In this document: positions 1-64,000 of the stretch, one piece after another
How the letters are laid out: every line of letters begins with the position of its first letter
Numbering within the stretch: the first letter of the stretch is position 1
Source: Streptococcus macacae NCTC 11558
Lineage (GTDB): Bacteria > Bacillota > Bacilli > Lactobacillales > Streptococcaceae
DNA: 64,000 nucleotides
Direction: 5' to 3'
Assembly: GCF_000187995.2 (NCBI RefSeq)
Contig: NZ_AEUW02000001.1
Span: 930,001-994,000, forward strand
Notes under the pieces: model-generated
Told to the model about the DNA's origin: nothing
The model's database searches: none
What the model saw: the letters and a program-made list of their open reading frames with translations, nothing else
Position numbers and translations under genes: made by a program

Positions 1-3000
1 GCGTTTTTCTCCACGTGGCAACTGACAAAGTCTGCGGGCATGGGACATATGGCGATCAGCCTCAAAATGGGTAATTGCTTTTAGCTGCTCACCCTGGACA
101 GATTTGCCATCTTGACTGTAAGGATTAATAAGAAAGCGGCCTTTTCTAATCTGCTGAGCGGCCTGCTCATAAAGTATTTGATTATAATCCAACAAAAGGT
201 CCATTTCTTCTTGGCTGTAGACAGAGTCTGACAGATGGTACTGGCCGCCTGCCAAATACCCTTTTTCATTTTCTAGGAAAAGTCCTTTATAGCGCAGTTC
301 TTTCCGAGCACTCTCTGGAATTTTTTCAATAGACTTGACACTCGCTAAATCAATTTTAGGCTCTTGCATATGCAGATACATGGCTCCAAAAATTTTTCCT
401 GTCTCATCCGCATTTTTATTAGCGCGAAGTGCTTCTATATAGGTCACCAACTGCGGACTAAGTCCATTATAAAATTTTTGGAGATCAAAGGTCGTTTTAC
501 TTGATTTATAATCCACAATTCCTAGGCTGCCGTCTGACAGCCGATCGATACGATCAATAACACCTTTGATTTTTATCGTTCTTTCTAACAGTAAGTCAAA
601 GGCTGTCTCTTCACTTGTGACTTGAATAGAACTTTTATCTTTTAAAATAGCAGCGGTGCTGCGGGCAATATCCTCTAAAACACCTAAAGTATAGCGGCTT
701 TCTGCATCTGCACTATAGGCTGACCAAAAGCGATCTTCTTGATTGGTGATTTGAATAGCTCTATCTAATTTACCATCAAAGTCAGCGTCTGACTGATTCT
801 GCATAACCAATTCAAATACACGGTGCAGATAAGTCCCGTGATTCCTAGCATCAGGCCGAAGCATTTCCATCTCTTGCAAGCCAAGTATGTATTGCAGAAA
901 ATACAGGTATTGGTTATTATAAAAAGCTGTTAAAGCAGAAGAGGATAGATTTAGGGGCTGATCAGCAGGAAAACGGGCTGCCATGACTTGAGGAGCAATT
1001 GCTTTTGTCTGTATATTATCATTAATGTCAGGTATTGTGATTCCTTCTGCCGCTAATTTTTTACGCAAATAGCGAACAGCAACTGACCAAAAGGTCTGCT
1101 CGTTCTTAGATAAGTCTTGCTCAATAGCTGAACGATTCAGTTCAACCACGCGCGATAAAAGCGCTTTATAATGACCAATATCTTCTGGACTGGCAGCTGA
1201 ATAGCTGCGCCCTTTTTCAAAAATAGGAACCCCCATTTCCTGCAATTCAAGTATATAAGGCGATCTGCTGTCTTCCGTTTCATTTAAAATCTGCGGCAAG
1301 GTTAGAACCAGCTCTTGGGTGGCAGCATTAAAAAGGGACAAGGCCGTGAAATGATTCTTTTTAAGATTTTCTTTCGCTATAATATCAAAATAACGGTTTT
1401 CCGCAGTAGTTTCGTTGATTTTTATCCGTTCTTCATCTGAAATCAAACTCTTATTTTGAGCAATTTTAGGAAAATGAGACTGAGTCATGCCAAGCGCAAA
1501 AACAAACTTATTGGTATGCGGTTCTATCAAATCATACGATTTAACATTGACAACATCTACACTTGCAGGGACAAGACGATAATCTGCAGCCATCATGCCG
1601 CTGCGCAGGAGCGCTAAAAATTCATCCAGGCTTAAAGACTGCTGACCAAAAATACGATGAAATTGGTCTAAAATACCGGTGAAGGTTTTCCATACCTGCT
1701 CCTGCTTTTCCTGTTCAGTCTCTTTAGCATCTTTGCTTAAGGCTGAAAAATTAGCTGGCAAAGAAACAGCCTCTAAAAAAGCAGTCAGTTTCTTAAGCAG
1801 GCTATCTCCTTTTTGAGGCCCTGCTTTCATCAGTTGCTGCAAGGGCAGCATAAGTTCAAATCGCAGCTTATTTAAACTTTTAAGATTAAACTGACCATGA
1901 TTATTTAAGGTAAAATCCTTAAAAAATTTGCTCTGTCCCTTAATATCTGCATAAATAAGGTATTGTTCAAATTTATCCAATTGATTTTGGCTAACTTTCC
2001 CATACAGGCCTGATTTTAACAGGTTTATAACATCCTCAGCACGAAAGCGGTAGCGCTTGACCCTCTCTAAACTATCTATAAAATGTACCAAGGGATGTGA
2101 AGCCATAGACTCTGCCTTGCCAAAATAATAGGGGATTTCATATTTGTCAAAAATTTTACCTATCTGTAATTGATAAGACTCTACATCACCCAGAAGGACT
2201 AAGATATCTTTGTAGCGATAGCCCTCATACAGCTTTTGGCGAATGCTTTTAGCAAGATATTCTACTTCTTCTTTCTGATTGATAACATCCCAGACAGCAA
2301 AATGTTTTTTATCTTCATCTGTTAGGACTTGCTGAGAGTCTGAAAAGTCATGACGGCTTTCAAAAAGTTGGGAAAGAGCTGTAAAAGCCGGCTGACTTTC
2401 CTGATGGGAACTTCTGTATTCTGGTTTAACTTGAAATTTACGAGCCAGTCCGCGGATAAAATCAAGGCTGGCTTGATAAATATTACCACTAGAAAAAGTA
2501 GAGTGATAAGCTTTTTGACTAATATAGGCAGCAATTATAATATCAACGCCCTTTTCATGCAAAAGTGTTATAAGACTTTCTTCCTCCGCAGAAAAACGAG
2601 TAAAACCATCAACAATAACAACCAAATTCTCTAAAGCTGCATCGAGATGCCCTGATTGAATTTGCTCAGCAAAAAAAGCCATTTTACTTTGACTATCAAA
2701 ATGACCATCATTTAAAAGAGTCTGGGCTTTGGAAAAGATAGCCAGTAAATCTTCCTCTTTCTCAGCTGTATTTAATGCTGTCAAGTCTGAAACAGCCATA
2801 TTAGCCGTCTTTAATTCTTTATATAAATCAACCAACTGCTTGATAAAATGGGGATCCTGCCTAAGATGCCCGAAAACACGCAGTTCTTGGTCAGAAAAAC
2901 TGGATAAAGCACGATAAAAAATCATAGCCAGCCCATTGTCATCAATGGTATCCCCTTGATTAATTTCATTTAAAACAAAATAGCGTGCCATTTGTGCAAA

Positions 3001-3186
3001 ACGTGTCACTGTAATAGCAAAAGAAGCCTGCTGCGGTAAACGTTCTAAAACGCTCCGCTCTTTTTCAAAAGACAAGGAATTAGGTGCAATATAAAAGACC
3101 CTCTTTCCTGCTTCAGCAGCCAACTGTGCTTCTTTAGTTAAAATTTCTGTTAGATTATATTGAATATCGGTATATAAAAGTTTCAT
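1..3186 (-). CDS. rexB: RexB, ATP-dependent helicase/nuclease subunit B (3' end outside window)
   Basis: RexB is the partner of RexA in the streptococcal AddAB-type enzyme that processes double-strand DNA ends for recombination. The frame is open from the ATG at 3186 to the window edge (1062 codons), so the last few tens of residues are missing. The N-terminus starts MKLLYTDIQYN and lacks a Walker A motif where AddB proteins carry one, as expected for RexB. A RecB-type nuclease signature is visible near residues 870-895 (GVIDRID followed by GIVDYKSS, supplying the D and DYK catalytic residues). rexA would be expected just beyond the left edge. A consensus promoter sits 50 bases upstream. Family assignment is confident; exact C-terminus is unseen. 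Confidence 0.9.
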   Translation of the reverse strand, partial: MKLLYTDIQYNLTEILTKEAQLAAEAGKRVFYIAPNSLSFEKERSVLERLPQQASFAITVTRFAQMARYFVLNEINQGDTIDDNGLAMIFYRALSSFSDQELRVFGHLRQDPHFIKQLVDLYKELKTANMAVSDLTALNTAEKEEDLLAIFSKAQTLLNDGHFDSQSKMAFFAEQIQSGHLDAALENLVVIVDGFTRFSAEEESLITLLHEKGVDIIIAAYISQKAYHSTFSSGNIYQASLDFIRGLARKFQVKPEYRSSHQESQPAFTALSQLFESRHDFSDSQQVLTDEDKKHFAVWDVINQKEEVEYLAKSIRQKLYEGYRYKDILVLLGDVESYQLQIGKIFDKYEIPYYFGKAESMASHPLVHFIDSLERVKRYRFRAEDVINLLKSGLYGKVSQNQLDKFEQYLIYADIKGQSKFFKDFTLNNHGQFNLKSLNKLRFELMLPLQQLMKAGPQKGDSLLKKLTAFLEAVSLPANFSALSKDAKETEQEKQEQVWKTFTGILDQFHRIFGQQSLSLDEFLALLRSGMMAADYRLVPASVDVVNVKSYDLIEPHTNKFVFALGMTQSHFPKIAQNKSLISDEERIKINETTAENRYFDIIAKENLKKNHFTALSLFNAATQELVLTLPQILNETEDSRSPYILELQEMGVPIFEKGRSYSAASPEDIGHYKALLSRVVELNRSAIEQDLSKNEQTFWSVAVRYLRKKLAAEGITIPDINDNIQTKAIAPQVMAARFPADQPLNLSSSALTAFYNNQYLYFLQYILGLQEMEMLRPDARNHGTYLHRVFELVMQNQSDADFDGKLDRAIQITNQEDRFWSAYSADAESRYTLGVLEDIARSTAAILKDKSSIQVTSEETAFDLLLERTIKIKGVIDRIDRLSDGSLGIVDYKSSKTTFDLQKFYNGLSPQLVTYIEALRANKNADETGKIFGAMYLHMQEPKIDLASVKSIEKIPESARKELRYKGLFLENEKGYLAGGQYHLSDSVYSQEEMDLLLDYNQILYEQAAQQIRKGRFLINPYSQDGKSVQGEQLKAITHFEADRHMSHARRLCQLPRGEKR

Positions 3187-3622
3187 AAATGCCTCTAGAA
3201 TTAAAGAGCCGCATCATGGATGCTTTTTCTCTTAAACTATAAAATGTCCTTTTTGCCCTATCAATGAAAAAACATATTTGCTCTCAGCCGGCTTACCAGA
3301 AGTTTTTTTGATAGTGCTATCAAACTCTAAGTACATCATTTGGTCTAACTCTATTATCTAATAATTTAGCTTTCTTGTCATCTGCTAGGCACTATTTTAA
3401 TTTGATCCTACCCAAAACTAAATCATCGCCAGATCAGCAATGATAAGCCCTTATCATCTCTCTACCAAAATAAAGAAAAAGGCCTGCAAAAACCAGATGA
3501 TAGCCTGTGCAGCAATGACTAGCACAGAAGCAGTATGCTTAAAATGCGTTCCTTTAAAAACCTTACTTAGGACGCCCGCTTATAGCTTAGTTCCTGCTTT
3601 ACCATACCCTTTTACAAGACAG
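3187..3622. other. Intergenic region upstream of rexB
   Basis: No convincing gene. It holds the rexB promoter (3236-3264) and a perfect 18-base palindrome at 3307-3324 (TTTGATAG, TG, CTATCAAA), which is operator-like and lies 43 bases upstream of the -35. A 67-codon open frame on the plus strand at 3440-3643 has no ribosome binding site and runs into the terminator, so it is not called. Confidence 0.5.
3236..3264 (-). promoter_or_regulatory. Predicted sigma-A promoter of rexB
   Basis: On the minus strand -35 TTGATA (3259-3264) and -10 TATAGT (3236-3241) are separated by exactly 17 bases. Transcription would start about 40 bases before the rexB ATG. Confidence 0.6.
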
Positions 3623-3654
3623 AAAAAGCCCTATCATCATTAATAGGGCTTTTT
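3623..3654. terminator. Bidirectional intrinsic terminator
   Basis: A perfect 12-base-pair stem (AAAAAGCCCTAT at 3623-3634 with ATAGGGCTTTTT at 3643-3654) with an 8-base loop and T/A runs on both sides. It lies 5 bases after the lipoprotein stop codon on the minus strand and would end that transcript. Confidence 0.85.
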
Positions 3655-3658
3655 AAGA

Positions 3659-4036
3659 TTATTGGGACTTTTTCGCAATCGTTTTATATTTATCAGTTCC
3701 TTCTTTGACAAATGAGGTTGTCGTATCATTTGTCTTCACTTTTAGAACACCTGTTTTATCATCATAACTGTAAGAGGCTTTTTCGCCAGACTTTTTATCC
3801 GAAACAAATGTATGGTTATTATAATCCACTTTACCAGACATTTTGTCATTAGTGACAGCTGTATAATCTTTACCCGATATTTTGACATAATACTCTTTAT
3901 ATAAAGTATAGGTGCCATCTTGGTTGTCTTCATAGTAATAATAAGTGCCATTCATAGCACTTTGAGAACAGCCTGTCAAGACAAGAGCAAATACTAGTCC
4001 GACAAGCACCATTAACGATCGTTTAAACTTTTTCAT
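3659..4036 (-). CDS. Small putative lipoprotein, function unknown
   Basis: 125 residues. The N-terminus is a lipoprotein signal peptide: KKFKR, a hydrophobic stretch to residue 20, then the lipobox LTGC with Cys23 as the predicted lipidated residue. The mature part is polar, lysine/threonine/tyrosine rich (including a YYYY run near residues 32-35), with no domain I recognise; it resembles small streptococcal extracytoplasmic beta-strand lipoproteins. Good RBS (AAGGAG) before the ATG, its own promoter, and a terminator right after the stop make it a monocistronic unit between rexB and galE. It is predicted to sit on the outer face of the membrane. Role not inferable. Confidence 0.85.
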   Translation of the reverse strand: MKKFKRSLMVLVGLVFALVLTGCSQSAMNGTYYYYEDNQDGTYTLYKEYYVKISGKDYTAVTNDKMSGKVDYNNHTFVSDKKSGEKASYSYDDKTGVLKVKTNDTTTSFVKEGTDKYKTIAKKSQ

Positions 4037-4059
4037 AAACTCCTTCTTAAAACTTTTTT

Positions 4060-4089
4060 ATTCTAACAAGTTTGGGCACTATTTGTCAA
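4060..4089 (-). promoter_or_regulatory. Predicted promoter of the lipoprotein gene
   Basis: Minus-strand -35 TTGACA (4084-4089), 18-base spacer, -10 TAGAAT (4060-4065), about 24 bases before the ATG at 4036. Confidence 0.7.
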
Positions 4090-4203
4090 GCAGAACCAAA
4101 AGAGAAGCCTTCCCTTGACTTTATCATCAAACGACAATGTTAATAGTACTTGCAAAGCCCAAAAGCCTTGTAATATAAATGCAATTTGTCCAAGCACAAA
4201 ATA

Positions 4204-5196
4204 TCAGTCATACCCCTTTGGGTGACTGGAGTGCCAAGCCCAAGCAGAAGCAATAATTTTTTCAATATCATCAAACTGAGGCTGCCAGCCCAAGAGCCGA
4301 CGAGCTTTTTCAGAGCTAGCAATGAGAATATCGGGATCTCCCGGACGGCGATCAGCCAAGTCAGCAGGGATCGGCTTTCCTGTAACTTTGCGAGCAGCTT
4401 CTAGAATCTGCAAGTTTGAAAATCCTGTAGAAGAGCCTAGATTAAAAGCTGTCGAATCATTCCCCTCTCGCAAGTATTGAAGAGCAAGCAAATGTGCAGC
4501 AGCTAAATCAAACGGATGAACATAATCCCGAACATTAGTGCCATCAAAAGTATTGTAATCATTTCCAAAAATCATGATCTTATCACGAAGCCCTTGAGCA
4601 ACCTGCAAAACAAGCGGAAGCAAGTGCGTCTCCGGACTGTGAGCTTCTCCGATGGAGCCGTCTGGCTTAGCACCAGCCACATTAAAATAGCGCAGCGGTA
4701 CAAACTTAATCCCGTAAGCTTGATCAGACCATCTCATGATCGTTTCCATCATCAGTTTGCTTTCCCCATAGGGATTAATGGGATGCTGGGGTGTGCTTTC
4801 TTCAATAGGCATTTCCTTAGGCATCCCGTAAGTTGCGGCGGTAGAGGAAAAGACGATATGCTTAATCTTAGCTTCGTTCATGACTTCAAGCAGTTTAATC
4901 ATACCGGTCGTATTATTATCAAAGTATTTCAGCGGTTCTGCCATAGATTCTGCTACCAAAGAATAGGCAGCAAAGTGGATAACTGCATCTATATCAGGAT
5001 GATCAGCAAAAACATGGCGCATAAAATCTTGATCAGCTAAATCACCTTTATAAAACTTAGCACCTGAATGAACAGCCGCACGATGTCCAGTAGCTAAATT
5101 ATCAACAACGACAACCTTTTCTTCTGTCTTTTCAAGTAAATAATCAACCATATGAGAACCAATATAACCAGCACCTCCAAGTACTAAGATTGACAT
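4204..5196 (-). CDS. galE: UDP-glucose 4-epimerase
   Basis: GalE interconverts UDP-glucose and UDP-galactose with bound NAD in the cytoplasm, feeding the Leloir pathway and cell-wall polysaccharide synthesis. The 330 residues match the usual length. The NAD-binding GGAGYIG is at residues 7-13, the catalytic SST at 117-119, and the YxxxK pair at Tyr143 and Lys147 (NPYGESK). It has a strong RBS (AAGGAG) and its own promoter, so it appears monocistronic, not part of a gal operon; mutans-group genomes usually carry another galE with galK/galT, so this may be a second, wall- or polysaccharide-dedicated copy (inference). UDP-glucose dehydratase-like alternatives are less likely given the full epimerase-like length and motifs. 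Confidence 0.92.
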
Positions 5197-5274
5197 AGAT
5201 CTTCTCCTTTTTAACTTTTATCTTTCTCTTTAACCTAATCGTTTTGATCTGATCGTTATAGAAACTGCCTTTTT

Positions 5275-5303
5275 ATTGTACTGATTTAGGAAGTATTTTT
5301 CAA
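5275..5303 (-). promoter_or_regulatory. Predicted promoter of galE
   Basis: Minus-strand -35 TTGAAA (5298-5303), 17-base spacer, -10 TACAAT (5275-5280). The roughly 70-base leader contains AACGAT twice, 14 bases apart. Confidence 0.65.
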
Positions 5304-5383
5304 GCTTTACTCAACATTTTTAGATTTTTCTAAAAAACAGATTTCAGGCCGATCTCACTGGCTGCCCTTATAAGGCACAAAAA

Positions 5384-5433
5384 AAGTTTTCTGTTCCACG
5401 AGGCAGATTTTAGCCTCATGGAACAGAAAACTT
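5384..5433 (-). terminator. Intrinsic terminator after the alcohol dehydrogenase gene
   Basis: A 21-base-pair stem with one mismatch (left arm 5384-5404, right arm 5413-5433, 8-base loop) followed on the minus strand by seven T residues. The rest of the 5197-5523 interval holds only the galE promoter and no gene. Confidence 0.85.
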
Positions 5434-5523
5434 AGCTTAAATAGTGATAAAGCATTTAAGTTAGATGATAACAGCTAATGCTTTAACCTAGAAATGAAAG
5501 AAGTCTAAATAGCCGCAAAGCCT

Positions 5524-6570
5524 TTAATCCAGTACAATCATAGACTTAATGGTTTGACGTTCGTCCATATCCTTATAGGCTTGATCAATATCATCTAAAG
5601 AATATGTTTTTGTAAAGACTTTACCTGGATTAATAACACCATCTAAAACAGCTTTTAAGAGGACATCCTTATCATAAGTTGTTACAGAAGCCGGTCCGCC
5701 AGCAAAAACAATATTGCGCATAAAATAATCTCCAATATTGATATCCTTAGTATGAGGAACCCCAACGCGGCCGACAACAGCACCCGGACGAGCAAGAGCG
5801 ATAGCAGTTTCAGTTGACAGCTGAGTACCGACACATTCAAGAACAGCATCAGCACCTTCACCATTGGTCAATTTGAGTACCTTAGCAATCCCTTCTTCTC
5901 CTCGCTCTGCCACGATATCTGTTGCTCCAAATTCAAGCGCTAATTTTTGGCGATCTTCATGACGGCTCATGATAATAATACGTTTAGCACCGCGAAGTTT
6001 AGCCGCAATAACAGCGCAAAGTCCAACTGCACCGTCCCCAACGACAACAACAGTATCCCCTTTCTCTACATTAGCCACACGAGCAGCATGGTAGCCTGTT
6101 GGCATAACATCTGCCAAGGCCAAGAAAGAAGCTAACATTGCTTGGCTATAGTCACTTGGCTGTCCAGGAATTTTAACCAAAGCCCAATCAGCATGGGTAT
6201 AGCGGACATACTCTGCTTGATAGCCGCCACTGAAGTTTGTCTCCATACCATGGGACTGACAGCCCCCTTCATAACCCGCACGGCAAGCAGCGCAGTGGCC
6301 ACAGCCATGAGTAAAAGGCGCAATGACAAAGTCTCCCTTTTTCACTGTGCTGATATCACTCCCTACTTCTTCAATAATTCCGATAACCTCATGGCCAGAA
6401 TTTTCCGAATGCTCTTCTTTTTCACCAATGCCTCGATAAGCCCAAAGATCAGAGCCGCAGACACAAGAGCGAACGACACGAATCACAGCATCATCTGCTG
6501 CGATAAGACTTGGTTTTTCGATTTCTTCAACGGCTACTTGACCGGGTTTTAAAAATACTGCTGATTTCAT
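5524..6570 (-). CDS. Zinc-dependent alcohol dehydrogenase (MDR family)
   Basis: 348 residues from the ATG at 6570. This medium-chain dehydrogenase oxidises or reduces an alcohol/aldehyde with NAD(P). Visible features are the catalytic-zinc ligands in CGSD and GHEV, the structural-zinc cysteine set CGHCAACRAGYEGGC, and a Rossmann GDGAVG motif mid-protein. The frame extends 27 codons upstream to a GTG, but that start lies upstream of the promoter (6608-6638), whereas AGGAG lies 8 bases before the ATG at 6570, so the shorter protein is chosen. The promoter has MerR-family geometry, suggesting induction by reactive aldehydes as for AdhR/NmlR-controlled dehydrogenases (inference). Substrate not determinable from sequence. 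It is monocistronic. Confidence 0.88.
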   Translation of the reverse strand: MKSAVFLKPGQVAVEEIEKPSLIAADDAVIRVVRSCVCGSDLWAYRGIGEKEEHSENSGHEVIGIIEEVGSDISTVKKGDFVIAPFTHGCGHCAACRAGYEGGCQSHGMETNFSGGYQAEYVRYTHADWALVKIPGQPSDYSQAMLASFLALADVMPTGYHAARVANVEKGDTVVVVGDGAVGLCAVIAAKLRGAKRIIIMSRHEDRQKLALEFGATDIVAERGEEGIAKVLKLTNGEGADAVLECVGTQLSTETAIALARPGAVVGRVGVPHTKDINIGDYFMRNIVFAGGPASVTTYDKDVLLKAVLDGVINPGKVFTKTYSLDDIDQAYKDMDERQTIKSMIVLD

Positions 6571-6607
6571 TTTTAATTCTCCTTTTTTACTAACATTTAC
6601 TATTTGC

Positions 6608-6638
6608 ATTATAAAACTTAGAGTAAACTCCAAGTCAA
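6608..6638 (-). promoter_or_regulatory. MerR-type promoter/operator of the alcohol dehydrogenase gene
   Basis: Minus-strand -35 TTGACT (6633-6638) and -10 TATAAT (6608-6613) are 19 bases apart, the abnormally long spacing used by MerR-family activators. The spacer carries a dyad at 6617-6634: CTTGGAGT, TT, ACTCTAAG (one mismatch between arms). This matches the operator style known for AdhR/NmlR aldehyde-responsive regulators. No MerR gene is in this window. Confidence 0.8.
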
Positions 6639-6732
6639 GCAAAAATTTCACATAAAATAGACCATCTAAATAAGCCTATTTTAACATAAATCCAATGAGA
6701 GCAAAAATAATAACTCTCTTCATTAACCACTT

Positions 6733-6800
6733 AAAAAACCCCAGATTTTTAACTGATTTCTGAATTGAAGTGTCCAGAAATTAGCCCAAAAAACTGGGAG
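6733..6800 (-). terminator. Probable terminator after pheT
   Basis: On the minus strand CCCAG soon after the pheT stop pairs with CTGGG, enclosing an inner stem (ATTTCTG with CAGAAAT), and is followed by TTTTTT at 6733-6738. Branched, so only moderately certain. Confidence 0.5.
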
Positions 6801-6808
6801 TAAGGAAA

Positions 6809-9214
6809 TCATCGGATTTCTGCTCCGACTTTTTCAATCAGAGTTTTCTCAATTTTTGTCATATAACGAGCCACTTCTTCATCCGAAAGTGTCTCCTGTG
6901 GGTTTTGGAAGGTTAAGGTATAGGCCATTGATTTGACGCCCTTACCTAATTTATCACCTGAGAAAATATCAAAGAGCTTAATCTGAGTTAATCGTTTCAC
7001 ACCTGCAGCCTTTATGGCCGCAACAACTTCTTTGTGGCTGATTTGACTGCTCAAAAGCAAAGCTATATCGCGGCTTACCGCTGGGAATTTGGTAATTTCA
7101 GTAAAGGGATGATCTTCTGATAAAAGCGCTTCTATAGCTGAAAGATCAAGCTCTGCCACATAAGTTTCTGGAATATCATAAGCTTTGGCTGTTGAGGGAT
7201 GAACCTGACCCACATAGCCAATAAGCTGGCCATCTAAAGATATAAGAGCTGTACGGCCTGGATGCATACTCTTTAGTTGGCTGCTGGCAGTATACTCCAC
7301 TGCTAAGTCTAAACGGTCAAAAATGGCTTCTACTATACCTTTTGCATAAAAGAAATCAACAGGAACCGCCTGCGTTTGAAAATCTTTTTCTTGAATCAGC
7401 CCAGTTAAAGCAAAGGCTAAACTATTGATTTCATTAGGCAGGTCGCTTTTAGGATTGCCGGTCTGCTGAAAAACTTTTCCAATCTCATAAAGAGCCAGAT
7501 CTTTATTCTTGCGAGCCACATTATAGCTGATAGCATCTAGCATTCCTGAAACCATGTTCTGCCGAAGAACACTGCGTTCAATGCTCATCGGCCACATCAA
7601 TTCTGTCAAATGGGAAGGCTCAAGCGCAAACTCTGCTGCCTTTTCAGGAGTCGTAAGTGTATAAGACATTATTTCTGTCAGACCAAGTCCTTCAGCAATT
7701 GTCCGAAGTTTGCGGCCTAGTTTTTGAGTAGCTGTCAGCTCTCCTGCTGTTCCAGCATCTTGCGGTAAAGAAGCAGGCAGGCGGTCGTAACCATAAATAC
7801 GGGCAATTTCTTCAAAAAGGTCAGCTGGAATAGAAATATCCCAACGCCGTGCAGGTACACTAACTGTAAACTGCTCAGCATTGCCGGTCAGATCAAATCC
7901 CAAACGCCGGAAAATCTCTTCAATATCGCCATAGCTAAGATCTGTCCCCAAAACACGATTAACATCAGCTAGGCTTGTTGAAACCTGAGTCTCTGCCTCC
8001 TTAAGACTGCCAGCTGAAACAAGTCCGGCATAGACAGTTGCACCGGCAAGATCAGCAATCATACTAGCAGCAGTATCTAAAGCTTTCGTTACAGTAGCAA
8101 GATTAATTCCTTTTTCAAAACGAGAAGATGATTCTGAACGAAGCCCCAGGCGGCTGCTTGTTTTGCGAATCGCTTTCCCATCAAAAACAGCTCCTTCCAA
8201 AACGATACGAGTGGAGCTATCAGAGATTTCTGTGTCTGCTCCACCCATAATTCCTGCCAAAGCAACCGGTTTATCTGCCACAGTAATAACCAAATCAGCT
8301 GGCTCTAATTTTCTTTCTTCACCATCCAGCGTTACTAATGTCTCACCCGCACGCGCTTCACGGACAACTATCCTATCAGACTCAAATTTATCTAAATCAA
8401 AGGCATGCATAGGCTGGCCAAAGTAAAGCAGGACATAATTAGTCACATCAACGACATTGTTAATCGGGCGGATCCCCTCATTCATTAAGAGATTTTGCAG
8501 CCACTGAGGACTAGGTGCAATCTTTACATTATCTAGAATGCGAACAGCATAAAAATCCGCCTTATCACTTTCAATCGCTGCCGAAATCTTATCTGCTGCA
8601 GGCTGTTCACTTTCTGTCAGCGGAAAATCTTTAAAAGTAACGGCTTTATCATAAATAGCTGCAACCTCATAAGCTACGCCTCTCATGGACAGTGCATCTG
8701 CACGATTGGGAGTAATCGAAAGTTCAATAATCTCATCGTCCAAATCAAGATAAGGAAATACTGCCTGACCAACTTCTGCATCTTCAGGCAAGACTTGAAT
8801 ACCATCAGAAAATTCCTTAGGAATGACTGAATCAGAGATGCCTAATTCTGCAAGCGAACAAATCATGCCAAGAGATTCTAATCCGCGGATTTTCCCTTTT
8901 TTAATCTTATAGTTATCAGCAATCCGTGCACCAGGCAAGGCTACTATAACTTTAATACCAGCACGGATATTAGGAGCACCGCAAACAATTTGGCGAGCTT
9001 CTTTTTCTCCGACATTGACTTGACAGACATGAAGATGGGTATCAGGGACTTGTTCACAAGTTAGTACTTCACCAACTACCAGTTTTGATAAACCTTCTGC
9101 TGGTGAGCTTACTCCTTCAACTTCAATACCTGTTGTTGACATCTTCTCAGCTAATTCTTTGCTAGGGACATCAACAGCAACTAATTTTTTTAACCATTTA
9201 TAACTTACTAACAT
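6809..9214 (-). CDS. pheT: Phenylalanyl-tRNA synthetase beta subunit
   Basis: 801 residues, the normal bacterial length. PheT pairs with PheS in an alpha2-beta2 enzyme that charges tRNA-Phe; the beta subunit carries tRNA-binding and editing domains. The N-terminal EMAP-II-like tRNA-binding fold is recognisable around residues 40-150 ([21 protein letters not shown]), followed by B3/B4 editing, B5, and the C-terminal ferredoxin-fold anticodon-binding domain ([12 protein letters not shown] near residue 715). It follows pheS and an acetyltransferase gene on the same strand, 166 bases after the latter, and probably shares the T-box controlled transcript, although a weak hairpin lies in that gap. 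Confidence 0.97.
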
Positions 9215-9380
9215 AATGAAACTCTAAAGACTCCATAAGCAGCTAAATAAAAGAGAATTAAAAAATCAAAAGCAGATATAGACCAGACCCATAAAGCTGC
9301 TGCTTTTATTCTGCTCACATGATATCTCTTTACTATCCAAACTTTTTTAAGTCTTATTTATTCCTTTCTTTCTTATTGCT

Positions 9381-9890
9381 TTACTGCACCTTTTTTCTCA
9401 TCAACCAATCAATATCCATCTTATCTCCGACAAAAAAAGGGTGTTCTCCAAATTTCTCAAAACCATAATGCTGATAAAAAGCTTGAGCTTTGGTATTTCT
9501 TTCCCAAACTCCCAGCCAGACCCAATTAAAATGCCGCTTTTTAGCTTGTGTTAAAGCAAATTCAAACAGTTTCTTACCCAAACCCAGCCCTTGGTATTCC
9601 TTTAGTACATAAAGGCGCTGAATTTCCAATGCCTGTTCTAATTTCTGCTCAGTCTGAGCCCTGCCCCAATTTATCTTTAAAAAGCCAACTTCTTTATCAT
9701 TATCTTTTATAAAATAAGTCTCTGACTCTTTAGTGAACATTTCAGCCTGCAATGCTGATAAATGATAGGTTTGATTAAAAAACTGTTCTAACTGTTCCTT
9801 GCTGTTATCATGAGCAAACGTTTCCTGGAAAGTCTTTTTAGCTAGTGCTGCCAATATAGACAGTTTATCGTCTTTTACTTTAATAATCAT
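9381..9890 (-). CDS. GNAT-family N-acetyltransferase
   Basis: 169 residues with the GNAT fold: the acetyl-CoA pyrophosphate loop is at QGLGLGKKLFEFAL near residues 95-108 and is followed by the C-terminal NTKAQAFYQHYGF motif. The acyl acceptor is unknown. It lies 15 bases downstream of pheS and upstream of pheT, an arrangement I recall in other mutans-group streptococci, so it is presumably co-expressed with the Phe-tRNA synthetase under the same T-box. Whether it acts on a translation component or is just a passenger cannot be told from sequence. The interval 9215-9380 after it holds only a weak AAAAGCAG/CTGCTTTT hairpin. Confidence 0.88.
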   Translation of the reverse strand: MIIKVKDDKLSILAALAKKTFQETFAHDNSKEQLEQFFNQTYHLSALQAEMFTKESETYFIKDNDKEVGFLKINWGRAQTEQKLEQALEIQRLYVLKEYQGLGLGKKLFEFALTQAKKRHFNWVWLGVWERNTKAQAFYQHYGFEKFGEHPFFVGDKMDIDWLMRKKVQ

Positions 9891-9905
9891 AGAAATGTAA
9901 ACGTC

Positions 9906-10952
9906 TTATTTAAACTGTTCTGCAAAACGCATGTCTCCTTGATAGAAACCACGAATATCATTGATGCCGTAACGGAGCATAGCTACGCGTTCCTGACCAA
10001 GTCCAAAAGCAAAGCCTGAATATTTCTTAGAATCAACACCGCTCATTTCAAGTACTTGCGGATGCACCATCCCTGCACCCATGATTTCAATCCAGCCAGT
10101 TTGCTTACAAACATTGCAGCCTTGACCGCCGCATTTAAAACAAGAAACATCTACTTCTACGGATGGCTCCGTAAAAGGAAAATAACTAGGACGCAGCCGG
10201 ATGACGCGATCTTTCCCAAACATTTTTTGAACAATAAGCTGCAGCGTGCCTTGCAGATCAGCCATAGAAATGTTTTTTCCTACAACAAGCCCTTCTATCT
10301 GATGAAATTGATGGGAATGAGTTGCATCATCTGTATCCCGACGAAAAACACGCCCTGGCGAGATCATTTTTAAAGGTCCCTTGGAAAAATCATGTGCATC
10401 CATTGTGCGGGCCTGAACTGGACTCGTATGAGTACGCAAAAGGATCTCTTCAGAGATATAGAATGTGTCCTGCATATCACGTGCTGGATGATCCTTGGGT
10501 AAATTCATCCTTTCAAAGTTATAATAATCGCTTTCTACTTCCAAACCATCTACAACCTGATAGCCCATACCGATAAAAATATCTTCAATTTCTTCTCTGA
10601 TCTGACTGATAACATGCCGATTTCCAAATGGAATTCTGCGGCCCGGAAGGGTCACATCAACGGTCTCTTTTTCTAATTGTGCAGCTACTTTTTGCTCCTC
10701 TAAAAGAGCTGCTGCTTCTTCAAAAGCTTGGTTAAGAACATCACGGGCTTCATTGACATGCTTTCCGATGATAGGCCGCATCTCAGCTGAAACATCTTTC
10801 ATTCCCTTAAGAATTTCTGTCAAAACACCTTTTTTACCTAAGACAGAAACACGCAAATCCTGCATTTCTTTAGCGTTTTCATATTTAATAGTTTTTAATT
10901 TTGCTAAAGTTTCTTCACGCAAGGTCTGCAATTTTTCCTCAATAGTCGCCAT
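9906..10952 (-). CDS. pheS: Phenylalanyl-tRNA synthetase alpha subunit
   Basis: 347 residues from the ATG at 10952, preceded by AGGAGG. The frame remains open for 22 further codons upstream, but these overlap the T-box antiterminator/terminator, so they are leader, not protein. PheS is the catalytic class II subunit: a coiled-coil tRNA arm occupies roughly residues 1-85, motif 2 ([12 protein letters not shown], then RVFRRD) is near residues 180-215, and motif 3 is near the C-terminus ([17 protein letters not shown]). [13 protein letters not shown] segment near residue 270 adds a cysteine cluster common in Gram-positive PheS. First gene of pheS-GNAT-pheT. Confidence 0.97.
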
Positions 10953-10969
10953 AATTCCTCCTAAACATG

Positions 10970-11172
10970 AAAAAACGCGTCTCACACTCACAAGCGGAGC
11001 GTTGACACGCGGTACCATCCGTTTTCTTTCAGCTGTTAGAGCTGAAACTTAATTTTCCAGTCCTTTCTTGAGTGAATTCACTAAACTTTCATTCAGCAGG
11101 CTTCCAGCCATGGCCTGCATTCTCTGTTCAATTGCCATAAAGTTACTAGTCTCAATAGACCTCTATTCAATT
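10970..11172 (-). promoter_or_regulatory. T-box riboswitch (Phe) of the pheS operon
   Basis: The minus-strand leader carries the T-box core TGGTACCGCG (11008-11017), a following terminator (CGCG stem ending in TTTTTT at 10970-10975), and a 5' stem I. Stem I closes as TTGAG with CTCAA, has an AGTA-type bulge (ACTAGTAA), and presents TTC (11074-11076), a Phe codon, as specifier. Uncharged tRNA-Phe would stabilise the antiterminator and allow pheS transcription. The specifier was chosen by eye from the folded stem. Confidence 0.88.
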
Positions 11173-11178
11173 GTTATT

Positions 11179-11207
11179 ATTTTATCAAATTTTAAAAACT
11201 TTCACAA
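11179..11207 (-). promoter_or_regulatory. Predicted promoter of the pheS T-box leader
   Basis: Minus-strand -35 TTGTGA (11202-11207), 17-base spacer, -10 TAAAAT (11179-11184), placing the start at the base of T-box stem I. Confidence 0.65.
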
Positions 11208-11219
11208 TAGCTAAGTTTT

Positions 11220-11510
11220 TCAGTCACCTCTCCAAGCTGCAAAGCCATCTTCAATATTTACCACCTTAAATCCTTGATCGTCTAAAAAATCACAGGCAGA
11301 TGCTGAACGGCCTCCCATTTGACACATAATATAATAGGTCTTTTCGGTATCCAGCTCTTTTGATCTTTCAATAAGCTGGCTCAGCGGTAGATTTTGCGCA
11401 CTAGGCACATGTCCTTGCTTAAATTCATCCGCTTCTCGAACGTCAATCAGATCCAACTTTTGCGCTTTTATTTCATCTTGTACTTGAGACATTGGAACTG
11501 AAATGTACAT
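11220..11510 (-). CDS. Rhodanese-like domain protein
   Basis: 96 residues forming a single rhodanese domain. The active-site loop reads CQMGGRS with the catalytic cysteine near residue 63, and the domain begins with LDLIDVREADEF. Rhodanese cysteines carry persulfide sulfur for thiosulfate/sulfide handling or tRNA thiolation; the real substrate is unknown. It starts 30 bases after the smc stop on the same strand with a good RBS (AAGGAG) and is probably the distal gene of the rnc-smc transcript. Cytosolic, with no signal peptide. Confidence 0.88.
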   Translation of the reverse strand: MYISVPMSQVQDEIKAQKLDLIDVREADEFKQGHVPSAQNLPLSQLIERSKELDTEKTYYIMCQMGGRSASACDFLDDQGFKVVNIEDGFAAWRGD

Positions 11511-11540
11511 TGGTCTATCTCCTTTTCTTCAGTACTCTAT

Positions 11541-14500
11541 TTAGGAAACTTTTTCAATTTCTTTTAGTTTCACGGATACTATTTTAGAGACCCCAGACTC
11601 CTGCATCGTTACTCCATAGATACTATCTGCAGCAGACATCGTCCCTTTTCGGTGAGTAACAACAATGAACTGGCTGGATTTATCAAAACGATTGAGATAA
11701 TCACCAAATCGTTTAACATTGGCCTCATCTAAAGCCGCTTCTACTTCATCTAAAATAACAAATGGAATAGTCTTTACACGAATAATAGCAAACAGCAAGG
11801 CTAAAGCAGAAAGAGCTTTTTCGCCTCCTGACATTAGATTAAGGGACTGGATTTTCTTGCCTGGGGGCTGTACCGAAATATCAATACCTGCTGAGAGCAG
11901 ATCGTTTTCTGTTAAAAATAAGTCAGCACGACCGCCGCCAAACATTTGAGTAAAGGTCGTTTGAAAACTTTCCCGTATCGCTACAAAGGTTGTCTTAAAA
12001 CGTGCCTTAACTTCATCATCCATATCATGAATAGTCTTTAAAAGGAGATTCTTAGCATCTACCAGATCATTTTTCTGACCGTTTAAGAAGGCCAAACGTT
12101 CAGATACTTCATCATATTGGCTGATAGCATCGACATTAATGGGACCAAGTTTCTTAATTTTAGTTTCAAGCTGTTTGAGATAAGTTTGAGCTGCTTCTGC
12201 GTTTTCGATAGCTTGCACTTGCTTTTTCGCTTCATCTAAGCTCAACTGATATTCTCCAGTCAAATCAGCTGCAAAACTGCGCAACTTATCTGAAATATTA
12301 TCTATTTCTGCCTCAAACTTGGTTTGCTGACGGATAAGTGTCTCATTTTGCTGATTCGCTTTTATAAGACTGCTTTCAACTTCCTCCAGCTGAGCCTCGC
12401 AATCCTCCAGATCAAAGCGATAGCGTACTAAAGCTTCTTCATTTTCAGCCTTTTTAGTTTGACTTTCAGACAAATACTGCTTTAAAGAAGGCAGACGGCT
12501 TTCATCTAAGTCTTCCTCCTGACTGGATAAGAGAGTTAACATTTGTTCTTCCTCTTTTTCCAAACGAGAAAGATCATCTTCTAAACGCCTGGTATTTGTT
12601 TGCTCAAATTGTTGTGTATTGCTTAGATCACGTTCAGAAAGACGGAGCTGTGCCAAGTTCTGATTTAAGCTGTTTGTCTTTTCTTGAATAAGAGACTTAT
12701 CTTCCTTGATTTGCGTCATTTGAAGATTAAGTTCTTCCTTATTTTTAGTAAGTTCCTGCAAGATCTGCTCTAAACCTGCTTTTTCTTTTTCTAGATCATA
12801 AACAGTCGCTTGATCATCAGTCTTGTCCAGCTGCTGATACAAAAGCTGCAACTTCTCTAAATGGTCTGTCAGCTGCTGATATTCAAATTCTACTTTTTGC
12901 AGAGCTAATCTTGCCTGTTCACCTTCTTCTTTTAAATCTGAAAGGCGCTTCTTTTTTTGCTTTAATTCCAGCTGTAATTCACCAACAGTCTTTTCCTGCT
13001 TGAGCTGCTCTGCTTCTAAAAGAGCTATATCTTTTTTCAAATGCTCTAATTCAGGTTTGATAAAAGCTGTATTGTTTTGACGGTTGGCTCCTCCTGAAAA
13101 AGAACCGCCCGGTCTGATTTCAGTTCCATCAAGCGTCACCAATCTTACTTGATAGCGAAGCTGTCTAGCAGCCTCATTGGCCTGATCTACTGTCTCAAAT
13201 ACAGCTGTCACTCCCAGCAAATTCTCAAAAATATGGGACAGTCTTGGCTCAAAATCAATCAAATTGCTTGCTAACCCAAGAAAACCTGGACAAGAACTTA
13301 AATTAGAAAAATGATGAGCTGATAGCTGCCGTGGTTTTATAGTGGTTAAAGGCAAAAAAGTTGCTCTGCCTTGACGGTTTTGCTTTAGAAAAGCAATTGA
13401 GCGTTTAGCAGCTGTTTCATCTTCTACAATAATATTTTGACTGCTGCCGCCTAGAGCAGTTTCAATGGCTGTCTGATATTTTTGATCAAAAGTAAGGTGT
13501 TCACTAACAGCACCGATAATCCCTGGTATTTTATCAGACTGCTGTAAGACAGCTCTGACTCCAGCAAAAAAGTTGCTGTGACTTTTCATAATGGACTCTA
13601 AACTATGCTGTCGGGCACGTTTTTCTTTTAGCGCATCTAACTGTTTAAACATGAGATCTTGTTTTTGATGATAGGCTGACTCTGCTCGTTTAATATCCTG
13701 AGCCAGATCCTGATAAGAGGCTAATAAAGTCTGAACCTTATCCTTTGCAGCGGTTAACTGCTGAGATTCTGCTTGCTTTTGCTCTTTTGCTTCCTGTAAA
13801 TCTTTCTTTAAGCGGCCTAATTCAGTCGATTTATTTTCTGACTCTTGCTTTTGGCTTTCAATTTCCGCTGTCAAAGCGGTTAATTTATTGGAAGTATCCG
13901 CCTCTTTTTGCATCAAGCCTACAAACTCTTCCCGTAAATTCTCAATGAGATGATCTGGGTCAGAAGCGAATCGTGAAAGTTCTTTTTCTAGATTTTGAAT
14001 AGCTGAATTTTTATGCTCAAGGTCTTTCGCTAATTGCTTTAAAACAGCTCTTTTTTCAGTCAATTGCTCTTTTAAAGCGGTCTTTTCTGCTGCTAATTGC
14101 TTGAGATTTTCCTCTGTCGTCTGCTTTTTTTCTTTTTTTTGCGTAGACTCAAGCTTAATTAATTCAATTTGCCGCTCATAATCACTTATCAAGCGTGTCA
14201 TTTCAAGCAAGTCTGCCTGTATTTGGTCAATCTGTCTGGACAGACGGTGGCGTTTTTCTTTTAAGGCTTGATTTTTACTTTCTAAAGAATCACGCTCTTG
14301 ATAATAAGTTTCTAAATCTTTTTTAACAGCTTCTAAATCCGTCTGGCTATCCTCCAGCTGTTTTTTATAACGGATAATCTGATAAACCAGCAAGTCCAAA
14401 TGGCGTTCTTTTCGCTCAGTATCTAAAACTAAAAATTCCTTAGCTGTTTCAGCCTGCCGTTTCAAGGGTTTTATCTGTGTTTCTAATTCGTGGATGATAT

Positions 14501-15077
14501 CCTCCAAACGCTCAAGATTGTCTTGGGTTTGGCTGAGTTTAGACTCTGTTTCCTTTTTGCGAGTCTTATATTTTAAGACTCCTGCTGCTTCCTCAAAAAT
14601 AGCACGGCGTTCCTCAGGCTTACTATTAAAAATTTCTTCAACCCGCCCTTGAGAGATAATAGAGAAGGAATCACGCCCCAAACCAGTATCCATAAACAAA
14701 TCATGGATATCACGCAGGCGGACTTTTTTCCCATCAATAAGGTAATCACTGTCACCATTACGATAAATATGACGCTCCACACGAAGCTCTTTTGAAGCAT
14801 CTTTAATAAAGCCATCACTATTGTCCAAGACAACTGTGACCTGTGCAAAATTTAAAGGATTGCGTTTTTCTGTTCCAGCAAAAATAACATCAGGCATTTT
14901 CCCACCGCGCAGGCTCTTGGCGCTTGACTCTCCCAAAGCCCAGCGCAGACTCTCTGTAATATTGCTTTTACCAGAGCCATTTGGCCCAACGACTGCAGTA
15001 ACCCCTCTGTCAAATTCAATCTTTGTTTTATCAGCAAAAGACTTAAAGCCTTGCATTTCAATTTCTTTTAAAAACAT
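11541..15077 (-). CDS. smc: Chromosome partition protein SMC
   Basis: 1178 residues, the standard length for SMC. It compacts and segregates the chromosome with ScpA/ScpB. Visible architecture: Walker A GPNGSGKS (residues 31-38), two long antiparallel coiled coils rich in E, K, Q and L (about 165-500 and 670-1015), a hinge between them (GIIGAVSEHL through the glycine-rich GGSFSGGANRQ), and the C-terminal head with the ABC signature LNLMSGGEKALSALAL and Walker B VILDEVEAALDEANV. The ATG shares one base with the rnc stop (TAATG), indicating translational coupling. No anomaly seen. Confidence 0.98.
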   Translation of the reverse strand: MFLKEIEMQGFKSFADKTKIEFDRGVTAVVGPNGSGKSNITESLRWALGESSAKSLRGGKMPDVIFAGTEKRNPLNFAQVTVVLDNSDGFIKDASKELRVERHIYRNGDSDYLIDGKKVRLRDIHDLFMDTGLGRDSFSIISQGRVEEIFNSKPEERRAIFEEAAGVLKYKTRKKETESKLSQTQDNLERLEDIIHELETQIKPLKRQAETAKEFLVLDTERKERHLDLLVYQIIRYKKQLEDSQTDLEAVKKDLETYYQERDSLESKNQALKEKRHRLSRQIDQIQADLLEMTRLISDYERQIELIKLESTQKKEKKQTTEENLKQLAAEKTALKEQLTEKRAVLKQLAKDLEHKNSAIQNLEKELSRFASDPDHLIENLREEFVGLMQKEADTSNKLTALTAEIESQKQESENKSTELGRLKKDLQEAKEQKQAESQQLTAAKDKVQTLLASYQDLAQDIKRAESAYHQKQDLMFKQLDALKEKRARQHSLESIMKSHSNFFAGVRAVLQQSDKIPGIIGAVSEHLTFDQKYQTAIETALGGSSQNIIVEDETAAKRSIAFLKQNRQGRATFLPLTTIKPRQLSAHHFSNLSSCPGFLGLASNLIDFEPRLSHIFENLLGVTAVFETVDQANEAARQLRYQVRLVTLDGTEIRPGGSFSGGANRQNNTAFIKPELEHLKKDIALLEAEQLKQEKTVGELQLELKQKKKRLSDLKEEGEQARLALQKVEFEYQQLTDHLEKLQLLYQQLDKTDDQATVYDLEKEKAGLEQILQELTKNKEELNLQMTQIKEDKSLIQEKTNSLNQNLAQLRLSERDLSNTQQFEQTNTRRLEDDLSRLEKEEEQMLTLLSSQEEDLDESRLPSLKQYLSESQTKKAENEEALVRYRFDLEDCEAQLEEVESSLIKANQQNETLIRQQTKFEAEIDNISDKLRSFAADLTGEYQLSLDEAKKQVQAIENAEAAQTYLKQLETKIKKLGPINVDAISQYDEVSERLAFLNGQKNDLVDAKNLLLKTIHDMDDEVKARFKTTFVAIRESFQTTFTQMFGGGRADLFLTENDLLSAGIDISVQPPGKKIQSLNLMSGGEKALSALALLFAIIRVKTIPFVILDEVEAALDEANVKRFGDYLNRFDKSSQFIVVTHRKGTMSAADSIYGVTMQESGVSKIVSVKLKEIEKVS

Positions 15078-15772
15078 TAAGAACCTCGCTGAAGTTTTTC
15101 AAGAGCTTTCTTTGCAGCTTCTTGCTCAGCTATTTTTTTCGATTTGCCATTGCCTTTACTTAAAATATCGTTATTGGCAGAAACAGCTACTTCAAAGTTT
15201 TTTTCATGTGCAGGTCCTGTTTCACTCACCACTTGATAATCAATCAAAATATCCCCATCAACCTGCAGCAGTTCCTGCAGGGCTGTTTTATAATCCATTA
15301 CCCGGTCATAATCGCCTGCTTCTACCAGCGGAATCATAATCTGATTTAAAAAGCTTTCAACGGCCTCAGCACCTGCATCCAAGAAAAGAGCTCCTAAAAA
15401 GGCTTCAAATAAATCTCCCAAAATCGTTGTTCGGCTGCGTCCTCCAGATCTTTCTTCGCCTTTTCCTAATTTAATGTAATGATCAAATCCACAGTTCTTT
15501 GAAAAACCTGCAAGGCTCTCTTCACGAACAATCATTGAACGCATTTTCGAGAGTTCTCCTTCAGCTTTATGAGGATATTTCAGAAATAAATATCTTGAAA
15601 TAATCAGCTGAAGAACCGCGTCTCCTAAAAACTCCAAGCGTTCATTATGTGAAATGTTTAGGAGGCGATGTTCATTAGCATAACTTGTATGCGTAAAAGC
15701 TGTTTCCAGCAATTTTTTATCAGCAAAAACAATACCAAATTGATTGGCTAATTTATCTTCTAGTGTTTTCAT
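15077..15772 (-). CDS. rnc: Ribonuclease III
   Basis: 231 residues from the ATG at 15772, which has AAAGGA at the proper distance; six codons further upstream there is another possible start without an RBS. RNase III cleaves double-stranded RNA in rRNA and mRNA processing. The catalytic signature [12 protein letters not shown] is near residues 38-49, followed by the second acidic cluster ([16 protein letters not shown]) and a C-terminal double-stranded RNA-binding domain from about residue 155 ([11 protein letters not shown] ... [16 protein letters not shown]). It lies between vicX and smc, the arrangement known for mutans streptococci. Confidence 0.97.
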
Positions 15773-15805
15773 GTAAATCCTTTCTAGCACTATTCTAACT
15801 GTTTT

Positions 15806-15846
15806 ATTATAACAAAAATTACTCAGAACAGCTATTTTCTGAGCAA
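15806..15846 (-). terminator. vicRKX terminator followed at once by an extended -10 for rnc
   Basis: On the minus strand TTGCTCAGAA (15837-15846) pairs with TTCTGAGTAA (15819-15828), followed by TTTTTG, a good intrinsic terminator. Immediately after it comes TGTTATAAT, an extended -10 at 15806-15811, about 34 bases before the rnc ATG. The operon boundary is therefore drawn here, with rnc-smc having its own start. The 155 bases between this and vicX hold no gene. Confidence 0.7.
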
Positions 15847-16002
15847 TTTAGATAAGACGCTGCTTATTTCTGAAGGTAAAATTGTTACCGTCTAAAAAAG
15901 AATCGTTAAATACTTTATGTTGAACCTCAAAAGAAGCAACAGTCTCCTGAAAGCAATTAAAGACAGATCAGCAATAATAAAAATTCTTCTGACATAAGTT
16001 CC

Positions 16003-16806
16003 TTAAATAGTCGTCAGAGGCGATGCTTGATCAGGTGAGGTATCATAAATCTTAAAATCATGATTAACTCCCAAATCAGCCTGCAGCAAACTATTTTCCA
16101 TCGTCATGTGAGCTAATTCTTTAACATTATTTTCCTTACTAAGATGACCTAAGTAAATCTTCTTTGTTTTATTACCCAAAGTTCGTATCATGGTTTCAGC
16201 ACCATCATCATTAGATAAATGTCCTTTATCCGACAAGATCCGCTGTTTTAGGCGCCAAGGATAAATGCCTGAACGTAAGATTTCGATATCATGATTAGCC
16301 TCAATCAAATAGCCATCTGCGTTTTCAATAATTCCTGCCATACGATCACTCACATAGCCTGTATCAGTGAGCATAACAAAACTCTTTCCATCTTTCATAA
16401 AGCGATAAAACTGAGGGGCTGCCGCATCATGGCTAACTCCAAAACTTTCGATATCAATATCACCAAAAGTTTTGACCTTCCCCATTTCAAAAAGATGTCT
16501 TTGACTGCTGTCAATTTGACCGATCATACCATCCATAGCCTGCCATGTTTCTTCATTGGCATAAATATCCAGACCATATTTGCGTGCCAAAACTCCGACT
16601 CCATGAATATGATCTTTATGCTCATGTGTTACCAAAAGGGCATCCACATCTGCTAGGCTGCGGTCAATTTCGCTCATTAGCTGAGCAAGTTTTTTACCAG
16701 AAAGACCGGCATCTACTAAAATCTTCTTTTTAGAGGTTTCAAGATAAAAACTATTTCCGCTAGATCCAGAAGCCAGAATACTAAATTTAAAACCTGATTC
16801 TGTCAT
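16003..16806 (-). CDS. vicX: VicX/WalJ metallo-beta-lactamase-fold protein
   Basis: 267 residues of the YycJ/WalJ/VicX family. The metal-binding motif THEHKDHIHG is at about residues 59-68, and further metal ligands are in FGVSHD and LTDTGYVSDRM. Members are metal-dependent phosphodiesterase/exonuclease-like enzymes tied to wall homeostasis and DNA replication-division coupling. It is cytosolic and shares one base between its ATG and the vicK stop region, so it is translated as the third gene of vicRKX. A terminator lies downstream. Confidence 0.94.
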   Translation of the reverse strand: MTESGFKFSILASGSSGNSFYLETSKKKILVDAGLSGKKLAQLMSEIDRSLADVDALLVTHEHKDHIHGVGVLARKYGLDIYANEETWQAMDGMIGQIDSSQRHLFEMGKVKTFGDIDIESFGVSHDAAAPQFYRFMKDGKSFVMLTDTGYVSDRMAGIIENADGYLIEANHDIEILRSGIYPWRLKQRILSDKGHLSNDDGAETMIRTLGNKTKKIYLGHLSKENNVKELAHMTMENSLLQADLGVNHDFKIYDTSPDQASPLTTI

Positions 16807-18152
16807 TATATGTCTTCATCTTCCTCCCATTCTTCATCCATTGTATTATCATTTTCATAAGGCAGAACAATTGTAAAAGTTGATCCTTCCCCTTCATCAC
16901 TGCTGGCCCAGATGTAACCATGATGCTGCTTAACGATTTCTTTAGCTATCGCAAGACCTAAACCCGTACCGCCTTGCGCTCTGCTTCTTGCTTTATCAAC
17001 ACGGTAGAAGCGATCAAAAATAAGCGGTAAATCTTTTTTGGGAATTCCAAGACCTTCATCTGAAATTGAAAGAATTAATTGAGTATCTGTTGTCTGGATA
17101 GTTACCGTGATTGTCCCGCCGTCGGGAGAATATTTGATGGCATTATTTAAAATATTATCAATAACTTGTGTCATTTTATCCGTATCAATCTCAATCCAAA
17201 CAGAATCCTCAGAGTAATCCCTAACAATCTCATACACTTTGCTTTCAGACTGCAGACTGATTTGATCAAATCGATCAAGAATATAATTCATATAAGCTGT
17301 AAAATTAGTCAGCTCTACATCTAAATGCGAAGTTTGATTATCAATGCGAGATAAGCTCAGCAAGTCTGAAATCATACGCATCATACGATTGGTCTCATCT
17401 AATGATACTTTGATAAAGCTTGGCGCGACAGATTCTGTTAAAGCACCATCATCCAAGGCCTCCAAATAAGACTTCACTGAAGTCAGCGGCGTACGCAACT
17501 CATGGCTAACATTGGAAACAAAGAGACGACGTTCACGCTCTTCTTTTTCCTGTTCCGTTGCATCATGCAGGACTGCAATCAATCCTGAAATAAAGCCGCT
17601 TTCACGGCGGTTTAAAGCAAAACGAATACGCAAAGTGATAAACTCATCGTTTTCATCGCGGCGATTCAGAGTAATCTCTGGGGTCTTTGTAATTAAATCA
17701 TTATAAGTATAACTATCATCTTCTAAAATATCAAGAATATTATATTCCAAGGCTTCTTCGCGGCTTAAATTAAGTTGTTTTTGAGCAGTTTCATTAATCA
17801 TAGTGATTTTGCCGCTGCGATCAGTAGCCAAAACACCGTCTGTCATATACGATAAGATACTTGTCAGACGGTTTTTTTCCTGTTCTAAATTTTCATGCGT
17901 CAAACGGAAAACTTCAGACAAATCATTAATGTTACTAACCAAATCAGACAGTTCAGGATTAGACTTCATTTCGAGTTTATCGGTATATTCTCCGGTAATC
18001 AAAGAACGCACTTTAGTATTTAACAATTTAATCTGATTGGTGTTTTTATATTCACGATAATTTAAAAAGATAAAGTAAAGAAACAGCAGAATAATAAGAC
18101 TTGCTAATAAAAGCCTTAAAAGCAAGGGAGTGGATTCAAATATATTAGTCAT
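16806..18152 (-). CDS. vicK: Sensor histidine kinase VicK (WalK)
   Basis: 448 residues. VicK phosphorylates VicR to control cell-wall, biofilm and stress genes. In order: one membrane segment (about residues 10-31) with essentially no extracellular loop, as is typical of streptococcal VicK; HAMP linker (about 33-85); PAS domain (about 95-200); HisKA with His217 in VSHELRTPL; and an HATPase domain with N, G1 and G2 boxes ([27 protein letters not shown]). The acidic C-terminus ends [10 protein letters not shown]. It overlaps vicR by 8 bases, indicating translational coupling. Confidence 0.97.
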
Positions 18153-18852
18153 ACGATTTCATATAATAGCCCACACCGCGTCTTGTTAAAATATACTCCG
18201 GACGGCTCGGTGTGTCTTCAATTTTTTCACGCAAACGTCTAACAGTGACATCAACTGTTCGCACATCTCCAAAATAGTCATAACCCCAAACGGTTTCCAG
18301 TAAGTGCTCCCGAGTCATTACTTGACCCGTATGTGTCGCTAAATGATGCAGCAATTCAAATTCACGATGGGTTAGCTCCACTTCTTCACCGCGCTTTTTC
18401 GCTATAAAGGCATCTGGCAAAATCTGCAGCTCACCAATAACAATTTCTGGTATACCAGAAGCATTTTCTTCAGCTACTGCCGTTTCAATGTTTTCAGTAC
18501 GGCGAAGATGTGCCTTGATACGTGCCAGTAACTCTCGGTTTGAAAAAGGTTTTGTAACATAGTCATCTGCGCCGATTTCAAGGCCGATGACCTTATCAAA
18601 CTCGCTGTCTTTAGCAGACAGCATGATAATAGGGACATGGCTGCTTTTTCTGATTTCTTTTGCCACTTCTAGACCATCTAACTCTGGCAGCATTAAATCC
18701 AGAATGATTAAATCAGGATTCTCCTCTTCAAATTTTGCTAAGGCCTCACGACCGTCAAAAGCTGTAATCGTATCGTAGCCCTCCTTGGATAGATTGAATT
18801 TGATAATATCCGAAATCGGCTTTTCATCATCAACGATTAAAATCTTCTTCAT
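18145..18852 (-). CDS. vicR: Response regulator VicR (WalR)
   Basis: 235 residues from the ATG at 18852 (RBS GAGG); a longer frame of 14 more codons lacks an RBS. OmpR-family regulator: receiver domain with acidic D8/D9, phospho-acceptor Asp52 ([12 protein letters not shown]) and Lys101-type conserved lysine in YVTKPFS, then a winged-helix DNA-binding domain from about residue 135. VicR is essential in most streptococci and controls peptidoglycan hydrolases and, in S. mutans, glucan-binding and sucrose enzymes. First gene of vicRKX; divergent from the ABC transporter at 19198. Confidence 0.97.
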
Positions 18853-19019
18853 TATAATACCTCGCAAAATGATAGAATTTAACCAACAAGACAATTTCTG
18901 AACTGTGACTCATTTTTCAAATAAACAATTCAATTTATTTGAAACTTATTAGAAAACTTCTATGCATTTTTCATTCTTATTTTGCTCCAAACCTTATCAT
19001 TTAAAGCAATTCCTCACTC

Positions 19020-19048
19020 ATTATAACAGATTCATAAGCAAATGAAAA
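19020..19048 (-). promoter_or_regulatory. Predicted promoter of vicRKX
   Basis: Minus-strand extended -10 TGTTATAAT (hexamer at 19020-19025) and a weak -35 TTTTCA (19043-19048) 17 bases apart. It implies a leader of about 160 bases before vicR. The remainder of 18853-19106 is AT-rich and holds no gene. Confidence 0.55.
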
Positions 19049-19106
19049 ACAACAAGTTTGTTTCAAATATTATAAAAAGTTATCTTACTGAATTTTCTGA
19101 AAATAT

Positions 19107-19135
19107 TTGACAAGAAAAAATTTATATGCTAGAAT
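19107..19135 (+). promoter_or_regulatory. Predicted promoter of the glnQHMP-type operon
   Basis: Plus-strand -35 TTGACA (19107-19112), exactly 17 bases, -10 TAGAAT (19130-19135); transcription would start near 19142. Confidence 0.75.
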
Positions 19136-19151
19136 TCTAAAGAAAAAGACT

Positions 19152-19170
19152 ATGTTAGAAAAGCTAACAA
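19152..19170. promoter_or_regulatory. GlnR-box-like operator
   Basis: ATGTTA, seven bases, TAACAA: this fits the GlnR consensus TGTNA-N7-TNACA. It lies just downstream of the predicted start of the transporter operon, where a bound repressor would block transcription when glutamine is plentiful (inference). Confidence 0.7.
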
Positions 19171-19197
19171 TAATTCTAATGATCAAGGAGAAAAACT

Positions 19198-19980
19198 ATG
19201 GCACTTATTAGCTTTAAAAATGTTGAAAAATACTATGGAGACTATCACGCTCTTCGCAATATCAATCTAGAAGTGGAAAAAGGACAAGTTGTTGTCCTGC
19301 TTGGGCCATCAGGTTCAGGTAAATCAACACTTATCCGGACAATTAATGCTCTTGAATCAATTGATTCAGGATCCCTTACAGTAAATGGACACGAGGTAAC
19401 ATCTGCCACAGCAAAAGATTTAGTGCAGCTCCGAAAAGAAGTTGGAATGGTTTTTCAACACTTCAACCTCTACCCTCACAAAACTGTGTTAGAAAATGTT
19501 ACGTTGGCCCCTATCAAAGTCCTTGGTATGGAAACAGCCAAAGCCAATGCCTTAGCTGAAAAATACTTAACATTCGTAAACATGTGGGATCGTAAAGACT
19601 CCTATCCTGGTATGTTATCAGGCGGTCAAAAACAGCGGATTGCAATAGCGCGCGGATTAGCCATGCAGCCTGAATTGCTGCTTTTTGACGAGCCTACTTC
19701 TGCACTTGATCCTGAAACGATCGGAGACGTCTTAGCCGTTATGCAAAATCTAGCCTATGAAGGTATGAATATGGTTGTCGTCACTCATGAAATGGGCTTT
19801 GCTCGTGAAGTAGCTGATCGTATCATCTTTATGGCTGACGGTGAAATTTTGGTAGATACGACAGATGTCAATGGCTTTTTTGAGAATCCACAAGAAGCCC
19901 GTGCTCAGCAGTTCCTAAGCAAAATAATCAATCACTCCAGTGAAAAAGTTAATATCAATAAAAAAGGAGAAGGTCAATGA
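19198..19980 (+). CDS. glnQ: Polar amino acid (glutamate/glutamine) ABC transporter ATPase
   Basis: 260 residues. ATP-binding subunit energising uptake of acidic/amide amino acids. Walker A GPSGSGKS is at residues 36-43, the Q-loop near FQHFN (86-90), signature LSGGQ at 140-144, Walker B LLLFDEP at 160-166 and the H-loop in VVTHEMG. It is the first gene of a four-gene plus-strand operon and its stop overlaps the next start by four bases (ATGA). By position beside vicR it corresponds to the glutamate transporter operon glnQHMP described in S. mutans. The 15-20 residue C-terminal extension is lysine-rich. Confidence 0.93.
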   Translation: MALISFKNVEKYYGDYHALRNINLEVEKGQVVVLLGPSGSGKSTLIRTINALESIDSGSLTVNGHEVTSATAKDLVQLRKEVGMVFQHFNLYPHKTVLENVTLAPIKVLGMETAKANALAEKYLTFVNMWDRKDSYPGMLSGGQKQRIAIARGLAMQPELLLFDEPTSALDPETIGDVLAVMQNLAYEGMNMVVVTHEMGFAREVADRIIFMADGEILVDTTDVNGFFENPQEARAQQFLSKIINHSSEKVNINKKGEGQ

Positions 19981-20795
19981 GTATCAAAAAAATTGTTATA
20001 AGCTTAGCTGCCTTGCTCTTAGTATCAGTTAGTTTTTTAGGGGCAGCTAGGGTAAAAGCTGATAATACAAGCTCTCCGCAAATTAAGAAAATTCAAAAAG
20101 CCGGTGTATTAAAGGTCGGCGTAAAACAAGATGTTCCTAACTTTGGTTATTATAGTTCCAAAACAAATGATTATGAGGGTATGGAAATTGATATAGCTCG
20201 TAAAATTGCTAAAGCACTAGGAGTCAAAATTGAGTTTACTGCTGTGACTGCTCAAACACGTGAAGCAGTTATGGATAATGGCCAAGTTGATATCGTTATT
20301 GGAACTTATACGATTACACCAGAGCGTACCAAGACTTATAGTTTTTCAACACCTTATTATACAGATGAAATTGGCTTTTTAGTTAGTAAATCAAAAGGTT
20401 TTTCAACAATTGATGACTTAGACGGCAAAACTATTGGCGTTTCTCAAGGCTCAACAACAAAAGCGTCTATTGAAGAATATGCTAAAGCACATCATTTGAA
20501 ATTTAAATTTGTTCAGCTGGGATCTTATCCCGAATTAGCCATTTCACTTTATGCCAATCGTATCAGCGCTTTTTCTGTTGATAAGTCTATTTTAACGGGT
20601 TACCGCAGCAAAAAGACCAAAATTCTCAGTCAAGGTTTCAATACACAAGAATATGGTATTGCTACTAAAAAGTCCAATAGTGGAATAACAGCTTATATAG
20701 ATGGTCTTTTAAAAAAATGGAAAAAAGATGGCAGTTTACAAAAAATTTATAAAAAATATAATTTAAAACCAGCTAAGTCTAGTTCAAATAACTAA
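19977..20795 (+). CDS. glnH: Amino acid ABC transporter substrate-binding protein
   Basis: 272 residues, family 3 solute-binding protein (PEB1/GluB-like). Signal peptide at residues 1-29 ending VKA before DN. The binding-pocket signature is recognisable: KVGVKQDVPNFGYY at the start of lobe 1, EIDIARKIAKAL, and TPERTKTYSFSTPYY containing the ligand-carboxylate arginine. Oddly for a Gram-positive binding protein there is no lipobox and no cysteine anywhere, so membrane anchoring by lipid is not predicted; it may be secreted, retained by the uncleaved signal, or held by the transporter. Second gene of the operon; substrate glutamate/aspartate/glutamine by family, not proven. Confidence 0.9.
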   Translation: MSIKKIVISLAALLLVSVSFLGAARVKADNTSSPQIKKIQKAGVLKVGVKQDVPNFGYYSSKTNDYEGMEIDIARKIAKALGVKIEFTAVTAQTREAVMDNGQVDIVIGTYTITPERTKTYSFSTPYYTDEIGFLVSKSKGFSTIDDLDGKTIGVSQGSTTKASIEEYAKAHHLKFKFVQLGSYPELAISLYANRISAFSVDKSILTGYRSKKTKILSQGFNTQEYGIATKKSNSGITAYIDGLLKKWKKDGSLQKIYKKYNLKPAKSSSNN

Positions 20796-20811
20796 AAAAG
20801 GAGATAGATTT

Positions 20812-21510
20812 ATGATTTATTTAACAGCGAGTCCTTTTGCATGGGAACGTTGGACAGCCTTTTTTGCTAATTTCGGTGAGTTTGCAAAGGGCTTCCTATA
20901 CACTCTGGGAATGTCAGCAGGTGCGCTGGCTCTTTCACTTGTTTTAGGTCTTATTTTTGGAGCTATGAGTTCATCCAAAAATAAAATTTTAAAGGCTATT
21001 GCCCGTATCTATGTAGAAATTTTTCAAAATACTCCTTTGCTTGTGCAATTTGTATTTGTCTTTTATGGTCTAGCTATTTTGTCAAATGGTGCTATTATGA
21101 TCTCAACTTTTATGACAGCTGTTTTATGTGTTGGCATCTATCATGGTGCCTATATCGCAGAGGTCATTCGTTCAGGTATTGAAGCTGTTCCTAAAGGTCA
21201 GACAGAAGCAGCTCTTTCTCAAGGCTTTACTTACAAACAGACCATGTCCTTGATCATCCTCCCTCAGGCTGTTCGTACTATTTTGCCCCCTATGACCAAT
21301 CAAGTGGTTAACCTTATAAAAAACACTTCGACGGTAGCTATTATTTCAGGAGCAGATATCATGTTTACGGCTAAAGCATGGGCTTATGAAACAACGAATT
21401 ATGTCCCAGCTTTTGCAGGAGCTGCTCTTCTTTACTTTATTATGTGTTTCCCTCTGGCAACCTGGGCTCGCCGTAAAGAAGAAAAAAATAAGAAAGCCTA
21501 TAGTCTATAA
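20812..21510 (+). CDS. glnM: Amino acid ABC transporter permease
   Basis: 232 residues, HisM/GlnP-type inner-membrane permease with about five membrane segments. The EAA loop that contacts the ATPase is visible as EAALSQGFTYKQTMSLIILPQAVR (near residues 125-150). It starts 16 bases after the binding-protein gene with AAGGAG. Together with the following permease it would form a heterodimeric channel. Confidence 0.92.
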   Translation: MIYLTASPFAWERWTAFFANFGEFAKGFLYTLGMSAGALALSLVLGLIFGAMSSSKNKILKAIARIYVEIFQNTPLLVQFVFVFYGLAILSNGAIMISTFMTAVLCVGIYHGAYIAEVIRSGIEAVPKGQTEAALSQGFTYKQTMSLIILPQAVRTILPPMTNQVVNLIKNTSTVAIISGADIMFTAKAWAYETTNYVPAFAGAALLYFIMCFPLATWARRKEEKNKKAYSL

Positions 21511-21524
21511 AAGGAGGTCTCGTC

Positions 21525-22175
21525 ATGAAGGAATTATTAACAACAGCAAACCTTAACTTTCTTTTGCAAGGACTATGGCTAACGCTTTATATTTCATTTA
21601 TTTCGATTGTTTTATCAACAATTTTTGGGACAATTCTTGCGGTCATGCGAAATGGGAAAAATATCTTCCTAAGGCTCATCTCAAGTATCTATATTGAATT
21701 TGTGCGCAATGTGCCTAACTTGCTTTGGATTTTCATTATCTTCCTTGTTTTTCAAATGAAGTCTACTCCTGCTGGTATTACTGCTTTTACCGTCTTTACT
21801 TCTGCAGCCCTGGCTGAAATTATTCGCGGCGGACTTAACGCCATTGACATTGGCCAAACAGAGGCTGGTTTATCACAAGGTTTTACAGGCTTTCAGATTT
21901 TCATTTATATTATTTTTCCACAAGCTATTCGAAAAATGCTGCCTGCTATTATCTCTCAGTTTGTAACTGTCATTAAAGATACTTCTTTCTTATACTCTGT
22001 CATTGCACTTCAAGAGCTTTTTGGAAAGAGCCAGATCTTAATGGGGCAGTACTTTGAGCCTAGTCAAGTCTTCACCTTGTATGGCTTAGTTGCAGCGATC
22101 TATTTCATCATTAACTTTGCGATTTCAAGCTTCTCCCGCCGTTTGGCTAAAAAATGGGAACAGGCTGCTGAATAA
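21525..22175 (+). CDS. glnP: Amino acid ABC transporter permease
   Basis: 216 residues, second permease of the same family, also with an EAA loop (EAGLSQGFTGFQIFIYIIFPQAIR, near residues 115-138) and about five membrane segments. AAAGGAGG precedes its ATG, 14 bases after the previous stop. Last gene of the operon; a terminator follows directly. Symbols glnM/glnP follow the S. mutans naming and their order here is assumed. Confidence 0.92.
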   Translation: MKELLTTANLNFLLQGLWLTLYISFISIVLSTIFGTILAVMRNGKNIFLRLISSIYIEFVRNVPNLLWIFIIFLVFQMKSTPAGITAFTVFTSAALAEIIRGGLNAIDIGQTEAGLSQGFTGFQIFIYIIFPQAIRKMLPAIISQFVTVIKDTSFLYSVIALQELFGKSQILMGQYFEPSQVFTLYGLVAAIYFIINFAISSFSRRLAKKWEQAAE

Positions 22176-22179
22176 AAGA

Positions 22180-22256
22180 AAAAAATTGGCCTTAAACACA
22201 TCTCTAAGTTGAATAAAAAGATCAACGGATAGAGAGCAATTTAAGGTCAATTTTTT
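22180..22256 (+). terminator. Terminator of the amino acid transporter operon
   Basis: AAAAAATTGGCCTTAAA (22180-22196) pairs with TTTAAGGTCAATTTTTT (22240-22256), one mismatch, with a long 43-base loop and a T-run on the 3' side. Four bases after the stop codon. Confidence 0.65.
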
Positions 22257-22380
22257 CTATGATTTTAACTCAGACTGAAGACAAACTTCTTTTGAGACTT
22301 TCTTTAGGTGATACGGACGGCAGCGGCTTCCTTTGGAATTCCATACCTAAGATTTGAGCCTAAAGTCTCAAATCTTCCGA
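22257..22380. other. Non-coding stretch with a perfect hairpin
   Basis: No gene seen. It contains AAGATTTGAG and CTCAAATCTT around an 8-base loop (about 22350-22377) and the palindrome GGAATTCC, next to the larger repeat-like element that follows. It looks like intergenic repeat material. Confidence 0.4.
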
Positions 22381-22620
22381 AGAGGCTGAGACAAAAGTCC
22401 CAAGCCCCATGCATTCATTTTTGTCGTTTTACTTGCAAGACGCAGTGGTTGGTTGGATAACCTTATCCCTTGCTGTACAAGTGACAGCGGCTATCCTAAC
22501 CAACTGTACGGAGGTGAAAGTCAAAACAGTCCACAGGACTGTTTTAGGTCAGCAAGTAGAAAGAGGACTTGCTGAAAAATCACATTCTTTAGATTATTGA
22601 TTTTTCTGTCCCACTCTCTT
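22381..22620. repeat. MITE-like structured element with nested inverted repeats
   Basis: Imperfect terminal inverted repeats (AGAGGCTGAGACAAAA at the left; AGAGAGTGGGACAGAAAA read on the minus strand at the right) enclose nested pairs: ACTTGC/GCAAGT, GTTGGTTGGATA/TATCCTAACCAAC, GCTGT/ACAGC, and a perfect hairpin AAAACAGTC-CACAG-GACTGTTTT at about 22523-22545. No transposase; a 63-codon frame here is not credible. Intergenic repeats beginning GAGGCTGGGACA are common in streptococci, so this is probably a multi-copy element. Confidence 0.5.
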
Positions 22621-22743
22621 TTATCACGGCGGAAAGTCTCGTTTGGAGCTTGCTTTGCTCGCCTAAATAAGAGAAATCACAATTGAAATTAATAGAAGCT
22701 AAAAAATGTTTACCTTGAAAAATAAATTGTCTATAAGTCTAAG

Positions 22744-22776
22744 ATTAAAAACAGCAGAGCTGTTTTTAATTTTTTT
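22744..22776. terminator. Bidirectional terminator at the end of endA
   Basis: Perfect 12-base-pair stem ATTAAAAACAGC (22744-22755) with GCTGTTTTTAAT (22759-22770), 3-base loop, T-run on the plus side. The endA stop codon (22766-22768) lies inside the stem. Confidence 0.75.
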
Positions 22777-23638
22777 GGACTTTTCCTGTGGTATAATCAA
22801 AAGTCAAACCTGGCTGAACATTAGGAATAAAAACATTAAACTCAAGGCTTTTATCTGAAGACTTAGCTTCCAGCTGCCTTCCGCTGGCTAAAATATTGTT
22901 AGTGTCATAAATAAGTGTTACCCGATAACGGACACGCTTATTGCTATCCAAAGCCTTTCGAATCATTGTTTCATAATAATTTTGACCAGTCGAACTGTCA
23001 CTTCCTGCTTGATTGGACCAAGCTGTCTGCGTAGCAATATTTTTCGGATTGCTAGTAGAAGCATCAAAATCTTTTAAGCCACCAACAAGAGAATAAGCCA
23101 GTAAATGTCCCCTATCAACAGCATGATTATAAGTTCCGGCTAAACCATGCAATTGATGCCAACCAGCAGGACGCCAATAAGTCTCTTTATTTGTCATCTC
23201 TCTGCGGCTTCTATACTGCCGTGTTGACTTTGCCAAAAGCGCATTAGCAACTGTAGGAACCATCCTACCCTGAATTATTTTTGTTTCATTAACTGCATAA
23301 GGAATACTAGCAACTTTAGCATTTAAATCTGTCTTATTATGATTCAAAATATACGCACCAGCGCCATTCCACTTTAGCTGATTTCCCAAAATCTGCTTGA
23401 CATTTTCTGTCAGAACACTATCAGCTAAGCCTTTATTGGGAGTATCCTGATTATCAGAAAAAGCATTCGAATGCCTTTTTCCTGCCTTTTCTTTGTCCGT
23501 AAAAAACTGGGCAACTTGTTTGGTAGGATTACCATCAGCAATCTTATCATTAGTAGCAAAATAGGACAAAGCAGCCAAAACAAGCAGGGCTGCTATTGAA
23601 ACTAAAAAACGCTGCTGTTGTCTGTTCTTTTTTCTCAT
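22766..23638 (-). CDS. endA: DNA-entry nuclease EndA-like, membrane-anchored
   Basis: 290 residues. A non-specific DNA/RNA endonuclease of the beta-beta-alpha metal family. Positively charged N-terminus then a membrane anchor at about residues 11-29, with the catalytic domain outside. The DRGH motif is at residues 175-178 (His178 general base) and the metal-binding asparagine is in NIATQTAWSNQ (Asn209). In pneumococcus EndA degrades one DNA strand during uptake and also destroys neutrophil traps. Same locus order as pneumococcus (murA-epuA-endA). A BOX-like repeat separates it from epuA, so it may be transcribed separately. No competence (ComX) box recognised upstream. Confidence 0.9.
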   Translation of the reverse strand: MRKKNRQQQRFLVSIAALLVLAALSYFATNDKIADGNPTKQVAQFFTDKEKAGKRHSNAFSDNQDTPNKGLADSVLTENVKQILGNQLKWNGAGAYILNHNKTDLNAKVASIPYAVNETKIIQGRMVPTVANALLAKSTRQYRSRREMTNKETYWRPAGWHQLHGLAGTYNHAVDRGHLLAYSLVGGLKDFDASTSNPKNIATQTAWSNQAGSDSSTGQNYYETMIRKALDSNKRVRYRVTLIYDTNNILASGRQLEAKSSDKSLEFNVFIPNVQPGLTFDYTTGKVQKN

Positions 23639-23664
23639 ATCTTTCCTTTATATATGGGATTGTC

Positions 23665-23763
23665 TATACTCTTTGAAAATCTCTCCAAGCTAGGTCAGCA
23701 TCACTTTGCCGTATGCTAAGTACTGCCTGCGGCTAACTTTCTAGTTTGAAGAGATATTGAGTC
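23665..23763. repeat. BOX-like repeat (boxA-boxC)
   Basis: About 99 bases whose left half (TATACTCTTTGAAAATCTCT ... TTTGCCGTA) and right half (CTGCCTGCGGCTAAC ... CTAGTTTGAAGAGAT) match the boxA and boxC modules of the streptococcal BOX element as I remember them; no boxB is present. Its ends are mutually inverted. Confidence 0.75.
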
Positions 23764-23784
23764 TTAATTAAAAAGCAGGTTGCC

Positions 23785-23976
23785 CTACTTTCCCGTAAAT
23801 TTATTAATGATGGACTGCCATTTATCCCATGATAAGACAGATAAAGGATCCTTCCCCTCACCAATGAAACTGTAGCCAATCATCAAACCAAGTGCTAAGA
23901 AGACAAGACCTAATAAAGCAAGCAAAAGAAGAAAAGCCAGCTGATTGCGGACATATTTCCAGCCACTATTCATCAT
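23785..23976 (-). CDS. epuA: EpuA-family small membrane protein (annotated RNA polymerase beta-associated)
   Basis: 63 residues with one strong membrane segment (about residues 12-36) and a short C-terminal tail [21 protein letters not shown]. This matches the EpuA family, found in Firmicutes directly after murA or rpoB and often labelled DNA-directed RNA polymerase subunit beta because in some species it is fused to RpoB; its biochemical role is not established. The start overlaps the murA stop by four bases (ATGA), so the two are translationally coupled. Confidence 0.85.
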
Positions 23977-25247
23977 GAATCTCCATTGACTCGGCGGATG
24001 TTAGCTCCTAGCTGAGCTAATTTTTCATGAAATTTATAATAGCCGCGATCCAAATGCGTTAGCTTACCAACAATAGTCGTTCCTTCTGCTACCATACCAG
24101 TTAAAATGAGTGCTGCACTTGCTCTAAGATCTGTTGACATAACCTGAGCCCCTTGAAGCGGTAAGCCTCCATGAATTCTTGCAGTATCGCGCAAAATTTC
24201 TGAGTTTAGGCCCATACGGCGCATTTCTTCTAAATGCTGAAAACGATTTTCAAAAACAGTTTCAATCATTGTTGACTCACCTGATACAACTGCCATCAGT
24301 GCTGTAAACTGAGCCTGCATATCTGTCGGAAAACCCGGATGGGGCATGGTTTTTACAGTCACAGGTTTTAAATGATCAAGATTAGAAACCACTCGGATGC
24401 CTGCTTCTTCTTCTGTGACCTCAACTCCCATCTCCCGTAACTTAGAAATCAGGGGACGGTTGTGCTCCCAGACCGCGTCTTTAATCAAGACATCGCCATT
24501 TGTCATTGCTGCGGCTACCATAAATGTTCCGGCTTCAATCCGGTCTTGAACAACGCTGTGCTCAGCTCCATGCATTTTATCAACACCGATAATCGTTAAA
24601 TTTTCTGTTCCCGCACCGGTAACACTAGCTCCCATTTTATTAAGAAGATTAGCCAGATCCACAATCTCAGGTTCACGCGCAGCATTTTCGATAGTTGTCG
24701 TCCCTTCTGCCAGTGTTGCTGCCATCATCAGGTTTTGTGTAGCACCTACACTGGGAAAATCCATATAGATATTGGCTCCCTTTAAACGATCAGCTGTTGC
24801 TGTAATATCTCCGCCTGTTTGCTCAATTTTAGCTCCCATTGCCTCCAAACCTTTTAAATGGAGATCAATCGGCCGGCTGCCAATTGTGCAGCCTCCAGGC
24901 ATAGATACTTTGGCATGCCCATTTCTGGCTAAAATAGGTCCTAATACAACAATAGAAGCACGCATTTTGCTGACATACTCATAAGGAGCAACATCAAGAA
25001 TGTCGCCTCTAGCATCAACAGTCACCTCATTTTCAGCTTCATTAAAGTGAACAGTAACATCTAAACCACGGACCACATTATTCATTGTAAAGACATCAGA
25101 TAAGATGGGAACATTTTTCAGCACTGTCTGCCCTTCTGTAGGCAGAATAGTCGCTGCTAAAAGAGGGAGTACAGCATTTTTAGCTCCCTCAATGATAACT
25201 TCTCCTTTTAATTGTGTTTTTCCGCCTTCTATAATAATTTTATCCAC
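23973..25247 (-). CDS. murA: UDP-N-acetylglucosamine 1-carboxyvinyltransferase
   Basis: 424 residues. MurA transfers enolpyruvate from PEP to UDP-GlcNAc, the first committed step of peptidoglycan synthesis. Lys23 and Asn24 (GAKNAVLP) and the catalytic cysteine Cys120 in [11 protein letters not shown] are present; the cysteine is the fosfomycin target, so the enzyme is of the sensitive type. The C-terminal arginine/aspartate loop [15 protein letters not shown] is intact. Gram-positives usually have two paralogues; position next to epuA suggests the MurA1 type. 62 bases separate it from the DUF1146 gene upstream. Confidence 0.96.
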
Positions 25248-25309
25248 GAACTTACTCCAATTTTTTAATCATTATCTAGCATTATATCATAATAGATTAC
25301 AATTTCGTA

Positions 25310-25546
25310 TCAATTAAATTGTAAAAATACTTCCCGGCTTAGAGAGATAACAGACCAGATAAAACTGCTGACAGCATAGCCTACAACGATACTAATAAAT
25401 AATAAGAACAGTTTCAAACGCCCGATATTTTCGGCACTTCTTCTGATAATTTTAGCCCAATCAAATAACTGAAGCAATAAATAATAAAATATTGCGATAA
25501 AAATAAAATGACTAATCAGCATTACGCTATTTTGTAAAATATCCAT
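25310..25546 (-). CDS. DUF1146 (YwzB-like) membrane protein
   Basis: 78 residues with two predicted membrane segments (about 8-28 and 46-66), separated by a basic loop containing WAKIIRRSAENIGRLK. This pattern and position between the ATP synthase operon and murA fit the DUF1146/YwzB family, whose role is unknown. It precedes murA on the same strand and could be co-transcribed. A terminator isolates it from atpC. Confidence 0.8.
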   Translation of the reverse strand: MDILQNSVMLISHFIFIAIFYYLLLQLFDWAKIIRRSAENIGRLKLFLLFISIVVGYAVSSFIWSVISLSREVFLQFN

Positions 25547-25566
25547 GCATTTATTATATCAAAAAA

Positions 25567-25594
25567 AAAACAGAAAATTGATTTTTTCTGTTTT
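25567..25594 (-). terminator. Terminator of the ATP synthase operon
   Basis: AAAACAGAAAA (25567-25577) pairs with TTTTCTGTTTT (25584-25594), 6-base loop, followed on the minus strand by a run of about ten T. Just after the atpC stop. Confidence 0.8.
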
Positions 25595-25597
25595 GTC

Positions 25598-26014
25598 TTA
25601 TTTAGATCCTACATTGATACGATTAAGAGCACGCCGCAATGCAACCTGAGCACGTTGAACCTCATCAATGCGATGTTGCTCTTTCGCTTCTTTGATTTCT
25701 TTTTCTGCACGCTGCTTAGCACGTTCAGCACGAGAGAGATCAATATCACGTTCACGCTCAGCTGAATCTGCAACAATTGTTACAATATTATCCTTAACTT
25801 CAATAATACCGCCATTGACTGCAACCCAGTCAACATGACTATCATCATCAATCCGCTTAATTTTCATTTCATGAACTTCAAGCGGAGCTATCAAATTTTC
25901 ATGGTTAGCTAAAATACCTAAGTCTCCATCTGGCGTTCTTACTAAGATAAACTTTGCATGATGATCGTATTTTAGCCCGTCTGGCGTTACAATTTGCACA
26001 GTCATATTTGCCAT
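25598..26014 (-). CDS. atpC: F1Fo ATP synthase epsilon subunit
   Basis: 138 residues: N-terminal beta-sandwich (residues 1-85, [10 protein letters not shown]-type start, [16 protein letters not shown]) and a C-terminal two-helix domain (about 88-135, [20 protein letters not shown]) that inhibits ATP hydrolysis. Central stalk subunit of F1. Last gene of the operon, 13 bases after atpD, followed by a terminator. Confidence 0.96.
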
Positions 26015-26027
26015 TTAGATCACCTCA

Positions 26028-27452
<1,425 letters not shown>

Positions 27453-27472
27453 TTAATAGACAAGGACATTCA

Positions 27473-27524
27473 CAGATCGAAATTATAAAATTAACATTAT
27501 CGTTAACTTTTTTATTTCGATCTG
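27473..27524. other. Long hairpin between atpG and atpD
   Basis: Left arm 27473-27495 and right arm 27502-27524 form a 23-base-pair stem with three mismatches (the outer 11 pairs, CAGATCGAAAT/ATTTCGATCTG, are perfect) and a 6-base loop. No T-run follows on the minus strand, so it is not a standard terminator. The surrounding 27435-27637 gap holds no gene. Confidence 0.75.
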
Positions 27525-27637
27525 CGAGTAAACAACCTAACAGATTGTTTCATTAATAGTCCATTTAGCTTATTATCAAGCATTAAATGACCATAAAGTC
27601 TTTCTTAAAAGCTATGATAACAAGTACTTTAATATGA

Positions 27638-28519
27638 TTATTCAAGTGCATTTGCACCTGCCACGATTTCTGTAATTTCCTGCGTAATAGCTGCTTGACG
27701 GGCACGATTGTATTGAATAGTCAAGTCACTGATAACATTTTTAGCATTATCAGTAGCAGTCTTCATAGCAGTCATACCAGCTGCATGTTCTGCTGTTTTG
27801 GCATCAATAATAGCTCCATAAATCAAGCTTTCAGTGTACTGGGGCAAGAGCTGCTCCAAAATCATTTCGCGATTTGGTTCCAGCTCAAAGCCTGCTCCGC
27901 CCGCTTTTGTTGCCTCATCAGCATTCAGATCAACAATAGGAAGCATTTGCTGCATGCGTACCTGACTGGTTAAACTGTTTACGTGATGATTATAGCAGAC
28001 ATAAAGTTCATCAAAAAGTTCATTTTTATACATTTCAACCGATTGTGAGATAATGCGGCTAACCTGTTCAAAACTTGGCTGATCATCTAAACCGCGCAGT
28101 TCAAAAGCAAGATTCATACCACGTGCCTTAAAAAAATCTGAACCTACACTGCCAATTGATATAATGGCGTAATCTTCTTGATTATTTGGATGGTATTCAT
28201 TGATTGTGTCCATCATGGCTTTTAAAATTTTGGAATTATAACCGCCAACTAAACCCTTATCGGATGTAATAACGATATAGCCTGTTTTTTTAACAGGACG
28301 TGATACCAACATGGGATTAACGGAACCAGAGATCAATTCTGATTTTAATAAGTCAGTCGTAATTTGACGGATTTTAGAAGCATAAATCTGAAAATCCTTA
28401 TCTGCCTGCTCAGATTTAGTCAGTTTTGCTGCGGAAACCATTTGCATGGCTCCCGTGATATGACTTGTTTTCTGAGTTGAGACAATTCTTCCCTTAATTT
28501 CACTGAGAGATCCTGCCAT
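27638..28519 (-). CDS. atpG: F1Fo ATP synthase gamma subunit
   Basis: 293 residues. Rotor shaft of F1: the N-terminal helix ([21 protein letters not shown]) and the C-terminal helix ([38 protein letters not shown]) form the coiled-coil axle and carry the conserved signature near the C-terminus. 14 bases after atpA. Confidence 0.97.
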
Positions 28520-28533
28520 ATTAGAACCTCCTA

Positions 28534-30042
<1,509 letters not shown>

Positions 30043-30054
30043 TCACACCACTTT

Positions 30055-30591
30055 CTATTTTAATTTCAGTTTGAGTTGCTGTAATTGATGACGAATACTG
30101 GTATCAATTACTCTATTATTAACATTAATGATAAAACCGCCAATGATCGTTTCATCTATTTTTTCAACAAGTTTGCCATCACGAATGTTAAACTTCTTTT
30201 TAGCCATCTCTAAAATTCTTGTCTTTTGACTGTCTGTTAAGGCAACAGCTGATGTTACTGAGATATCATAACTTTCAGTTGTATGCGCAAAGAGATCAGC
30301 AGCTGTCTTTAAAATAGCATAAAGATAGTTTTCCCTTTCATTTTGCAAAATTATTTCAAGAAAATTATTCATATAAGGGGAACAAGAGTCTTGAAATAAC
30401 CTCACAAGCTTGGACTTGTCTGAATGATAAATGCCATCATGGGCTAAAGTTGCTGCTAGTACAGTCCCGTCAAACACTTCTAAGATAGAATTGACTTCTT
30501 CTTGGATTGTTTTTGTCTCCTTATGCTCAACAGCAACTTCTACTAGACTTTTTGCATATTGCTCAATTAGAGCTTGTGTTTTTTTATCCAT
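30055..30591 (-). CDS. atpH: F1Fo ATP synthase delta subunit
   Basis: 178 residues. Peripheral-stalk subunit connecting b to the top of F1: an all-helical N-terminal domain (1-105) followed by the conserved GGFIINVNNRVIDTSIRHQLQQLK motif at the C-terminus. Its ATG shares one base with the atpF stop (TAATG), a coupled arrangement. Confidence 0.95.
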   Translation of the reverse strand: MDKKTQALIEQYAKSLVEVAVEHKETKTIQEEVNSILEVFDGTVLAATLAHDGIYHSDKSKLVRLFQDSCSPYMNNFLEIILQNERENYLYAILKTAADLFAHTTESYDISVTSAVALTDSQKTRILEMAKKKFNIRDGKLVEKIDETIIGGFIINVNNRVIDTSIRHQLQQLKLKLK

Positions 30592-31088
30592 TAAGCATCT
30601 CCTAGATCATCAAGATAGCTGTCAATGAGATTGCTTTGAGCTTCCTTATCAAGTTTACTTGCCATAATTTTTTCAGCTAAGCGAACAGATAAATCGGCCA
30701 CTTCTTCCTTAACGCTTGATAAAGCTTCTGCCTTATCCTGTTCAATATCTTGATTGGCTTTTTCTTTTAGCTGATCGGCCTGTTCTCTGGCATCTGTAAC
30801 GATTTGCCGGCCTTTTGCCTCACCAGTTGCTTTAGCATCTGTAACAATTTGATTGGCTTCATCTTTAGCATTAGATAGCTCTGTTTCACGTTTTTGCGCT
30901 AACACTTCTGCTTCTTGCCGAGCTGATTGGGCACTATCAATATCATCAGCAATCTTTTTATCACGCGCTTCAAAAATTCCAGTCAGCTGTTTCCAAGCAA
31001 AGCGTTTAATTAAAATAAATAAAAGAATAACTGAACCCGTAGTGATAATAAGATTACCAAGACTTGTACTGTTAATAAGCATTGACAT
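30591..31088 (-). CDS. atpF: F1Fo ATP synthase b subunit
   Basis: 165 residues. Peripheral stalk: a single N-terminal membrane helix (about residues 9-28) then a long charged, alanine-rich coiled coil (about 35-150). Starts 17 bases after atpB with AGGAG nine bases before the ATG. Confidence 0.95.
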   Translation of the reverse strand: MSMLINSTSLGNLIITTGSVILLFILIKRFAWKQLTGIFEARDKKIADDIDSAQSARQEAEVLAQKRETELSNAKDEANQIVTDAKATGEAKGRQIVTDAREQADQLKEKANQDIEQDKAEALSSVKEEVADLSVRLAEKIMASKLDKEAQSNLIDSYLDDLGDA

Positions 31089-31105
31089 AGTGCTTAACTC
31101 CTTTC

Positions 31106-31825
31106 TTATTCTTCCTCATCCTCAACATTAACTTTATTGCCAAGATATGTAGATGTCAAAATGATAAATACATAAGCCTGAATACATGAAATAAAGATCG
31201 AAAAGGCTGTCCAAATCATGTTTAAAATAAAGCCAATGGGACCTGTAATGGCACTATAATGTGCAAAACTAACCAAAAGAGACATGACAATTTCTCCGGC
31301 AAAAATATTCCCAAAAAGACGAAGAGCCAAGGAAATCACATTAGTGAACTGTTCCAAAAGATTCATAGGCAGCATAGCCGGATAAGGACTGAGATAACTC
31401 TTAAGATATTTTTTGAGACCTCTTTTGCGAATGCCTTCAATATGGACAACACAAGCCACCATCAAAGAAAGGGTCAGGTCTACCATAAAATTAGCAGTCG
31501 GCGAACTCCAAAAATTGTATTCTTTGGTTGTCAGCTTAGCCAGCAGGCCTACATTATTTGCAATCAGAATAAAGAAGAAAAGGGTAAATATAAACAAACT
31601 GTAGTTTGCAGAATATTTTCCAAGAACAGGACGCATGACACCTTGAACGAAGTCATAGATAAACTCAATAAAGCCTTGTTTTCCTTTAGGTTTCAGTGCC
31701 ATGCGGCGGGTTGCCCAAAAAATAAGACCAAATGCTATTACAACAGTCAAGAGAGACATAACAAGAATCGTCAAATCAAACGTAATTCCTAAAAAATGGA
31801 CTGTTGGATTTACTGTTGTTTCCAA
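31106..31825 (-). CDS. atpB: F1Fo ATP synthase a subunit
   Basis: 239 residues with five to six membrane helices. Proton-channel stator: the essential arginine is Arg169 in [14 protein letters not shown], and the penultimate helix carries the conserved QAYVF segment. The C-terminal tail is acidic (VEDEEE). In this operon it follows rather than precedes the c-subunit gene, the order typical of streptococci. Confidence 0.96.
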
Positions 31826-31860
31826 CTGACACCCTCCTTCCTTCTAAGTAACCCTAAAAA

Positions 31861-32076
31861 CTAACCTCTTGTTGTTACAAAGAAAGTACATGCAAGCAAG
31901 ACAAAGAAAGTACCTTCAATAAAGGCTACACCAAGAAACATAAGGGTTTGAAATTTACTGTACATTTCTGGCTGACGGGCTGATGATTTGGCAATATTGG
32001 CAACAAGAATACCTTCGCCAATACTAACTCCCATAACAGCAATACCAAGTGCTAAAATAGCTAAATTCTGTAACAT
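31861..32076 (-). CDS. atpE: F1Fo ATP synthase c subunit
   Basis: 71 residues forming a two-helix hairpin; the polar loop is RQPE (34-37) and the proton-carrying carboxylate is Glu54 in VAFIEGTFF. Position of the ion residue and the absence of the Na+ signature indicate proton coupling, as in other streptococci. First gene of the eight-gene operon, with AGGAG before its ATG. One free cysteine (Cys63) in helix 2. Slightly longer than the c subunits of about 65-67 residues I recall for streptococci. Confidence 0.95.
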
Positions 32077-32108
32077 AAGAATTCTCCTTTTATATTTTTT
32101 ACTCGTTT

Positions 32109-32137
32109 AGTTTATTCCTATTTCCGGCATTTGTCAA
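32109..32137 (-). promoter_or_regulatory. Predicted promoter of the ATP synthase operon
   Basis: Minus-strand -35 TTGACA (32132-32137), 17-base spacer, -10 TAAACT (32109-32114), about 25-30 bases before the atpE RBS. Confidence 0.75.
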
Positions 32138-32382
32138 CGAAAATAACGAATTGTCTTTACCTTTTCATAATATTTTCATTTCTTTTTCCCATTTTGCTTT
32201 TTTTCCTGCCCCAGTCTTTTTAAAATCTATCATTAAAAGTAAGATAAATGCTTCTTTAAAGTGGACAAAAAAGCTAAGAACACCATTTAAAAGTTGACTT
32301 TCTTTGATTTAAATAAAGTCAATAGTTTTTTGGCTCTTTTTCTTTAGATCAAACAGTTACAAACTATTTTCTCTCTAAAAAT
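32138..32382. other. Non-coding stretch between the glgP terminator and the atp promoter
   Basis: AT-rich, no gene and no convincing RNA structure seen. Confidence 0.5.
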
Positions 32383-32422
32383 AAGGGAGCAACAAGAATC
32401 CTTTCAATTCTGCTGCTCCCTT
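32383..32422 (-). terminator. Terminator of the glycogen operon
   Basis: AAGGGAGCAACAAGAAT (32383-32399) pairs with ATTCTGCTGCTCCCTT (32407-32422) with one bulge; ATTTTTAG follows on the minus strand. Ten bases after the glgP stop. Confidence 0.7.
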
Positions 32423-32431
32423 TGGGAAGGC

Positions 32432-34828
32432 TTATTTTTCTAAATGCCAAATTTCTTTAGCATATTCTGTAATCGTATCATCAGAAGTAAATTTATCTGA
32501 GTTTGCAATATTACGTAAACTCATACGCTGCCAGGTCTCTTGATCGCGATAAAGTGAATCAATTTTTTCTTGTGCTTCTACATAGGAAGTAAAGTCTTCC
32601 AAAAGGAAATATTCATCATTATGTGTTATCAGAGCCTCATAAATTTCAGTGCCTTCACTTTGGCTATTAGGAATCGTACCATTGATAAAGGTGTCTACCA
32701 CACGGCGAATGAGCGGATTGGATTCATAAACACCGCGTGAATAATAATCATGGCTTTCATAATGCCGGTAGACGTCATCTTTATTCATACCAAAGATAAT
32801 GATATTATCATCACCGACTTCATCTTTAATTTCAATATTTGCACCATCCAGCGTTGCCAGCGTAATAGCTCCTGTCATCATAAACTTCATATTAGAAGTC
32901 CCTGAGGCTTCTTTAGAAGCTAGTGAAATCTGTTCGGATACATTGGCTGCTGGAATAATGAGTTCTGCTAAACTGACATTATAGTTTTCTAAGAAAACAA
33001 CTTTGAGTTTCCCTTGAAGAGAATCATCATGATTGATAAGATTAGCCAGTTCGTTAATCAATTTAATGACAGATTTCGCAAAATGATAGCCCGGTGCTGC
33101 TTTAGCGCCAAAGATAAAGACTCTAGGAACCATATCTTTATCTGGATTATCTTTTAGATCCCAGTACAATTTGATAATATGCAAAAGGTTTAAAAGCTGC
33201 CGTTTGTATGCATGCAGCCTCTTTACTTGGACATCAAAGATCGCCTCGGTAGAAACATCAATACCTGTTGTTTCTTTAATATAGGCTGCTAATTTGGCTT
33301 TGGCATCCTGTTTGACACGGTAGAAAGTATTGAGAACAGCTTGATCATCTACAAATTCATTTAATTTTCGCAATTCATGAATATCTTTGCGCCAGTTCTT
33401 GCCGATAGTCTGATCCAGTGCTTTCGAAAGCTCCGGTGCTGCAATCTGTGTCCAGCGGCGCTGAACGATACCATTGGTCTTATTGTTAAATTTTCCGGGA
33501 TAAAGCATGTAAAAATCATGCAGTGTATCTTCTTTAAGCAATTCGGTATGAAGCTTAGCCACACCGTTAACAGAATGCCCGCCAATAATGGCAAGATTGG
33601 CCATGTGGATCTGATTATCTTTAACAATCCGTGTATTTTCAATGATCTGCGGATCAATCCCTTTTTGCGCCAGACCCGCTACAAAACGGTTGTCTATTTC
33701 AAGAACAATTTGGTAAACACGGGGAAGAACATGCTTGAAAAGCCCAGCATCCCATTTTTCCAAGGCTTCTGAAAGAATAGTATGATTGGTATAACTCATG
33801 GTTTTAACCGTGGTTTCCCAAGCTTGATCCCATTCCAGTCCATATTCATCTACTAGTAAACGCATGAATTCGGCAGGAGCTACTGCTGGATGAGTATCGT
33901 TAGTGTGCACTGAAACTTTTTCATGGATCTTCTCAAGCGGCAGCCCTTGCTTCAAATAAGATTTGATAATCGTTTGAAGTCCTGCACTTGTCATAAAGTA
34001 TTCCTGAATCAAACGCAATTCTTTTCCTTCATAATTAGAATCATCTGGATAAAGGATAGCTGTAATATTTTTAACACGGCGGCGTGATTCTAAAGTGGGA
34101 TAATCCAGTTCATATTCTTCAGGGATTTCAACATCCCAAAGGCGAAGATTATTAATATTGTCATTACCGTAACCGATTTGCGGGACATCATAAGGGACAG
34201 CACGAAGAACCTGCGCGCCGTCATAAACAGGAACGATACGTCCTTCTTCATTGGCCTGTAGATAAACATTCCCAAAAAGTTTTACTTCAACGGTATCATG
34301 ATCTTTACGTGTCTCCCAAACATTGCCAACAGAACCAAACCAAGAGTCAGGAAGCTCAACCTGATAGCCATCAACTATCCGCTGCTTAAAGAGGCCGTAT
34401 TTATAGCGAAGGCCATTGCCAAAACCTGGATAGCCTGTTGTCGCCAGCGAGTCCATAAAAGCAGCGGCTAGCCGGCCTAATCCGCCGTTTCCCAATGCCA
34501 TATCATGTTCGGCATTTTTTACTAGTTCAAAATCGACACCTAGGTCTGTAAATCCTTCCTTAACTGTCTCTAGAATCCCTAAATTCAAAAGATTTGTTTC
34601 AAGCATCCGTCCAGGAAGAAATTCAATGGAAAAGTAATAAGCTACTTTTTGCTGTTTTTCTGAGATATTTCGATTTCTTTCCAGCCATAGCGGTGTGTAA
34701 TATTTACGAATAACTTTTGCTAAGGAAGCAAAAAGTTCCGTTGGTGTGGCCTCAGCTACTTTGATTAACTGTTCTTCATGAAGAGTATCTTTAAAATCAC
34801 GAATAAATTTTTCTTTTGTTAATTGCAT
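32432..34828 (-). CDS. glgP: Glycogen phosphorylase of the glg operon
   Basis: 798 residues. Releases glucose-1-phosphate from alpha-1,4-glucan ends using pyridoxal phosphate. The PLP lysine is Lys648 in ASGTSNMKFMMTGA; the upstream signature [12 protein letters not shown] and the N-terminal [15 protein letters not shown] are intact. Last gene of glgB-glgC-glgD-glgA-glgP, 30 bases after glgA. It has an N-terminal extension compared with the second phosphorylase encoded at 59304-61580; the pair probably divide labour between stored glycogen (this one) and imported maltodextrin. Confidence 0.96.
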   Translation of the reverse strand: MQLTKEKFIRDFKDTLHEEQLIKVAEATPTELFASLAKVIRKYYTPLWLERNRNISEKQQKVAYYFSIEFLPGRMLETNLLNLGILETVKEGFTDLGVDFELVKNAEHDMALGNGGLGRLAAAFMDSLATTGYPGFGNGLRYKYGLFKQRIVDGYQVELPDSWFGSVGNVWETRKDHDTVEVKLFGNVYLQANEEGRIVPVYDGAQVLRAVPYDVPQIGYGNDNINNLRLWDVEIPEEYELDYPTLESRRRVKNITAILYPDDSNYEGKELRLIQEYFMTSAGLQTIIKSYLKQGLPLEKIHEKVSVHTNDTHPAVAPAEFMRLLVDEYGLEWDQAWETTVKTMSYTNHTILSEALEKWDAGLFKHVLPRVYQIVLEIDNRFVAGLAQKGIDPQIIENTRIVKDNQIHMANLAIIGGHSVNGVAKLHTELLKEDTLHDFYMLYPGKFNNKTNGIVQRRWTQIAAPELSKALDQTIGKNWRKDIHELRKLNEFVDDQAVLNTFYRVKQDAKAKLAAYIKETTGIDVSTEAIFDVQVKRLHAYKRQLLNLLHIIKLYWDLKDNPDKDMVPRVFIFGAKAAPGYHFAKSVIKLINELANLINHDDSLQGKLKVVFLENYNVSLAELIIPAANVSEQISLASKEASGTSNMKFMMTGAITLATLDGANIEIKDEVGDDNIIIFGMNKDDVYRHYESHDYYSRGVYESNPLIRRVVDTFINGTIPNSQSEGTEIYEALITHNDEYFLLEDFTSYVEAQEKIDSLYRDQETWQRMSLRNIANSDKFTSDDTITEYAKEIWHLEK

Positions 34829-34858
34829 GATATTCCTTTCCCTAAAATAAGACCTAAC

Positions 34859-36289
34859 TTAGACAAGTTCTCTATATAAATGTTCATAAGCCTGACTGGC
34901 TGTATCCCATGAAAAATCAGTCGTCATAGCACTTTCCTGCAGCTTCTTCCAGTCCTTTTCTCTGTTATAGTAAACATCCAAAGCTTTTGCTAAGGTTCTA
35001 GTCAGCCAATAACCTGAAAATTCTTGGAAACCAAAGCCAGTCCCTGTTTTGTCAAATTCATTATAAGGAATAACTGTATCACGCAGACCTCCTACTTCAT
35101 GTACAAGAGGAAGACTGCCGTAGCGCATAGCCATCATCTGCGAAAGGCCGCAGGGTTCAAAAGCACTTGGCATTAAGAAAATATCACTGGCTGCATAAAT
35201 CTGCTGAGCCAAGGTCAAATCAAACATGATATTAGCAGACATTTTCTCAGGATAGGCTTGAGCAAACCATGAAAAAGCATTCTCAAATTCGGCATAGCCT
35301 GTTCCCAATAAAACAAGCTGAATATCCATCTGCATCATGGCATTGAGTTCATTGACAACCAGATTAAAACCTTTTTGATCTGTCAAGCGAGAGACAACTC
35401 CAATGAGAGCAACATCATCACGCACCGGCAAACCAAGCTGCTCCTGCAAGGCTGCCTTATTTTTTGCTTTGCCTGATAAGTCATCTTTTGAAAAATGGGC
35501 CAGCAAATGCTCATCTGTTCTTGGATCCAATAATTCGGTATCAATTCCATTCACGATACCGCTTAACTTACCAGACTCCATGCGCATGATTTGATCAAGT
35601 CCTTTACCAAACTCAGGCGTTTGAATTTCTTGAGCATAAGAGGGAGATACAGTCGTCACACGATCAGCATAAAGAATAGCAGCCTTCATCCAATTTAGGC
35701 AGTCTCTCCAGCGCAAGGTTCCATCCCAATAACGCTCTTCGCCAACACCAAAGACTTCTCCTAAAAGAGAAGGAGCAAATTGACCCTGAAATTCAATATT
35801 ATGAATGGTAAAGACCGTTTTAATCTTTTGATAAGCATTAATCCAGTGGTACTTTTCCTTCAGCAAGAAAGGAATCATAGCAGTATGGTAATCATGAACA
35901 TGCAGTATATCTGGAATAAAATCAATCTTCTCCATCGCTTCCAATGCTGCTAACTGAAAGAAAGCAAAGCGTTCACCGTCGTCAAATTCTCCATAAACCT
36001 GACCGCGGTAAAAATAATGATTGTTATCAATAAAGTAAAAATCAACACCGTCTTTGACCGTATGTTTGATACCAACATATTCATGACGCCAGCCAACATT
36101 CGTAAAGAAATAGAAAAGATCTTCTATTTCTTCACCAAATTTAGCATCAATACTGTCATAATAAGGAAGGATAACACTTACTTCATTTCCCTTTTTAACC
36201 AGAGATTTAGGCAATGCACCAATCACATCACCTAAACCACCTATCTTAGCAAAAGGGGAGCCTTCTGCCGCTACAAATAAAATTTTCAT
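34859..36289 (-). CDS. glgA: Glycogen synthase (ADP-glucose)
   Basis: 476 residues, GT5 family. Transfers glucose from ADP-glucose to the growing alpha-1,4 chain. The ADP-glucose-binding [13 protein letters not shown] (residues 15-27) and the C-terminal catalytic [14 protein letters not shown] motif (near 377-390) are both intact. Its ATG shares one base with the glgD stop, so it is coupled. Confidence 0.97.
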
Positions 36290-37419
36290 TATACTATATC
36301 CTCAACAACCTCACTTGTTTTTCCGATAACAACAGGATTTTCTTTGCTTCCTCGAATCGTCACTCCTGCTGCAATACTGACATTTTTATCAATAATCGCA
36401 TTTTCCACAACAGCTCCTTCACCAATCGTAACTTTAGGGAAGATTATACTGTTTGTAACCTGAGAATTAGCCGAGACTCGGCAATTACGCGAAATAATTG
36501 AATGCTCAACAGTTCCTCGCACAATACTTCCTGAAGCAAACTGAGCATTTTTAACAGTTGATTCCCTTGCAAAATAAGTTGCTTCTTCATTCTTAACTTT
36601 TGTATAAACTTTTTGATTAGAATAAAGCAATGAATAGAACTTTTGAGGATCCAGCATATCCATATTCGCTTTGTAATAAGAGCTGACCGAAGAGATATTA
36701 GCCAGATAGCCAGTGTATTCAAAAGCAAGGGCTTTATCTGCCACTGCTAAATCACGAAGCAAAAAGCGAAGATTCTGAGGCTCATTTTTTTCCATCTCTT
36801 TTTCAATTTGTTCAATCAGCCAAGGTGTGCTGATAACATAAATGCCTGCTGACATCTTTTCAACCGGATTAGAAGCCTCAAATTCTCGGCGTCCAACGAC
36901 AGAATCTGTCTCGTCAATTTCCAAAATATCATTAGCTGCAGAAATAGACTCAGCCGGTAATTTTTTATAAACCACTGTCATGTGACGTTCATTCGCATTA
37001 TGCAAATGGATAACTTGCTCTAAATCAATATTACAAAGAATATCACTGCTCATATAAACAGTCAAATCTGAACCTGAGCGTTTGAGATAGGTTAAAATCT
37101 GATCATAATATTCTTCATCAGCATAAACACTGTCTTCTCTCGTATTATAAAAACCAAGAAAATAATGACTAAGAAGTGTATTTAATCCCCATTCACGGCC
37201 GCTGCGGATATGATCAAAAATAGAGCGAATATTTTGTCCGCGAAAAATACCATAGACACTGCGGATACCTGCATTAGCTAGGCTGGATAATTGAAAATCA
37301 ATTAAACGGTATTTGCCATCAAAAGGCAAACTAGCCAAAGGACGTGTATCTGTCAGGCCTTTCATTTCAGGAAAACCAATAGCACTCCCGAGAATTGCAG
37401 AATATTTATCAATCTTCAT
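36289..37419 (-). CDS. glgD: Glucose-1-phosphate adenylyltransferase GlgD subunit
   Basis: 376 residues. Paralogue and partner of GlgC. The N-terminus lacks the GGxGTRL nucleotide-binding motif (it has [11 protein letters not shown]), consistent with a non-catalytic, modulatory role as known for Firmicutes GlgD. C-terminal left-handed beta-helix repeats ([20 protein letters not shown]) are present. Overlaps the glgC end by 11 bases. Confidence 0.95.
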
Positions 37420-38548
37420 TTGGAACCCCCACTACTTCATTATATCCAATAACTTGAACGTCATCTGTGCCTTCAATTTCAACACCTTCGCCAATTTTAG
37501 CCCCTTCACCAACAATGGCTCGCCTTATTTTAGCTCCTTCGCCAATCACAGCACCGCTCATAATAAAGGAGTCCTTAATTTCAGCTCCCTCTTTAACCTG
37601 AACATTTGTTGAGAGAATAGAATGTTCAACCTTGCCAGATACAAAGCAGCCATCTACAACAAGCGAGTCTTTTACACTGGCCTCGTCTGCGATAAAGTTT
37701 GGCGGTGCAATGAGGTTTCTGGAGTAAATCTTCCAGGAACGGTCACGGCTGTTGAGCTCATTATCTTCACCAATATACTCCATATTAGCTTCCCAAAGCG
37801 ATTCAATAGTACCAACATCTTTCCAGTAACCCTTGAAATTGTAAGTATAGACACGATCGCCAGATTCAAGATAGGCAGGGATAACATTTTTACCAAAGTC
37901 AGACATGTCAATGTTATTTTTTTCGGCATCTACCAGCATATTGCGCAGACGGCGCCAGTTAAAAATATAGATTCCCATAGAAGCTTTTGTGGATTTGGGA
38001 TGCTCAGGTTTTTCTTCAAACTCAACGATTCGATCATTAGAGTCTGTGTTCATAATCCCAAAGCGGCTAGCTTCTTTAAGAGGAACATCGATAACAGCGA
38101 CTGTCAGACTGGCTAGATTATCTTTATGAGTTTGCAGCATGTCATCATAATCCATTTTATAAATATGATCTCCAGATAAGATCAAAACGTATTCTGGATC
38201 AATACTGTCAATATAATCAATATTTTGGTAAATAGCATGGCTGGTCCCTTGGAACCAACGGTTTCCTTCTGTTGCTGAATAAGGCTGCAAAATAGTTGCT
38301 CCAGAATCAATACCATCAAGACCCCAGCTAGAACCATTTCCAATATGGCTGTTAAGCGCCAAAGGCTGATATTGAGTGATTACTCCGACATTATTAATTC
38401 CTGAATTAGCACAATTAGAGAGAGCAAAATCGATAATACGATAGCGTCCTCCAAACTGTACAGCAGGTTTGGCAATGCTTTGTGTCAGTTTTCCAAGACG
38501 TGTTCCTTGCCCTCCAGCAAGAATAAGAGCTAACATTTCATTCTTCAT
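37409..38548 (-). CDS. glgC: Glucose-1-phosphate adenylyltransferase catalytic subunit
   Basis: 379 residues from the ATG at 38548, which has AAGGA eight bases upstream; a six-codon longer frame has no RBS. Makes ADP-glucose, the committed step of glycogen synthesis. GGQGTRLG is at residues 12-19, followed by [15 protein letters not shown]; the C-terminal beta-helix hexapeptide repeats ([21 protein letters not shown]) are clear. Lies 24 bases after glgB. Confidence 0.97.
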
Positions 38549-38572
38549 ATAATCTATCCTTCCCAAGTTACC

Positions 38573-40459
38573 TTATTTTCTTAAACGACGTTTAATTTTC
38601 CAAATACTTGCTCCTAAAGCAGGCAGCGTAAAACAAAGTGTATTTTCATAGTGCTTCCACAATTCTTTTTGTGTCTGCACAGTTTCATTATGTTCTTTCC
38701 AAACACCACCGTATTCTTCAAGCTCTGTATTCCATATCTCTTCATAAATTCCTGCAAGCGGAACACCTATTTTAAAATGGCGGCGTTCAACAGGTACCAT
38801 ATTAAAAATACAAATCAGCATATCTCCTTTAGCGTCTTTACGAATAAAGGATAAAACACTTTGATCAACATTATCTGCATCAATAATTTCAAGGCCATCA
38901 TAGCTTAGATCAAGCTGCCATAGTGCTTTATGATCTTTATAAAACTGATTGAGCTTACTTGTGAAGGTCTGCATTTTGAGGTTGAGTCCATCTTCTTCCT
39001 CAAGATTGCCCCACTCAAGAGCTTGATCATACTTCCATTCTAAAAACTGACCAAATTCACTTCCCATAAAAAGAAGCTTCTTTCCTGGATGGCACATTTG
39101 ATAAGTGTAAAGATTTCTCAAGCCTGCAAACTGATTATAGCGATCTCCCCACATTTTATGCATCAAACTCTTCTTACCATGTACAACCTCATCATGTGAA
39201 AAAGGTAAAATAAAGTTTTCTGAGAAGAGATACATAAAACTAAAAGTCACTAAATTAAAATCGTATTTACGATAAATAGGATCCTCTTCATAAAATCTAA
39301 GCAGATCATTCATCCAGCCCATATTCCACTTATAATCAAAACCCAGACCTCCTTCTTCACGACGGCCCGTGATTTTAGTTGAAGCTGTTGACTCTTCCGC
39401 AATCATCATGACATCTGGATGAGCTAGTTTTAAGACTGTATTTAAACGCTGTAAGAAATAATAACCTTCTAAATTACGATTGCCGCCTTCTTGATTAGGC
39501 TGCCAGGGGCCTTCATCATAATCTAGATAAAGCATATTGCTGACAGCATCCACGCGGATACCATCAATATGATAAAAATCAATCCAAAATTTAGCACTAG
39601 AAATCAGAAAAGACTGGACTTGATTTTTGCCAAGATCAAAATTCAAAGCTCCCCAACGATAATTATGCGCTCTATCATGATCCTGATATTCAAAAGTTGC
39701 TGTCCCATCAAAATAAGCTAAGGCATCATCATTTTGTGTAAAATGTCCTGGAACCCAGTCCACAATGACACCAATATTGTTAAGATGACAGGCTTCTACA
39801 AAGTCCTGAAATTCCTCAGGGCTGCCATAGCTGTGTTCTAAAGCAAAGAAGCCCATCAGCTGATAACCCCAGCTCATTCCCAGAGGATGAGCCATTAATG
39901 GCATAAACTCAACGTGAGTATAATTCATCTTGACCAGATAAGGAATCAGCTCCTTTGTCAATTGTGCAAAAGTATAAGGGCTGCCGTCTTCATTTTGATT
40001 CCAAGATCCGGCATGCACTTCATAAATAGATACCGGCCTATTAAAGAAGCCCAATCGTTTACGCCGTCCCAACCAAAGGCCGTCTTTCCATTTTTTTTCG
40101 GGAATGGTTCGAATCAACGCTCCCGTACCAGGACGATCTTCCAAATAGACAGCAAAGGGATCCATTTTTTCAACGACCTGACCGCCTTGTCTTTTGACAA
40201 GGTATTTATAAATCTGTCCCTCCTTAGGCAAATCTGTAAAAACTTCCCAGACACCGGCTTCGTTTTTTACCATTTGTATAGGATGGTCAGACCAGTCTGT
40301 AAAATCACCGATCAAATGAAGATCCTCAGCATTTGGTGCCCAGACTCTAAATACATAGCCAGCCAGTCCGTTTTTTTCGGCTTTATGAAAGCCAAAATAA
40401 TGCTGAGCATGAAAATTTTCTCCTGTACCAAATGTTCTGAGAGCCTCTTTTTCGTTCAT
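38573..40459 (-). CDS. glgB: 1,4-alpha-glucan branching enzyme
   Basis: 628 residues, GH13_9. Introduces alpha-1,6 branches in glycogen. N-terminal CBM48 (about 20-115), then the TIM-barrel with nucleophile Asp304 (GIRVDAV), acid/base Glu355 (IAEES) and the third acid in [14 protein letters not shown]. An exceptionally strong RBS (AAGGAGGTGA) precedes the ATG. First gene of the glg operon. Its nearest promoter appears to lie inside the 3' end of pulA. Confidence 0.97.
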
Positions 40460-40525
40460 CCTGTCACCTCCTTAACATTTGTCTTAGCTAGGCAGCGGTC
40501 ACTGAAAAGTCCTTTAAAAAAAGAA

Positions 40526-40552
40526 AAATAACCCAAGTAAAACTTGGATTAT
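40526..40552 (-). terminator. Terminator overlapping the pulA stop, within the glg leader
   Basis: AATAACCCAAG (40526-40536) pairs with CTTGGATTATT (40542-40552), one mismatch, 5-base loop; TTTCTTTTTTT follows on the minus strand. It ends pulA transcripts but lies between the predicted glg promoter and glgB, so it may also act as an attenuator. Confidence 0.7.
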
Positions 40553-42864
40553 TTTTTTAATTCAAAGACCGTAGCTGACAAAAATTCAAATTGACTTTTC
40601 AGTTTATGTAAGCGTTTTACATTTGTTAATATTATATCATAATTTTCGTATGCTGTCATATCAATTTGGGAATTTTTTCCACGGTTATTAAAAATTAATT
40701 TGAAGGTTTTGCTGCCACTGCTGATTGTAGCAGCCACTAAACCAGAACCATATTCAGCTGATTCAACATAGATGTGCTTGCGAATATCTTCAAAGGTCTG
40801 ATAAGAAAAAACAGCTTCTTTCGTTTTAAGGGCAATGAGCTTTCTGACAAAATCAACAGTTGATTTATAAAAAGTAACATTGTTCCAATCAACCTGATTA
40901 ACCTCATCTGGTGCGTTGTAACTATTCATAGCACGCTGCCTATCTTCCTCTGTTATCTCTCCATCAGGCCCTGTAGGAAAAAGTTTTGTTCTTAAAAATT
41001 CTTGCCCTAATTCTATAAAAGCGACTCCTTGCATAAGTATTCCAAGACTTGTAGCCAGCTCTACACGCTGAACATGGACATCTTGGCTGTCCTTAGAATT
41101 CAAAACCCACAGAAGGTCATTTAAATTGTAATTATCATGTGCTTCCACATAATTCACTACCTGAGTTGGCCTAAGATAAGGTGCTAACTCATCACTCCCT
41201 AAGAAGGCCTTAGCAATTTTGTCTTCCCTAGCTTCTCCAGAAACAAAACCTCTTTCAAAATCCCCATACACTTCTGCCCCTTTAATAGCATTGCGTGCAT
41301 CATCGTTAAAAAAGCCAATACGAGGCATTTGAAAAGCATTTTCTTTTTTAGCCTTATTTTCCGGCATAAGACCAGTTCCCATATCCCAGCCCTCACCATA
41401 GAGCAAGATATTAGGGTCTACTTCATCGACGGCCGATCGGATAGCATTCATTGTTTCGACATCATGCAGCCCCATCAAATCAAAACGAAAACCATCAATA
41501 TTATAAGCGTGAATCCAATACAAAATAGAGTCAATCATATATTTTCTGAACATCTCTTTTTCACTGGCTGTTTCATTTCCGCAGCCAGATCCATTCTGAA
41601 AGGAACCATCACTGTTCATACGGTAATAATAATCAGGAACAGCCAACTGAAAAGCTGAATCATAAGATGAATAGGTATGATTGTACACCACATCCATAAT
41701 GACCCCAATCCCCGCTTCATGATAAGCCTGAATAAGCTGTTTCAATTCTAAAATACGGGCAGTCGGAGCATGCGGATTGCTTGAAAAACTAGCTTCAGGC
41801 ACATTGTAATTTTCAGGATCATAGCCCCAATTGTAAGCATAGCTTCCATCATCATTAAAACTTTGATGATGATCGAAAACCGGCTGCAGCTGAACATAGC
41901 TAATGCCTAAATCCTTGAGATAATCAAACGTTGTCTTATCTCCATAAGCATTTTTAGTCCCTTTTTCAAAAGCACCTAGAAATTTTCCGCGGTTCTCCTG
42001 CCGAACACCTGAGGTTGCAGATTTTGAAAAATCACGAATATGCATCTCTGTGATGACCGCCTGAGCAGGGTTACTAAGACGCCAAAAAGCTTCTTTGCCT
42101 TGTTTAACCGTAAAACCTGCAGGAGTCAAGTCAGCATCAGCAATCACAATAGAACGCTGCCCATTAGCTGTAGTCGCAATAGTATAAGGATCTCTTGTCG
42201 TTCTAAAAGTCTTGCGTCTATAATAAACACGGTAAGAATAGGCGTGATAGTTTAAGTCCTCATCAACTGTTAAAGACCAAACGCCATGGGTATTTTCGTC
42301 ATGGTTATCAGGTGCTCTGCGTCCGCCGCGTTTCATTTTCAATACTTTAAGAACACTGGACTTTTCATCTGTGGACCTATAAATAATCAACTCGACTTTC
42401 TTCGCTGTCGGAGCCCAAAGGCGAAATTCAGTAGCTTCTTTACGGTAAGAAAAACCAAGCCAGCCTTGAAAGCCCCATTCATGATCAAAGCGCTGAAAAT
42501 TAAGAGCTGGATCAAAAGCATGAGGCTGGCGCTGACTGTAAGCATGACTGGCTACAGCTGCCTGTCTGGAATAGTATAAGGTATCGTCTCCCTGTACAAT
42601 CCAAACTTCTCTTTTTGTTAAGCCAGGATCACAATTAATCCGAAAATCAGGCGTTCGAGTAGACCAGTCGGCATTTTTTACAATAAGGTAGACATGGTTT
42701 TGAAATTGATCTGACTCATAGCTTAAATTACCGACAATTCCAAAACTATCAAAACGTGAGAAAAAAGCATCTTTTCCCATATGACCTTCTAGCCACTGCC
42801 ACATATTAAGGTCAAAATAATTGCCATTATTACTGTGGTAGTGGACAACGACAGAATTTTTCAT
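40549..42864 (-). CDS. pulA: Type I pullulanase, intracellular
   Basis: 771 residues, GH13_14. Hydrolyses alpha-1,6 branches in pullulan, glycogen and limit dextrins. No signal peptide, so cytoplasmic. An N-terminal carbohydrate-binding-like region (residues 1-100, HYHSNNGNYFDLNMWQW), then a CBM48-like domain (about 130-235), and the catalytic barrel with the type I signature YNWGYDPENYNVPE near residue 345, the nucleophile in FRFDLMGLHD and the acid in LYGEGWDMG. Starts within the dagK stop (4-base overlap), so it belongs to ligA-dagK-pulA. Works with GlgP on glycogen. Confidence 0.95.
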   Translation of the reverse strand: MKNSVVVHYHSNNGNYFDLNMWQWLEGHMGKDAFFSRFDSFGIVGNLSYESDQFQNHVYLIVKNADWSTRTPDFRINCDPGLTKREVWIVQGDDTLYYSRQAAVASHAYSQRQPHAFDPALNFQRFDHEWGFQGWLGFSYRKEATEFRLWAPTAKKVELIIYRSTDEKSSVLKVLKMKRGGRRAPDNHDENTHGVWSLTVDEDLNYHAYSYRVYYRRKTFRTTRDPYTIATTANGQRSIVIADADLTPAGFTVKQGKEAFWRLSNPAQAVITEMHIRDFSKSATSGVRQENRGKFLGAFEKGTKNAYGDKTTFDYLKDLGISYVQLQPVFDHHQSFNDDGSYAYNWGYDPENYNVPEASFSSNPHAPTARILELKQLIQAYHEAGIGVIMDVVYNHTYSSYDSAFQLAVPDYYYRMNSDGSFQNGSGCGNETASEKEMFRKYMIDSILYWIHAYNIDGFRFDLMGLHDVETMNAIRSAVDEVDPNILLYGEGWDMGTGLMPENKAKKENAFQMPRIGFFNDDARNAIKGAEVYGDFERGFVSGEAREDKIAKAFLGSDELAPYLRPTQVVNYVEAHDNYNLNDLLWVLNSKDSQDVHVQRVELATSLGILMQGVAFIELGQEFLRTKLFPTGPDGEITEEDRQRAMNSYNAPDEVNQVDWNNVTFYKSTVDFVRKLIALKTKEAVFSYQTFEDIRKHIYVESAEYGSGLVAATISSGSKTFKLIFNNRGKNSQIDMTAYENYDIILTNVKRLHKLKSQFEFLSATVFELKK
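40606..40659 (-). promoter_or_regulatory. Predicted glg operon promoter inside pulA, with a cre-like palindrome
   Basis: Minus-strand -35 ATGACA (40654-40659), 17-base spacer, extended -10 TGATATAAT (hexamer 40631-40636). Immediately downstream, at about +2 to +18, lies the palindrome ATGTAA-AACGC-TTACAT read on the minus strand (40606-40622), resembling a LacI-family/CcpA site with one extra base. It sits within the last 40 codons of pulA. Confidence 0.55.
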
Positions 42865-43922
42865 ACAGTATTACCTGAGTCACCTTCCTCTTCGTTTTTG
42901 CTGCCTTCCAAATGCTCTGCTTCTCTGGCAAATTTTTGAGCAATCGCCTCTAAAACTAATTCTTCTGTATCTAAAGTGATCGCATCATCTGAAATTTCAT
43001 CTGTATTAGCAAAGAACTCGATATGATTTTTTAAATTGTATAATTCAATGGGAGCATCACCGCCATACTCGCCATCAAGATTTATCATCATCCGCTTGGA
43101 TTTTTCTCCTTGGGGGATAATCTGTAGATAACTGGTTTTAATATATTCGATTTTTTTATGATTAATATGGCGTCCGCCTGTCAAAACCAAACGAATCAGA
43201 CCTGTCAATTCAAAAAGATTTGCCGTCTTAACAAGTATCAAGGTAAATTGGCCATCGTCTAATTTAGCATCTGGTGCAATCGTTTCAAATCCGCCAACAG
43301 AATTCGTCAAAGCTACGAAAATCATAGAAACTTTTCCTTCAAAGACACCATGATCATGGACAACTTTGACAGGAACATTGCGCACGCGCGGCAGCAATTC
43401 CGCACCTTTAACCAGATAAGCCAGATAGCCAAACATGGTCTTTAGCTGGCTTGGAACGCTGTAGGTCAGCTCTGTCAAGCTGCCTGCAGCAGCAATATTA
43501 ATGAAATATTTATTATTATAGGCTCTGCCGATATCCATATGAATAGATTGATTCTTTCCAATCATCTGAGCCGCTTCAATGGGATTGCCTCGAGGAATTT
43601 TTAGAGCGCGCGCAAAATCATTCGTTGTCCCAGTTGGTATAATCGCCATTTTAGGGCGCTTGCGCAGAGGAGCTATTCCACTGACAACTTCATTGATTGT
43701 CCCGTCCCCTCCTGCTGCAATGACCAAGTCAAAACCGGCTTTTGCCGCACGAGCAGCTTCATTTTTAGCAGAATCTTTATCCGGTGTGGTCCTAAATGCG
43801 CTCGTTTCATATCCAAATCCTTCCAAAATATCAAGAACGTCTGCTACATTTTTTTTCATAATTTCCTGTCCGGAAGTAGGATTATAAATCAAACGCGCCC
43901 GCTTTAGTTTCTTTGCTACCAT
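42861..43922 (-). CDS. dagK: Diacylglycerol kinase-family lipid kinase
   Basis: 353 residues of the DgkB/YegS family. Phosphorylates diacylglycerol-like lipids using ATP at the inner membrane face. The nucleotide motif AAGGDGTINEVVSG (near residues 68-81) and PTGTTNDFARAL are intact; the N-terminus RLIYNPTSGQE is typical. The C-terminal 40 residues are acidic and probably disordered. Ten bases after ligA and overlapping pulA by four bases. DgkB is the likeliest identity; bmrU-like paralogues are possible. Confidence 0.9.
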   Translation of the reverse strand: MVAKKLKRARLIYNPTSGQEIMKKNVADVLDILEGFGYETSAFRTTPDKDSAKNEAARAAKAGFDLVIAAGGDGTINEVVSGIAPLRKRPKMAIIPTGTTNDFARALKIPRGNPIEAAQMIGKNQSIHMDIGRAYNNKYFINIAAAGSLTELTYSVPSQLKTMFGYLAYLVKGAELLPRVRNVPVKVVHDHGVFEGKVSMIFVALTNSVGGFETIAPDAKLDDGQFTLILVKTANLFELTGLIRLVLTGGRHINHKKIEYIKTSYLQIIPQGEKSKRMMINLDGEYGGDAPIELYNLKNHIEFFANTDEISDDAITLDTEELVLEAIAQKFAREAEHLEGSKNEEEGDSGNTV

Positions 43923-43932
43923 CTCTTATCCC

Positions 43933-45915
<1,983 letters not shown>

Positions 45916-46046
45916 CTACTTTTCCCTAATTTTTGGACTAGAAATACAGAAAAGAGAGGCGTTTACAATCGTGATTTGGCAGAAATCAATTTTAGCATCT
46001 TACTCCAAGCTCTTAATAGCCAAAAGACAGACCTAATGTATTTTAA

Positions 46047-46074
46047 AAGAGGTTGGATTCTATCCTAACCTCTT
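46047..46074 (-). terminator. Terminator after the polytopic membrane protein gene
   Basis: AAGAGGTTGGAT (46047-46058) pairs with ATCC-T-AACCTCTT (46062-46074), one bulge, 3-base loop, followed by TTTTA on the minus strand. Six bases after the stop. Confidence 0.7.
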
Positions 46075-46080
46075 AAAGAT

Positions 46081-47586
46081 TTACGGCAGACCTCTTCTTC
46101 CTTGCCTATACTGTGTCAAACCTAAAGCAGATAAAATAAGAATCTGCGGTAAAAATTGAATTAAATAACGGGTTTTTCCTCCCTCAAAGATAAGAAGGAA
46201 TAAGAGACCGCCAAAAACAGCCAAAGAAAGAAAGTGCATAGGATCACTGGCTTTATAATAAAAGAATACTGCTACAAGTCCCAAAGCCATCACAATCCAT
46301 ACGACCTGTTTGCTATAGGCATAGTATTGATATTCTTTCTTATCAATACTGAGAAAATAGGTGCGGATAAATTGGGCCAAACGATTATGTTTAGTATATT
46401 TGTAAAGCGGACTAATAATCGGTGTCTTTTCATTTTCTAAATCCTGATATGACCAGCCAAGAGTTCCTTCTGCAACTGTCAGCGACTGCTTTTGATAGAG
46501 ATGGCCAAGAAAGGTATACCATGTATAATGTTTCCATCTTCTTTGAATATCTTTTATAACATTTTCTGTCTTAAACATGCCGTTATTGTAATCATTTCGC
46601 TTCTTGGGGTCAACATACTGCAGTAAGCCCCTTTTCATATCTTCCTGATTATGCCCTGTATCAGTCAGGCCTAAATCAATAAAAAGCAAAGGGCCCTTAG
46701 CCAAACCTTCTCCTTTTACCAAAGGAACTACTTTTTGATGATTAATAGCTATTTTAACAGCACCATAGGATAAGCCAAAGGCAAGCCCTATACAAGATAA
46801 GATAACAGCAAATTTTTTCCATTGATTTTTAAAAAACAAAATAAGTAAAAAGGCCAAGACTAAGATAAAAGTGGTTGGTCTCACCAAGACAGCCAGAGCT
46901 GATAACAAACCCAAATAAACAGATTGTTTCTTAAGCCTTAGCCCCTCCCTTGTCTTGAATATATCTAAAGCTAAAAAAATCTGTAGGGCAATTAAAGGTA
47001 AGGGCAAAATATCCGTGTACATAGAGTAAAAATAAGGAGAAAATCCAATTAACAGAAGATAAAAGCTAAAGACAGCATCTGCAGCAGCTTGATCAAAATG
47101 CCTTTTCATCCCTTTATATAAGATCCAAGCTGTAAGATCCGTATAAACCATATTGAGTAACTGCATGACCCATAAACCATAAAAGCCAAAAGCAGAGTAG
47201 AAAAAACGCTCATATAAAAAGAGAGGAAGATTATTGGGATTTCGTGTCAGATAACTGGAAATTTGATTTTCTGTTATTGTTTTAAAAGCTCCTGAGAAGA
47301 CAACTCCTGCATCTCGGCGAATCAGCTGCTCGGCAGCTCCTAGCATCAGCAGCTGAACAATGATAACAGCTGCCATAATCGCAAACTTATGCTTCATTAA
47401 AAAAGAATAGAGATGTTTTCGCCATGCTATAATACATAAAAAAAAGAAAATCAAAAACCAAATTGTCCAAGATTTCCATTCTGCCAGTATAAACAGCTCC
47501 TGCACAGAAACAAACAGCCAGTGCAGACTAAAAACAAGTAAAAGCAAACGTAAAATTTTAAAACTTGTTTGAAAAAATGTTATCAT
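46081..47586 (-). CDS. Polytopic GT-C glycosyltransferase-like protein (XrtG-associated type)
   Basis: 501 residues with about ten to eleven membrane helices and one larger extracytoplasmic segment (about residues 290-400, LFIDLGLTDTGHNQEDMKRG). The first helix region and the RRDAGVV motif after the third helix resemble GT-C lipid-sugar-dependent glycosyltransferases, and the whole resembles the TIGR03766 family seen near the exosortase-like XrtG, as I recall it. It would transfer a sugar from a polyprenyl carrier outside the membrane; acceptor unknown. Here it is monocistronic with no XrtG neighbour. Function call is tentative. Confidence 0.65.
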   Translation of the reverse strand: MITFFQTSFKILRLLLLVFSLHWLFVSVQELFILAEWKSWTIWFLIFFFLCIIAWRKHLYSFLMKHKFAIMAAVIIVQLLMLGAAEQLIRRDAGVVFSGAFKTITENQISSYLTRNPNNLPLFLYERFFYSAFGFYGLWVMQLLNMVYTDLTAWILYKGMKRHFDQAAADAVFSFYLLLIGFSPYFYSMYTDILPLPLIALQIFLALDIFKTREGLRLKKQSVYLGLLSALAVLVRPTTFILVLAFLLILFFKNQWKKFAVILSCIGLAFGLSYGAVKIAINHQKVVPLVKGEGLAKGPLLFIDLGLTDTGHNQEDMKRGLLQYVDPKKRNDYNNGMFKTENVIKDIQRRWKHYTWYTFLGHLYQKQSLTVAEGTLGWSYQDLENEKTPIISPLYKYTKHNRLAQFIRTYFLSIDKKEYQYYAYSKQVVWIVMALGLVAVFFYYKASDPMHFLSLAVFGGLLFLLIFEGGKTRYLIQFLPQILILSALGLTQYRQGRRGLP

Positions 47587-47727
47587 TTTTTCATTATAAC
47601 ATAGCTTATGGATGATGTCGCGATCTAACCTCTCTCTTTCTGTGCCTTCTCTTATTGTTTATGTGACAGTAAACAAGTATAGCAACAAAATACATTGGTT
47701 TACTGCGTGCGATAATTTTAAAGAAAA

Positions 47728-47757
47728 AGAGATGGAAACACCTTAGTCTCCATCTCT
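47728..47757 (-). terminator. Terminator downstream of queT
   Basis: AGAGATGGA (47728-47736) pairs with TCCATCTCT (47749-47757), 12-base loop, with TTTTTC after it on the minus strand. About 115 bases beyond the queT stop. Confidence 0.6.
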
Positions 47758-47870
47758 CTTGCAGCAATACCTTGGCTAAACAAAAATGATAATCGTTAGA
47801 TGCTAAGCTGCATCATTGAAAACAACTGCCATTAACCTTTATCATAAAAGCCAATACATGAAATACTTTA

Positions 47871-48389
47871 CTATTGTTTAAAATTAATATATCTAGCTAA
47901 CTTATCCACAACAATAGCGCCAACAAGCAAGGAAGCCAATTCGCCGACTGCTGTCGTAAACCAAGTCAAAAGAAAAGGTAACTTTAAGATCACATGCAAT
48001 TCCCAAGCAATCGTCACCATACTAGCAGCAAAAAAGAGGGAAAAGAAGAAGAAACCTTTATTTATCAGCCCTTTAAAAAGATAGGAATGACAGTATTTTT
48101 CAAAAAATAAAACACCTAGGGTTAAAAAGACCAGGGTTGAGCCGCCACCTACTATAACATCAATTAAGCCCAGACTTTGAGGACTGATGGCATTAGCAAT
48201 CATACAGCCAAGCGTCACACCGATAATGTATTTCCGATTATAAAAGGCTAGAAAATTCATCATTTCAGAGATACGAAATTGATAAGCACCGTAAGAAATG
48301 GCATTTAAAGGGGGCATTGCAGTTAAGACAACATAAATAGCTGCAACAAGCGCTATTTGCGTCATATCACGTAGAGTTAAATTTTTCAT
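47871..48389 (-). CDS. queT: QueT-family queuosine-precursor transporter
   Basis: 172 residues with about five membrane helices; no soluble domain. It matches the QueT family (COG4708), the substrate-binding S component thought to import preQ0/preQ1 for queuosine tRNA modification using an ECF energising module encoded elsewhere. The preQ1-II riboswitch directly upstream independently supports the substrate. No queuosine synthesis genes are near, consistent with salvage. Confidence 0.92.
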   Translation of the reverse strand: MKNLTLRDMTQIALVAAIYVVLTAMPPLNAISYGAYQFRISEMMNFLAFYNRKYIIGVTLGCMIANAISPQSLGLIDVIVGGGSTLVFLTLGVLFFEKYCHSYLFKGLINKGFFFFSLFFAASMVTIAWELHVILKLPFLLTWFTTAVGELASLLVGAIVVDKLARYINFKQ

Positions 48390-48396
48390 TCTTTTC

Positions 48397-48452
48397 TCCT
48401 TTAGCGGCTTAACCGCTTATAATATGCTTGACCAAAGGCAGGAAGTGTCAAG
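48397..48452 (-). promoter_or_regulatory. preQ1-II riboswitch controlling queT
   Basis: On the minus strand: P1 stem CTTGAC (48447-48452) with GTCAAG (48427-48432); then CATATTA; the extra hairpin GCGG-TTAAG-CCGC (48404-48416); and AAAGGAG (48397-48403), whose AAAGG can pair with CCTTT in the P1 loop to form the pseudoknot. AGGAG is the queT ribosome binding site, so ligand binding would hide it and block translation. All parts match the class II preQ1 aptamer known from Streptococcaceae. Confidence 0.93.
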
Positions 48453-48473
48453 GGCTGCTAAAGCAACTCATCT

Positions 48474-48482
48474 AGTATAGCA
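48474..48482 (-). promoter_or_regulatory. Extended -10 promoter of queT
   Basis: Minus-strand TGCTATACT (hexamer 48474-48479) with no clear -35; transcription would start about 15 bases before the riboswitch. Confidence 0.5.
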
Positions 48483-48512
48483 TATTTCTTAGGATTTTGA
48501 TATAGTAATACT

Positions 48513-48971
48513 ATGAAAAAATTAATACACAAGAAAACCTTAAAAAAAATGGTGACCCATGAAGCGTCTAAGTATATCTTTTTTGGAGCTTTGGCTACCT
48601 TGGTCTATTTTGTCATACGGACCCCGCTGTTTTATTTCACCAAAGAAGCCACTTTTTCAGCAGTTATCGCTCATATCATCGCTATTATCTTTGCCTTTTT
48701 TACCAATGATTATTTTGTCTTCAATCAAAAACGCCAAGGCTGGCTGAAACGTTTCATCCAATTTTTCATCGCCCGCCTGTCGACCTTGGTACTTGATTTG
48801 GCACTGGCCTTTTTACTGGTAGATCAATTTCCGCATATCATTGGACAATTTGTCGGTGACAGCCACAATCTGGTTAACTTCATTGAAACCATTATATCGC
48901 AGTTTTTAATCATGGCAACCAACTATATTATTAGCAAATTCTTTATCTTCAAAAACAAAAAGGAGAGCTAA
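48513..48971 (+). CDS. GtrA-family membrane protein
   Basis: 152 residues with four membrane helices and the GtrA-family pattern (YIFFGALATLVYFVIR, then FTNDYFVFNQKR). Family members are thought to help flip lipid-linked sugars for wall or teichoic acid glycosylation. Divergent from queT. No Shine-Dalgarno is visible before the ATG, and an extended -10 (TGATATAGT, hexamer 48501-48506) ends six bases before it, so the mRNA may be leaderless. Possibly works with the glycosyltransferase-like protein at 46081-47586 (inference from proximity). Confidence 0.85.
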   Translation: MKKLIHKKTLKKMVTHEASKYIFFGALATLVYFVIRTPLFYFTKEATFSAVIAHIIAIIFAFFTNDYFVFNQKRQGWLKRFIQFFIARLSTLVLDLALAFLLVDQFPHIIGQFVGDSHNLVNFIETIISQFLIMATNYIISKFFIFKNKKES

Positions 48972-49001
48972 TTTGATGCTCTCCCCATAGAGAAATCTAA
49001 T

Positions 49002-49028
49002 AAAAGGGCTGAAGTTTCAGCCTTTTTT
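49002..49028. terminator. Bidirectional terminator between gtrA and the response regulator
   Basis: AAAAGGGCTGAA with TTCAGCCTTTT, one bulged G and a 2-base loop, flanked by A and T runs. Serves both converging genes. Confidence 0.8.
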
Positions 49029-49048
49029 ATTTACCTGTATATGACAAG

Positions 49049-49645
49049 TTACAGCCAGCTGTTTTCACGCGCAATCCGCACCGCATCCGTTCGGTTGCTG
49101 GCTGATAATTTGTTAAAAATACTGGTCATATAATTTCTAATCGTTCCGTTAGACAGAAATAGTTTTTCTGAAATGTCCTGATTGGATAATCCCTTAGCTG
49201 CTAAACTGAGAACATCCTGTTCGCGCTGACTGAGAGGATTGGAAGCAAAGGCCGCCTCTTCCACCAGCTCAGGAGAATATTCCCTTTGACCTGCTAAAAC
49301 GGCGTGAATAGTTTGCATAAGTTCGCTTGCGGAACGATCCTTGAGCACATAGGCATCCACATGAGCTGCAAGCGCCCGTTTGAAATAGCCAGTTCTCTTG
49401 AAAGTCGTCACAATAATAACCTTCATATCTTTATTGGCTCGAATCCACTCTAAGACATCCAGACCCGTTTTCCCCGGCATTTCAACATCTAAAATAGCCA
49501 CATCAATAGTCTGAGCTTGAAGCAGTTCAATCGCTTCCTGACCATTGCCTGCCTGGTAGACCTGATCGACATCTTCTTCCATAAGAAGGAGCTGGCAAAG
49601 AGCATCTCTTAACATGGACTGGTCTTCTGCTACTAATAATTTCAT
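49049..49645 (-). CDS. NarL/DesR-type response regulator
   Basis: 198 residues. Receiver domain (1-120) with acidic E7/D8, phospho-acceptor Asp53 ([13 protein letters not shown]) and lysine in YVLKDRS; LuxR-type helix-turn-helix in about 137-190 ([35 protein letters not shown] pattern). It overlaps the kinase gene by four bases (ATGA). Regulators of this kind generally control the ABC transporter in the same operon, which here is decayed; likely surviving target is the small operon at 51075-51832, whose promoter carries ATGAC/GTCAT palindromes. Confidence 0.93.
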
Positions 49646-50736
49646 TGCTTACCTCCTTCTTTGAGGGTAATGGTTACGATTGTAGGATTTGCTGATGAAG
49701 TAACTTCCACACTGCCCTCCACTAGACTTAGCCGTTCACGGATCGAGTGCAGTTCCTGACCTGTTAGTTTAATAAAACCTACTCCATTATCTCTGAAAAT
49801 AATTTCAATGCCCTTTTTTCTTCTTATCAAAATCTGGCATTGGCTAGCTTGACTGTGCTTGATGACATTATTAGCCAGTTCTCTCAAAATCATGGTGATA
49901 ATAGACTGAGTGACAGGAGCTAGACTGTTCAAATCCAGCTCATTATCAACAGCCAGTCCTATCTCTGACAGACCAAAAAGCCGCTCTATCTCACTGAGTT
50001 CCTCTGCTACCGTTTGGTATTTGAGGTTATTGACAATCTCACGAACCTCATGCATAGAAGTCTGGCTGATCTGATTGAGTTCTTCTAGCTGCTGCCTCAC
50101 TGCATCATACTGCCCTTTTTTCATCTGCTTAAGCGCCAGTTCGGTTTTCAGCGTCATCATGGCAAAAGTGTGCCCCAGTGTATCATGTAAATCCCGGCCG
50201 ATCCGATTGCGCTCATTTTCGGCCGATAAAAGATTAATGGTATGGTTTTGCTCGACAATCTCATCTTCCATCTTTTTTTGCAGGTGCAAGCGATTTTGAA
50301 AATAATACATACCAAGAACAAAGACCGGAGCAGCAGCCGACATCAAGACAGTCGCTAAGCCAGCTCCGTAAATCAAACCAGCAGCTGAAAGCAAAAGAGC
50401 AACGATCAAAAAAGAAGTAAAACGATAAGAACGGTAATGATCTCCAAAGCGCCAGACTAGAAGATTGACATGATAAAAGAGAAACCACATCATCGTCCCC
50501 TGATAGACAAGCGTCATAAAGCTAACATAAGCCAGCGTATAGAACCATAAAAAAGCAATCAACGTTTGATGGCGAGGTTCTAATCTCACTAAAAGCAGAT
50601 AAGAAAGAAGAAATCCTGCTGTCAAGTTTAAAGTCCATATGGGATAGAAACCCGTAAAGGCTCCTCCAATAGGGAAAATAAGAAAGACTAGTCCTATATA
50701 ATAGGGCAAATCATTTTTTTCGTGTCGTCTAAGCAC
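49642..50736 (-). CDS. DesK-type sensor histidine kinase
   Basis: 364 residues. Five to six N-terminal membrane helices with almost no external domain (residues 10-148), a HisKA_3 dimerisation region with His184 ([11 protein letters not shown]) and a short HATPase domain ([19 protein letters not shown]). The start is GTG at 50736 with AGAGG six bases upstream; it overlaps the last eight bases of the vestigial permease frame, showing it was once the third gene of an ATPase-permease-kinase-regulator operon. Signal unknown. Confidence 0.9.
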
Positions 50737-51038
50737 TTTCAGCCTCTTGCCTTTCTTTAATGATAAGGGCGAGCCCAGCCACTATTATGACATAGGCTAA
50801 TATAATAAGCAAGGAAAGCCAAGTTACCTGACCTTTTGGCTTAATCTTCTAACCTTTAACCAGAAGCCATCTTTCTATCGCCTAAAAGACAAGGCATGAG
50901 GGCCGTTTTCCCCGAACCGTTGGGAACAATGAGAGTAACACAGTCTTTCTGTTAAATATCAAAGGAAATATCCTCTAAAATCTTTTTTTGCTGAATTGCT
51001 TTACCAATCGCCCGCGCTCTTATTACTGAACTTTCCAT
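50729..51038 (-). pseudogene. Remnant of an ABC transporter (ATPase start and permease end)
   Basis: From the ATG at 51038 the minus strand encodes an ABC ATPase N-terminus (KILEDISFDI), interrupted by TAA at 50952-50954; the same frame continues with a damaged Walker A (VPNGSGKTAL, first glycine replaced) up to MASG and another stop. The remainder of the ATPase and nearly all of the permease are deleted; a second frame then encodes one membrane helix and the tail [11 protein letters not shown] ending TAG at 50729-50731, overlapping the kinase start. Multiple lesions rule out a single sequencing error. Confidence 0.8.
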
Positions 51039-51074
51039 TCTATTCTTCTTTATATGATGTACTTTCTTGTTATT

Positions 51075-51440
51075 TTAAATATCTAAGTACTCTATGATTT
51101 CACCATTTTGCACTTTTACAGCTAGTTTTTCAATGATATCTTCTCCTAAATATTTAGCGAATGCTTCCAAATCACTGGCAACTTCAAAGATATTATTTTC
51201 ATCAGTCTGACTAGGGTCAAAACTCAATCCCTCCTGCTCCCCGTCCCAGTAATGCCAATTAACATCCCTTCGTTCGTAGTAAACATAATTTCCTTTTTCT
51301 GTCAAATATACCCTTCGGGATACCAGCCATTGCCCATTCATAGATTTTATCGTATGAGAATACAGTTTCATTCCATGAAATATTTTTTTACTGCGAATAC
51401 CATCCTTAAAAAAGCTCAGTTTAATTTCCTTATAAGTCAT
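51075..51440 (-). CDS. EXLDI-type protein, function unknown
   Basis: 121 residues from the ATG at 51440, which has GGAGG seven bases upstream; an ATG five codons earlier (51455) overlaps the preceding stop as ATGA and is the alternative. Soluble, charged, with aromatic-rich beta segments (GNYVYYERRDVNWHYWDG) and the C-terminal motif EYLDI that gives the EXLDI family its name, as I recall. No known activity. Third gene of a small operon with two tiny membrane proteins, directly upstream of the decayed ABC/two-component locus. Confidence 0.75.
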   Translation of the reverse strand: MTYKEIKLSFFKDGIRSKKIFHGMKLYSHTIKSMNGQWLVSRRVYLTEKGNYVYYERRDVNWHYWDGEQEGLSFDPSQTDENNIFEVASDLEAFAKYLGEDIIEKLAVKVQNGEIIEYLDI

Positions 51441-51451
51441 TATTTCCCTCC

Positions 51452-51622
51452 TCATGATTTTCTAAAATAAGGAAATACGCCATAAAAGAGGACCATACAA
51501 ATGCCCATGAGACTGTACACATACCAAAGCGAAACCCCTTTAAAATAATCTGTAGTGAACGCCAAGACTCCTACAAAGACAGCAATACAGATAAAGATAA
51601 GCAATAATTTCAACGATCTCAT
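51452..51622 (-). CDS. 56-residue membrane protein, unknown
   Basis: Starts MRSLKLLLIF and ends FPYFRKS. Two predicted membrane helices (about residues 4-22 and 32-50) with a short loop (TTDYFKG). An excellent AGGAGG lies five bases before the ATG at 51622. Its stop overlaps the first possible ATG of the EXLDI gene. It is too short for many gene finders. No family recognised; a holin-like, immunity or transporter-accessory role are all possible but unproven. Confidence 0.75.
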   Translation of the reverse strand: MRSLKLLLIFICIAVFVGVLAFTTDYFKGVSLWYVYSLMGICMVLFYGVFPYFRKS

Positions 51623-51631
51623 ATTAACCTC

Positions 51632-51832
51632 CTAGTCTGTCAGCTCTTTAATGAAAAATTTAGCGAGATTAATCAAAACAAAGGCTGAAATCAATAAACC
51701 GATAAAAAGACCCAGATGTGAAAAAACAGCTTCAAAATGATATTTTTCAAAAATATCTGTAAAGATACTGAGACCTGCAAAAATAATGGCAATCAGCGCG
51801 TAAATGGCATAAGTGATTTTGATTTTCATCAT
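51632..51832 (-). CDS. 66-residue membrane protein, unknown
   Basis: Two predicted membrane helices (about residues 5-26 and 37-60) separated by FEKYHFEAVFSH. Either of two adjacent ATGs can start it (GAGG four bases upstream of the first). The stop TAG is part of the RBS region of the next gene, so the two are tightly coupled. First gene of the three-gene operon. Topology resembles the next gene product, suggesting an ancient duplication or a hetero-oligomer (inference). Confidence 0.75.
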   Translation of the reverse strand: MMKIKITYAIYALIAIIFAGLSIFTDIFEKYHFEAVFSHLGLFIGLLISAFVLINLAKFFIKELTD

Positions 51833-51884
51833 TATTCCTCATTTTCTTTAGTTCTGATACCAGTATAGCTTTATAAAAAAAGGA

Positions 51885-51928
51885 ACATTAGCCCCTAATG
51901 TCATGACCTGCTATGACTTTTGTCATAG
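51885..51928. promoter_or_regulatory. Stacked palindromes upstream of the small-membrane-protein operon
   Basis: Perfect palindromes ACATTAG-CCC-CTAATGT (51885-51901) and CTATGACTTTTGTCATAG (51911-51928), with GTCATGAC (51900-51907) between. A minus-strand -10 TATACT occurs at about 51862-51867 with no good -35, and the first palindrome overlaps where the -35 would be, the usual picture of an activator-dependent promoter. ATGAC-N4-GTCAT is plausible for a NarL-type regulator. Confidence 0.55.
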
Positions 51929-51930
51929 AA

Positions 51931-51959
51931 AAAGATGACTCTTTCTATTGGTCATCTTT
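51931..51959 (-). terminator. Terminator at the end of the YihY gene
   Basis: AAAGATGAC (51931-51939) pairs with GTCATCTTT (51951-51959), 11-base loop, with TTTTTC following on the minus strand. The gene's stop lies in the loop. Confidence 0.65.
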
Positions 51960-52880
51960 AGATCGATCTTTTTTGGTTATATAATCCCGTCTGGACTGAA
52001 TAATGCTAATAATATTCCCTCGGCGCGGTTTAAATTCTTTGACATACTGCTTTTGGTAACTAGCATTTAAAACAGCTCCTAAAATCAGAACTCTAGCAAA
52101 AAACGTAAACCATAACATCAAGGCAAAGAGGGTAACCGAACCAAATACACGCAGATTTTCCATGCTGGCCATGGCATAGCTGATATAAGTTCCAAACAAA
52201 CTTGTCATCGTGAAGAAAAGAATTCCGGTAAAAATAGTTCCCGGTAAAATATAACGAATACGACTGATTTTAACATTGGGCAAAATATAATAAAGTATAG
52301 CAAGAGCAACAAAAAAGATAGCTGCTGTCACAGGCTGCGTCAATGCCATCAGTACATCATACAAGTTTTGATTGAGATAAGTATTATGGTACAAAAACGT
52401 TAAAACAGTTTTACCAAAAGTAGAGAGAATAATAGCCAAAGCTAGAAAAAAAATAACCAGCAAGCTTGAAAACATACCGACGACATGCCCTAAAATGACA
52501 TCGCGGTGATCTTGAATACCATAAGACTTGTTCATTGCCTTTTGCAGGAAAGTCAGGCTTTTGGACATGGTCCATAAACCTATAATAACAGCTAACCACA
52601 AGAGGCTGGTTGAAGGCTTATCAAAGATACCTCTTACAATTCCTGCAGTATTTTCATAGAGCTGCTCGGGCAGATTATTTTTCATAAAAGACAAGAGCTC
52701 TGAGGTATTGATATTAAGATAAGGAAATAAATTAGCCAGCAGGACTAAAAACGGAAAAATCGTCAAAATAAGATAATAAGCTACGGCAATACTGGAGAGG
52801 TCCATCTCAGAACTTTTATAATAGGTAATAAAATGCTGCACAAACTGACTTGCCAATAATTTATCAATACGTTTTTTCAT
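51945..52880 (-). CDS. YihY/BrkB-family inner membrane protein
   Basis: 311 residues with about six membrane helices. The family signature is visible in AVAYYLILTIFPFLVLLANLFPYL (around residues 33-55) and in GTIFTGILFFTMTSLFGTYISY near residue 240. These proteins were once annotated as ribonuclease BN; that activity is not supported. Function is unknown, possibly transport. 11 bases after the map gene on the same strand, so co-transcribed with it. The C-terminal tail is basic. Confidence 0.88.
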   Translation of the reverse strand: MKKRIDKLLASQFVQHFITYYKSSEMDLSSIAVAYYLILTIFPFLVLLANLFPYLNINTSELLSFMKNNLPEQLYENTAGIVRGIFDKPSTSLLWLAVIIGLWTMSKSLTFLQKAMNKSYGIQDHRDVILGHVVGMFSSLLVIFFLALAIILSTFGKTVLTFLYHNTYLNQNLYDVLMALTQPVTAAIFFVALAILYYILPNVKISRIRYILPGTIFTGILFFTMTSLFGTYISYAMASMENLRVFGSVTLFALMLWFTFFARVLILGAVLNASYQKQYVKEFKPRRGNIISIIQSRRDYITKKDRSKDDQ

Positions 52881-52891
52881 GATTTTATCAA

Positions 52892-53752
52892 TTAGTAGCT
52901 TCCTTCTTCTCCCTGGCTGGTTAATATACGAGGACCGTCTTTTGTAATGACAAACTGATGCTCATATTGACAGGATAAACTGCCATCAAGCGTTTTATGA
53001 GCCCATCCGGTCTTCATATCCGTATCAATTTCCCAAGTTCCAGTATTAATCATCGGTTCAATAGTCAAGACCATCCCTTCTTTAAGACGCAAACCACGCC
53101 CTGCTTTCCCATAGTGCGGGACATTCGGTTCTTCATGCATGGTTGGACCGACCCCGTGTCCAACCAAATCGCGGACAACACCATAGCCATGCGCCTCTGC
53201 ATATTCCTGAATGGCTGCTCCAATATCACCTATGCGGTTGCCAACTACTGCTTTTTCAATACCGCGATAAAGACACTCCTTCGTAACAGCCATCAAATCT
53301 TTCACCTCTTGTGAGACATTTCCGACAGCATAAGCCCAGCAAGAATCAGCAACACCGCCGCGAAAACGTTCTGTATAGTTTTTCATCTCAGCAACATTGT
53401 CAAAATTTAAGGTTGAAACATCCAAATCCTCTTTAGAGATAGGCCCTCCTAAGACCATATCTACTTTCAGCAGATCGCCATCTTTTAAAAGATAATGGCG
53501 TGGAAAAGCATGGGCAACCTCGTCATTTAGACCGCAGCAAGTTGCATAAGGATAGTCCATTAAGCTCCCGCTTACGCCGATTTGCAAAGGTAGGTAATTT
53601 TCTTCCTTGCAGCGTCTGCGAACATATTCTTCAATATCCCACATATCTGTTCCTGGTTTAATCAAATCACGCAAGCCGATATGAATACTGGCCAGAAAAT
53701 CTCCTGCAGTATCCATAGCTTCAATTTCACGTGCTGATTTCAATGTAATCAT
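52892..53752 (-). CDS. map: Methionine aminopeptidase, type I
   Basis: 286 residues. Removes the initiator methionine in the cytoplasm, using two metal ions. Metal ligands can be seen in LLKVDMVLGG, then DLVGHGVGPTMHEEP and LTIEPMI near residues 175-240, with the final glutamate in CQYEHQFVI. Compared with E. coli-type enzymes it carries a roughly 27-residue insertion after VDMVLGG (PISKEDLDVSTLNF ...), a feature reported for streptococcal enzymes. Presumed essential. Starts 22 bases downstream of spxR. Confidence 0.96.
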   Translation of the reverse strand: MITLKSAREIEAMDTAGDFLASIHIGLRDLIKPGTDMWDIEEYVRRRCKEENYLPLQIGVSGSLMDYPYATCCGLNDEVAHAFPRHYLLKDGDLLKVDMVLGGPISKEDLDVSTLNFDNVAEMKNYTERFRGGVADSCWAYAVGNVSQEVKDLMAVTKECLYRGIEKAVVGNRIGDIGAAIQEYAEAHGYGVVRDLVGHGVGPTMHEEPNVPHYGKAGRGLRLKEGMVLTIEPMINTGTWEIDTDMKTGWAHKTLDGSLSCQYEHQFVITKDGPRILTSQGEEGSY

Positions 53753-53774
53753 CTCTCGTCTATACTCCTTTTGC

Positions 53775-55058
53775 TTAATTCAATTTTGTTGTAACAACAG
53801 CCTTTGTCACGACTTGATTGCCATGAAAAATTTCAAAATCCAAAGTAGCGCTGCGTCTGTTTTCAATGATGATTTTAGGCTGAATTCTCAAAAGATCATC
53901 AATCTGAACAGCCTGTAAAAAGTATAACATCATTTGTTCAATAATGACATTTTTTCTATGCTTTTGGGTTAATACACGTATGGTAATATCCTTTAAAAAC
54001 TCTGCCAAAACACCATGGGCTAGATTCCCTGCAGAGTCAATCATAGCAGGCTCAACCACAAATTGATACATTTTTCGATCTTCTTGCAAATTGGCTGTAA
54101 TCTGCTCACTATAAGTATGGGAGCTGGTTCTTTGAAAACTCTGCAGATTTTCCATAACCTGACGCCGTGTAATCACGCCTAACAGACTATAATCTTCCTT
54201 AACGACCGGCAGCATGTCAAAGCCCTCATAAATCATCTTTTGGCTGATATTGGCCAAACTCAGATTAGGTTTGGCGACAACAGGATTTTTTGTCATCAGC
54301 TGATGTAAGGAAACATTGGCATCTTTTCCTGCAACATCACGCATGCTGACAACTCCAACAACCATATCATGACTGTTGATAATGGGATAGCGAACATGAT
54401 TCGTTTTTTTTATTAAACTATTATAATCCCTGACTGTATCGGTATCACGCAAAAAACCATGGTATATTTTTTCCTGATAAACTTCGGCAACAGTTTTGAT
54501 ATCAGTCTTAATACGGACATTTGATAAGGCCTGATTAATCAAGGTGGCTACGGTAAAGGTATCATAATTAGAAACCATAACAGGTATGCCCAGCTGATTC
54601 GAAACTTGGCGCACTTTATCAGAAACTGAAAAACCACCTGTTACTAAAACTGCATTCTTATTTTCCAAAGCCAGAAGCTGAATATCTTCTCGGTCTCCGA
54701 CAATCAAAAGCCCATCATTTGTCAGATAGCGCTGAATATTGTCAATTGTCATCGCTCCGATAGAAAACTTACTGAATTCATGACTGAGGCCTGCAGAGCC
54801 TGATACCACTTCAGATTCAGTGATATTTGCAATTTCTTTATAAGTTAGTTTGCTAAGACGGACCCGTACTTTTTTTTCCACACGGACTGTACCGCTGCGC
54901 GGTCTAGTTTCAACAATACCGCGATTTTCAGCTTCTTTAATAGCTCGGTAAGCAGTCCCGTCACTAACCTTTAGGTGGTTGGAAATGCTTCTGACACTGA
55001 CACGTTTCCCTACTGTTAAATTTTCTAAATACTCTAAAATTTCTTGATGCTTACTCAT
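53775..55058 (-). CDS. spxR: SpxR-like CBS/DRTGG/hotdog transcription factor
   Basis: 427 residues from the ATG at 55058 (AGGTGA nine bases upstream); a GTG four codons earlier is the alternative. Domains in order: winged helix-turn-helix (about 1-60, VSVRSISNHLKVSDGTAYRAIKEAENRG), DRTGG domain (70-180), two CBS modules (190-305) and a thioesterase-like hotdog domain (325-425). This is the architecture of pneumococcal SpxR, which regulates pyruvate oxidase and virulence, and B. subtilis YtoI; CBS domains suggest an adenine-nucleotide signal. Its start overlaps the stop of the GNAT gene. Confidence 0.9.
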   Translation of the reverse strand: MSKHQEILEYLENLTVGKRVSVRSISNHLKVSDGTAYRAIKEAENRGIVETRPRSGTVRVEKKVRVRLSKLTYKEIANITESEVVSGSAGLSHEFSKFSIGAMTIDNIQRYLTNDGLLIVGDREDIQLLALENKNAVLVTGGFSVSDKVRQVSNQLGIPVMVSNYDTFTVATLINQALSNVRIKTDIKTVAEVYQEKIYHGFLRDTDTVRDYNSLIKKTNHVRYPIINSHDMVVGVVSMRDVAGKDANVSLHQLMTKNPVVAKPNLSLANISQKMIYEGFDMLPVVKEDYSLLGVITRRQVMENLQSFQRTSSHTYSEQITANLQEDRKMYQFVVEPAMIDSAGNLAHGVLAEFLKDITIRVLTQKHRKNVIIEQMMLYFLQAVQIDDLLRIQPKIIIENRRSATLDFEIFHGNQVVTKAVVTTKLN

Positions 55059-55605
55059 AACTTTTATCACCTGCTTTTAAGCTGTATTTTAAATAATCAT
55101 GTATTTTACGGCTGTACCTATCACTTCCTTTAAACTGTCTTATCAAAGTAAAACCAGCTTTTTCAGCGACACGGGCGCTGGCTGCATTTTTCTTATGTAC
55201 AATAATGGTCAGCCTTTTTAGCCCTAATTCTTCGAAGGCCAAATAGACAAGATTCTGCAAAGCTTCAGTAGCCAGTCCCTGACCACAGTAAGTTCTGTTT
55301 ATAAAATACCCTACTTCTGCTGAGCATCTGTCTTGATCAATATTTTCCAGACGAATAGCTCCAATCATCTTATGACTGTTCTTTTCTTCTAGAGCCCAAA
55401 TACCAAGTGGATTTTTCATAAAATAATGCACAAATAAAAAATCACTCTCTTTAGATGTAGCTTGAAGCGGAAAAATAAATTCTAAATTATGCACATCTCC
55501 AGAAATAGCATAAAAGTCCTCATGATCTTTGAAGGCAAAGGGGCGCATGAAAAGATGCTGGGTTTCAAATTCTGAAAAACGTCCTAACTGTGTCCATATA
55601 TCCAT
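55051..55605 (-). CDS. RimJ/RimL-type GNAT acetyltransferase
   Basis: 184 residues. Ribosomal-protein-type acetyltransferase fold: acetyl-CoA loop GYFINRTYCGQGLATEALQNL (residues about 105-125) and the C-terminal NAASARVAEKAGF motif (about 150-162). Target unknown. It has no Shine-Dalgarno; the promoter's -10 ends six bases before the ATG, so translation probably starts on a leaderless mRNA. First gene of GNAT-spxR, and probably map-yihY as well. Confidence 0.88.
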   Translation of the reverse strand: MDIWTQLGRFSEFETQHLFMRPFAFKDHEDFYAISGDVHNLEFIFPLQATSKESDFLFVHYFMKNPLGIWALEEKNSHKMIGAIRLENIDQDRCSAEVGYFINRTYCGQGLATEALQNLVYLAFEELGLKRLTIIVHKKNAASARVAEKAGFTLIRQFKGSDRYSRKIHDYLKYSLKAGDKSYE

Positions 55606-55611
55606 ATTGTT

Positions 55612-55640
55612 ATAATACAGTTTTTTTAGCCAATAGTCAA
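55612..55640 (-). promoter_or_regulatory. Promoter giving a predicted leaderless GNAT-spxR mRNA
   Basis: Minus-strand -35 TTGACT (55635-55640), exactly 17 bases, -10 TATTAT (55612-55617). The expected start point coincides with the A of the ATG at 55605. Confidence 0.7.
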
Positions 55641-55807
55641 AGCTTTTCTTGTCAAAAGGATCTAAAAAGCTAAACCAATCGCACTCTCTAAATCCAAAGA
55701 AGATAGAAAATACTTTTATCTCCCTCTGACAATTACTATCAAAATTTATCTTAATAGTCTTTTCTTTACAGTCTCTTTTTACCTCGTTTCAGATAACACA
55801 ATAAATA

Positions 55808-55897
55808 AAAAAGCAGGAACAAAAACAAACTGTCCCCAGCCTTTAGACCTTTACAAGGTCAGCCTTTTGAAGGAAATAGTTCAAAGTCCTGCTTTTT
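55808..55897. terminator. Long branched hairpin, terminator-like or repeat
   Basis: Outer stem AAAAAGCAGGA (55808-55818) with TCCTGCTTTTT (55887-55897); inner perfect hairpin GACCTT-TAC-AAGGTC (55846-55860). A/T runs on both sides allow termination in either direction; it follows the aldo/keto reductase gene on the minus strand by about 30 bases. The remainder of 55641-55928 shows no gene. Confidence 0.6.
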
Positions 55898-55928
55898 CAG
55901 AGAAGTCAGCAAACTAATAACAATAGTT

Positions 55929-56918
55929 TTACAGAGCACCAACAATCTTATGAGGAAGGTACATTTCATCTATATAAGCTATATCCTCATCAGATAAAGT
56001 TAAAGCAAAAGCTCCTGTGAAGTCATCTAAATATTTTTCCTTAGTAACACCGACAATCGGTGCATCAATTCCCTTTTGCCAGAGCCAGGCCAAGGCCACT
56101 TGAGCACGGCTATGCTGATACTTTTCCGCTATTTCTGCAATACGCTTGACAATAGCCATATCCTGATCTTCCGTACTGTCATATTTAGTCTTTGAGAAGG
56201 AATCTGTCTGGCTGCGAGCTGTATCAGCATCCCAGTCACGGACAGCACGCCCTGCCGCAAAAGGACTGTAAGGAGCTAGACCCACGCCTGAGTCCTTACA
56301 AAACGGGATCATTTCTCGTTCATCTTCCCGATATAGTGGATTATAGTGGTTTTGCATAACAGAAAATTTAGTCCAGCCATTTTTCTCAGCCACATACTGC
56401 GCTTTTTGAAACTGCCAGGCATACATGGCAGATGCTCCTAAATAGCGAACCTTACCTGATCGAACCAAATCATTTAGAGCGGACATGGTCTCTTCAATCG
56501 GCGTATTATAATCCCATCGATGGATATAGAGAATATCCACATAATCCATCCCTAAGCGCTTAAGGCTGGCTTCTGCTTGATTAAAGATAGCCTTGCGGGA
56601 TAAGCCAGTTGTATTGCGGCCTTCATGCTGACCGTCACCAAAGAAGACTTTTGTTGCCAGCACCACTTCATCACGGTCTGCAAAATCATGGATAAAGCGT
56701 CCCATAAATTCTTCACTGGAGCCATAGCCATAAGCATTAGCTGTATCAAAAAAATTCACTCCAAGATCAAGCGCTTTTTTCATGATCTGACGAGTCTTTT
56801 CTTCATCTAAAATCCAGCCTTGATGCATACCGCCACGGCTAGCATCACCAAAACTCATACCCCCGAGACAGATTTTAGAGACTTCAAGTCCAGATTTTCC
56901 TAATTTCGTATATTCCAT
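55929..56918 (-). CDS. Aldo/keto reductase
   Basis: 329 residues from the ATG at 56918 (AAGGAG upstream); the frame is open for 17 more codons without an RBS. NADPH-dependent carbonyl reductase with an (alpha/beta)8 barrel. The catalytic tetrad is partly visible: Asp/Tyr in FFDTANAYGYGSSEE, Lys in VLATKVFFGDG and His in DYVDILYIHRWD. Belongs to the YakC/general-stress Gsp69-like subgroup; substrate unknown. Separated by about 150 bases from the NmrA-like gene upstream, possibly the same stress regulon. Confidence 0.9.
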   Translation of the reverse strand: MEYTKLGKSGLEVSKICLGGMSFGDASRGGMHQGWILDEEKTRQIMKKALDLGVNFFDTANAYGYGSSEEFMGRFIHDFADRDEVVLATKVFFGDGQHEGRNTTGLSRKAIFNQAEASLKRLGMDYVDILYIHRWDYNTPIEETMSALNDLVRSGKVRYLGASAMYAWQFQKAQYVAEKNGWTKFSVMQNHYNPLYREDEREMIPFCKDSGVGLAPYSPFAAGRAVRDWDADTARSQTDSFSKTKYDSTEDQDMAIVKRIAEIAEKYQHSRAQVALAWLWQKGIDAPIVGVTKEKYLDDFTGAFALTLSDEDIAYIDEMYLPHKIVGAL

Positions 56919-57072
56919 GCTATTCTCCTTTTTATCTAACAGGCACAGCTCTAAGAATGTCAGAGCCAATCAATTTTCTTAGATACCATTAAAGAAAGTT
57001 CTAATTCATGACACTAAAGGGGCTATCACTAGTCATCATTTTTTAAGACAATGTTTAAGCTTTTTACCTTTG

Positions 57073-57696
57073 CTAAAAAGCTTTTGTAATGGCTGTTTGG
57101 CCAGGATGAATTTCAAATACCTTTTTATAAGTTGAGGGCTTATCAAGAACCTCAGCTAAAACGGCTGCTACATCCAAAATAGAAATGGCTGTCAGTCCTT
57201 CTTTTCCTAAAGATATTTGTCCGCTTCCAGCCTCTTCCAAAAGCTGGCCTGGCTGAATAATCGTATAGTCTAAGCCAGATTGATGAACCAGATAATTATC
57301 AGCAAAATACTTGGCTACATAGTAGTCTGATAAATTTGCTACCTGCGACCAGCTTTCAGGCTCTAAGGACAAAAGGGCACTCAGCATGACAAAACGTTTA
57401 ATGCCTGTCTTTTGACAGGCCTGCATCAGCTTAACGGCACCAAAAGCATCCACCTGCAGAAGATCTTTACCGCGAGATCCGGCTGTAAAAATCACAGCAT
57501 CAACATTTTCCAATAATTTCTCCAACTCTGCAGCATCCTGATGCAAATCCATCTTAACAGCAGTAACTCCTTCACCAGCGACAACAGCTTCTGGCTTTCT
57601 GGCACCCGCTAAAACAGTGTGTCCTTTTGCTCTAAGCTGTTTAATCAATTCTGTGGCAACACGTCCCGTACTGCCTGCAACAAATACTTTCATCAT
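57073..57696 (-). CDS. NmrA/atypical SDR NAD(P)-binding protein
   Basis: 207 residues, one Rossmann domain with nucleotide motif VAGSTGRVATELI (residues 5-17, GxxGxx pattern) and no YxxxK catalytic pair in the usual place, hence atypical SDR. Such proteins sense NAD(P) redox state or isomerise small metabolites; the role here is unknown. Two consecutive ATGs are possible starts. Third gene after the flavodoxin and an aldo/keto reductase (41-base gap). Confidence 0.88.
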   Translation of the reverse strand: MMKVFVAGSTGRVATELIKQLRAKGHTVLAGARKPEAVVAGEGVTAVKMDLHQDAAELEKLLENVDAVIFTAGSRGKDLLQVDAFGAVKLMQACQKTGIKRFVMLSALLSLEPESWSQVANLSDYYVAKYFADNYLVHQSGLDYTIIQPGQLLEEAGSGQISLGKEGLTAISILDVAAVLAEVLDKPSTYKKVFEIHPGQTAITKAF

Positions 57697-57737
57697 TTTC
57701 TTCCTTTCTCTTTACTCTCATTAAATGCGTTATCACA

Positions 57738-58535
57738 TTAGCCATTCCAGCCAAAAAGGCCCTTTTGCTGATCTAATTGCCTAATGGTCTGCAGATCATT
57801 TTCTGTCAAGTTAAAATCAAAAACAGCAAAATTTTCAGCCATTCTGTCCTTATGAGAAGTTTTCGGTATAGCGACCACACCTTCCTGAAGAATAAAACGC
57901 AAAATCACCTGAGCAGCTGTTTTACTATATTTGAGTCTAATTTCTGTCAGGACAGGATGGTTAAAAATATCCTGTCTGCCTTCCCCAAAAGGTGCCCAAG
58001 ATTCAAATTGGATACTGTTTGCCTGGCAGTAAGCACGTGTGTCAACCTGTTGCTGCAAAACATGCATTTCATTTTGCAAAACAGCAGGCTTAACTTCAGC
58101 TCTTTTTTTAAGGTGCTCAATTAATTCTGGCTGAAAGTTTGATAAACCGATAGCTTTTAGCTTTCCCTCATGATAAGCTTCTTCTAAAGCTTGATAAGTT
58201 CCTTCATAATCTGAGACCACCCAATGAATAAGCATGAGATCAATATAATCTGTCTGAAGATTTTTAAGTGCCCGCTCCACTTGTTTTTTAGTCTCTTTAT
58301 AACCAGACGTTCCAACTTTTGTTGTTATAAAAAATTCTTGGCGAGGAAAACCAGATTCCCTAACAGCCTGACCCACACCTGCTTCGTTGCGATAGTATTG
58401 AGCAGTGTCAATGTGCCGATAGCCTATGGCTATCGCTTCACTGACGGCCCGCCGGGTATCCTCTCGAGGAATTTGATAGACTCCAAAGCCTAACATAGGC
58501 ATCTGAGTCCCTGTATTTAAATGAACATATTTCAT
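57738..58535 (-). CDS. Aldo/keto reductase (AKR5-like)
   Basis: 265 residues. NADPH-dependent reductase similar to 2,5-diketo-D-gluconate/methylglyoxal reductases. The tetrad residues can be seen: Asp/Tyr in HIDTAQYYRNE, Lys in FITTKVGTSG, His in DLMLIHWV; and the cofactor motif IPKTSHKDRMAEN. It overlaps the flavodoxin gene by four bases (ATGA), so is translationally coupled to it. Probable job: detoxifying reactive carbonyls. Confidence 0.92.
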   Translation of the reverse strand: MKYVHLNTGTQMPMLGFGVYQIPREDTRRAVSEAIAIGYRHIDTAQYYRNEAGVGQAVRESGFPRQEFFITTKVGTSGYKETKKQVERALKNLQTDYIDLMLIHWVVSDYEGTYQALEEAYHEGKLKAIGLSNFQPELIEHLKKRAEVKPAVLQNEMHVLQQQVDTRAYCQANSIQFESWAPFGEGRQDIFNHPVLTEIRLKYSKTAAQVILRFILQEGVVAIPKTSHKDRMAENFAVFDFNLTENDLQTIRQLDQQKGLFGWNG

Positions 58536-59008
58536 ATGCAGCTCCTTTTTAAATGCTGACTCCAGTTTTTAATACTGGCTAGATTTGATAAAACCTGGCC
58601 CTTGGGCAATTGCCTGCCTAGCCATTTTTCTACTGTTTTTTGTGAATCGTAATAGCTAGAGCCGCCTGATGTCGCAAAAAAAGCCAGCTCTTTTTCTGAT
58701 AACTTTAAATCATCAAGAACGGTATGAATAATTTTCGGCGGAATACCCCACCAGATGGGATGACCAATTATAAGGCGATCATAAGCCGATATATCTGGCA
58801 GCTTGCCCTTATAAGCAGGCCGATCTTCTTCATCATTTTGCTCCCGATTCGCTCTTGAAGAGAGAACCGTCCAATCCAGGTCAGCCTGCGTATAAGGTTC
58901 TTCAGGAAAAATACGGTAAATATCTGCACCAAGTTCTCTAGCTAAAGCTCGAGCCGCTCTTTGTGTATTACCGGTATTTGAATAATAAATAATAAGTGTC
59001 CCAGGCAT
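58532..59008 (-). CDS. Flavodoxin
   Basis: 158 residues. FMN-binding electron carrier with the phosphate loop YSNTGNTQRAA (residues 9-19) and the isoalloxazine-binding loops IGHPIWWGIPP and FATSGGSSYYDS. Long enough for the flavodoxin_4-like group often paired with aldo/keto reductases in lactobacilli and streptococci. First gene of the oxidoreductase cluster, with two perfect operators at its promoter. Confidence 0.9.
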   Translation of the reverse strand: MPGTLIIYYSNTGNTQRAARALARELGADIYRIFPEEPYTQADLDWTVLSSRANREQNDEEDRPAYKGKLPDISAYDRLIIGHPIWWGIPPKIIHTVLDDLKLSEKELAFFATSGGSSYYDSQKTVEKWLGRQLPKGQVLSNLASIKNWSQHLKRSCI

Positions 59009-59182
59009 CTATCTAACTCCTTTCTTAAAATAAATCTAAATGTCAGAAAACTCCTGTAAAACCAGAAGGAAAATTTAGACGAGTTTTTACTTTTTTACCA
59101 TTATTTTAAATGAGAACTGAGCCAAACACTCATACAAAAACAATACTTCTGCTGATAAATGTCTTTTAGCTTTATATAGGTG

Positions 59183-59234
59183 ATGACACAGTGTCATTAT
59201 AGGCTTATTTTAGCATATTATGACACTGTGTCAA
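59183..59234 (-). promoter_or_regulatory. Flavodoxin-operon promoter with tandem operators
   Basis: Perfect palindromes ATGACACAGTGTCAT (59183-59197) and TGACACTGTGTCA (59221-59233), centres 37 bases apart. Minus-strand -35 TTGACA (59229-59234) overlaps the second; extended -10 TGCTAAAAT has its hexamer at 59207-59212 (16-base spacer); the first operator falls just after the start. This is a repressor-controlled promoter, style of TetR-family sites. The rest of 59009-59303 holds a terminator and no gene. Confidence 0.75.
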
Positions 59235-59256
59235 AAGAAAAAATACTTCCAAATAC

Positions 59257-59291
59257 AAAAAAGCTACTCCTTGCTTTAGGAGTAACTTTTT
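59257..59291 (-). terminator. Terminator after the malQ-glgP frame
   Basis: AAAAAAGCTACTCC (59257-59270) pairs with GGAGTAACTTTTT (59279-59291), one mismatch, 8-base loop, followed by T's on the minus strand. Confidence 0.75.
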
Positions 59292-59303
59292 AGTGTCTGT
59301 TTT

Positions 59304-62300
59304 TTATAAACTATGCCAAATATCTTGGTCATACTGTTCAATCGTTCGGTCTGATGAGAAGAAGCCAGCCTTAGCAATATTGTGAACAACCTTAGTATTC
59401 CAAATATCTTGGTCTTCATAATCTGCTAGCATTTTTTCTTTTTTAGCAATGTATTCTTTCAAATCAAGTAAAGTCATAAACCAATCTTTATTGATAAGCT
59501 CATTATAAAGACGTTCTAAGCGGTCTTTCTTTCCATGGGCCAGAAGATCATCACTAACAATAAAGTCCACTGCTTCTTTGATCAGAGTATCATTATTGTA
59601 ATAGTCTTTAGAAGTATAGGTCCCTTTATCATATAAATCAATAACCGTATCTGAATCTTTACCAAAGATATAAATATTATCCTGACCAACTAAATCCGCA
59701 ATTTCAACATTGGCACCATCCATCGTTCCCAGTGTCAAAGCACCATTAAGCATGAATTTCATATTACCAGTACCAGAGGCTTCTTTTGAAGCTAAAGAAA
59801 TCTGTTCTGAGATATCTGTAGCTGGAATCAGTTTTTCAGCCACTGTTACATTATAGTTTTCAACAAGGAAAACGTTCAAATAAGGACTTACTTGCGGATC
59901 ATTGTTAATTAGCTCAGACAAACAAAGAATCAAATGAATAATATCTTGAGCAATAGTATAAGCCGGTGCTGCTTTACCACCAAAGATAACTGTTATTTTA
60001 CGTTTTGGCAAATGGCCTTTTTTGATTTCAAGATATTTATGAATGACATAAAGAGCATTCATTTGCTGACGTTTGTACTCGTGGAAACGTTTAATTTGGG
60101 TATCAATAATAGAATTTTCATCTAGTTCAATCCCTTTGTTTTCCTTAAGGTAGCGTTTAAGTGCTTTCTTATTGCCGTATTTAATCTCAGCTAATTTTTT
60201 ATGGACAGCCTTATCATTTGCAAAAGCATCCAGATTTTCTAATTCAGTTGCATCTTTTAGATAGCCATCACCAATCAGCTCTTTAATATAAGCTGCTAAG
60301 TCCTGATTAGCAAACTCCAGCCAGCGCCGGAAAGTAATGCCATTGGTTTTATTGTTGAATTTTTCAGGATAAATATCATAGAAAGCTTTCAATTCACTAT
60401 TTTTAAGGATTTCCGTATGAAGAGCCGCAACACCATTGACACTTGTCGAAAAGTGAATATCCATATGAGCCATATGCACTCGATCATCTCTGTCAATGAT
60501 TTGCACAGCTTCATCCTTATATTCACTGCGGATGAGGCGGTCTAAATGTTCTATAATAGTTACCAAATGCGGAACAACTTCATTTAGATAGTCTAAAGGC
60601 CACTTTTCAAGGGCTTCCGCCAAAATAGTGTGATTGGTATAACCAACCATATTTTTTACAATATCAACTGCTTCATAAAAATCAAGGCCATGCTTTTCAT
60701 TGAGCAGACGAATAAGCTCAGGAATGACCATGGATGGGTGAGTATCGTTGATCTGCACATAAGCATAATCTGCCAAATCATGAAGATTTGAGCCACGTTC
60801 AAGCGCTTCATCAATCAAAAGCTGGGCAGCATTAGAAACCATAAAGTATTGCTGATAGATCCGCAGTAACTCACCATTTTTATCAGAATCATCAGGATAC
60901 AAGAAGAGGGTCAGGTTCTTTTTAATTTCTGTCTTATCAAAAGTAATGCCGTCTTTAATCAACCCATAATCCAATCCATCAATATCAAACAAATTCAAAT
61001 AATTTTTTCGATCTTGATGATAGCCTAAAATATCAATACGGTCTAATCTAGACTTAAGGGTAAAGTGGCGGAAAGGCACATCATAAGAAATATTGGTCGG
61101 AATCAGCCAAGAATCGTCCTCAATCCAGTAATTAGGCTCAGCTTCCTGCTGGTTGTTCCGAAAGACTTGTTTAAAGAGACCGCAATGGTAGTTTAGCCCT
61201 ACACCTTCACCATTAATACCAAGCGTTGCCATAGAATCAATGAAACAAGAAGCCAAGCGTCCTAAACCGCCATTACCAAGCGAGGGTTCCAATTCAACAT
61301 CTTCTACCTGACTGATTGATTTTCCAGCAGCTGCCAGCTCTTCCTTGACTGTCTTATAAATACCAAGATTGATCAAGTTATTAGATAACAGTTTTCCAAT
61401 CAAGAATTCCGCAGAAATATAGTACACTTTACGCTTAGAATCATTCTTAGGCAAATCTTCTGCCCTTTCTTGAACATAATGCAGCAACTGAGTATAAATC
61501 GCTTCATTGCTCAATTCAGATAAGTTTTTATCAGTTTTTTCTGAAACGTATTGCGTAAAGGTCTTCGTCTTTGTTAACATGTCTTCATTTCCTCTTTGAT
61601 ATAATGTCGTTAATCTGCTTAAAAAAGCTTTCTTATCTTTAGTCAAATCTTCAGAGCGCATTCGCCACTGCCAATTTCCGCCAATGGTAGATGGGATATT
61701 CATTCGAGAGCTTGCCGGTTTATTGAGCAAATCCTGCATGGTCAAAATAGCTGTATTGCTGACACTAGCAAAAAGCAGACGCAGCATAGCTTTGTTAACA
61801 GGTTCAATAGGCTTGCGATTGCTGTAAGCATCAACAAACTCCTGCTGATCTGTAGTTAGATTGTCATACCAGCCATTGACCACCTCATTATCATGGGTCC
61901 CAATATAGACCACACTGTTAGGAACACAATGATGAGGCATATCAACACTGTGGCCAGTCAAATCATAAAAGCCAAATTCTAAAATTTTCATACCAGGAAA
62001 ACCGGTATCACGCAGCAATTTCCGTGCTTTATCATCAACATAGCCCAAATCTTCAGCAATAATTGGCAAACTGCCTAAGGCATTTTCGACAGCTCTGAAA
62101 AGAGCAAGTCCTGGTCCTGGCTGCCAACTGCCATTCTTGGCTGTTTTGGAATCACCTTTGATTTCCCAAAAATCTGAAAAGCCTTTAAAGTGATCAATCC
62201 GCAAAATATCATAAATTTTAAAGCTTTCCTGAATGCGGTAAATCCACCAGGCAAATCCTGTTTCTTTATGATTGTTCCAATCATAAATAGGATTTCCCCA

Positions 62301-63080
62301 AAGCTGACCTTCATCACTAAAATCATCCGGCGGACAGCCTGCTACTGATAAAGGCTGTAAAGCTGTATCTAGTTTAAAGAGCTCTGGCATAGTCCACACT
62401 TCAACACTGTCTTTAGCTACATAGATAGGCATATCACCAATAATTTTAATGTGGTGCTTATTGGCATAAGCTTTCAGCGCCAGCCACTGTTCAAAGAAGA
62501 AATACTGAGTTACCTTATAATAATCAATCTTATCAGATAGCTGACGGCGATAATAAACTAAACGTTCTTCATCACGCTGAATCGCTTTTTTATCATCCCA
62601 TTCTTGCAGCGCTTTATAGCCAAAGTGCTCTTTTATAGCCATAAATTCTGAAAAATCTGCTAACCAAGAACTGTTTTCCTTTTCAAAAAGAGCTAATTTT
62701 TTAAGATTTTCTGCATCTGCTAAGAAATTTTTAACTGCCTTCTCTAAAATCGGACGGCGCACCTTAAATAAGAGAGCATAATCAACAAGCTCTTCATTTT
62801 CCCCAAAAGAAACATGACGGTAATCGTCTTCCTTTAAGAGATTTTGTTTTTTCAACAAATCAAAGTCAATAAAATTCACATTACCAGCTACTGCTGAAAA
62901 AGATTGGTAAGGAGAATCACCATAACTAGTCGATGTTAAAGGCAACAGCTGCCAGTATGTCTGAGAGGTTTCCTTTAAAAAGTCCACAAAATGATAAGCT
63001 TCCTGACCAAAAGTACCGATACCAAATTTCCCCGGCAGAGAACTGATATGCATTAAAATACCGCTTGCTCGTTTTTCCAT
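59304..63080 (-). CDS. malQ-glgP: MalQ-GlgP fusion: 4-alpha-glucanotransferase joined to maltodextrin/glycogen phosphorylase
   Basis: One open frame of 1258 codons from the ATG at 63080 (AGGAGAAGG upstream). Residues 1-500 are a complete MalQ (GH77; [20 protein letters not shown] start, catalytic acids in RIDHFKGF and IAEDLG, and IGTHDNEV). Residues 501-1258 are a complete 758-residue phosphorylase starting MLTKTKTF, with PLP site [14 protein letters not shown]. Normally these are two genes. The junction ...LYQRGNEDM has no linker, and AGAGG still lies ten bases before the internal ATG at 61580, so free phosphorylase could also be made. In the next frame TGA occurs in AAATGAAG at the junction, so a single-base indel explains the fusion. 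A sequencing error is possible. Confidence 0.88.
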
Positions 63081-63117
63081 ACCTTCTCCTAACTTTTTAA
63101 TTATCATTGTTAAAAAA

Positions 63118-63146
63118 AGTATAACGCAATCGCTTGCACAAGTCAA
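63118..63146 (-). promoter_or_regulatory. malQ promoter with MalR/CcpA-like operator in the spacer
   Basis: Minus-strand -35 TTGACT (63141-63146), exactly 17 bases, -10 TATACT (63118-63123). The spacer is filled by the near-palindrome ACGCAATCGCTTGCAC (63124-63139), a LacI-family operator like those bound by MalR; binding would block RNA polymerase. Confidence 0.75.
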
Positions 63147-63196
63147 GAAATTTTTTTAAAAACCAAAAGATTAGCAATAATCCTTAAAAGCAAACT

Positions 63197-63226
63197 AAAA
63201 AAAACTAGGGGAAACTAGCTTTTTTT
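63197..63226 (-). terminator. Probable terminator overlapping the malR stop
   Basis: AAAAAACTAG pairs with CTAGCTTTTTT around a GGGAAA loop, with further T's on the minus strand. The stop codon (63215-63217) lies in the stem. Confidence 0.5.
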
Positions 63227-64000
63227 GAGATTGCGAACACTCTCGCGTTCTTTTAAGGTAAAAGGCACCAGCACCTTCTGATTATTTTCTGAACTATCTT
63301 CTATCTTTTCCAATAAACAATGCAGGCTGGTTCTGCCCAGACGGCTGACATTAATATCAAAGGTCGTTAAATAGGGATGTAAAAGTGTGGCATAACTGGA
63401 GTTATTAAAAGAGATGAGAGATATATCTTCTGGTACCGCTATATCATAAAAAGATAAAAATTGAATAACTCTAATTGAGATAACATCGCCAATAATGACC
63501 AAAGCTGTTATATTTTCGTTTTGAATCCTTTCAATAAAAGCCGCCAAAGTAGTAGCCTTTTTAGAGTCAAAAAGAGCGCTCTGATAAGAGCTCAATCGCA
63601 AAGCCTGCATTCCTTTTTGATAGCCTTTGTAGCGCTCAGTATAGATATCGCTGCTTTGATCATTAGTCACAAATAAAATGTTTTCATGCCCCTTGCTGTA
63701 AAGATAATCAACAGCTGTTTTTGCCATCAGCTGATTATCATTATCAATATAAGTGGTTTCGTTTTCAAGACCAGCAGGTGCTCCGATAATAACGAAAGGA
63801 ATCTCATTTTCCATGAGATAGCGGCGTACAGGATCTTTTCTTTCTGAATAAAGAACAATAAAACCATCCACTCGCTTTTGCCGGTGCATTAACTGCACTT
63901 GATCTTTTAAATCCGCCATCGTATCACTGGTTGCAATAGAGACCGTAAACTGATTTTGCGTTGCTTCATCATTAATGGCCGTTAGAATCTCCATGAAAAA
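63215..64000 (-). CDS. malR: LacI-family regulator, MalR-like (5' end outside window)
   Basis: 262 codons visible, still open at the right edge; the first visible ATG (63994) is internal. This is the periplasmic-binding-protein-like effector domain of a LacI/GalR repressor: MHRQKRVDGFIVLYSE, DYLYSKGHENILFV, DISLISFNNSSYATLLHPYLTTFD. The N-terminal helix-turn-helix should lie just beyond the window. Position next to malQ/glgP and the operator in their promoter indicate MalR, the maltose/maltodextrin repressor. Ligand is inferred. Confidence 0.85.
   Translation of the reverse strand, partial: FFMEILTAINDEATQNQFTVSIATSDTMADLKDQVQLMHRQKRVDGFIVLYSERKDPVRRYLMENEIPFVIIGAPAGLENETTYIDNDNQLMAKTAVDYLYSKGHENILFVTNDQSSDIYTERYKGYQKGMQALRLSSYQSALFDSKKATTLAAFIERIQNENITALVIIGDVISIRVIQFLSFYDIAVPEDISLISFNNSSYATLLHPYLTTFDINVSRLGRTSLHCLLEKIEDSSENNQKVLVPFTLKERESVRNLKKS

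Follow-up and report, generated by a model that had tools for sequence, protein, structure and literature searches.

A single open frame for MalQ and GlgP in Streptococcus macacae, with retained start signals for the phosphorylase

The window, i.e. the whole stretch of 64,000 nucleotides of Streptococcus macacae that was analysed, contains at 59304-63080 on the reverse strand a single open frame of 1258 codons, whose translation has a terminal stop and no internal ones. As the sequence-only reading of this DNA had claimed, 500 codons for MalQ run here without a stop into 758 codons for GlgP, and both Pfam domains are present (Table 1). On the given sequence the fusion of the two frames is real, and two catalytic domains lie in one open frame. 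Residue 501 is a methionine and lines up with the N-terminus of GlgP where the latter is a protein of its own; the computed masses are 144.8 kDa for the fused protein, and 57.8 and 87.0 kDa for MalQ and GlgP apart. In the ORF list, the frame reaches back as far as a TTG at 63146, for 1280 amino acids; the ATG at 63080, which has a Shine-Dalgarno sequence of its own, is the likelier start.

Table 1. Features of the malQ-glgP locus and a second phosphorylase gene of the window.
Feature	Position	Strand	Basis or remark
MalQ half (GH77 4-alpha-glucanotransferase), residues 1-500	61581..63080	-	PF02446, NF011078, motifs
GlgP half (GT35 alpha-glucan phosphorylase), residues 501-1258 and stop	59304..61580	-	PF00343, TIGR02093, motif
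GlgP own start ATG	61578-61580	-	
AGAGGA, likely ribosome-binding site for the internal GlgP start	61590..61595	-	relatives' letters, 16S tail duplex
Junction, shorter by one base next to the glgP ATG than in five relatives	61577..61590	-	DNA alignment with L142-L145 and L149
Promoter-like TTGACT-17-TATACT 5' of malQ	63118..63146	-	hexamer search
GCAAGCGATTGC, candidate MalR/LacI-type operator	in the spacer of the promoter-like site 63118..63146	-	
LacI-family regulator gene 5' of malQ	63215..63994	-	start at or past the window end
Terminator-like hairpin directly 3' of glgP	59258..59291	-	14-pair stem, T-rich tail
Second GT35 phosphorylase of the genome	32432..34828	-	in the glgB-glgC-glgD-glgA-glgP glycogen cluster, 32432-40459

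Both halves cover their families almost from end to end. The Pfam profile Glyco_hydro_77 matches residues 10-479 with 563 bits (profile positions 1-464 of 465) and the profile Phosphorylase residues 583-1256 with 839 bits (positions 2-712 of 713). In a search of NCBIfam at E 0.001, which returned 14 families, the separate models for 4-alpha-glucanotransferase and for glycogen/starch/alpha-glucan phosphorylase were above their cut-offs (NF011078 with 914.5 bits versus 776 over residues 1-500, TIGR02093 with 880.4 bits versus 552.9 on the GlgP half), and none of the 14 spans both halves. The motifs RIDHFKG, AEDLG and THDN, which carry the three catalytic acids of GH77 enzymes, are found at 294, 342 and 395 in alignment with solved GH77 enzymes, and residues 2-498 of the MalQ half align with PDB 6m6t as well as with other solved members of the family. 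Residues 2-758 of the GlgP half align with PDB 4l22, which we take to be the S. mutans enzyme; the motif GTGNMKF at 1103, the PLP-binding lysine motif of GT35 phosphorylases, is identical in this structure. Judged by profile coverage and motifs, the MalQ half is a full-length GH77 enzyme, with disproportionation predicted from the S. mutans homologue as described in the accessible part of the study on that organism (PMC3737437), and the GlgP half is a full-length GT35 enzyme with predicted phosphorolysis and dimer formation. It is very improbable that decay has set in with the fusion and that a single half still works. Fusions may impair folding in general, but both halves are of full length with their catalytic motifs, the fused frame is the sole match of the GH77 profile in the genome, with no second MalQ found by this profile, and S. 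mutans needs malQ to grow on maltose according to the same part of that study (PMC3737437).

The covalent association of MalQ and GlgP is predicted by the frame. An AlphaFold model, which was restricted to residues 60-1258 by the size limit of 1200 amino acids and built from 35 aligned rows, has a mean pLDDT of 77.6 and a pTM of 0.56; given this pTM, the model is usable for the joint and not for the mutual placement of the halves. Confidence drops below 50 at residues 498-504, which fits a short and flexible joint.

The surroundings resemble those of the malQ/glgP operon of S. mutans, which has the same two enzymes in the same order with malR upstream, as far as the available text of the report goes (PMC3737437). 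The open frame upstream of malQ has LacI-family matches, every one under the equivalog cut-offs, and its counterpart in genome G127 (L222) is 75% identical; by position and homology it is probably the malR counterpart, and the order of LacI-type regulator, malQ and glgP is found in the window. The hexamer search gave 25 promoter-like sites versus 16.0 expected in shuffles, which is no evidence on the hexamers alone. In the spacer of the site upstream of malQ, GCAAGCGATTGC is a possible MalR/LacI-type operator, judged from its sequence and from the MalR-binding consensus that the same source gives for the region upstream of the S. mutans malQ (PMC3737437). The hairpin behind glgP is the longest of nine found (3.0 expected in shuffles). 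Elsewhere in the window, the glycogen cluster glgB-glgC-glgD-glgA-glgP is accompanied by a type I pullulanase gene upstream (32432-42864, reverse strand). The only element found by an Rfam search of the window is a preQ1-II riboswitch above the gathering score (48387-48484, reverse strand), which is unrelated to malQ-glgP and lies upstream of an open frame of 172 amino acids (47871-48389) that had no NCBIfam match at E 1e-20.

The two genes had been said to be separate in related streptococci, and this is borne out by the comparison of the junction with the mutans group that had been proposed along with it. By its place on the tree, the window comes from a relative of this group. In the four nearest loci of the tree, presumably members of this group (L142-L145, from genomes G127, G176, G042 and G043; the best identity is 88% over 1248 columns, to L142), malQ and glgP are in different frames and malQ ends 17-29 nt inside glgP. 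For S. mutans, the portion of the work at hand gives an overlap of 29 nt and deals with MalQ and GlgP as two proteins (PMC3737437); in the window, malQ and glgP are one frame rather than two overlapping genes in different frames. The letters before the glgP ATG are GAAGAC in the window versus GAAGAAA in L142-L145. The window is thus one base shorter beside this ATG, and the two genes come to share one frame. An error in sequencing or assembly, with a true junction that is one base longer (or shorter) and with two distinct, overlapping genes after the S. mutans pattern, would undo the fusion: a one-base difference decides the state, the junction was read from a single assembly of the one genome of the species, and the frames are separate in all four nearest loci. 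However, no homopolymer stands at this site in the window, where, in addition, a C takes the place of an A. Moreover, malQ stops at the relatives' positions (+17, +23 and +29) are absent from the window, the next stop in that frame being at about +50 (counted by hand), and the change is therefore more than a slip in a homopolymer. The genome is assembled as one contig with a completeness of 100. In 400 kb of G127 with 277 open frames of at least 150 amino acids, 11 match the window at more than 60% identity, glgP included, and all of them are unbroken. Finally, the same fusion is present in other genomes. We thus regard an error as unlikely, while the single genome of the species leaves some room for it.

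The start signals of glgP are retained within the fused frame, as had been noted from the sequence alone. The AGAGGA lies 9 nt upstream of the codon for Met 501; it is also found in L142, L144 and L145, and L143 has AGGGGA, with separate genes in all four. In one of them, L145 (G043), GAGGAAATGAAGAAAATGACA is present in tandem, i.e. the stretch with the ribosome-binding site and the start is duplicated, and glgP has two consecutive start signals. For the duplex with the 16S tail, the predicted energy is -8.2 kcal/mol at the internal start of the window; it is -9.2 at the start of malQ in the window, and -8.2 to -9.5 at the glgP start of five streptococcal relatives whose genes are separate. 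Among the 33 ATGs within malQ, five have a stronger pairing (-8.3 to -15.8), and all five are out of frame. The strength of the pairing therefore does not identify a start by itself, and the argument for an internal start rests on its position and retention. These signals support the earlier idea that both a fused and a free phosphorylase may be made. The internal start, buried inside a translated frame, may be weak.

A start codon is kept in most of the fused loci found elsewhere. In 24 of 26, the stretch of 32 codons about the GlgP start holds an ATG, 0-18 nt from the equivalent of residue 1; elsewhere in the fused frames, an ATG occurs in 1346 of 2837 stretches of 32 codons (47%) and in 137 of 2837 stretches of three codons (5%). 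The other two loci, L146 and L130, have no in-frame ATG, GTG or TTG in these 32 codons, yet their GlgP frame is open, and the fused form therefore probably supplies their GlgP. L146, from genome G005, is the diverged second fusion in Streptococcus, in which GlgP would be made from the fused protein only, as far as the start codons tell. In the 18 fused Pasteurellaceae, the GlgP methionine is invariant and the residue before it takes eight forms. This is suggestive of selection for keeping the GlgP start, and suggestive only, since eight other positions among the 25 examined around the joint are invariant as well and the 18 are kin. The pairing before the internal ATG is -5.1, -4.3, -2.5 and -8.8 in the four fused Pasteurellaceae tested, weak in three of them, and -9.3 to -13.5 in four fused Clostridia; the values for L146 and L130 refer to a methionine farther upstream and were excluded.

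The sequence-only reading had taken the fusion for a new arrangement. This view is not supported: G005 has the same in-frame join, and so have 18 Pasteurellaceae genomes out of 140 and, by reading of the frames, 6 of the 20 distinct Clostridia loci in which the two genes are neighbours. Together with the window, these make up 26 fused loci among the 164 distinct ones where malQ and glgP adjoin, in a set collected via similarity to the window protein. Of 197 Streptococcus genomes sampled, 196 had a match, and two of the 49 both-gene matches among the matches listed were stop-free, those of the window and G005. The same two were the stop-free ones among the 16 full-span matches listed for a sample of the order (395 genomes, E 1e-200). 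A match was found in 131 of the Pasteurellaceae genomes, the 18 being full-span and stop-free, and at E 1e-290 in 143 of 299 genomes of a Clostridia family, with four full-span and stop-free. In a sample of the phylum (398 genomes, E 1e-200), six had a match and the frame was fused in the window only. When the frames were read in 31 Pasteurellaceae loci with the two genes side by side, 18 proved fused and 13 separate. These figures are not a frequency because the loci were chosen, covering all 18 fused genomes and part of the 17 genomes in which a separate GlgP lies close by (nine pairs and four further loci); L211, which has no adjacent pair, was excluded from the count. One of the six fused Clostridia, L095 of the Lachnospiraceae, has a TAA inside GlgP, by decay or by error. 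Ten further candidates (G038, G187, G404, G594, G629, G344, G479, G585, G563 and G779), with search frames of 1286-1597 amino acids, were rejected upon reading of the DNA, in which their GlgP frames of 758-782 amino acids are unfused to MalQ. Comparable frames of 1620-1672 amino acids in five other Clostridia genomes (G918, G720, G943, G748 and G769) are taken at the level of the search.

It is probable, at about 0.7 by our own estimate, that a small change at the junction put the two genes of the window into one frame and that the locus now yields a tethered MalQ-GlgP as well as free GlgP, and no free MalQ. An already overlapping malQ/glgP pair would have lost one base and gained a substitution beside the glgP start, giving a common frame. 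Translation from the malQ start would produce the protein of about 145 kDa and no free MalQ, and the retained internal ribosome-binding site and ATG would provide free GlgP of 87 kDa from the same mRNA. MalQ would convert maltose and maltotriose to glucose and longer chains, and GlgP, held on a very short flexible joint, would release glucose-1-phosphate from the longer chains. The single frame, both domains with their motifs, the frame shift relative to the relatives, the kept start signals and the recurrence elsewhere are seen directly; we infer that both proteins are produced, that the tethered enzymes keep their activities and that the tether is of benefit. The two enzymes need to act in sequence on maltose and maltotriose: purified GlgP of S. 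mutans attacks these sugars only in the presence of MalQ, because MalQ makes the longer chains, according to the accessible part of the S. mutans report (PMC3737437). Their plant equivalents are held in a complex. Pho1 and Dpe1 of sweet potato, which belong to the GT35 and GH77 families as well, associate into a complex with a higher Dpe1 activity; this complex phosphorolyses maltotriose and maltotetraose, two substrates that Pho1 on its own does not use, as stated in the available sections of PMC5417683; a search of the PDB found three entries (9lpw, 9lpz and 9m80) that each have a phosphorylase chain and a DPE1 chain. As is predicted for the window, a GT35 phosphorylase is joined to a GH77 disproportionating enzyme; however, the plastidial complex is non-covalent, encoded by two genes and part of starch metabolism (PMC5417683, in the same sections), whereas a single polypeptide is predicted from the frame of the window. 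By analogy, the fused protein would most likely be a covalent counterpart of the Pho1-Dpe1 complex. Other pairs of alpha-glucan enzymes that share a pathway are likewise joined in a single bacterial polypeptide: GlgX/MalQ (the bifunctional model NF011083 of NCBIfam) and, in the part of PMC11046441 that was at hand, MalQ-GlgB of Neisseria suica and TreS-Mak. MalQ is present in two of these three, as in the window, but their partner is a debranching, branching or trehalose enzyme rather than a phosphorylase. No description of a MalQ-GlgP fusion was found in the open-licence PMC literature, searched largely below the level of full text. The fused frame of the window belongs to a recurrent pattern and is a variant of a known enzyme pair, real but modest, and not a new kind of system.

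How the fused state came to recur bears on what the tether does. In a tree of 76 MalQ and GlgP rows, 19 of them fused, there are at least ten changes of state, a soft count since the search was quick, 17 forks are open and some branches are long; gain and loss are indistinguishable. The trees were made from 76-77 chosen rows out of all loci. The first dropped L001 (the window) and L010 for their length; in the second, L032 (the same gene) represents the window, and L168 and L172 are omitted as duplicates of L086 and L096. On the tree, the fusions of Pasteurellaceae and Clostridia are changes of state separate from that of the window, and they share with it the order of the domains, a short joint (10-27 residues by the aligner's ends versus 5 in the window) and, for the most part, the internal ATG; they have 1246-1258 amino acids between the MalQ and GlgP match ends. 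In Pasteurellaceae, all three frame relations of malQ and glgP occur, with runs of A at the junction from fewer than four to eight. Within Rodentibacter, the run of A that precedes the ATG is A6 in L067, which is fused, and A7 in L118, which is separate; there is one substitution in addition. Somewhat short of an even chance, the tether may be neutral: overlapping genes would drift between frames by small indels, GlgP would come largely from internal initiation and MalQ would tolerate its partner. The at least ten changes of state, the variety of frame relations and A-runs, and the retention of an internal start by 24 of the 26 fused loci speak for such drift. On the other hand, the joined part is a whole enzyme of 758 residues, and L146 and L130 probably depend on the fused form for GlgP. 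More tentatively still, the junction may be a recurrent frame switch operated by small indels, with several independent origins and an internal start under selection, that gives a tethered enzyme and free GlgP from one mRNA as a bacterial, covalent equivalent of the Pho1-Dpe1 metabolon. Fused and separate pairs in closely related species are a ready-made test of whether tethering makes the pathway faster or is neutral. For annotation, the locus teaches that two products can hide within a single long open frame.

The Pasteurellaceae rows of the tree, 22 in number and drawn from the loci L067, L069-L073, L080, L084, L115-L118, L197-L210 and L212-L216, nest in a Streptococcus/Gemella clade beside rows of S. 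suis and S. azizii, which suggests a transfer of malQ/glgP between phyla. One of these rows, L073, comes from a record with the title Pseudomonas stutzeri NCTC11607; its neighbour on the tree is Aggregatibacter and its genome, G202, is in the sample of the family Pasteurellaceae, and the record therefore looks mislabelled.
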